Origin: an uncultured SAR86 cluster bacterium
Lineage (GTDB): Bacteria; Pseudomonadota; Gammaproteobacteria; Magnimaribacterales; D2472
Assembly (NCBI GenBank): GCA_902626385.1
Contig: CACOEZ010000008.1
Coordinates: 1-35,000 of the forward strand
Direction of reading: 5' to 3'
Length of the DNA: 35,000 nucleotides
Position 1 is the stretch's first letter, and each line of letters begins with the position of its first letter. The notes below the pieces were generated by a model, which saw only the letters and a list, made by a program, of their open reading frames with translations, had not been told where the DNA came from and ran no database searches. Positions 1-35,000 of this stretch are shown here, piece by piece. Position numbers and translations under genes: made by a program.

Positions 1-585
1 ATAGGCTCTGAATCAGTAAGTCTTAATATAAAAGAAAAAGAATTTCAATTTGAAGGAAATATATATTCTTTAAAAAATCTGCCTTTAATCGGCGAACATA
101 ACTTCAAAAACTATGTTTGTGCTATTTTGGCTGCGAACATTGACGGAATTGAAGTTTCTGATTCTATTGATTCACTTCTTAGTTTTCAAGGAGTCAAAAG
201 AAGAATGGATGAAATCTCAGAAATAAATAATATTAAAATATACGATGATTTTGCACATCATCCAACTGCAATAAATCTATCCACAAAAGCTCTCAGAAAT
301 CAAAATCAAACAAAAAAAATTTTAGGCATTATTGAACTTGGTTCCAATACAATGTCATCAGGTTATCACAAAGAATCTTTACTGGAATCTTACAGCAAAA
401 TTGATCATGCACTGATCTTGGATGAAAAAGCCTCATACGAAGGCTCAAATATTTTTAATTCCTTAAATGATCTGCTTACAGAACTAAAAAAAATAACTAA
501 GGATTATGATATTATTTTGATAATGACTAACAGGGACAGTCAAAAATTTATAAAACCACTGAAAGACTACCTTGAAAAAAAATAA
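1..585 (+). CDS. mpl: UDP-N-acetylmuramate:L-alanyl-gamma-D-glutamyl-meso-diaminopimelate ligase, 3' part
   Basis: The reading frame is open from base 1, so the gene is cut by the window edge and only the C-terminal ~194 residues are present. Mpl is a cytoplasmic Mur-family ligase that attaches recycled murein tripeptide to UDP-MurNAc, returning it to peptidoglycan synthesis. Visible family marks are the end of the central ATPase domain (GEHNFKNY at about residues 33-40 of the fragment) and the Mpl-type C-terminal domain entry RRMDEIS followed by YDDFAHHPTAI. That DDFAHHPTA signature distinguishes Mpl from MurC. The C-terminal stretch MTNRDSQKF replaces the glycine-rich MSNGGFGG-like segment I associate with typical Mpl, a modest divergence. 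The stop overlaps the TTG start of the next gene by 14 nt, suggesting translational coupling. Recognition is by motif only. Confidence 0.9.
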   Translation: MGSESVSLNIKEKEFQFEGNIYSLKNLPLIGEHNFKNYVCAILAANIDGIEVSDSIDSLLSFQGVKRRMDEISEINNIKIYDDFAHHPTAINLSTKALRNQNQTKKILGIIELGSNTMSSGYHKESLLESYSKIDHALILDEKASYEGSNIFNSLNDLLTELKKITKDYDIILIMTNRDSQKFIKPLKDYLEKK

Positions 586-1162
586 CTTACCAATATTTCC
601 TTTAGGCATTGTTGCTCTTCCAGGCACAATTCAGTACTTACAGATTTTTGAACCAAGATATCTAAAAATGGTAAAAGATTGTATGAAGAATAATTCAGGT
701 TTTGTTATTGTCTTCCAGTCAGAGCATTCAAATGGTAAAGATTTTGAAATTTCCAAAAAAGGTTCATATGTTGAAATTATTGATTTCAATAATCTATCAA
801 ATGGATTACTTGGAATCACAGCCAAGTCATTGGAAAAAGTAATTATTAAAGACTTAACTCAGCTAGAAGATGGTCTTCACGTTGCAAATGTTCAGCCTGT
901 GATAGATCCTGAGGTTGACGATCAAGCACTTTTAGCTGAATTTCCTGAGCTTGCAAATATCCTTTCACAACTTGTAAAGCATCCAAAGATAAGCGATATG
1001 CCTCTTAATGTTGACTTTAATTCAGCAGACTCAATCGCTTATCATTTAGCAGGGCTGATTCCAATATCACCATCAAGCAAACAAAATCTTCTAGAAGCTC
1101 TAGACGCAGCTCAAAGATTTAAAATATTATCAAAATACATTGATGAGATGTCATCTAACTAA
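572..1162 (+). CDS. stand-alone LON substrate-binding domain protein
   Basis: A 196-residue protein that is essentially only the N-terminal LON substrate-binding domain (PF02190 type). It opens with LPIFPLGIVALPG and continues with LQIFEPRYLKMV, the hallmark start of Lon N-terminal domains. There is no AAA+ ATPase and no Ser-Lys protease domain, so it is not Lon protease. Such stand-alone proteins are widespread in proteobacteria and their function is not established; peptide or protein binding is inferred from the domain. The start is forced: in this frame a TGA at 560-562 is followed only by AAG, ACT, ACC and then TTG at 572, and the conserved domain begins six codons later. It overlaps mpl by 14 nt and ends 3 nt before a convergent gene. 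Confidence 0.85.
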   Translation: MKKNNLPIFPLGIVALPGTIQYLQIFEPRYLKMVKDCMKNNSGFVIVFQSEHSNGKDFEISKKGSYVEIIDFNNLSNGLLGITAKSLEKVIIKDLTQLEDGLHVANVQPVIDPEVDDQALLAEFPELANILSQLVKHPKISDMPLNVDFNSADSIAYHLAGLIPISPSSKQNLLEALDAAQRFKILSKYIDEMSSN

Positions 1163-1165
1163 AGT

Positions 1166-1591
1166 TCAGATATTTATTGGAGGCTGATTAGACTTTTCTC
1201 TAAGCCAATTTATACCTTTTAAAACACTTGGTATAGCAATAAATCTCCTTTCGATTTCATACTTCCCTGGATAGTTCGATAACATCAAACCTACCATAAT
1301 TGTGAAAATTCCTTGCCCTGGAAGAACTAACATAAATATACCACCTATAATTAGAGAATATCCCAAGACGTTTTTTATTAGCAGCGATATAAACCAAAAA
1401 AAAGGATATTTGATTTTAAATTTTGAATCCTCTTTTTTTATAAAGTAATCACTTGGAATAAGAGCAACCAGCCATTTAATACTCAAAAGACTGAAAACAA
1501 AAATCACAGCAGAAATGGAGCCAAGCCAAAAAATAAATTTTTTATAATTTGTTACAAATTGATAAAGAGTATCGAGATAACTTATTTCCAA
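1166..1591 (-). CDS. small integral membrane protein, PGPGW-like family
   Basis: A 141-residue protein with three to four hydrophobic segments, roughly at residues 18-48, 64-84 and 80-105. The central motif is VLPGQGIFTIMVGLMLSNYPGK, followed by a basic, Arg-rich amphipathic stretch (ERRFIAIPSVLKGINWLREK). The PGQG motif, the FPGK-like motif and the PSVLxxINWLR tail match a family of gammaproteobacterial putative transmembrane proteins (PGPGW type) of unknown function; the tail probably lies in the cytoplasm. The start is forced to TTG: reading upstream on the minus strand the codons are TTT, GTA and then an in-frame TAA at 1600-1598, and there is no internal ATG until residue ~82. It is transcribed alone, divergent from rsfS and convergent with the LON-domain gene. 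The role is not known. Confidence 0.75.
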   Translation of the reverse strand: MEISYLDTLYQFVTNYKKFIFWLGSISAVIFVFSLLSIKWLVALIPSDYFIKKEDSKFKIKYPFFWFISLLIKNVLGYSLIIGGIFMLVLPGQGIFTIMVGLMLSNYPGKYEIERRFIAIPSVLKGINWLREKSNQPPINI

Positions 1592-1676
1592 AAATACTTA
1601 CCTTTTTTTATTTATATGATTTAGTATATCAATTACAAAATTTATTTTTAAATAACCTTTTATAAATATACCTGAC
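1592..1676. promoter_or_regulatory. divergent intergenic region with palindromic -10-like element
   Basis: These 85 nt separate the membrane-protein gene (-) from rsfS (+). The 8-bp palindrome TTTATAAA at 1659-1666 reads TATAAA on both strands (plus 1661-1666, minus 1664-1659), so it could act as a shared -10 box. For rsfS this would place the start of transcription only a few bases before the TTG at 1677; for the other gene it would give a leader of about 60 nt. I see no convincing -35 box on either side. In DNA this AT-rich such matches arise easily by chance. Confidence 0.3.
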
Positions 1677-2021
1677 TTGTCAAAAAAGAAACTCTCTGAA
1701 ATTTGTAATCTTAGTCTCTCAGACAGCAAGGCTGAGAATATATTAAATTTAAATGTTAAAAATTTCTCATCTTTTACTGACGAAATCATTATCGCTACTG
1801 CCAATTCAAACAGGCATGCAAAGTCTGTTTCCGAGAAACTAGTTGATCAATTAAAAAAGGACAAGATCGATATTTTAGGCGTTGAAGGGGAGGCAGAGTC
1901 AGGATGGGTTCTTGTAGATTGTGGAAACATCGTAATAAATATAATGAAAAAGGATGAAAGAGATTTCTATGATCTTGAGGGTCTTTGGGGAGAACATAAT
2001 ATTTCTGATATTTCTAGGTAG
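1677..2021 (+). CDS. rsfS: ribosomal silencing factor RsfS
   Basis: A 114-residue RsfS (Iojap/YbeB) homologue. The protein binds uL14 on the large ribosomal subunit and blocks subunit joining when cells are starved. Family features are TDEIIIATANSNRHAKSVSEKL near residues 34-55, GVEGEAESGWVLVDCGNIVINIM, and the terminal RDFYDLEGLWG. No ATG is available: between an in-frame TAA at 1653-1655 and the conserved core the only conventional initiator is TTG at 1677, so that start is chosen. The stop codon abuts the ATG of rlmH, the partner it accompanies in most proteobacteria. The usual upstream neighbour nadD is absent. A possible -10 sequence lies about 10 nt upstream. Confidence 0.9.
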   Translation: MSKKKLSEICNLSLSDSKAENILNLNVKNFSSFTDEIIIATANSNRHAKSVSEKLVDQLKKDKIDILGVEGEAESGWVLVDCGNIVINIMKKDERDFYDLEGLWGEHNISDISR

Positions 2022-2486
2022 ATGATCATTAAAATATTAACTATAGGACATAAACCTAACGGGACGGAGTTCGAAACAATTAACTATTATCAAAAACAGC
2101 TACCTAAAAACTTAGTAGTTAATTTTATTAATCTTAGAGGAGAGCAAAATTCTAATCTCTCAAAAAAAGAGATTCTTTTAAAGGAATCCAAAATTATTCT
2201 TTCAAAAATTTCCAAAAGTGATTATGTTGTTTCATGGGACTCAAGAGGAAAGCAATATAATTCAGAGGAGTTCAGCGAATTTGTTAAAGAATCTCAATTG
2301 AGTAAAAAAGAAATAATTTTTATAGTAGGTGGATCATTTGGTCTTTCAGACCAAGTTTTAGCAAGATCTGACCTAATATTATCAGCATCTTTACTGACAT
2401 TTCCTCACAGATTATTTAGACTAATTTTGATGGAACAAATCTACAGAGCTTATACAATAATTACAAAAAAAACTTATCATAAATGA
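2022..2486 (+). CDS. rlmH: 23S rRNA (pseudouridine-1915-N3) methyltransferase RlmH
   Basis: A SPOUT-family methyltransferase of 154 residues, essentially the length of E. coli RlmH (155). It methylates N3 of pseudouridine 1915 in helix 69 of 23S rRNA, using S-adenosylmethionine, on the assembled ribosome. The knotted SAM-binding region is clear: FIVGGSFGLSD around residues 104-114, then LSASLLTFPHRLFRLILMEQIYRAY, ending in the invariant-type terminus TYHK. The ATG follows directly after the rsfS stop, and the TGA stop overlaps the mrdA ATG in an ATGA junction. This supports a single translationally coupled transcript from rsfS through dat. Confidence 0.95.
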   Translation: MIIKILTIGHKPNGTEFETINYYQKQLPKNLVVNFINLRGEQNSNLSKKEILLKESKIILSKISKSDYVVSWDSRGKQYNSEEFSEFVKESQLSKKEIIFIVGGSFGLSDQVLARSDLILSASLLTFPHRLFRLILMEQIYRAYTIITKKTYHK

Positions 2487-4318
2487 TAGATTCACAAGAA
2501 CGATTTTCTGAGAAAAAAAATTTTTTTAATAGACTAATATTGATTTATGTTATTTTTGCAGCTTTATTCATCTTAATAATTTACAAGACCTATTCTTTAC
2601 AAGTATCAAGCTTTTCAGATTACGAAATTGCAGCATTAAAAAATAAAACAAGAGAAATTTTAATTCAGCCAAGTAGAGGAATTATTTATGATAGAGATGG
2701 GCAGATACTAGTAAATAACGTACCTAGTTACAATTTAATAATAAAACCTTCATTTATCAGCAATTTTGAGAATTTGTTGGATGAAATTAAATCTATTGTT
2801 GAGCTGTCAGAAGAAGAAATTGAATATGCGCGTATCAATTTTCAAAAAAAAGCTTCACTTAACAGGGAGCTTATCCTTAAGAAAGATCTATCTAAAGAAG
2901 AAATTGCAAAATTTGAAGTAAGGAGCTATCGCTTCAAAAATGTTTTTATTGAACAAAGATACTCAAGGCAAAATTTATATCCTGAGCTCTTCTCTCATGC
3001 AATTGGATATGTAGGAAATTTGAACAACGAAGGACTGGATAAAGTGCTGCAAGATCAATCTCTTTCTACAAAAGAGACTATTTTTTATTATTCAAATGGT
3101 TTTATAGAGGGAAAAACAGGAATTGAAAATATCTATGACGATCGGTTAAGAGGTAAATATGGAACAAAAATTTTTGAAGTTGATGCAACAGGAAAATTAT
3201 TAGATGAATTAAATGAAATTCCGGCAGTTAGTGGCAATGATATTAAAACCTCCCTTGATTTGGAAAGTCAGAAAGTTGCTTTCAAGGCTATGAACGGCAG
3301 AAGAGGAGCTATTGTCGCAGTAAAAATATCAACTGGTGAAATCGTTTCATACATCAGTTCACCCTCTTTCTCTGTAAATAAAATTGCAAATGGTTTATCT
3401 GAAAACGAGTTCAAAGAGCTGCTAGACGATGTTAATAAACCTTTTTTTGATAGAGCTGTCCAAGGAAGATATTCTCCAGCTTCAACAATAAAGCCGGCTA
3501 TTGGCTTATTTGGTATTGAAAATGAAATTATAGATTGGGACTACAAAATCAATGATCCAGGATTTTTCATTCTTCCTGAGGATAATCGAATTTATAGAGG
3601 TTGGAAGAAAGGAGGGCATGGCGACATCAATTTATCTAATGCAATAATAGAAAGTTCTAATACTTTCTTTTTTTCACTTGCTTACCAATCTGATATAAAT
3701 GATTTAACCAAACACTTATCAAAATTTGGTTTTGGTAGAAATGTCTGCAATGATTGTTTTTTGCCAGATATTGGCTTACTTCCAAGTCCAGCCTGGAAAA
3801 TGAATACTCATAATTTTGGATGGTTTAAAGGAGATACTGTAAATTTGGGAGTGGGACAAGGATATTTAAGTGCGACACCAATCCAATTAGCATATTACGC
3901 AGCTATTCTAGCAAATAAGGGCACAATAAATAAATTTTCATTTGTAAAGAAAGATTCCCTTGAAGAACCAGATAAATTAATTTCAGCAAATATAGATGTT
4001 TCTGATTGGGAGAAAATGCATGAGAGCATGATAGGCGTTATTGATAATCCAAAAGGAACTGCAGGTAGGTTAAGAAGCTTGAAAGATTATCCTATTGCTG
4101 CAAAGTCTGGAACTGTGGAGCTTGTAAGCACTGAGACAAAAGAAGACTACAAAATTATAAGAGAAAATGAGGGCAACAGAGATCATGCAATAATTATTGC
4201 TTTCGGTCCTATGCCAAATCCTGAATATGCCGTAAGTGTTGTTATTGAAAATGGAGAGAGCGGTGGATCGGTTGCTGGACCAGTAGCCATTGCAGTTATG
4301 AATAGCCTGATTAATTGA
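2483..4318 (+). CDS. mrdA: penicillin-binding protein 2 (rod-shape transpeptidase)
   Basis: A 611-residue class B penicillin-binding protein that cross-links peptidoglycan during lateral wall elongation as partner of RodA. A single N-terminal membrane anchor lies at about residues 17-38, followed by the dimerisation domain (IQPSRGIIYDRDGQIL at 55-70) and the transpeptidase domain. The three catalytic motifs are present and correctly spaced: SxxK at Ser334-Lys337 (SPASTIKP), SxN at Ser391-Asn393, and KSGT at 541-544. The active serine falls close to Ser330 of E. coli PBP2. It sits between rlmH and rodA as in most gammaproteobacteria, with an ATGA overlap upstream and a TGATG overlap downstream. 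The enzyme appears intact and should be a beta-lactam target. Confidence 0.96.
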   Translation: MIDSQERFSEKKNFFNRLILIYVIFAALFILIIYKTYSLQVSSFSDYEIAALKNKTREILIQPSRGIIYDRDGQILVNNVPSYNLIIKPSFISNFENLLDEIKSIVELSEEEIEYARINFQKKASLNRELILKKDLSKEEIAKFEVRSYRFKNVFIEQRYSRQNLYPELFSHAIGYVGNLNNEGLDKVLQDQSLSTKETIFYYSNGFIEGKTGIENIYDDRLRGKYGTKIFEVDATGKLLDELNEIPAVSGNDIKTSLDLESQKVAFKAMNGRRGAIVAVKISTGEIVSYISSPSFSVNKIANGLSENEFKELLDDVNKPFFDRAVQGRYSPASTIKPAIGLFGIENEIIDWDYKINDPGFFILPEDNRIYRGWKKGGHGDINLSNAIIESSNTFFFSLAYQSDINDLTKHLSKFGFGRNVCNDCFLPDIGLLPSPAWKMNTHNFGWFKGDTVNLGVGQGYLSATPIQLAYYAAILANKGTINKFSFVKKDSLEEPDKLISANIDVSDWEKMHESMIGVIDNPKGTAGRLRSLKDYPIAAKSGTVELVSTETKEDYKIIRENEGNRDHAIIIAFGPMPNPEYAVSVVIENGESGGSVAGPVAIAVMNSLIN

Positions 4319-5421
4319 TGATAAAAAAAATATCAAATATTTTTCGAGATGGCATTTATTTTGACCAGTATTTATTTATATCTATAACATTGCTTTCTGC
4401 TATGGGGCTCGTATTTCTTTTTAGCGCATCTCAAGGCAATTTAGAGACAACAATAAAGCAGTCTATTTTTGTAATTTTTGGATTAGTGTTAATGTTACTA
4501 GTGAGTCAGCCTGATCCAGATTTTTACAAGAATAATGCCTTAGCCTTCTTATTAATATCATTATTTTTGCTCCTTTTAACAGCATTTACTGGAAAAGAAA
4601 TCAATGGTGCTAAAAGATGGCTTGATTTAGGATTCTTCACATTACAGACTTCTGAAATAATTAAAATTTCTTTACCAATATTTTTGGCAGCATATTTATT
4701 TAATAAATCATTACCAATTAGCTTAAAAAATACTTTTATTTCAATTTTATTGATATTTATAATTGCAAACATCGTGAGAATCCAGCCGGATCTTGGAACA
4801 AGTTTAGTTATTTTGATTGCCGGATTATATGTTTTATTCTTAGCGGGATTGAGTTGGAGATTTATTGGTGCTTCAAGCGCAATTTTTGTTTTGTCACTTC
4901 CATATATCTGGAATAACTTTTTAGAGCCATTTCAGAGACAAAGAATTTTAACTTTGTTTGAACCAAATGCAGATCCTTATGGCTCAGGTTGGAATATCAC
5001 TCAATCAAAAATAGCTATCGGTTCTGGTGGTTTCCAAGGAAAAGGTTATCAGCAAGGTTCCCAGGCTCATTTAGATTTTCTACCAGAGACAGAAACGGAT
5101 TTTATATTTTCTGTAATAGCTGAAGAATTTGGTTTTTTGGGTGTTTGTGTTTTGTTATCGGTTTTCTTATTTATACTAATTAGATGTCTATATTTGGCTC
5201 TAAATGCAAGAGATAGATTCTGCAGATTGACCATAGGAGGATTAAGCTTACTATTTTTGTCTACAATCTTTATAAATCTTGCAATGGTTATCGGCATAAT
5301 ACCTGTTGTAGGAATGCCTCTTCCTTTTATAAGCAAAGGCGGTTCATCTTTGTTATCATTTTACATAGCTTTTGGAATAATTATTTCAATGGCCACACAT
5401 AAGAAATTAATGAGACGATGA
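4318..5421 (+). CDS. mrdB: rod-shape SEDS glycosyltransferase RodA
   Basis: A polytopic SEDS-family protein of 367 residues with about ten hydrophobic segments. RodA polymerises glycan strands from lipid II in the elongasome, paired with PBP2. Recognisable SEDS stretches include NGAKRWLDLG (about residues 94-103), RIQPDLGTSLVI, SKIAIGSGGFQGKGYQQGSQAHLDFLPETETDFIFSVIAEE in the catalytic periplasmic loop region, and GMPLPFISKGGSS near the C-terminus. A TTG one codon earlier (4315) is possible, but the ATG at 4318 overlaps the mrdA stop by one base (TGATG), a classic reinitiation arrangement, so I prefer it. The stop overlaps the mltB start as ATGA. Confidence 0.95.
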   Translation: MIKKISNIFRDGIYFDQYLFISITLLSAMGLVFLFSASQGNLETTIKQSIFVIFGLVLMLLVSQPDPDFYKNNALAFLLISLFLLLLTAFTGKEINGAKRWLDLGFFTLQTSEIIKISLPIFLAAYLFNKSLPISLKNTFISILLIFIIANIVRIQPDLGTSLVILIAGLYVLFLAGLSWRFIGASSAIFVLSLPYIWNNFLEPFQRQRILTLFEPNADPYGSGWNITQSKIAIGSGGFQGKGYQQGSQAHLDFLPETETDFIFSVIAEEFGFLGVCVLLSVFLFILIRCLYLALNARDRFCRLTIGGLSLLFLSTIFINLAMVIGIIPVVGMPLPFISKGGSSLLSFYIAFGIIISMATHKKLMRR

Positions 5422-6305
5422 AATATATTCTGCAAATAATTATTTTTTTCTCTTTAAGTATTTACGGAGATTATTTTGATCATCCAAATTCACAAGAAAC
5501 AATAAATGAACTAATAGAGAATTATGGATTTGACTCAGATTATGTTGAAGAGGTTTTTAAAAATGCTAGAAAACAACAAAAAATTATTGACTCAATATCA
5601 TCACCAGCTGAATTTACTTGGACATGGGATAGGTACAAAAATTTGTTTATTGAAGACAAACGAATAAAAAATGGAAAAAAATTTATCGATGAAAACATTA
5701 TCACCCTTGAAAAAGCTGAAGAGAAGTTTGGAGTCCCTAAAGAGGTTATCGTGGCTATTCTTGGTATTGAAACAAGATATGGCAAGATCTTAGGAAATTA
5801 TAGAGTATTAGACAGTCTTATGACTCTTGGCTTCGATTATCCTCGAAGATCAAAATTTTTTAAGGACGAATTAATTAAGTATTTTTTATTAACACGAGAA
5901 AATAATTTAGATATATATAAAATTAAAGGTTCTTACGCTGGTGCAATGGGATATGGACAATTCATATCATCAAGTTATAGAGCTTACGCAGTTGATTTTG
6001 ACGGGGACGAGAAAGCAGATTTATTTAATTCTGTTGATGATGCTATTGGGAGCGTGGCAAATTATTTAGCTGTTCATGGTTGGAAGCGTGAGGGTAATAT
6101 TGTTACAAAGTTATTAGTTAATGACATAAGAAATTTATATAAACCTCACGAATCTCTTTCAAATTTTATCTCATTGAGTTTTAATGAGGATGGCAAGGAT
6201 GTAAATTTTATTGGTGACGATAACTTTATAGCTATTACCAAATATAATAGAAGTCATTTTTATGCAATGGCTGTATATTATTTATCAGAAGAGTTTAAAA
6301 AATGA
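5418..6305 (+). CDS. mltB: lytic murein transglycosylase B
   Basis: A 295-residue SLT-fold (GH103) lytic transglycosylase that cleaves the MurNAc-GlcNAc bond, forming 1,6-anhydro ends. The first ~17 residues form a signal peptide (IIIFFSLSIYG) with no lipobox, so a soluble periplasmic form is likely rather than a lipoprotein. The catalytic region is IVAILGIETRYGKILGNYRVLDSL, with Glu118 as the expected general acid/base, followed by TLGFDYPRR and the GSYAGAMGYGQFISSSYRAYAVDFDGD signature. It occupies the place between rodA and the D,D-carboxypeptidase that mltB and rlpA hold in pseudomonads; rlpA is absent here. ATGA overlaps on both sides indicate coupling with mrdB and dacA. Confidence 0.94.
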   Translation: MKYILQIIIFFSLSIYGDYFDHPNSQETINELIENYGFDSDYVEEVFKNARKQQKIIDSISSPAEFTWTWDRYKNLFIEDKRIKNGKKFIDENIITLEKAEEKFGVPKEVIVAILGIETRYGKILGNYRVLDSLMTLGFDYPRRSKFFKDELIKYFLLTRENNLDIYKIKGSYAGAMGYGQFISSSYRAYAVDFDGDEKADLFNSVDDAIGSVANYLAVHGWKREGNIVTKLLVNDIRNLYKPHESLSNFISLSFNEDGKDVNFIGDDNFIAITKYNRSHFYAMAVYYLSEEFKK

Positions 6306-7444
6306 AAAAATATTTATTACTAATACTACTATCTCCTTTATCAATTTTAAGTCAGAGTTTTGTTCCTAATGCTCCAGAATTAAATCTAAAAAGTTATATA
6401 TTAATTGAGCCTAATACCAATACTGTAATTGCAGAATTTAATTCCTCAGACCTCATAGAGCCAGCTAGCATGACAAAAGTAATGACTGGTTATGTTGTTT
6501 CCGATCAAATAAAGAATGAGCTCATTAATTTAGACGATCAGGTATTAATTAGTGAGAAGGCATGGAAGATGGAAGGCTCGAAAATGTTTATTGAGGCTGG
6601 AAAGAAGGTAAGCATCCTAGACCTATTAAAAGGAATTATTATCCAGTCAGGCAACGATGCCTCTGTAGCTATAGCAGAATATGTGGGTGGTACTGAAGAT
6701 GGTTTTGTAGACTTGATGAATTCATATGCTGGTGCAATGGAAATGAATGACACATATTTTGTTAATTCAACAGGGCTGCCTGCTGAAGGTCACTATACTT
6801 CAGCAAGAGATCTAGCAAAATTAACAGCCAAATTTATAAGTAACTTTCCCGATGAGTACGCTCTTTATAAAGAAAAACAATTTACTTTTAATAACATCAA
6901 GCAACTTAATAGAAACAAGTTGTTATGGAGAGATGAGTCATCAGATGGAGTCAAAACAGGCCACACCTCCACAGCTGGTTATTGCTTAATAGGCTCAGCA
7001 AAAAGAGGAAAAATGAGACTCATAACGGTAATAGCTGGGAGTGATTCCGATAATGATAGGTTTTTATCTACGCAAAGATTGCTTGAATATGGCTTTAGGT
7101 TTTATGCAACGCAAAAATATTTTGATTCAAATAAAGAATACACTAATGCCAAAGTATGGGGCGGCAAAACGGATAAGGTAAAGTTAGGCGTTGCTCAAGA
7201 TATTTCTATTACCTTGCCCAGAACAAGCTTTAAAGATGTAAAAGTTGACTATAAATTTAAAAATAATGTTCAAGCACCAATAGAAAAAGGTCAGGAAATG
7301 GGTTCTTTGGATATCATTAGTAACGGAGAAGTTGTTCATACCTCCGCATTGATCGCTTTGGAGGAAATTGAAGCGAAGGGATTTTTTGGAAGATTATGGT
7401 CAAGATTTGTTTTATGGATAATGAGTTTATTTGGGATCTCCTAA
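6302..7444 (+). CDS. dacA: D-alanyl-D-alanine carboxypeptidase (PBP5/6-type)
   Basis: A 380-residue low-molecular-weight penicillin-binding protein that trims the terminal D-Ala of pentapeptides in the periplasm. It has a signal peptide (LLLILLSPLSILSQS), the catalytic SxxK motif at Ser56-Lys59 (PASMTK), an SGN triad at 116-118, and KTG at 218-220 (DGVKTGHTS). A PBP5-type beta-rich C-terminal domain follows from about residue 290. The last ~20 residues (FFGRLWSRFVLWIMSLFG) form an amphipathic helix expected to anchor the protein to the outer face of the inner membrane. It lies directly upstream of dat with no spacer. dacA and dacC paralogues cannot be told apart from this sequence alone. Confidence 0.94.
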   Translation: MKKYLLLILLSPLSILSQSFVPNAPELNLKSYILIEPNTNTVIAEFNSSDLIEPASMTKVMTGYVVSDQIKNELINLDDQVLISEKAWKMEGSKMFIEAGKKVSILDLLKGIIIQSGNDASVAIAEYVGGTEDGFVDLMNSYAGAMEMNDTYFVNSTGLPAEGHYTSARDLAKLTAKFISNFPDEYALYKEKQFTFNNIKQLNRNKLLWRDESSDGVKTGHTSTAGYCLIGSAKRGKMRLITVIAGSDSDNDRFLSTQRLLEYGFRFYATQKYFDSNKEYTNAKVWGGKTDKVKLGVAQDISITLPRTSFKDVKVDYKFKNNVQAPIEKGQEMGSLDIISNGEVVHTSALIALEEIEAKGFFGRLWSRFVLWIMSLFGIS

Positions 7445-8278
7445 ATGAAAAACATTCATGCCGTTTTCAATGGTGAATATAAAGATCTTGATAAAATTAA
7501 AGTCTCACCGTTAAGCAGAGCTTACACTTTTTCAGATAGCGTTTACGAGGTCATACCTTTTTTTAACGAAAATATTATCGCATTTGATAAACATATCAAA
7601 AGACTTTCAAATAGCTGTAGTTCTCTAAATATTGATGCAGACATAGAAAAGTCTGCGAATGAAATACTTCATTTAATTTCATCAAGCAATCTTAAAAACG
7701 GATATGTTTACTATCAAATATCTCGGGGAGTTGATTCCCTCAGATCTCATATTCATAACAATGATCTTAAAGAAGAGTCTTTTGGCTATGTTGTGAGTCA
7801 TTCCTTTGAATCTAAGGATCTTAAGGTTGCAATCTGTGAGGACATTAGATGGCAAAGATGTGATATTAAATCAACTTCTTTATTAGGTAATGTAATGAGT
7901 ATGAATGATGCAAAAAATCATCATTGCGACGAAGTCATAATGCATAAGAATAATGAAATAACTGAGGGTGGAGCTTCAAATGTATTCTTTGTTTTGAATA
8001 ACATAATTTGTACACCATCACTATCCACAAATATTCTACCCGGAATAACTAGAGAATTATTAATAACAGAAATAAAGAAAAATGGAATTTCTGTTGAAGA
8101 GGGAACATATTCCGTTGAAAATCTTTTAGAAGCTGAGTCAGTTTGGCTAACTAGCTCCACAAAAGGACTTGCTCAAGTAAGCGAGATAATAAATCAAAAG
8201 ACACGAATTAAGAAAAATAATAAAATTTTTAATCAATGTAAGAGTATTTTTGATAGAGCTTTTTTAAGCAGCTGTTAA
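7445..8278 (+). CDS. dat: D-amino acid aminotransferase (class IV, PLP-dependent)
   Basis: A 277-residue fold-type IV aminotransferase. These enzymes interconvert D-alanine and D-glutamate or related pairs with pyridoxal phosphate. The pattern fits D-amino acid aminotransferase rather than IlvE: SRAYTFSDSVYEVIP near residues 24-38, YYQISRGVDSLRSH at 89-102, and RCDIKSTSLLGNVM with Lys142 as the expected Schiff-base lysine, then ITEGGASNVFFV and ILPGITRELLI. Placement immediately after dacA suggests recycling or supply of D-amino acids for the wall; this is inference. Aminodeoxychorismate lyase (PabC) shares the fold and is the main alternative. The 3' end overlaps the convergent holA by 15 bp. 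Confidence 0.85.
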   Translation: MKNIHAVFNGEYKDLDKIKVSPLSRAYTFSDSVYEVIPFFNENIIAFDKHIKRLSNSCSSLNIDADIEKSANEILHLISSSNLKNGYVYYQISRGVDSLRSHIHNNDLKEESFGYVVSHSFESKDLKVAICEDIRWQRCDIKSTSLLGNVMSMNDAKNHHCDEVIMHKNNEITEGGASNVFFVLNNIICTPSLSTNILPGITRELLITEIKKNGISVEEGTYSVENLLEAESVWLTSSTKGLAQVSEIINQKTRIKKNNKIFNQCKSIFDRAFLSSC

Positions 8279-9244
8279 TTCAATTACGACGTTGTCTAAA
8301 TCTTGCCAAAATTGATCTTTTGTTTTTCCAGCAAGACCTTTAGAAGCTAGATCCAATTCATAAACTTTCTTTTGTAGAGGAATAATTTTCTTCATAGAAT
8401 TTACTTTTATAAAATTTTTATAAGATGGAATTTTACTGCTCCAGATTCCAGCATTTTCAAGTCCTTTCCTGATATCAGGGTTCTGCATTGCTATAACAGA
8501 TGTATTTACTACTTTTCCTATGATCCATACCAGAAGTTGAGCATTACGATCATCATTTCTATGGATTGATTTAAGAATTCGCAACGCACCAGACGTATTG
8601 AATTCAATTATTTTGTCTTCAAGATCGTACGGGGAAAACTCTCCACCATCCAATACAAGATTTGTTTTAATTTGCTCATTTTCTTTATATGTAAGTTTTA
8701 AAAGATTAACCTCATTTTGTTGTGCAACAAGATTACCCTGAAAGAGATCTGATATGATTTCCACATACTTTTTTATGTCATTGTTTGATACGAAACTTAA
8801 CTGATTCTTTAACCATATTTTTTCTTCAAATGACTTAAGTTTATTACACTCGACAATCATAGCTGACCTATCTATTTTTTTTACCCACGCAGCATTTTGA
8901 GTAACTTTTTTAATAGCAGATCTAATTATAATAATTAAATCTTCTGATTTGCTTAGATCAAAAATATCAATAATTTCTTTTGGGACTTTTCCACCTTCAT
9001 GAATAATCTCAATTATTAATTTGCTTCCAAAAAGTGAGCCCCCAGCATTTTCTAATAAAATTTTATTTATATTTGGAAAGTCTTTTTTTGTAATGATTTT
9101 TTTTTCGTCAAAACCATTTTTTTTGAAAAAATCATTAATTAAGTCTTTAGCATAATTTTGAAGAACTATTTCTTCGCCATATATAAAGAAAACCTTGGGC
9201 GATTTGTCAATGTATTTTTTTAAAGAAAGAGAATCACATTTCAA
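8264..9244 (-). CDS. holA: DNA polymerase III delta subunit
   Basis: A 326-residue delta subunit of the clamp loader (E. coli 343), which opens the beta sliding clamp. It shows the degenerate AAA+ N-terminal region (VFFIYGEEIVLQNYAKDLI), the characteristic LLENAGGSLFGSKLIIEI block, AAWVKKIDRSAMIVEC, and QGNLVAQQNEVNLLKL of the second domain. The start is TTG at 9244: the preceding in-frame codon is TAA and no ATG or GTG follows before conserved sequence. It overlaps lptE by 11 nt upstream and converges on dat with a 15-bp overlap, leaving no room for a terminator. In E. coli holA is followed by nadD and rsfS; here those genes are not downstream, pointing to a rearrangement. Confidence 0.93.
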   Translation of the reverse strand: MKCDSLSLKKYIDKSPKVFFIYGEEIVLQNYAKDLINDFFKKNGFDEKKIITKKDFPNINKILLENAGGSLFGSKLIIEIIHEGGKVPKEIIDIFDLSKSEDLIIIIRSAIKKVTQNAAWVKKIDRSAMIVECNKLKSFEEKIWLKNQLSFVSNNDIKKYVEIISDLFQGNLVAQQNEVNLLKLTYKENEQIKTNLVLDGGEFSPYDLEDKIIEFNTSGALRILKSIHRNDDRNAQLLVWIIGKVVNTSVIAMQNPDIRKGLENAGIWSSKIPSYKNFIKVNSMKKIIPLQKKVYELDLASKGLAGKTKDQFWQDLDNVVIELTAA

Positions 9245-9719
9245 TTAAATTTACCTCAAAAATTAATTGATTAACAAAATCATCATATATTTCGTTTTTT
9301 ATGAAATCCAACATTTCGTCCTCAGCAAGTATATTTAACTCGTTTGAGCTATATCTTTTCATTGTCATTAATTTTCTATTAATAATTTTATTATTTATCG
9401 AGATAGAAATTGAGACTGAAGACTTTACTTCCACCTCTAAAGATCTAAGAGCTTTGCCAGAAAAAACATCATAGTTAGATATCATAAAATTTGAAATCCT
9501 AATTACATTTGACTTTGTTTTTTGGTTTTTATTTTTGCTGGATGAAACAGCACTAAACTTATTTTGTAGTTTATTTGGAATATCGTCAGAGAATACAAAT
9601 TGAAAATTTTCATTATTTAAATTTTCGTATGTAACCAAACTATAGCTACATCCCAATGTTAAAAATAATAATATTGGCAACATAGCAAATTTATTTAAAA
9701 TTTTATTTGAAAGGATCAT
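9234..9719 (-). CDS. lptE: LPS-assembly lipoprotein LptE
   Basis: A 161-residue predicted outer-membrane lipoprotein, identified largely by its position between leuS and holA, as in E. coli. LptE plugs the LptD barrel and helps deliver lipopolysaccharide to the cell surface. Residues 8-22 are hydrophobic and end in a lipobox-like TLGC with the acylated cysteine expected at Cys24; Leu at -2 and Thr at -3 make it an imperfect lipobox. The mature part is short, polar and rich in Ser, Asn and Lys, with poor sequence conservation typical of this family. The start ATG overlaps the leuS stop by 4 nt (ATGA), and the stop overlaps the holA start. It is clearly shorter than E. coli LptE (~190). Confidence 0.82.
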   Translation of the reverse strand: MILSNKILNKFAMLPILLFLTLGCSYSLVTYENLNNENFQFVFSDDIPNKLQNKFSAVSSSKNKNQKTKSNVIRISNFMISNYDVFSGKALRSLEVEVKSSVSISISINNKIINRKLMTMKRYSSNELNILAEDEMLDFIKNEIYDDFVNQLIFEVNLIEM

Positions 9720-12127
9720 ATTACAAAGTTTAAAAGTTTATCTTTAACATATATGGATTTCTTAATTTGAGAATCACCAATATGAGTCTTTACATTTTCA
9801 ATTTGTGACGCAATTTCCTCAATTTCTTTTTCAGTTAGATCTTTATTTAATAAAATCTTACCTCTTACTTTTCCATTCACTTGGACTATAAGTTCAAATT
9901 CTTCAGCATCAAGAAGGTCTTCATTATATTCTGGCCACCAAATTTCAATATTCTCATTGTCATATTGATATTCTCTCCATAAATGCTCGCAAATATGAGG
10001 GGCTATTGGAGATAGCATTTTTAAGATAAAGATTATTGCTTCGTTCAAACAAAATTTGTTGGAGTCACTAGCGGCGTCATCTTTATAATCATCAGGTATA
10101 AAATTCAGTAGTTCCATTATTGCCGCAATAGCAGTATTAAAAGCAAATCTTATTTCATAATCATTTTGTACTTTTTTTAGTGTTGCATGAGTTTTTCTTC
10201 TCAACTCAATATCATTCTTATCAAACTCTAGATTATTAATATCAAATGACTCAAACTTTCTTCCAGAAACAAGCGCCCATACTTTTTTTAAAAACCTAGA
10301 AGCTCCCTCAACTGATGACTCACTCCATTCTAAACTTTGCTCTGGTGGGGATGTAAACATCATATATAGTCTTACAGTATCAGCTCCATATTTATCGATG
10401 TAAGCTTGAGGATCTACAGTATTACCTTTTGATTTTGACATTTTAGCCCCATCTTTTAAGACCATGCCCTGAGTAAGCAGTCTTTTAAAAGGTTCGTCTC
10501 CGTCTACCATTCCTATGTCACGTAATGCTTTATGAAAAAACCTTGAATACAGAAGATGTAATATTGCGTGCTCAATTCCGCCAATATATAAATCTACAGG
10601 TAACCAATATTTAGTATTATTATCAAAAATTTCTTTATCGTTTTCTGATGATGTAAATCTTGCGTGATACCAAGACGAATCCATAAAAGTATCAAATGTA
10701 TCGCTCTCTCTTAAAACATCTTTATCAAGCTCAATGAAATCTGGAATTTGTGAAAGCGGCTTAGGAGATGAACCTTCTGATAATTCAGGAAGAACTACAG
10801 GAAGATCTTTTTCTTGAACCATTTCTGGCTCTCCATTTTTATAAATAACAGGAATTGGACAGCCCCAGTATCGTTGCCTACTAACTCCCCAATCTCTGAG
10901 TCTAAACTGAGTAAGTTCTGACCCTTTACCAACTTTTGTTAAGTGCTTTATGATTTTACTAGAAGCCTCTTCAGAACTCATGCCATTAAAATCATCTGAA
11001 TTTACCAGTCTTCCTTTTTCAAGAATTGGTAATTCTGTTTCATCTTCCAATTGAATTACTTGTTTAATGTCTAAATTATATTTCGTAGCAAATTCATAAT
11101 CTCTACTATCATGACCTGGCACGCCCATTACAACTCCTGTGCCATATTCGAGCAGTACAAAATTTCCAATCCATACCGGTAGCCTTTCTTCAGTTATTGG
11201 ATGAATGACTCTTATGCCAGTATCTATTCCAAGCTTTTCTGCTGTAGCCATGTCTGCTTCAGCAGCTTTAGATTCTTTGCATAAATTAAGAAAATCCATA
11301 ACTTTAGCGTTATTTTTTGCAATTTCAATCGACAATGGATGGTTGGGAGACAAAGCAAGAAATGAAACACCAAATATAGTATCTGGCCTGGTTGAAAAAG
11401 TTTTAAGCTTCTTATCAGATTCCTCTAATTGATATATTATCTCTGCGCCAAAAGACTTTCCAATCCAGTTTTTCTGCATAAGTTTTACGTTCTCTGGCCA
11501 ATCTAAGCTCTCAAGAGATTCAAGCAATTCCTCAGCATAGTTTGTAATTTTAATGAACCATTGATCGATTTCTTTCAATTCAACTTGAGCACCAGATCGC
11601 CATCCTTTTCCATCAATTACTTGCTCATTTGCTAAAACAGTTTTATCAACAGGATCCCAATTTACTAGAGATTTTTTTCTATAAACCAAACCAGCATCAT
11701 GAAATTTTTTAAATATTAATTGCTCCCATTTATAGTAGCTTGGATCACATGTTCTTAATTCTTTTGACCAGTCATAGCTTAACCCTAATGACTTGAGCTG
11801 ATTTTTCATATTTTTAATATTTTGATTTGTCCAATCTTTGGGATTTACTTTATTTTGAATTGCAGCATTTTCAGCTGGAAGTCCAAAAGCATCCCATCCC
11901 ATTGGTTGGAAAACATTATAGTTCTGCATTCTTTTGTAACGAGATATAACATCTCCAATTGTATAATTTCTGACATGACCCATATGAAGTTTCCCAGATG
12001 GATATGGAAACATTGACAAACAATAAAATTTTTCTCTTTGGTCAATTTTTGATTCATAAACTTTATTTGATTCCCAATGATCTTGAATGTTTTTTTCTAA
12101 TAATTTCGGATTATATTTCTCAGTCAT
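9716..12127 (-). CDS. leuS: leucyl-tRNA synthetase
   Basis: A class Ia aminoacyl-tRNA synthetase of 803 residues that charges tRNA-Leu and edits mischarged tRNA. The HIGH motif appears as HMGH at residues 48-51 within PYPSGKLHMGHVRNY. The CP1 editing domain keeps FSTRPDTIFG and VPGHDSRDYEFA, so editing is probably active. KMSKS lies at 562-566 (GAKMSKSKGNTVDP). The C-terminal domain ends with VQVNGKVRGKI, typical of bacterial LeuRS. It is shorter than the E. coli enzyme (860), in keeping with a compact genome. The start ATG is 3 nt after the accC stop, and the stop overlaps lptE, so it is embedded in the long minus-strand operon. Confidence 0.97.
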   Translation of the reverse strand: MTEKYNPKLLEKNIQDHWESNKVYESKIDQREKFYCLSMFPYPSGKLHMGHVRNYTIGDVISRYKRMQNYNVFQPMGWDAFGLPAENAAIQNKVNPKDWTNQNIKNMKNQLKSLGLSYDWSKELRTCDPSYYKWEQLIFKKFHDAGLVYRKKSLVNWDPVDKTVLANEQVIDGKGWRSGAQVELKEIDQWFIKITNYAEELLESLESLDWPENVKLMQKNWIGKSFGAEIIYQLEESDKKLKTFSTRPDTIFGVSFLALSPNHPLSIEIAKNNAKVMDFLNLCKESKAAEADMATAEKLGIDTGIRVIHPITEERLPVWIGNFVLLEYGTGVVMGVPGHDSRDYEFATKYNLDIKQVIQLEDETELPILEKGRLVNSDDFNGMSSEEASSKIIKHLTKVGKGSELTQFRLRDWGVSRQRYWGCPIPVIYKNGEPEMVQEKDLPVVLPELSEGSSPKPLSQIPDFIELDKDVLRESDTFDTFMDSSWYHARFTSSENDKEIFDNNTKYWLPVDLYIGGIEHAILHLLYSRFFHKALRDIGMVDGDEPFKRLLTQGMVLKDGAKMSKSKGNTVDPQAYIDKYGADTVRLYMMFTSPPEQSLEWSESSVEGASRFLKKVWALVSGRKFESFDINNLEFDKNDIELRRKTHATLKKVQNDYEIRFAFNTAIAAIMELLNFIPDDYKDDAASDSNKFCLNEAIIFILKMLSPIAPHICEHLWREYQYDNENIEIWWPEYNEDLLDAEEFELIVQVNGKVRGKILLNKDLTEKEIEEIASQIENVKTHIGDSQIKKSIYVKDKLLNFVI

Positions 12128-12130
12128 TTT

Positions 12131-13471
12131 TTATTTTAAGAATTCATTTTCGAGATAATTTATTGTATGTTTATTTTCATTAAATATCTCATCATCTAGA
12201 ATATTCTGATGAAGCTTTTGATTTGTTGTAATGCCTTCAACAAAAAATTCGTCTAAAGCGCTTTTCATTCTTTTAATAGCTGATTTTCTTGTATTGGCTT
12301 GAGTTATAATTTTTGCAAGAAGCGAATCGTAAAACGGAGGTACCTCATAACCACTATATATATGTGAATCATACCGAATACCAAAACCACCAGCAGTATG
12401 CATTTTTGTTATCTCCCCTGGACATGGCTGAAAATTAATTGGATCTTCTGCATTTATTCTGCATTCTATTGCATGCCCATTAAAGTAAACTTCATCTTGA
12501 TCAAGATTAATACCAAGCCCAAGAGCAATTCTAAATTGTGCTTTCACAATATCAAAACCAGTTATCATTTCTGTTACAGGATGTTCAACTTGAATTCTTG
12601 TATTCATCTCAATGAAATAGAAATTATTTTTTTCATATAAAAATTCAAGAGTTCCAACCCCTTCGTAATTTATTTCCTTACAAAGATTAACCGATGAATT
12701 TAAAATTTTATGAAGACTTTCCTGATCTACATTTGAAGCTGGAGCTTCTTCAATGATTTTTTGATGCCTTCTCTGCATGCTGCAGTCTCTGGTACCGAGA
12801 TGGATAGCATTTCCTTTTCCATCTCCAATAACTTGTATTTCAATATGCCTTGGATTTTCAATAAATTTTTCAATGTATATTTGATCATTTCCAAATGAAT
12901 TAGCAGCTTCTTGCATTGTAATTTCAATCATATTTAAGAGACTCTCTTCTGAGTGAACTATTCTCATGCCTCTCCCACCACCTCCAGCTGTAGCTTTTAA
13001 AATTACTGGATAACCAATACTTTGAACAATGTCTTTTACTTCATCTTCATCATTTGGTAGCTCTCCTGAATAACCGGGTACCGTAGGAATATCAAATGTT
13101 GAAACAAAATTTTTGGCCGTAATTTTATCCCCCATCTTTCGTATTGTTTCTGACTCAGGTCCAATAAATTTAAATCCACTCTCATTACACTGATGAGCAA
13201 AGTCTGGATTCTCAGCCAAGAAACCATAGCCTGGATATATTGCATCCACTTCTGTCAGTTCAGCTGCAGAAAGTATTGAAGGTATATTTAAATAGCTATT
13301 AATAGGTGCAGCAGGTCCTATACATACTGTTTCATCTGAAAATTTTAAATGTTTAAGGTCTTTATCAATCTCGGAGTAAACGCTTACCGTTTTAATACCT
13401 AATTCTCTGCATGCTCTAAGAGCACGAAGCGCAATTTCTCCTCTATTGGCAATTAAAATTTTATGAGACAT
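12131..13471 (-). CDS. accC: acetyl-CoA carboxylase, biotin carboxylase subunit
   Basis: A 446-residue biotin carboxylase (E. coli 449). It carboxylates the biotin of AccB using ATP and bicarbonate, the first step of fatty-acid synthesis. The N-terminal KILIANRGEIALRALRACRELG is diagnostic; the ATP-grasp glycine loop is GGGGRGM at about 163-169. Further marks are the catalytic-region EMNTRIQVEHPVTEMITG and AIECRINAEDP. The gene directly follows accB, with stop and start codons abutting, and precedes leuS by 3 nt. In pseudomonads accC is usually followed by prmA; here leuS has taken that place. The protein looks complete and active. Confidence 0.97.
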   Translation of the reverse strand: MSHKILIANRGEIALRALRACRELGIKTVSVYSEIDKDLKHLKFSDETVCIGPAAPINSYLNIPSILSAAELTEVDAIYPGYGFLAENPDFAHQCNESGFKFIGPESETIRKMGDKITAKNFVSTFDIPTVPGYSGELPNDEDEVKDIVQSIGYPVILKATAGGGGRGMRIVHSEESLLNMIEITMQEAANSFGNDQIYIEKFIENPRHIEIQVIGDGKGNAIHLGTRDCSMQRRHQKIIEEAPASNVDQESLHKILNSSVNLCKEINYEGVGTLEFLYEKNNFYFIEMNTRIQVEHPVTEMITGFDIVKAQFRIALGLGINLDQDEVYFNGHAIECRINAEDPINFQPCPGEITKMHTAGGFGIRYDSHIYSGYEVPPFYDSLLAKIITQANTRKSAIKRMKSALDEFFVEGITTNQKLHQNILDDEIFNENKHTINYLENEFLK

Positions 13472-13909
13472 TTATTCAATAACGATAATAGTTTGACCAA
13501 ACTCAACAGGCTGACCGTCCTCAACTTCAATAGCAGAGACCTTTCCATCAAAATCAGATTTAATTTCATTCATCATTTTCATCGCTTCAATAATGCAAAG
13601 AACATCTCCCTTATTAACGTTATCACCAACTTTTACAAATGGTTCTTTTTCAGGACTTGGCTTTCTATAAAAAGTTCCCACAATTGGAGCAGTGACAAGA
13701 TTTCCTTTTATATCAGTTGATTCTTGATTTAGAGTTATTGCACTATCTACTTTTTCAATATTATTTTGGTTGACTGAACCACTTACAATACTAGTGTCCC
13801 TGCTCGATTTTGAAATTCTTACTGACTCTTCACCTTGACTCACTTCAATCTCATTTAAATTTGATTCTTCTAACATCTCTATTAAAGTTTTAATTTTTCT
13901 TATGTCCAT
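13472..13909 (-). CDS. accB: acetyl-CoA carboxylase biotin carboxyl carrier protein
   Basis: A 145-residue BCCP. The N-terminal part ([23 protein letters not shown]) is the usual interaction segment, followed by a Ser/Asn-rich linker around residues 35-65 and the C-terminal biotinyl domain beginning [14 protein letters not shown]. The biotin-accepting lysine is Lys111 in EAMKMMNEI, and the protruding-thumb region ([19 protein letters not shown]) is present. It lies between aroQ (8 nt upstream) and accC (no gap), the standard gammaproteobacterial aroQ-accB-accC arrangement. Regulation would be from the operon promoter upstream of the dsbD-like gene; no internal promoter is evident. Confidence 0.96.
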
Positions 13910-13917
13910 ATTTTTAC

Positions 13918-14349
13918 CTATTTATTTTCAATTGCATCCTCAAGAGCTATAACATATCCGTTAGTTCCATTTCCACTGATCACTTTTTTTGAAATGTCCG
14001 AAAAGAAAGATTTCTTTCGAAAATCTTCTCTTGAGTCTATATCTGAGATATGTACTTCATAGAATGGAATTTTGACTGCCAATAATGCATCTCTTAATGC
14101 AATACTAGTATGTGTATAGCCTGCTGGATTAAAAATTATAATATCAACATTTTCATTAAAAGCTTCATGAATACGATTTATAAGCTCGTGTTCCGCATTG
14201 CTTTGAAAGAAATTTATTTTAACATCTGATTTATCTGCAATATTTCTTAAATTATTCTCAATATCATTAAGGGATTCTGATCCATAGACATCTTCTTCTC
14301 TAATACCAAGAAGATTGAGATTAGGTCCATTTAGTACTAATACCTTCAT
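13918..14349 (-). CDS. aroQ: 3-dehydroquinate dehydratase, type II
   Basis: A 143-residue type II dehydroquinase, third enzyme of the shikimate pathway, converting 3-dehydroquinate to 3-dehydroshikimate; the family forms dodecamers. The N-terminus [21 protein letters not shown] contains the reactive Tyr22. [17 protein letters not shown] (about 73-89) binds substrate, and [14 protein letters not shown] carries the catalytic His100. Length matches the family (~145-150). It precedes accB by 8 nt and follows the dsbD N-terminal domain gene by 40 nt. The context is the conserved dsbD-aroQ-accB-accC block known from pseudomonads. Confidence 0.96.
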
Positions 14350-14389
14350 TTAACAGATTTTAACAGAAAATAGCATTATTTATAAGAAT

Positions 14390-14800
14390 TTAGAGTAGAT
14401 ACCTTTGTATCGGGTAACAAACACCCACCTCAGCACAACCTTGATATAAAATTTCATATTCAGTGCTATTACTTTTTGCAGTAACTGAAATTTTGAGTAT
14501 ATTTTTGAAAATATCAGTTTTTCCAAAAAACTCATCCTCAATTTCATTTTTTGATCCTATTAAAAGTTTATGCTCAAGAGGATTTTCATTTTGTTTTATT
14601 TTTATCGAATCAGCATACAAGTAATATTTTTCTTTAATATCCCATTTTATTATTATTTCATTACCATCATTCATAACATTAATCTTGAATGCTTCATCAG
14701 CTGGAAGTATTTTATTTTCTTGTAAAAATCCATTATCATCGCCAGCAAAACTTAGGGATGAAAAAAAAAATAGAGTATAAATATATATCAGTCTTTTCAT
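14390..14800 (-). CDS. DsbD N-terminal (alpha) domain protein, lacking membrane and gamma domains
   Basis: A 136-residue exported protein matching only the periplasmic N-terminal domain of the thiol:disulfide interchange protein DsbD. A signal peptide (IYIYTLFFFSSLSFAG) is followed by an immunoglobulin-like domain with KYYLYADSIKI and the redox pair in YQGCAEVGVCYP, Cys122 and Cys128, with the same six-residue spacing as the active cysteines of E. coli nDsbD. It then stops after YLL. The membrane DsbD-beta domain and thioredoxin-like gamma domain are missing, and only 40 nt lie before aroQ, so they are deleted rather than frameshifted. Its position upstream of aroQ-accB-accC is where full-length dsbD sits in pseudomonads. 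It could still relay electrons if a CcdA-like partner exists elsewhere, or be a decaying remnant. Confidence 0.8.
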   Translation of the reverse strand: MKRLIYIYTLFFFSSLSFAGDDNGFLQENKILPADEAFKINVMNDGNEIIIKWDIKEKYYLYADSIKIKQNENPLEHKLLIGSKNEIEDEFFGKTDIFKNILKISVTAKSNSTEYEILYQGCAEVGVCYPIQRYLL

Positions 14801-14862
14801 TTAAGACTAGGATAAACTTCAGAAAATATAAAGTGAAGCATTTGATCAATTATAATTAACTA
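14801..14862. promoter_or_regulatory. divergent promoter region with symmetric -10 element
   Basis: This 62-nt gap separates the long minus-strand operon (dsbD-like to holA) from the plus-strand operon that begins with the hydrolase. A perfect TATAAT occurs on the plus strand at 14851-14856 and another on the minus strand at 14854-14849, overlapping as ATTATAAT. The plus-strand box ends 6 nt before the ATG at 14863, which would give a leaderless or nearly leaderless mRNA. The minus-strand box would give a leader of about 40 nt. No good -35 match is visible on the plus strand. The assignment rests on sequence resemblance only. Confidence 0.4.
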
Positions 14863-15870
14863 ATGTTTTCAAATTTATTAATCAATTTATATTTTTTTAT
14901 CCCTGCATGGATGGTTAAAATTTTTTTATTTTTTAATCGTGACATCAAGAGAAAATATATTCTTGATCCACAAGCTCAACTTTTAATTTCTCTTTTCCCA
15001 AAATATGATGTGAAAGAAATTAAAAAACAAGACTTAAAAGTTTTTAGAGAATCAATTGAGCAAACAAGAAGAAAAGTTAGTGTTTCAAAAAAAACTTTGA
15101 AAAAAATCATCAAGAAAGATCATTTTATCGGAGATGAAAAATCTCTAATGATAAGAGAATACGAACCATATAAAACTGATAATGAAAATGTAATTTTATA
15201 TTTTCATGGAGGTGGTTACGTTTTAAATTCAGTTGAAACACATGATGACACTGTTTCTTATTTTTCAGAAAAATTAAGAACAAAAATTTTTTCTCTGGAA
15301 TATAGGCTTGCTCCAGAAAATAAATTCCCAGATGCTTTAGAAGATTCTTTAAGTGCGATTAGATGGCTGGAATCTCAAAATATACCTCTACAAAATATTA
15401 GTCTTTGTGGTGATAGTGCAGGCGGTCATTTGGCTGCATCTGTTGCTCATTATTTCTCAGAAAAAGATATTAAAATTCATAGTCAATTTTTAATTTATCC
15501 AATGTGCGATCCTGGATGCAATAGTGATTCTCAAAAATTGTTCAGTGAAGGTTATTTCTTAACTAACGAAGCTATGAGGTGGTTTTGGGATTGCTTGATA
15601 TCTAGTGAAAGCGACAATGAAAATCATAAATATAATCTGCTTAAGGTTAATAAAAAAATAACCGTAAATCATACATTTATAATTACTGCAGGATTTGATC
15701 CTTTGCATGATGAAGCTGAAAACTATGCATCAATTCTCCATAATTTGGGTAATAGTGTGAAACAATTACACTATCCTTCTTTGTTTCATGGATTTGCATC
15801 AATTACGAAGCTTAAAAAAGCAAATGATGCTGTAAATGATATGCTTAGAGAGTACAAAAAAATATTATGA
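14863..15870 (+). CDS. alpha/beta hydrolase (HSL-family esterase/lipase)
   Basis: A 335-residue esterase of the hormone-sensitive-lipase family. The oxyanion motif HGGG is at 115-118 (LYFHGGGYVLNS), the nucleophile elbow GDSAGG places Ser185, and the acid and base of the triad are Asp279 (TAGFDPLHDEA) and His309 (SLFHGFA). YRLAPENKFPDALED is also typical. The N-terminus has a hydrophobic stretch at residues 5-24 that may anchor it to the inner membrane. The substrate is unknown; short-chain carboxylic esters are usual for the family. The stop overlaps the start of the ABC ATPase as ATGA, so the two are co-translated, but no functional link is established. Confidence 0.9.
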   Translation: MFSNLLINLYFFIPAWMVKIFLFFNRDIKRKYILDPQAQLLISLFPKYDVKEIKKQDLKVFRESIEQTRRKVSVSKKTLKKIIKKDHFIGDEKSLMIREYEPYKTDNENVILYFHGGGYVLNSVETHDDTVSYFSEKLRTKIFSLEYRLAPENKFPDALEDSLSAIRWLESQNIPLQNISLCGDSAGGHLAASVAHYFSEKDIKIHSQFLIYPMCDPGCNSDSQKLFSEGYFLTNEAMRWFWDCLISSESDNENHKYNLLKVNKKITVNHTFIITAGFDPLHDEAENYASILHNLGNSVKQLHYPSLFHGFASITKLKKANDAVNDMLREYKKIL

Positions 15871-17453
15871 AAAACATAGTAGAAGTTAAGAATCTCACAA
15901 TTGATTTCAAAGTTAGAGACGGAGTTTTTCGTGCCGTAGATAATATAAGTTTTAATATCCAGAATAATAAGACGCTAGCCCTAGTTGGAGAATCTGGATC
16001 TGGGAAATCCGTAACAGCAATGTCAATTATGCAACTTTTACCATCACCTCAAGCATGCTATGAGAAATCATCCTCAATTACTTTTAATGACAAAGAAATT
16101 ATTGGAGCAACAAAAAAAGAATTGTTATCAATTCGTGGCAATATTATTTCAATGGTTTTTCAAGAGCCAATGACATCTTTGAATCCTTATCACAGAGTTG
16201 GCGATCAAATTACTGAATCAGTATTACTTCACACAAGCAAATCAAAAAACGAAGCATATGATGAAGCAATAGAATTGATGAAGCTAGTTGAGATTGATGA
16301 TGTTACTAGACGATTTAAATCTTATCCTCATGAACTTTCTGGTGGTCAAAGACAAAGAATAATGATCGCAATGGCTTTAGTAAATAAACCACAACTACTA
16401 ATAGCTGATGAACCAACCACCGCATTAGACGTAACGATACAAGCTCAAATTTTGGATTTAATGTCAAAACTTAAAAAAGAATTAGGCATGTCAATTTTAT
16501 TTATAACGCATGATCTTGGATTGGTTAGAGAATTTTCAGATCAAGTGTGTGTGATGCAAAATGGTGAAATTGTTGAAAAAGGAGATACTGATAATGTCTT
16601 CGATAATCCAAATCATCCATACACGCAAAAACTTCTCAGTGCAGAGCCAAAACCAAAAACCGAAATAAACAATGAAAAAAGTCCGTTAATTGAAATACAA
16701 AAACTAGATGTTTTTTATGAAATGCCCTCAATAAATTTTTTTAACAAGAAAAGATTTCATGCCGTTAAAGATATTTCTTTAGATATATACAAAAATACAA
16801 CAATTGGCCTAGTTGGGGAATCTGGATCAGGAAAATCTACTTTGGGCAAAGCAATTGCAAATCTTTTAAAATTTGAGGGAAAAGTCTTTTTTAATGGTAA
16901 AAATATATCAAAATCGCCTAAAGAGATTAAAAAGCATATTCAAATAGTGTTTCAAGATCCATATGGGTCATTATCTCCTCGGATGACTGTTGGTGAAATT
17001 GTAGGAGAGGGATTAGGTGTCCATTTTAAACTTACAAAACAAGAATCTGAATCAAAAATCGACAAAGTGCTTACAGATGTAGGGATAGAACTAAGCTCTA
17101 AAAATAAATATCCTCACGAGTTTTCTGGTGGCCAAAGACAAAGGATCGCAATAGCTAGATCTCTAATAATGAATCCAGCCTTTATGATATTAGATGAACC
17201 AACATCTGCCCTTGATAGATCAATACAAATTCAAGTGATTAATTTACTTAAAGATATTCAAAATGAATATGGGCTAACTTACTTGTTTATTAGTCATGAT
17301 TTAAAAGTTATCAGGTCTATGTCAGATTATATTTTTGTAATGAAAGATGGGAAAATCGTAGAATCTGGCAAATCCAACGACGTTTTTGAGTATCCAAAAG
17401 AAAAATATACTAAAAAATTACTCGCAGCTGCGTTAAGATACGCATCCGATTAA
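15867..17453 (+). CDS. yejF: YejF-like oligopeptide ABC transporter, fused double ATPase subunit
   Basis: A 528-residue protein with two complete ABC ATPase domains in tandem, almost the length of E. coli YejF (529). The first domain has Walker A GESGSGKS at 41-48, signature LSGGQRQR from 157 and Walker B LLIADEP at 177-183. The second has Walker A at 317-324, SGGQRQRIAIARSL and FMILDEPTSALD. NHPYTQKLLSAEP at the end of the first half is the oligopeptide-transporter C-terminal element. Such proteins power uptake of peptides through a YejBE-like permease with a YejA-like binding protein, yet no permease or binding-protein gene is adjacent. It is translationally coupled to the upstream hydrolase and followed by ilvD after 15 nt. 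GsiA or DppD-DppF fusions are alternative names. Confidence 0.85.
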   Translation: MKNIVEVKNLTIDFKVRDGVFRAVDNISFNIQNNKTLALVGESGSGKSVTAMSIMQLLPSPQACYEKSSSITFNDKEIIGATKKELLSIRGNIISMVFQEPMTSLNPYHRVGDQITESVLLHTSKSKNEAYDEAIELMKLVEIDDVTRRFKSYPHELSGGQRQRIMIAMALVNKPQLLIADEPTTALDVTIQAQILDLMSKLKKELGMSILFITHDLGLVREFSDQVCVMQNGEIVEKGDTDNVFDNPNHPYTQKLLSAEPKPKTEINNEKSPLIEIQKLDVFYEMPSINFFNKKRFHAVKDISLDIYKNTTIGLVGESGSGKSTLGKAIANLLKFEGKVFFNGKNISKSPKEIKKHIQIVFQDPYGSLSPRMTVGEIVGEGLGVHFKLTKQESESKIDKVLTDVGIELSSKNKYPHEFSGGQRQRIAIARSLIMNPAFMILDEPTSALDRSIQIQVINLLKDIQNEYGLTYLFISHDLKVIRSMSDYIFVMKDGKIVESGKSNDVFEYPKEKYTKKLLAAALRYASD

Positions 17454-17468
17454 TAATACATGTAAAAA

Positions 17469-19127
17469 ATGAGTTCTAGAAAATATTCAAAAGAACTAGT
17501 TGATGGCCCTAATCAAGCCGCATCTAGATCAATGCTAAGAGGTGTTGGCTTCACTACTGAAGACTTCTCAAAACCTTTCGTTGGCATTGCTTCAACTGGT
17601 GCAAAAGTTACTCCTTGTAACATGCACTTGAATAAGTTATCAGAAATTGTTGAAGATTCTGTAAATAATTCAGGAGGAAAAGGCGTTCTTTTTAACACTA
17701 TTACAGTTTCTGATGGTATTTCGATGGGAACTCAAGGAATGAAATACTCTCTTGTCTCTAGAGAAGTAATTGCAGATTCAATTGAAACTGTTGTAGGTTG
17801 TCTTGGATATGATGGTTTAATTGCAGTTGGCGGATGTGATAAAAATATGCCAGGCTGCCTTATAGGCATAGCAAGATTAAATAGACCAGCAATTTTCATA
17901 TATGGGGGCTCAATAAAACCTAGTAGCGAGAACACTGATTATGTGACAGTATCTGAGAAAGTCGGCGAATTTTCTAAAGGAAAGATTGATGAAGATGAGC
18001 TGATACACTATGAAAAAATTTCTGTTGAAGGCCCTGGATCATGTGGTGGAATGTACACCGCTAATACTATGGCGTCCGCAATTGAAGCTCTTGGGATGAG
18101 TCTTCCTGGCAGCAGCAGCCAAGATGCCGTTTCAGAATCAAAGAAAGTAGACTGTATTTCTTCAGGTGAAGCGATAATGAAACTTTTAGACAAAGATATT
18201 AAACCCTCAGACATTATGACAAGGGAAGCTTTTGAAAATGCTATTACTGTAGTTATATCTTTGGGAGGCTCTACCAATGCTGTATTACACCTACTTGCCA
18301 TCGCTCATTCTATCGGTATAGATCTTGAGTTGGATGATTTTACAAGAATAGGAAAAATGACACCTGTTCTCGCTGATTTAAAACCTTTTGGTAAACACTA
18401 TACATCAGAACTAAATGCTAGCGGAGGTATTCAGCCATTGATGAAAGCTCTACTAGATAAAGGTATGCTCCACGGAGATTGTTTGACAGTCACCGGAGAG
18501 ACACTGGAACAGAATCTTAAAAATGTTCAACCTTATGACAATAATGAGATTATTAGGAGCTTTGAGGAGCCTATTAAGAAAGATAGCCATTTAAGAATAT
18601 TGTATGGAAATCTTGCTGAAGATGGGGCTGTTGCAAAAATTACTGGCAAAGAAGGAACATCTTTTGAAGGCAAAGCAAGAGTTTTTAATTCTGAAGAAGA
18701 TGGAGTAAAAGCAATCCTCTCTAATTTAATTAATGAGGGAGACGTAATTGTTATTAGATACGAGGGACCTAAAGGTGGGCCAGGAATGCGTGAAATGCTA
18801 AAACCAACTTCTGCAATTATGGGACTTGGTCTTGGCGATAAAGTTGGATTTATTACTGATGGCAGATTCTCAGGAGGTACGCATGGATTTGTGGTTGGAC
18901 ATATTTCTCCAGAAGCGGCTGATGGTGGCAATATTGCTCTTATTGAAGAAGGAGATATCATTTTAATAGATGCTGAAAATGATAAGTTAACATTGAAAGT
19001 TGAAGACGAGGTGCTTGCAACAAGAAGATCGAATTGGAAAAATCCTATTAAAACTCCTGATAAAGGTGTTCTTTCAAAGTATGCAAATAGTGTAAAATCT
19101 GCAAGCTTGGGCGCTATAACTGATTAA
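17469..19127 (+). CDS. ilvD: dihydroxy-acid dehydratase
   Basis: A 552-residue IlvD that dehydrates 2,3-dihydroxy-isovalerate and -methylvalerate to the 2-keto acids, the third common step of valine and isoleucine synthesis. Iron-sulfur ligand cysteines are apparent at Cys50 (VTPCNMH), Cys123 (GGCDKNMPG) and Cys192 (GPGSCGGMYTANTM); Lys125 and Asp82 in SDGISMG are expected metal-site residues. FITDGRFSGGTHGFVVGHISPEA near the C-terminus carries the catalytic serine region. It belongs to the shorter IlvD group (~550-575 residues) rather than the 616-residue E. coli form. The rest of the pathway, ilvIHC, is about 12 kb downstream. hemB starts 1 nt after its stop. Confidence 0.96.
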   Translation: MSSRKYSKELVDGPNQAASRSMLRGVGFTTEDFSKPFVGIASTGAKVTPCNMHLNKLSEIVEDSVNNSGGKGVLFNTITVSDGISMGTQGMKYSLVSREVIADSIETVVGCLGYDGLIAVGGCDKNMPGCLIGIARLNRPAIFIYGGSIKPSSENTDYVTVSEKVGEFSKGKIDEDELIHYEKISVEGPGSCGGMYTANTMASAIEALGMSLPGSSSQDAVSESKKVDCISSGEAIMKLLDKDIKPSDIMTREAFENAITVVISLGGSTNAVLHLLAIAHSIGIDLELDDFTRIGKMTPVLADLKPFGKHYTSELNASGGIQPLMKALLDKGMLHGDCLTVTGETLEQNLKNVQPYDNNEIIRSFEEPIKKDSHLRILYGNLAEDGAVAKITGKEGTSFEGKARVFNSEEDGVKAILSNLINEGDVIVIRYEGPKGGPGMREMLKPTSAIMGLGLGDKVGFITDGRFSGGTHGFVVGHISPEAADGGNIALIEEGDIILIDAENDKLTLKVEDEVLATRRSNWKNPIKTPDKGVLSKYANSVKSASLGAITD

Positions 19128-19128
19128 T

Positions 19129-20124
19129 ATGATTGATAGAAAATATCCTAATACACGTTTTAGAAGGCTTAGAAGAAATTCTAAATTAATAAACCTTGTT
19201 TCTGAAAATACGCTTAATTGCGATGATTTAATTCAGCCAATATTTATAAAAGAAAAATTTAACGGCTCTGAATCAATAGAGACGATGCCAGAAATTAAAA
19301 GGTTCAGCATTGATTCATCACTGAAAGAGATCGAAGACATTATTAAAAGTGGAGTAAATACTGTTGCAATATTTCCAGTAATTGATCCTGACAAGAAAGA
19401 TGATCAAGGAAGTGAAGCTATAAAAAGTGATAATTTTATATCATCTACTATACGCAAAATTAAAGAAGAATTTCCTGACATTATCTTGATAGCTGATGTT
19501 GCGCTAGATCCATATACGACTCACGGTCACGACGGAATAATTAAGAACGACTATGTTGATAATGATGCAACAATTGAAGTGTTAGTTAAGCAATCTTTAG
19601 TTTTAGCAAATGCCGGCGCAGATATAATTGCTCCTTCAGATATGATGGATGGGAGAATTAAGTCAATTAGGTCTGCTTTAGAGAAAGCTGAGTTCAAAGA
19701 TACAATACTGCTTTCATATGCAGCAAAATATAATTCAAAATTCTATGGTCCTTTCAGAGATGCTGTAGATTCGGCATCGAATCTAGGCAAATCTTCAAAA
19801 GAAACTTATCAGATGAATATTAATAACAGAAATGAAGCCATGCATGAAGTAGCAATGGATATTAGTGAAGGAGCTGATATTGTAATGGTTAAGCCAGCAA
19901 TGCCATATTTAGACGTAATTCAATCAATTAAACAAAAATTTATGATTCCGACATTTGCATATCAAGTTAGTGGAGAATATAGCATGATTAAACTAGCTGT
20001 AAATAATGGATGGCTTGATAAAGATGTTATGCTAGAATCGTTAGTCAGCATTAAAAGATCCGGTGCTGATGCAATACTCACATATGCAGCCAAAGAAATT
20101 TCAAAGGAGATACTCAAAAGATGA
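19129..20124 (+). CDS. hemB: porphobilinogen synthase (delta-aminolevulinate dehydratase)
   Basis: A 331-residue HemB that condenses two 5-aminolevulinate molecules to porphobilinogen. The two Schiff-base lysines are Lys200 (LLSYAAKYNSKFYGPFRDAV) and Lys255 (VMVKPAMPYLD). The metal-site segment DVALDPYTTHGHDG (123-136) has Ala125, Asp127 and Asp135 where zinc-dependent enzymes carry three cysteines, so this is a magnesium-type enzyme like that of Pseudomonas aeruginosa. An allosteric Mg-binding role is possible but not demonstrable here. It is 1 nt from ilvD and overlaps trxA by 4 nt. The later-step genes hemC and hemD are about 2.5 kb away on the other strand. Confidence 0.96.
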   Translation: MIDRKYPNTRFRRLRRNSKLINLVSENTLNCDDLIQPIFIKEKFNGSESIETMPEIKRFSIDSSLKEIEDIIKSGVNTVAIFPVIDPDKKDDQGSEAIKSDNFISSTIRKIKEEFPDIILIADVALDPYTTHGHDGIIKNDYVDNDATIEVLVKQSLVLANAGADIIAPSDMMDGRIKSIRSALEKAEFKDTILLSYAAKYNSKFYGPFRDAVDSASNLGKSSKETYQMNINNRNEAMHEVAMDISEGADIVMVKPAMPYLDVIQSIKQKFMIPTFAYQVSGEYSMIKLAVNNGWLDKDVMLESLVSIKRSGADAILTYAAKEISKEILKR

Positions 20125-20447
20125 GCAATGTAGTTGAATTAGAAAATAAAGAAGATTTTCAAGATGAGGTTATTAGTTCCGATAAACCAGTTTTGGTTGA
20201 TTTTTGGGCTGAGTGGTGCGGCCCATGTAAACAACTAGCTCCTTTGGTTGAAGAGGTAGCTCAAGAATATAAAGATAATATTTTAGTATGCAAAATGGAT
20301 GTAGATAGTAATAGAGAAATTGCTGCTCAGTTTGGAATTAGATCTATACCTACATTAATGATATTTATTAATGGTGAACCAGTTGGTACAGAGATTGGAG
20401 CTCTTACTAAACAACAATTAGATGAATTTGTGAGATCAAAGATATAA
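20121..20447 (+). CDS. trxA: thioredoxin
   Basis: A 108-residue classical thioredoxin. The redox motif WCGPC places Cys33 and Cys36 (FWAEWCGPCKQLAP), followed by VDSNREIAAQFGIRSIPTLMIF with the conserved cis-proline. It is a cytoplasmic disulfide reductant for ribonucleotide reductase, methionine sulfoxide reductase and others, and if the truncated DsbD relay works, thioredoxin would be its usual electron source. The start overlaps the hemB stop as ATGA. trxA followed by rho is a conserved gammaproteobacterial pair. Here 116 nt separate them, the second-longest gene-free gap in the window, and it holds an inverted repeat and a candidate promoter. Confidence 0.97.
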   Translation: MSNVVELENKEDFQDEVISSDKPVLVDFWAEWCGPCKQLAPLVEEVAQEYKDNILVCKMDVDSNREIAAQFGIRSIPTLMIFINGEPVGTEIGALTKQQLDEFVRSKI

Positions 20448-20451
20448 GATA

Positions 20452-20483
20452 TTTTTAAATAAACTTTGAATCTTATTTAAAAA
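20452..20483 (+). repeat. AT-only inverted repeat between trxA and rho
   Basis: An 11-bp perfect inverted repeat, TTTTTAAATAA (20452-20462) and TTATTTAAAAA (20473-20483), is separated by a 10-nt loop. It begins 5 nt after the trxA stop. The stem has no G or C, so it is a weak hairpin and not a standard intrinsic terminator. A competing 7-bp pairing, ATAAGAT (20444-20450) with ATCTTAT (20470-20476), shares bases with it. Confidence 0.4.
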
Positions 20484-20493
20484 GAGTTATTAT
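20466..20493 (+). promoter_or_regulatory. candidate rho promoter
   Basis: TTGAAT (20466-20471) and TATTAT (20488-20493) are separated by 16 nt and match the sigma70 -35 and -10 consensus at four and five of six positions. This would start transcription near 20500, giving a rho leader of roughly 65 nt. The -35 box lies in the loop of the AT-only inverted repeat. A GGGG at 20552-20555 sits 8 nt before the rho ATG and is a plausible ribosome-binding site. Confidence 0.4.
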
Positions 20494-20563
20494 TTTCAGT
20501 TCCAGATTTTAAAAAACCTTCCAGTTTCAAAAATTCAAAATAAAAAACATTGGGGAAAAGTAC

Positions 20564-21841
20564 ATGAATCTTAGCGAAGTAAAAGATAAACCTATTAGCG
20601 AGCTTGTAGATATCGCGACTGAATTAGGCTTAGAAGATCTTGGCCGCCTAAAAAAACAAGAAATCATATTCCGAATATTTAAGAACAAAGCCTCTGAAGG
20701 AATTGATATATTTGGTGGAGGTGTGCTGGAAATTTTAAATGATGGTTTTGGTTTTTTGAGGTCGCCTCAAGGCTCATACTGCGCTGGTGAAGATGATATT
20801 TATGTATCACCAAGTCAGATTAGAAAATTTGGATTACGAAAAGGTGACTCTGTTGCAGGGAAAATTAGAACTCCAAAAGATAAAGAGAGATATTTCGCAT
20901 TAATACAAGTTGATACTATTAATGGTGAGGAACCTGCAAAAACAAAGAATAAAATTTTATTTGAGAACTTAACGCCTTTATTTCCAACAGAAAGATTAAT
21001 GCTTGAACAGGGTAGTGGCTCAAATGAAGATTTATCATCGAGAATCATTGATTTGATTGCTCCAGTTGGGAAAGGACAAAGAGGATTAATTGTTTCTCCC
21101 CCAAAAGCTGGTAAAACTTTAATGCTTCAAAGCATTGCTCATTCAATCAAAAGTAATAATCCAGAAGTTGAGCTTATAGTATTGTTGATTGACGAAAGAC
21201 CAGAAGAAGTAACAGATATGTCAAGAACTGTAAAAGGCGAAGTTGTTGCTAGTACTTTTGATGAACCCCCAACAAGACATGTTCAAGTAGCAAACATGGT
21301 TATTGAAAAAGCAAAAAGATTAGTTGAGCACAAAAAAGATGTTGTAATTCTATTGGACTCCATTACAAGGCTTGGAAGAGCATATAATTCTGTTCAGCCG
21401 GCGTCAGGTAAAATCTTGAGTGGTGGTGTGGACTCAAATGCTCTTGAGAGACCTAAAAGATTTTTTGGTGCAGCTAGAAACTTAGAGGAGGGTGGAAGCT
21501 TAACAATTATAGCCACTGCTCTTGTAGAAACTGGTTCAAAAATGGATGAAGTGATTTTTGAAGAATTTAAAGGAACTGGAAACATGGAAATTCATTTAGA
21601 GAGAAAGATCGCTGAAAAAAGAATTTATCCTGCAATTAATGTAAGAAGATCTGGGACTAGAAGAGAAGATCTTTTAACCACTGATGATGAATTACAAAGA
21701 ATGTGGATTCTCAGAAAAATTCTCGATGAAATGGAAGATGCTCAAGCTATTCAGTTTTTAATTGATAGAATTAAATCTCATAAGACAAATGATGAATTCT
21801 TTAGTTCTATGAAGAATGGAAATGGTAAAAAAACTAAGTAG
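20564..21841 (+). CDS. rho: transcription termination factor Rho
   Basis: A 425-residue hexameric RNA helicase that ends transcription at unstructured C-rich RNA. The N-terminal helical domain ([22 protein letters not shown]) leads into the cold-shock-like RNA-binding fold with RNP1 motif GFGFLRSP (61-68). The P-loop is SPPKAGKT with Lys181 and Lys184, Walker B is [10 protein letters not shown], and the Q-loop and R-loop regions ([40 protein letters not shown]) are fully conserved. The length matches E. coli Rho (419) without extra insertions. In this genome, where convergent genes touch or overlap and no clear intrinsic terminators are seen, Rho may carry much of the termination load. The stop overlaps hemD by 8 bp. 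Confidence 0.98.
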
Positions 21842-22484
21842 TTTTCTTTATTTCATCATATAAATCTTCTGAAAAATAATTAATCGTTTTAGCCTCATAG
21901 CCTAGATTATTAATATATTCTTTTATTCTCTCAGAAATGCACATAAAGGATGTCGTATTATTAGCAATATATATATTCTCAAAAAATATTTCTGCAGCAA
22001 AAGTACTTGAAAAAATAACAACATCAGCTTTGATAAACTTTTTACGAATTTCTATATAATTCAAAAATTTCTTCCTTTTGTAACAAACAATATTTTCAGC
22101 ATCAGCACCATATTTGATTATGTGATCATGCACTTCTTCTAACCCATCTAAACCTTTTACGATAGCAAACTTTCTTTTAATTAATTTTTTGCCAAGCAAT
22201 TCTATTAGACCTGATGAACCAGGTATTTCCGGAGTAGTAGAATTTATTCCAATTTTATCAAGAGCCCTTTTAGTTGATTCACCCATAGCAAAGACATTAA
22301 TTCTTTTACATATTTCGAAATTTTTAAAATTTTTAACTGAAGCTACGCTTTGAAAAATAATGTCTGTAATTAAGCTATCTAAAACCTCATATTCGACTGG
22401 CTCTATTTCAAATATAGGTATGTTCTCTATTGAATTATCAAGGCTAGAATTTTTGCTATTTGTGCTTGTATCAATTATGTTCAT
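21834..22484 (-). CDS. hemD: uroporphyrinogen-III synthase (diverged)
   Basis: A 216-residue protein in the hemC-hemD position with the two-lobed HemD pattern. HemD closes and isomerises hydroxymethylbilane to uroporphyrinogen III. Weak but recognisable segments are [11 protein letters not shown] near the N-terminus, [17 protein letters not shown] with the conserved GE-T-A pattern, [19 protein letters not shown], and [18 protein letters not shown]; family conservation is always low. I chose the ATG at 22484 because MNIIDTS aligns with the usual first strand. An ATG at 22502 would add six residues and increase the hemC overlap from 14 to 32 nt. The gene converges on rho and overlaps it by 8 bp. 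Confidence 0.82.
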
Positions 22485-23337
22485 GTAATAATTTAATACC
22501 ATTGTTTTTTTTAATATATTCTAAAATTTCATTGATGTTATCTCCTGAAAACGAAATAAAATTTTCAACACCATATATTTCACCACTTAGATGATTTCCT
22601 GATGCAAAGAGTGAAATAGCAGAATTACAATCCGCATTTAGTTTCACTAATAGCTCTCTCTCCATATTTATTTCCTTATTAAGATCTGCCATATCTTTAT
22701 ATATTTGAGATGACTCAATAATGCTTTCAGCTGAACTACCCTCCTTCCATTGGACTGCAAGAACACCCTGTCCAGAACATGTTGGGTGATCTAAGCTTTG
22801 GTAATTCTGATTTTGTATCAAAAAGTCTAACCTTGAAAGACCTGCTTCAGCTAAGATAATGCAGTCGTATTGACCATCATTTAGTTTTTTTAGTCTTGTA
22901 TCTATGTTGCCATTTAAAGGCTCAATGTTTGTGGCATTCATATGAAATTTTGCTTGCATCTTTCTTCTAAGGCTTGAAGTGCCAAGTTTCATTTCACTTT
23001 TAAAATTAGGTTTCGTATCTTTTCTAAATATTAATAAGTCTTTTACCTTTCTTTCTGAATTTTCTATAAAGTATAGATGTTTAAGCCCTTTGGTTTCTTT
23101 AGCAGGCATGTCTTTAGCTGAGTGAATAGCAACATCAACTGAATCGTTTAAAATAAGCTTTTCAATATCAGAAACAAAGTTACTCTTATCAAATAAAGTT
23201 TCACCTTTAGCACTCAGTTCATCACCTCTAGTTGAAGTTTTGATGAGATCATATTCTTTTATCAAAAAAGTTTTATTGAATTCTTCAACTTGTTTTAAGG
23301 CAAGCTTGGAAGATCTAGATGCTATTTTAATTTTCAT
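22471..23337 (-). CDS. hemC: hydroxymethylbilane synthase (porphobilinogen deaminase)
   Basis: A 288-residue HemC that polymerises four porphobilinogens into hydroxymethylbilane. It starts IKIASRSSKLALKQ and contains the catalytic aspartate region VDVAIHSAKDMPA (Asp76) and LGTSSLRRKMQ of the substrate-binding arginines. The dipyrromethane cofactor should attach to Cys237 in NADCNSAIS, where the typical context is a glycine before the cysteine; Asp here is a small departure. It is somewhat shorter than E. coli HemC (313). The start overlaps the rsmD stop by 11 nt and the stop overlaps hemD. Confidence 0.95.
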   Translation of the reverse strand: MKIKIASRSSKLALKQVEEFNKTFLIKEYDLIKTSTRGDELSAKGETLFDKSNFVSDIEKLILNDSVDVAIHSAKDMPAKETKGLKHLYFIENSERKVKDLLIFRKDTKPNFKSEMKLGTSSLRRKMQAKFHMNATNIEPLNGNIDTRLKKLNDGQYDCIILAEAGLSRLDFLIQNQNYQSLDHPTCSGQGVLAVQWKEGSSAESIIESSQIYKDMADLNKEINMERELLVKLNADCNSAISLFASGNHLSGEIYGVENFISFSGDNINEILEYIKKNNGIKLLHEHN

Positions 23338-23884
23338 ATCTCAATAGGAAGGCTTTAACATCTCCCACATTTTTTTCTTTTAGTATTGTAAATGAACTTG
23401 GTATTTCTATAGATGAGAATTTGCTGTGCTCCAAGTAAATTTTACACATAGGACTTAGCGTTTTGTTGCTGGCTAAAACTTTGAGCACTTTTTCTTCAAT
23501 ATCTTTATTAAACGGAGGATCTGCAAAGATTAGATTAAATTTTGATAAATCATTTTTTGATGCCCAACTTATAGCGTCTTTAAATAATACAGTTGACTTT
23601 GATTCTAATTCAAGAGCTTTCAAAGTCGATCTGATAAAGAGGTAATTTTTTTTATTTAATTCTATAAAAAAAGAATTCTTTGCTCCTCTTGATATAGCTT
23701 CGATTCCAAGTGCACCCGTTCCAGCAAAAAGGTCCAAACATTCAAAGTCTTTAATTTCAAACTGCAACCAGTCAAACAATATTTCTCTGAGTTTATTTGA
23801 TGTTGGCCTTAATGAGGTCTTATGATCAAAGGGAATATTTTTTCCTTTTAAATGACCTCCACTTATCCTAATGCTATTTTTCAT
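23327..23884 (-). CDS. rsmD: 16S rRNA (guanine966-N2)-methyltransferase RsmD
   Basis: A 185-residue Rossmann-fold methyltransferase that modifies G966 of 16S rRNA in the small subunit. It begins IRISGGHLKGKNIPF and RPTSNKLREILFDWL, both typical of RsmD. SAM-binding motif I is LDLFAGTGALGIEA (50-63), and the catalytic motif IV is DPPF at 122-125 (LIFADPPFNKD). It is the first gene of the rsmD-hemC-hemD minus-strand operon. The start ATG lies 33 nt from the divergent flavin reductase-like gene. Confidence 0.95.
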   Translation of the reverse strand: MKNSIRISGGHLKGKNIPFDHKTSLRPTSNKLREILFDWLQFEIKDFECLDLFAGTGALGIEAISRGAKNSFFIELNKKNYLFIRSTLKALELESKSTVLFKDAISWASKNDLSKFNLIFADPPFNKDIEEKVLKVLASNKTLSPMCKIYLEHSKFSSIEIPSSFTILKEKNVGDVKAFLLRYEN

Positions 23885-23917
23885 CTAAATTAATTTTCTT
23901 TAAGTATAATTCATAGT
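23885..23917. promoter_or_regulatory. 33-nt divergent region with overlapping -10 boxes
   Basis: TATAAT on the plus strand (23905-23910) overlaps TATACT on the minus strand (23908-23903). The plus box ends 7 nt before the ATG at 23918, implying a leaderless transcript for the flavin reductase-like gene. On the minus strand a TTGAAT at 23929-23924 is spaced 15 nt from the -10, and the rsmD leader would be about 12 nt. The whole region is too short for two separate promoters, so some sharing is unavoidable unless transcription starts inside the genes. Confidence 0.4.
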
Positions 23918-24382
23918 ATGAGCATTCAAGATAATTTTAGATTAGCAATGAGGAGATATATTTATTCTGTGAGTATTATGTCTAACAAAGATAATGCTGG
24001 TAATCCAAACGCTATAACTGTTTCATCAGTAACATCAATTTCTATGAATCCACCTAGTTTGTTAATTTGTATCAATAAGTCTTCGAGGATACATAATAGC
24101 ATCGAACTGGGATCAAAATTTTGTATAAATCTTTTAAATAATGAACAAGAGGATATTTCAAATATATGCTCTGACGAAGATATGTATGATCAAAGATTCA
24201 AAGACAAAAACTGGAATCTACAAAATATTCCTTTTCTAGTAAACGCCCAGGCAAACATATTTTGCAAAGTAGATAAATTAACTTCATATCATACTCATTC
24301 AATTGTTTTCGGACTTGTTGAAGATGCAAAATACGCAGATGAAATATCAACATTAACTTATGTTGATGGTGAGTATAAGTAA
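23918..24382 (+). CDS. flavin reductase-like (FMN-binding) domain protein
   Basis: A 154-residue protein of the flavin reductase-like family (PF01613 type), which bind FMN as split-barrel dimers and often reduce flavin with NAD(P)H to feed a partner monooxygenase. Visible features are FRLAMRRYIYSVSIMS at the N-terminus, then NAITVSSVTSISMNPPSLLICINKSSRIH, the typical FMN-contact block at residues 29-57, and FCINLLNNEQEDIS. A conserved-type CKVDKLTSYHTHSIVFGLVEDA follows. No oxygenase gene is nearby, so the partner is unknown. It is divergent from rsmD and its TAA directly abuts the end of tetR. Confidence 0.88.
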   Translation: MSIQDNFRLAMRRYIYSVSIMSNKDNAGNPNAITVSSVTSISMNPPSLLICINKSSRIHNSIELGSKFCINLLNNEQEDISNICSDEDMYDQRFKDKNWNLQNIPFLVNAQANIFCKVDKLTSYHTHSIVFGLVEDAKYADEISTLTYVDGEYK

Positions 24383-25003
24383 TTAATTTTTTATTATTCC
24401 AGTAACAACTTTATCTAAATGATCTTCGAGATTGCTTGCTATCAAAATAGCAGAAGACATAGGGCCATCTTCAGGATTCATCAAGGGCTCATCTGCAATA
24501 ATCTGAACCTTTCTTAGTATTCCTACAAGACCATGAACCATGGACCATAAAGTAATACATTTAAAAGCAATAACTTCATTACTATCATTTGCTAATTTAG
24601 AAAAACTTGATCTGAAATTATCATAGCTTGAATTAGCTGATTCTAGTAAGTCAGGATAATTGGAAAAGTTGCCAACAGCAGTGCCGAACATAAGATCATA
24701 GGTATTTGCATTTTTAAGACCAAATTCAATATATTTTATTGCCATATCAACGATTTGTTTTTTGGTAACTTTTTTGTCAATATCAACATGGATGGCCTTT
24801 GATAGTTTATTGAAACCATTTGTTGAAACAGCAGCATACAAGTCTTCTTTTGTTTTGAAGTGTCTATAGGGTGCCGTTTGAGATACATTACTTTCTTTAG
24901 CCAAGGATCTAATGCTTAACTTTGTGTAGCCATCTCTCTCACACATAGCAGAGGCACAACTTATAAGTTCTTCTTTTAGGTTGCCGTGATGATAATTTTT
25001 CAC
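24383..25003 (-). CDS. TetR-family transcriptional repressor
   Basis: A 206-residue TetR-type regulator. The N-terminal helix-turn-helix is clear: LSIRSLAKESNVSQTAPYRHFKTKEDLYAAV at about 24-54. The C-terminal ligand/dimer domain is diverged and includes LWSMVHGLVGILRK, a motif common in TetR regulators. The GTG at 25003 is used because the family start motif NYHHGNLKEELI lies directly behind it. The gene is divergent from an RND adaptor-pump pair across 77 nt that contain two similar 17-bp dyads, so it very likely represses the pump and itself. The inducing ligand is unknown. Confidence 0.92.
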   Translation of the reverse strand: MKNYHHGNLKEELISCASAMCERDGYTKLSIRSLAKESNVSQTAPYRHFKTKEDLYAAVSTNGFNKLSKAIHVDIDKKVTKKQIVDMAIKYIEFGLKNANTYDLMFGTAVGNFSNYPDLLESANSSYDNFRSSFSKLANDSNEVIAFKCITLWSMVHGLVGILRKVQIIADEPLMNPEDGPMSSAILIASNLEDHLDKVVTGIIKN

Positions 25004-25016
25004 GGGCTTAGTTTAA

Positions 25017-25033
25017 TGTTGACAGTGCTAACA
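25017..25033. promoter_or_regulatory. TetR operator-like site 1
   Basis: TGTTGACAGTGCTAACA is an imperfect palindrome with six of eight half-site pairs matching around the central G at 25025. It shares 13 of 17 bases with site 2 on the same strand. It contains a perfect TTGACA (25019-25024), so repressor binding could block RNA polymerase directly. It lies 13 nt from the tetR GTG. Confidence 0.6.
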
Positions 25034-25044
25034 TAATCAATTAA

Positions 25045-25061
25045 TGTTTACACTGCATACA
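25045..25061. promoter_or_regulatory. TetR operator-like site 2
   Basis: TGTTTACACTGCATACA is the second copy, starting 28 bp after site 1, again with six of eight palindromic pairs. It contains TTTACA (25047-25052), which with TTAAAT at 25071-25076 (18-nt spacing) could form the promoter for the adaptor gene at 25081, leaving a very short leader. The shared pattern of the two sites is TGTTnACAnTGCnnACA. Confidence 0.6.
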
Positions 25062-25080
25062 TTAGATTTTTTAAATAACA

Positions 25081-26055
25081 ATGTCAAATTTTAGATTAAA
25101 CAAAATTTTTTTATCTATTGGATTGATCTTAAGTTCTAACATTTTCTCGATCGAAGTGCTTGAGGTTAAAATATTAGATTCTTATTCCATCACAAAGAAG
25201 TTTCCAGGAAAATTACTTCCAATAGAGCAGTCCAAATTAGCATTCGAGATATCAGGAAAAATAAATAATGTATATGTTGATGTTGGTGACTCAGTCAAAA
25301 AAGGACAAGTATTGGCAAAACTTGATGATAGAGAAGCCTCAGCACAACTAAATCAAGCAAAAGCAGCCTTTGAATTATCAAAACAAATTCTTGAGAGATT
25401 TGAAAACTTAAGACAACAAGGACACATATCTATTCAGGATTTAGATAAAGCAAGATCAGATTACATTATTGCAAAATCCCAATTTGAATTTTTTGAAGTC
25501 AAGTTGCAGCAAACAAATCTTCTAGCTCCCTTTAATGGAGTTATACAAAGTAGATTTTTAGATACAGGTACAGTTATTAACTCAGGAATCCCTATACTTG
25601 AGATAATTGACTCGAATTATGTTGAGGCGCATATTTCTGTACCTGTAATCTACTTAGAGAATATGGAAATTGGAAAAGAATATAATTTTGAATTTGATGG
25701 AACATTTAAAAAAGCAGTTTTTTCAAAACTTGCACCAATGTCACCAGGCGGCTCCGATAGTAGACTCGCAATTTTTAAGTTTAACGAGTTTTTTAATCCT
25801 GGATCTATAGCAAACCTTGAGATTAAAATTAAAGAAAATTTAAAAGGGACCTGGGTTCCGCTTAAATCTTTGTCTCAGTCTGATCAGGGTCTGTGGTCTG
25901 TTTACACGATTGAGAATAACATTGTCGTAAAAGATTTGATCGAAATTATCTACTTTGAAGATGATTATGCATATGTAAGGGGAACCTTAAAAAATAATGA
26001 TTTGATTGTTTTAGGCGGTGCTTCAAAAATTATTGAAGGTAAAAGAGTTAATTAA
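25081..26055 (+). CDS. RND efflux periplasmic adaptor (membrane fusion protein)
   Basis: A 324-residue adaptor that should bridge the inner-membrane pump and an outer-membrane channel. Residues 8-24 form a signal sequence (IFLSIGLILSSNIFS) without a lipobox cysteine. The lipoyl-like domain is split around a short coiled-coil hairpin: LAFEISGKINNVYVDVGDSVKKGQVLAKLDDREA (about 55-88), helix region to ~140, then NLLAPFNGVIQSRFLDTGTVINSG. A beta-barrel and a membrane-proximal domain follow. It is smaller than AcrA (397) because its hairpin is short. The pump gene follows after 5 nt. No TolC-type gene lies in the window, so the outer channel is presumably encoded elsewhere. Confidence 0.92.
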   Translation: MSNFRLNKIFLSIGLILSSNIFSIEVLEVKILDSYSITKKFPGKLLPIEQSKLAFEISGKINNVYVDVGDSVKKGQVLAKLDDREASAQLNQAKAAFELSKQILERFENLRQQGHISIQDLDKARSDYIIAKSQFEFFEVKLQQTNLLAPFNGVIQSRFLDTGTVINSGIPILEIIDSNYVEAHISVPVIYLENMEIGKEYNFEFDGTFKKAVFSKLAPMSPGGSDSRLAIFKFNEFFNPGSIANLEIKIKENLKGTWVPLKSLSQSDQGLWSVYTIENNIVVKDLIEIIYFEDDYAYVRGTLKNNDLIVLGGASKIIEGKRVN

Positions 26056-26060
26056 TACAA

Positions 26061-29000
26061 ATGAAATTTATTAGTATCTTTCTTGATAGACCAAGAATTC
26101 TTTTTTTAACTTTAGCTTTTATTCTATTATCAGGCATATCTTCAATATTTACTCTTCCAATTCAAGAAAATCCTGAGTTAGCTCAAAGATGGGCATCAGT
26201 CACCATTGAATACCCAGGAGCCACACCAGAACGAATAGAAACACAAGTTATAAATGATCTTGAAGCTAAGTTGCGTGAAATAGTAGAAATTGATGTGCTT
26301 GAATCAACAATTACACAAGGATTTTCAAATACTTTAGTCGAGTTAGAACAAAGTGTTCCCCCAAGGCTTATAGAAGAAACATGGTCAAGAATTCAGGGAA
26401 AAATTGATCAAGTAACAATTCCCGAAGAATCAAATATTTTACTAAGGAGATCTTCAGGACCACCTATAACTGTTGAGTATGTAATAGATTGGAGGGGTGA
26501 GGGTGAACAACCCATAATAATGATGTCTAGATTGGCTCAACAGCTTGAAAAAAAGTTAAGCTCAATACCTGCAACTGAAAAAACAGCTATCTATGGTGAA
26601 GCAGAAGAAGAGATAGTTGTTGAGGTTGATTCAGCAAAGATGTCTTCTTTAGGACTTTCGTATAAAGATATAAGTTTTGCAATTAGCTCATATGATAATA
26701 AGAAGCCTGCTGGTATCGTTTCAGATAAATATTCTGAATTTCTTATAAGGCTTACAGATAATATCATCAGCCCAAAACAAATTGGCGAGATTCCAATTAG
26801 AGTAATTAATCAATCAGAAATAATTAGACTTGAAGATATAGCAAAGATATCTAAACAACCTGCTAGTCCGGTAGAGGATATATTTTTATTTAATGGTAAA
26901 AGAGTAATATCAGTATCTGCAACTGGCTCGATGTCTCAAAGAGTTTTTAATTATGTCGACAATGCTGAAAAGACTGTTGCCGACATGCGACAAAACTTAC
27001 CTGAGGAATTTTCAATAGAAAGAATTTATGATGAATCAAAATATGTTTCGGATAAATTTAATGAATTAATAAAAAGCTTCTCCATTGCATCTTTTTTTGT
27101 TTTAAGTCTCAGCTTCTTTTTTTTAGGCATTAGGCCCGGCATTATTGTTACAGCGATCTTACCTTTTTCAGTTTCACTAGTATTTTTAGGATGTAGGCTT
27201 ATTGATCTGCCTCTACACCAAACCTCAATCACAGGAATAATAATTGCCTTAGGATTGTTGATTGATAACGGAATTATCGTTGTGGAAGATTATAAATACA
27301 GAAGATCAACTGGATTATCGATAAAAGAATCCATCAATGAAACCTTAATAAATATTACAAGTCCTTTAGCTGCTGCAACTGCTACAACTGTTTTTGCTTT
27401 TATGCCAATAGTTACTGGAGAGGGATCTAGTGTTGAGTTTGTTGGAGGATTGGCTTTGACAGTAATAATGTCTATTGCATCTTCATTAATTTTAGCCTTG
27501 ATTATGGTTCCAGTTTTAATGAGTTATATGGAACGAATTCCTTACTTTGCTAATATCGATATTCATGAAGAAGGATATAAAAATGAAAAAATTCTAAAAA
27601 GATATAGAGATTTTTTGACATGGAGCTTTGATGTTCCAAGAAGAGCCATACTAATATCACTTGCATTGCCTGTGCTTGGATTCTTGTTATTTGGAACAAT
27701 ACCAAAAGACTTCTTTCCCGCTAATGACCGAGAGATGTTTAGAATTCATATTGAGTTACCTACAAACTCTTCTTCCATTAAAACTATGGAAAGATCCAAG
27801 CTAATTAGGCAACAAGTAATAGATAGTAATCTTATTGAGATAGAAAAAGATTATTGGTTTGTAGGAAGAAGAATGCCTAGAGTTTTGATGAATATTGTGG
27901 GCGGTGACGACAAAGAGGGCTCAAATAATGACGCTCAAGCAGTTTTCTATGCAAAGGATTACTATGAAATGATTGAAAATCTTCCAAGGTTATCAAAAAA
28001 CCTTTCTGCCAATAATCCTGATTTAGTAATTTTTGTTGATAGCTTTCAATCTGGTCCGCCAGTTTTTGCAGATGTGAGTTATCGAATTATTGGTGATGAT
28101 GTAAATGTTCTGAGACAACTTGGTTCAAAGCTTGAATTAATTATTAATAATGCACCTGATGTAAGTCATACAAAATCAGAGGCTGCATACTCTAATACAA
28201 ATATTGAGTTTGAATTTGATAGTTCTAATATTTCTCTTGCTGGAAAAAATACTGAATCATTAGTGAATGAATTATTTGCTGAAAATAATGGAATTATTGT
28301 TAGTTCAATGCTTGATTCCAACAAAGAAATACCAATAAGAGTAAAGGGCATAAGAGAATCACAAAATATTATTGGAGATGCAAGTTCTCTTTCTATGTCG
28401 TCAGATGATGGAATAGACTTTATAGGTAATTTTGGTGTTTCAAGAATAAATAAAACGACTTCATATGTCACGAGAAGAAATAGTCAGAGAATTAATAATG
28501 TTGAAGGTTGGATATGGACTGGAACCTTACCTTCTGGAACAGAGCAATATATAAAACAAGAAGTTGAAGAATTTGAGAGAAGCCTACCGCCTGGATATAA
28601 TATGCTTGTCGGTGGGGAAGCTGAATCAAGAGGCGAGTCACAATCACAAATATATTCTTCAGCAATAATTTATATTTTGCTTATAACAATAGGTCTTGTA
28701 TTTGCTCTTAATTCATTTAGACAGACAGCATTAATTCTATCTGTAGCTATATTCTCAATTGGCCTTTCTTTTCTAGGTCTTAAGATAGGCCAGCAAAATT
28801 ATGGATTTATTGCAACAATTGGAGCACTTGGTCTAATTGGACTATCAATCAATGATTCAATCATTGTCCTTTCACATATTAAGGAGAAAGCCAGCAAAAG
28901 TGCCATTACAAAGCCAGAATTAATTGAAGTTGTAATAAGATCAACGAGACACATTATTACAACTTCTTTAACAACTTTAGGTGGATTTGTGCCATTAATA

Positions 29001-29123
29001 TTTGCAAGTATCTTTTTTAGGCCTCTTGCATGGGGTATGAGTATTGGAGTGATAGGTGCTACTCTAACAGCTTTGTTGTATATACCTGCTATGTTTATTT
29101 GGATGAATAAAGTTAAGAGTTAG
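26061..29123 (+). CDS. RND-family efflux pump, inner-membrane transporter
   Basis: A 1020-residue AcrB/HAE1-type pump with the repeated plan of one transmembrane helix, a large periplasmic porter domain and five or more helices, twice. The N-terminus IFLDRPRILFLTLAFILLSGI and the block TLPIQENPELAQRWASVTIEYPGATPERIETQV are characteristic. In TM4 the sequence GLLIDNGIIVVEDY has Asp402-Asn403 where AcrB has Asp407-Asp408. In TM10, GLSINDSIIVLSHI has Asn931-Asp932 where AcrB has Lys940-Asn941. The proton-relay charges are thus redistributed, which I believe marks a separate RND subfamily. It is co-transcribed with the adaptor under the TetR repressor. The substrate is unknown. The 3' end overlaps a convergent small gene by 11 bp. 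Confidence 0.94.
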   Translation: MKFISIFLDRPRILFLTLAFILLSGISSIFTLPIQENPELAQRWASVTIEYPGATPERIETQVINDLEAKLREIVEIDVLESTITQGFSNTLVELEQSVPPRLIEETWSRIQGKIDQVTIPEESNILLRRSSGPPITVEYVIDWRGEGEQPIIMMSRLAQQLEKKLSSIPATEKTAIYGEAEEEIVVEVDSAKMSSLGLSYKDISFAISSYDNKKPAGIVSDKYSEFLIRLTDNIISPKQIGEIPIRVINQSEIIRLEDIAKISKQPASPVEDIFLFNGKRVISVSATGSMSQRVFNYVDNAEKTVADMRQNLPEEFSIERIYDESKYVSDKFNELIKSFSIASFFVLSLSFFFLGIRPGIIVTAILPFSVSLVFLGCRLIDLPLHQTSITGIIIALGLLIDNGIIVVEDYKYRRSTGLSIKESINETLINITSPLAAATATTVFAFMPIVTGEGSSVEFVGGLALTVIMSIASSLILALIMVPVLMSYMERIPYFANIDIHEEGYKNEKILKRYRDFLTWSFDVPRRAILISLALPVLGFLLFGTIPKDFFPANDREMFRIHIELPTNSSSIKTMERSKLIRQQVIDSNLIEIEKDYWFVGRRMPRVLMNIVGGDDKEGSNNDAQAVFYAKDYYEMIENLPRLSKNLSANNPDLVIFVDSFQSGPPVFADVSYRIIGDDVNVLRQLGSKLELIINNAPDVSHTKSEAAYSNTNIEFEFDSSNISLAGKNTESLVNELFAENNGIIVSSMLDSNKEIPIRVKGIRESQNIIGDASSLSMSSDDGIDFIGNFGVSRINKTTSYVTRRNSQRINNVEGWIWTGTLPSGTEQYIKQEVEEFERSLPPGYNMLVGGEAESRGESQSQIYSSAIIYILLITIGLVFALNSFRQTALILSVAIFSIGLSFLGLKIGQQNYGFIATIGALGLIGLSINDSIIVLSHIKEKASKSAITKPELIEVVIRSTRHIITTSLTTLGGFVPLIFASIFFRPLAWGMSIGVIGATLTALLYIPAMFIWMNKVKS

Positions 29124-29328
29124 CACATTCCTCTGAACAAAAATTTTTGCCATATTTATTAAGTACTAGCGATTCATGTACAAAAGTTCCACATTTTAAA
29201 CAACTCAACATTTTTTCAGAAGTATGACCTTCATTGCTTTTAAAATATGATCTAATGTAAGATTTTGTTAGCTGAAATAAGAAGTAAATTATTATTGGAG
29301 CAAATAAAGGTATAAGCTTAATTATCAC
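29113..29328 (-). CDS. small membrane-anchored Cys-motif protein, PP0621-like
   Basis: A 71-residue protein with an N-terminal transmembrane helix (residues 3-19) and a C-terminal zinc-binding-like cluster: LSCLKCGTFVHESLV and NFCSEECANS, giving a CxxC plus CxxxC pattern. This layout resembles the PP0621 family of short proteobacterial proteins of unknown function. The start is GTG at 29328, just 2 nt after the bamD stop, so it is translated with bamD. Its last 11 bp overlap the RND pump gene on the other strand. The cysteines likely bind a metal; nothing in the sequence gives a specific role. Confidence 0.78.
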   Translation of the reverse strand: MIIKLIPLFAPIIIYFLFQLTKSYIRSYFKSNEGHTSEKMLSCLKCGTFVHESLVLNKYGKNFCSEECANS

Positions 29329-29330
29329 TT

Positions 29331-30155
29331 TTAATTACTTTTTCCTCTGGGTTTTGAGTTGTCAAGAAAATTCCATGACCATCTATTTTCTCTTTCAGGA
29401 TTTTGATTTTCTTGATCTGGGTAATTAATGTTTATAACCACTCTTATATCATCCAATAAATCTGAGTAACCCAATTTTTCGTAACAGTTTTCTAATATTT
29501 TAAGTGCTCTGTAGTTTTCACTTGAATTTGGAATATTCTCAATAACATAATTCGCTCTCCTTATTGCCGCAACATATGCATCAATAGATAAGTAATAATC
29601 CGCAGCTGCAAGCTCGTTTTTTGCAATCATATTCCTAAGATAAACATTTCTTTGTTTTGCATACTGAGCATATTGACTATCAGGAAATCTAGTCAGAAAT
29701 TCAGTAAGCTCAGAAAATGATTCTTTTGCACCTGAAATATCTCTATTTGCTATATCTGTATCGGTAAATCTTAATAAAACATCTCTATCTCTTGTATAAC
29801 TAGATAGTCCTTTCATGAAATATGCATAATCAATGTTGGGATGCCTTGGATGAAGCCGAATAAATTTTTCAGCAGCACTATGAGCAGCCTCGGTCTCAGT
29901 ATTCATGAAATGTGCATAAATTAGTTCAACTTGAGCTTGTTCAGCATACTTTCCAAAAGGATATCTATTCTCTATTGCTTCGAGAGATTCAATTGCGCCA
30001 TTATAATTTTTGGCAATCATTCTTCTTTGAGCCTGATCGTAATAAATCTTTTCAGGCTGTTCTATTTCTGGACCATCAGAACTACAAGCTGAAATAAATA
30101 AAACTGCAACTGGGATTATTAAAAGATTCTTAAGTATTTTAACCACGTGTTTCAT
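29331..30155 (-). CDS. bamD: outer-membrane protein assembly factor BamD
   Basis: A 274-residue lipoprotein of the BAM complex that helps fold beta-barrel proteins into the outer membrane. A signal peptide ends in the lipobox ISAC with the acylated cysteine at Cys24. Several TPR repeats follow, including YYDQAQRRMIAKNYNGAIESLEAIENRYPFGKYAEQAQVELIYAHF, RLHPRHPNIDYAYFMKGLSSY and FLTRFPDSQYAQYAKQRNVYLRNMIAKNELAAADYY, all typical of BamD. A TTG two codons upstream (30161) could also be read as a start, but the ATG at 30155 gives a normal signal peptide. The gene is divergent from rluD, as in other gammaproteobacteria. Confidence 0.95.
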   Translation of the reverse strand: MKHVVKILKNLLIIPVAVLFISACSSDGPEIEQPEKIYYDQAQRRMIAKNYNGAIESLEAIENRYPFGKYAEQAQVELIYAHFMNTETEAAHSAAEKFIRLHPRHPNIDYAYFMKGLSSYTRDRDVLLRFTDTDIANRDISGAKESFSELTEFLTRFPDSQYAQYAKQRNVYLRNMIAKNELAAADYYLSIDAYVAAIRRANYVIENIPNSSENYRALKILENCYEKLGYSDLLDDIRVVININYPDQENQNPERENRWSWNFLDNSKPRGKSN

Positions 30156-30186
30156 ATTCAATTAACCATTTTAACTGCATAATTAG

Positions 30187-30221
30187 AATTGTTCTTGAAA
30201 AAACATAAAATTAGAACAATT
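30187..30221. repeat. 9-bp inverted repeat between bamD and rluD
   Basis: AATTGTTCT (30187-30195) and AGAACAATT (30213-30221) are perfect inverse copies separated by 17 nt, placed near the middle of the 84-nt gap between two divergent genes. The symmetry suggests an operator for a dimeric regulator or a hairpin in the rluD leader. I cannot place convincing -35/-10 pairs relative to it. Confidence 0.45.
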
Positions 30222-30239
30222 TATTTAACATAAGTTCAT

Positions 30240-31175
30240 ATGATTGAGATAAAAAAAGTTCCAAAAGAATTATCTAAAAATCGATTAGATAAAACTTCTT
30301 CGATTTTATTTGATGATTTTTCAAGAACTCAGCTAAAGAAGTGGATTGTGGACGGAAGAATTAGATTAAATGGTGAGATTGCTCAACCTAAAGATATTGT
30401 TTATGAAGCTGACGAAATTGAAATTGATCCAATTTCTGAAACCAGGGTTGATTGGCAACCTGAAAACATTTTATTTGATGTTATCTATGAATGTGATGAT
30501 TATTTAGTCATAAATAAAAGATCTGGTTTGATAATGCATCCCGGAGCAGGATGTAAATCAGGTACACTTGCTAATGGTCTGCTTTATAGGTATCCCGAAC
30601 TCACAAAAATTCCCCGCGCTGGTATTGTTCATAGACTCGATAAAGATACATCTGGAGTAGTTGTAGTAGCTAAAAATGATAAATTTAGAAATTACTTTGT
30701 AACTCAGCTTCAAAACAGATCAGTAAAAAAAATTTACAAAGCAATTGTTGTAGGCAGCATGATCGGGAGCTTTACTATAAAAGATCCAATTGGCAGAGAC
30801 AAAAATAATAGAACTAAAATGTCAGTTAATCAGAATGGCAAAGAAGCAGAAACTTTTGTTAAATTAGAGAGAAGCTTCAGTAATTATTCCTTGCTTAATA
30901 TTTCAATTTTAACTGGGAGAACTCATCAGATAAGAGTTCACCTTTCGTATAATAAGCTACCCATAATTGGAGACAAAACTTATAATCCTTCAGGGTATAT
31001 CGCAAAGAAGACTTTACCAAAACTTGCGGATTTCATTAGGAAATTTCCAAGACAGGCTCTTCATGCTTCAAGTTTATCTTTTCAAGATGAGAATACAAAA
31101 AAAGATGTTACTTTTGATGTCGAGATGCCAAAGGATATGAAAAGACTGGTTAACGAACTTAAAAAAACTCTTTAA
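30240..31175 (+). CDS. rluD: 23S rRNA pseudouridine synthase RluD
   Basis: A 311-residue RluA-family pseudouridine synthase. RluD makes pseudouridines 1911, 1915 and 1917 in helix 69 of 23S rRNA; RlmH, also encoded in this window, then methylates position 1915. An S4 RNA-binding domain occupies about residues 13-65 (RLDKTSSILFDDFSRTQLKKWIVDGRIRLNG). The catalytic motif HRLDKDTSGVVVVAK has Asp134, close to Asp139 of the E. coli enzyme. TGRTHQIRVHLSYNKLPIIGDKTY is the conserved second signature. It is divergent from bamD. The usual next gene (pgeF/yfiH) is missing and ilvI follows after 65 nt. Confidence 0.95.
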   Translation: MIEIKKVPKELSKNRLDKTSSILFDDFSRTQLKKWIVDGRIRLNGEIAQPKDIVYEADEIEIDPISETRVDWQPENILFDVIYECDDYLVINKRSGLIMHPGAGCKSGTLANGLLYRYPELTKIPRAGIVHRLDKDTSGVVVVAKNDKFRNYFVTQLQNRSVKKIYKAIVVGSMIGSFTIKDPIGRDKNNRTKMSVNQNGKEAETFVKLERSFSNYSLLNISILTGRTHQIRVHLSYNKLPIIGDKTYNPSGYIAKKTLPKLADFIRKFPRQALHASSLSFQDENTKKDVTFDVEMPKDMKRLVNELKKTL

Positions 31176-31240
31176 ATATAACAAAATGCTTGTTTTTAGC
31201 AGTTAATTTAATGTATAAACCTCTACCCAAGGACAATATT
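31176..31240 (+). promoter_or_regulatory. ilvIHC leader with Shine-Dalgarno site
   Basis: A strong AAGGA at 31229-31233 sits 7 nt before the ATG at 31241 and decides the ilvI start. A TATAAC at 31177-31182 could be a -10 box but has no matching -35. A six-codon reading frame MLVFSS lies at 31186-31206; it is too short and too poor in Ile, Val and Leu codons to be a convincing attenuation leader peptide. Confidence 0.4.
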
Positions 31241-32973
31241 ATGAAATTAGCCGGAAATGACATGTTAATTCAATCCCTTATTAATGAGGGAGTTGAGTAT
31301 ATTTTTGGATATCCTGGTGGCGCAGCTCTTCATATATATGACGCAATATTTAATCAAAAAGATATGCAGCATATATTAGTTAGACATGAACAAGGTGCAA
31401 CTCATGCGGCTGATGGTTATGCAAGAGCTACTGGTAAGCCCGGTGTAGTGATGCTTACTTCAGGACCTGGTGCAACCAATGCCATAACTGGCATAGCAAC
31501 AGCGTTTATGGATTCGATTCCTATGATTGTTATTTCTGGTCAGGTCCAGAGTCATCTAATTGGAACTGATGCTTTTCAAGAGACCGATATGATTGGAATT
31601 TCAAGACCAATCGTCAAGCATAGTTTTACAGTTGATCATCAAGAAAGTATACCTAAGATAGTTAAAGAAGCTTTCCACATAGCTACATCCGGAAGACAAG
31701 GACCAGTTGTTATTGATGTGCCAAAGGATTTAACTAATCCAGATGATTTGTTTGATTATGAATATCCAAATGATGTAAATATCAGATCATATAATCCACC
31801 AGTCGAACCTGAGGAAAGCCAAATAGTTAGAGTTGTTGAAGCTCTAAAAGAAGCAAAAAGACCAGTAATTTATGCAGGAGGAGGAACAATTGCAAGCAAT
31901 GCATCTGAAGAATTGAGAGAATTAAATAATTACATTAAAGCCCCAGTAACAAATACATTAATGGGATTGGGAGTTTATCCAGGCACTGACAAATATTTTT
32001 TAGGAATGTTGGGAATGCATGGAACCTATCAGGCTAATATGGCAATGCATAATGCTGATTTAATTCTTGCTGTTGGAGCAAGGTTTGATGACAGAATAAC
32101 AAATACACCAGAAAAATTTGCTCCAAAAGCTAAGATTGTTCATTTTGATGTTGATCATTCCTCTGTTTCTAAAATAATAGAAGCTGATATAGCGGTATTT
32201 GGACAAGTGAAAAATTCATTAAAGCAAATTAATAATAAATTGAAATCTGAAAGCGCTCATTTTTCTGATGATAAATATGCTGATTGGCATAAACAAATTG
32301 ATGTGTGGAGGCAAGAACATGGTCTTGATCATGATATGTATAAGAATTTGGATGATAGTTTACCTGTTTCACCTCAAGCAGCTGTCCAGCAAATTTATCA
32401 ATCTTCAGGAGGGAAAGCATTTGTAACATCTGATGTTGGACAGCATCAAATGTTTGCTGCTCAGTATTATCATTTCGATGAACCAAGGAAGTGGATTAAT
32501 TCAGGAGGCTTAGGAACGATGGGTTTTGGATTACCCTCTGCAATGGGTGTAAAACTTGCATATCCAGATGAAGAAGTTATTTGTATTACAGGAGAGGGTA
32601 GCATTCAAATGTGTATTCAAGAGCTATCTACATGTTCGCAGTATAAATTGCCAATAAAAATATTTAATATAAATAATCTCGCTTTAGGTATGGTTAAACA
32701 ATGGCAAGACATGAACTATGACGGAAGACATTCTTCAATAAGTTACGAAGATTCTCTTCCAGATTTTTCTAAATTAGCCGAGTCTTATGGTCATGTGGGG
32801 ATAAAAATTACTAAAAATTCTGAGCTGAAGAGCGGCATAGAAAAAGCACTTTCACTTAAAGATGAATTAGTATTTGTTGATATTTATGTTGATCCTAATG
32901 AGCATGTTTACCCAATGCTAGTTGCTCCAAATGGAAGCCTTAAAGATATGTGGCTCTCAAAAGGTAATAAAAC

Positions 32974-32977
<4 letters not shown>
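31241..32977 (+). CDS. ilvI: acetolactate synthase, large catalytic subunit
   Basis: A 578-residue ThDP- and FAD-dependent acetohydroxyacid synthase, first common step of valine, leucine and isoleucine synthesis. The N-terminus MKLAGNDMLIQSLINEGVEYIFGYPGGAALHIYDAI matches IlvI/IlvB starts, and the catalytic glutamate is in VRHEQGATHAADGYARATG. The ThDP motif reads GEGSIQMCIQELSTCSQYKLPIKIFNINN, with Glu rather than Asp in the GDG position, a variant I recall from other proteobacterial enzymes. VKQWQDMNYDGRHS is typical of IlvI. The frame extends upstream to a TTG at 31190, but homology and the well-placed ribosome-binding site favour ATG 31241. The stop overlaps ilvH by 4 nt. Confidence 0.96.
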
Positions 32978-34330
<1,353 letters not shown>

Positions 34331-34341
34331 CGAAAAAGCCT

Positions 34342-34369
34342 TTCTTATTAGATATATCTCCGTTAGAAT
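34342..34369 (+). promoter_or_regulatory. candidate rRNA operon promoter
   Basis: TAGAAT (34364-34369) is a good -10 box, preceded at 16 nt by a weak TTCTTA (34342-34347). Transcription would start near 34376, just before a hairpin and boxA. A 10-bp palindrome AGATATATCT (34350-34359) lies between the boxes. I see only one promoter, as expected for a slow-growing cell with few rRNA operons; the assignment is by position and resemblance. Confidence 0.45.
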
Positions 34370-34376
34370 ACGATTC

Positions 34377-34427
34377 CCGTCCATCGAGACGGTTGTTCTT
34401 TAAAATATTTGGTTACTCGTGTGGGTG
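34377..34427 (+). promoter_or_regulatory. rRNA antitermination leader (boxB, boxA, boxC-like)
   Basis: A perfect 5-bp hairpin CCGTC (34377-34381) / GACGG (34388-34392) with a 6-nt loop is followed by TGTTCTTTAAAA (34394-34405), close to the E. coli rrn boxA TGCTCTTTAACA, and then GTGTGGGTG (34419-34427), like boxC. The order boxB-boxA-boxC matches rrn leaders that recruit the Nus-factor antitermination complex, which protects untranslated rRNA from Rho. Confidence 0.7.
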
Positions 34428-34483
34428 TTCAAAATACGAGATAAAATTTAGATTTTTTATTTAAAAATCAACAAACATGATAA
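34428..34483 (+). other. 16S rRNA upstream spacer
   Basis: These 56 nt of AT-rich sequence between the boxC-like site and the mature 16S 5' end contain no gene. By analogy they should form one side of the RNase III processing stem, whose partner would lie 3' of 16S, beyond the window. Confidence 0.4.

Positions 34484-35000
<517 letters not shown>

Follow-up and report, generated by a model that had tools for sequence, protein, structure and literature searches.

A free-standing DsbD alpha domain before aroQ-accB-accC in SAR86 bacteria that also have a full-length ScsB-type protein elsewhere in the genome

The gene directly upstream of aroQ in an uncultured SAR86 cluster bacterium raises the question of what the N-terminal (alpha) domain of DsbD, nDsbD, does as a protein of its own: whether it is a working reductase or a leftover of one and, if it works, which protein would supply its electrons. 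The window, that is the whole stretch of DNA analysed, has 35,000 nucleotides and contains the following features.

14390..14800, minus strand: free-standing nDsbD (DsbD alpha domain), 136 aa, ATG start; from Pfam, NCBIfam, PDB-sequence and fold searches
14741..14800, minus strand: putative signal peptide, about residues 1-20; by eye, with a low-pLDDT N-terminus in the model
14522..14536, minus strand: cap loop D89-E90-F91-F92-G93 (E. coli counterpart D68-G72, including F70); by sequence comparison
14417..14437, minus strand: redox pair Cys122/Cys128 (C-x5-C), equivalent to E. coli Cys103/Cys109; by sequence comparison
13918..14349, minus strand: aroQ, 40 nt downstream of the nDsbD gene; marker of the ancestral dsbD locus
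13472..13909, minus strand: accB, intact in the window, an N-terminal stub in some SAR86
12131..13471, minus strand: accC, intact in the window
14863..15870, plus strand: divergently oriented neighbour, esterase-like by eye and conserved at this place in family f1

The sole Pfam domain of the window protein is DsbD_N (PF11412), at residues 29-132 (2.1e-22), with 79.8 bits against a curated cut-off of 25. In NCBIfam, residues 1-131 correspond to positions 2-131 of the 574 in the DsbD profile PRK00293 (100.3 bits); as the profile is covered at these positions only, the protein is an alpha domain and nothing more, and its 100.3 bits on the full-length model NF001419 fall under the whole-protein cut-off of 330. 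The beta and gamma domains are absent from the chain, and aroQ comes next. A match to NF035942 was rejected as chance (16 bits, cut-off 200). Searched with a profile of 16 SAR86 copies, the PDB gave nine different sequences, each carrying a DsbD or DsbD-alpha label (best 2.6e-27). The AlphaFold2 model, built from a 36-row alignment (pLDDT 83.5, pTM 0.72), has the predicted immunoglobulin-type fold of nDsbD, with a TM of 0.69 to both 3pfu and 6dnv. All 18 Foldseek matches at E <=0.001 are nDsbD chains, including those of 1vrs (complex with the gamma domain), 1jzd (complex with DsbC) and the 1z5y complex; ScsB (6c29) is next in the list, weakly (0.0032). The C-x3-C pair of ScsB-type alpha domains is not present in the window protein, whose pair is C-x5-C. 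The window protein is a classical nDsbD. The sequence-only reading had already described it as this domain alone, with Cys122 and Cys128 six apart and 40 nt to aroQ, and all of this was confirmed.

The arrangement is common in SAR86. An open frame of the nDsbD kind lies directly before aroQ in 36 further SAR86 loci, so the window frame is more than chance. These copies were counted from fetched loci and not from best-match tables; 40 SAR86 regions were fetched, 36 at the free domain and the other four at the full-length gene. Among 25 aroQ loci sampled from genus g8 and families f3 and f4, the free domain was found at 16/16 g8/f3 loci (15 intact, one broken in MAG G064) and at none of the nine f4 loci; five of the 30 genomes (G047, G112, G118, G077 and G098) gave no aroQ match and were left out of this judgement. 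At L099, the locus of G064 (59% complete), the nDsbD, aroQ and accC frames are all broken, which looks like sequence error and not decay. A TAA flagged in the G019 copy (L041) is not a break, and its 140-aa frame is intact.

A scan of named genomes, in which the best 80 of 354 relatives were kept, gave 38 free-standing proteins of 136-159 aa, each followed by aroQ after about 20-52 nt; the titles of 33 name SAR86 and those of the other five only Gammaproteobacteria. The remaining 42 of these 80 are full-length frames of 564-796 aa, nine of them with aroQ downstream in the fetched stretch, including Pseudoalteromonas and Rheinheimera. In 18 full-length dsbD loci of other gammaproteobacteria, hand-picked from the listed single-alpha frames, aroQ follows within the stretch in 13. 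The free domain therefore occupies the ancestral place of dsbD, and the in-place reduction at a dsbD-aroQ-accB-accC locus that had been proposed from the sequence is well supported. Separate arrival of the alpha domain, as a copy set beside aroQ and not by deletion within dsbD, would have had a source, since some gammaproteobacterial DsbD carry two alpha domains. It fits poorly with a free domain that stands in dsbD's own place and orientation, and with the long frames kept by relatives of other alpha-only lineages (606 aa in G319; 12/13 in family f98), and we consider it improbable. Tandem double-alpha DsbD was itself seen in 19 of 91 long frames with an alpha-domain match, some loci repeating one gene (L100, L102-L106, L109, L111, L112, L115, L116, L119, L121, L122, L124, L126, L128, L228 and L258).

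A separate observation concerns the genes that follow. In 12 loci (L040, L041, L047, L063, L064, L065 and L067-L072), accB is cut to an N-terminal ORF of 51-58 aa between aroQ and leuS, and accC is gone; the same cut without accC was seen in 18 of the 38 named free-domain loci among the best 80 of 354 relatives. The search for AccC, made in 29 SAR86 genomes, stayed below the curated cut-off in 14. In one of these, G074, the gene is intact and falls just short (613.9 against 626.5 bits), which leaves 13 genomes without AccC, one of them (G034) a single contig and 95% complete. AccD above cut-off was absent in the same 13 and present in 4/4 comparison genomes. The 12 stub loci come from twelve of these 13 genomes, and the thirteenth is G007. 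Of the first 36 codons of the stub, compared across the 12 loci, 32 vary in the third position and 11 in the amino acid. From this pattern the stub resembles a conserved small protein, possibly kept after loss of acetyl-CoA carboxylase. A biotin-carboxylase-like protein of the 641-aa type remains in most and might act as a substitute.

Whether the free gene is still under selection was judged from its copies. The Cys pair is invariant in all 37 copies of families f1 and f2, as are F38, Y62, D89, G93, Q120, G121 and Y129; in the cap loop, D89 and G93 are thus found in 37/37 and position 91 is F in 28 and Y in nine. When f3 and g8 are added, in an alignment of 16 rows, Y62, D89, G93, G121, C122 and C128 are still invariant. 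Among 666 pairs computed, with values taken from 14 of them and pairs with dS of about 1 or more being saturated, the six close pairs (dS 0.11-0.49, two of the six sharing near-identical members) gave a dN/dS of 0.23-0.41 for the free domain. The aroQ values in the same pairs, 0.03-0.20, are lower in all six. Pair L070/L068 has a dS of 0 and a dN of 0.009. The free domain is under purifying selection, weaker than that on aroQ. The gene could instead be a functionless dsbD remnant in decay, as it evolves fast outside the active site (SAR86 copies are 27-57% identical to the window copy), drifts at motif residues in some f3 copies (F for Y129, L for Q120), is lost in f4 and is broken in G064. 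We find this very hard to credit given the invariant residues in f1 and f2, a dN/dS well below 1 and the lack of any stop or lost cysteine among the 37 copies; G064, moreover, is a 59%-complete MAG with aroQ and accC broken too. The sequence-only reading's claim of a conserved gene holds.

The free domain is not the only DsbD-family protein of its genome, a possibility that was ruled out by a gene on contig C10. Its 659-aa product holds the second DsbD_N match and the sole DsbD_TM match of the window's genome, and consists of DsbD_N, DsbD_TM and Thioredoxin_7 in Pfam. The NCBIfam DsbD model covers only its residues 255-634 and leaves the alpha part uncovered; this part matches the N-terminal domain structure of ScsB from Proteus mirabilis (6c29, 3.7e-12). 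The alpha domain has the pair C-x3-C, and the gamma domain has the motif WCITC. In 36 ScsB-type rows from f1, f2 and f4 (f3 left out, several rows repeating one gene), C-x3-C is found in 36/36 and WCxTC in 34/36; both exceptions are rows of the truncated G064 frame. Exactly one DsbD_TM match was found in each of 31 SAR86 genomes, and in 30 of them it lies in a frame of 650-709 aa. In G086 (family f4), the only DsbD_TM match is in a 324-aa frame (contig C3, near 140416-140805) and no DsbD_N was found; the ScsB-type gene of this genome may be broken.

SAR86 has, then, an ScsB-type protein, likely the hub, and f1-f3 have in addition a classical alpha domain as a free protein. A full-length dsbD elsewhere in the genome had been named as the sign of a duplicate or remnant. 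Taken literally such a gene exists, on C10 and of ScsB type, and it does not show either, since its alpha domain belongs to another class than the free one, which purifying selection maintains. The search proposed for CcdA- or ScsB-type membrane proteins returned the second kind; a separate CcdA-sized DsbD_TM protein was found neither in the window's genome (72% complete) nor in any of the 31 SAR86 genomes. With one DsbD_TM match per genome, full-length-sized in 30/31, SAR86 does not look like a CcdA-split system, and this candidate was rejected (0/31 genomes). A split DsbD, in which a separate CcdA-like membrane protein and a periplasmic thioredoxin would serve the free domain, had been suggested for this organism and is improbable here; its support comes from other gammaproteobacteria with the same truncation, G213 and G249, which it fits and which are described below.

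The classical clients of nDsbD exist in SAR86, DsbC_N being found in 28 and CcmH in 29 of 31 genomes; in the window's own genome (72% complete) DsbC_N was found and CcmH was not. TGA or TAA codons flagged inside CcmH matches lie at or beyond the gene end in the three that were read (G045, G074 and G080). Family f4 is informative in this respect. In a tree of aroQ, accB and accC from 47 loci, five of them f4 (LG+G4, midpoint root; G192 left out), with other gammaproteobacteria as outgroup, (f2,f3) has a support of 97, (f1,f4) 98 and f1 itself 55; as f4 groups with f1, the free domain was lost in f4. None of 16 f4 genomes has two DsbD_N matches. Six f4 genomes keep the DsbD_TM gene (6/6, G086 in its 324-aa frame), CcmH (6/6) and DsbC_N (4/6), so the free domain is not needed for those systems in general, and this pattern is the main evidence against its being essential for DsbC or cytochrome c maturation. 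For the same counts, a link to either system by co-loss in f4 was rejected, as they do not discriminate. At the nine f4 loci (L090-L098), a divergent gene of about 330 aa takes the position upstream of aroQ that the free alpha gene has in f1-f3 (9/9). Beyond it, 5/9 have a short gene with a weak match of about 100 residues to the full-length ScsB-type query; on recheck only L094 matched, in the thioredoxin part.

The f4 pattern also bears on a further explanation, that the free alpha domain is a reductase specialised on a single client and receives its electrons from some periplasmic thiol carrier and not from the ScsB-type protein. That f4 could lose the domain and keep the DsbD_TM gene, CcmH and, in 4/6, DsbC_N points to a client or route that would be specific to f1-f3. 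The analysis brought up no candidate for either donor or client, and the protein still has the cap loop and the active-site residues that belong to the standard nDsbD cycle; we regard this explanation as unlikely, though it deserves more weight than the alternatives above.

In E. coli, DsbD domains that are produced as separate proteins can cooperate. Since the free domain keeps its cysteines and cap loop, we infer that it could be reduced in trans by the gamma domain of the ScsB-type protein. In the E. coli pathway, thioredoxin gives electrons to tmDsbD, from which they reach nDsbD by way of cDsbD; DsbC, CcmG and DsbG are the next acceptors, and the reduced cysteines of nDsbD are shielded by its cap loop (F70) (PMC7347389, PMC3961690). 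According to a 2015 paper, a role for ScsB in reducing CcmG had yet to be analysed (PMC4460558). In SAR86 a comparable route may have been assembled from two proteins. The classical dsbD before aroQ would have lost its membrane (beta) and gamma domains in the SAR86 ancestor, and the alpha domain would have been retained as a secreted, soluble disulfide reductase. Cytoplasmic thioredoxin would reduce the ScsB-type protein, whose gamma domain (WCITC) would pass electrons in trans to Cys122/Cys128 of the free alpha domain, guarded by the cap loop; this in turn may reduce classical nDsbD clients, for instance DsbC or a Ccm reductase. A single hub would thus deliver electrons through two heads, its own ScsB alpha domain and the DsbD alpha domain that is a free protein. 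The free domain, conserved in most of the SAR86 sampled, is probably a separate periplasmic electron carrier. For the whole reading, in-place loss of beta and gamma in the SAR86 ancestor together with a free alpha driven in trans by an ScsB-type hub, we see the chances as evenly balanced, and it is our best explanation. SAR86 is an abundant marine group with small genomes, and a gene kept in three of the four families sampled likely matters to it.

The reduction recurs outside SAR86. Alpha-only genes precede aroQ-accB-accC in G213, G301, G302 and G308 of family f98 and in G249 of family f134, and G192 (family f77) has one at the aroQ locus with a TlpA-like gene in between. G302 is counted here despite a mechanical frame of 292 aa, the extra part being upstream; G197 and G271 were dropped, as their short DsbD_N frames also hold part of DsbD_TM. 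In f98, leaving aside the genus of G213, 13 further genomes gave a match: 12 have long frames (at least 718 aa), and the thirteenth is G308, where an 867-aa frame gives an ScsB-like match; the other f134 genome sampled, G319, has a 606-aa frame. With these long frames in relatives, the reductions look independent of that in SAR86. The tree places G249 as sister of the remaining outgroup loci, and whether the tree by itself makes it independent of SAR86 hinges on where the root is set; an independent event is favoured by the 606-aa frame in G319.

Membrane partners were searched by DsbD_TM in G213, G249 and G192 (G301, G302 and G308 left out). The sole DsbD_TM protein is CcdA-sized in G213 (about 258 aa) and G249 (about 244 aa), and neither genome has another DsbD_N match; a CcdA split would suit these lineages. 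G192 also offers parts for such a split: a beta-gamma protein of about 400 aa (contig C75), a CcdA-like protein of 239 aa, and, between the alpha-only frame and aroQ at L279 (frames 2848-3471 and 3402-4055), a TlpA/ResA-like thioredoxin (WCPPC) that overlaps the alpha-only frame. G192 has a second DsbD_N match, possibly from an ScsB-like protein. Tentatively, and with more doubt than for SAR86 itself, the DsbD alpha domain may be a detachable adaptor, cut down in place in several gammaproteobacterial lineages and driven in trans by the hub that remains: an ScsB-type protein in SAR86, CcdA in G213 and G249, and a beta-gamma protein or CcdA in G192. If so, the output head of DsbD would have been uncoupled from its membrane engine and re-paired with a different engine more than once, a new hub could serve old DsbD clients, and it could be tested whether client choice is set by the alpha domain alone.

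In a literature search, with most subscription journals outside its reach, no paper on a free-standing nDsbD was found. The nearest known relatives are the nDsbD domains of E. coli (1l6p, 3pfu) and N. meningitidis (6dnv), with which the window protein shares the predicted fold, C-x5-C, the cap loop and the motif YQGC..G.CYP; it differs in being free-standing, with no beta or gamma on the chain. ScsB of Proteus mirabilis (6c29) is like the full-length protein on C10, whereas the window protein is set apart from it by C-x5-C in place of C-x3-C. CcdA, which is DsbD beta alone, is like the free alpha a DsbD domain with its own gene, but it is the complementary part. Katzen et al. (2002) reportedly treated the domain-fusion origin of DsbD and how its domains were joined; the change in SAR86 runs the opposite way, from the fusion to a free alpha domain.
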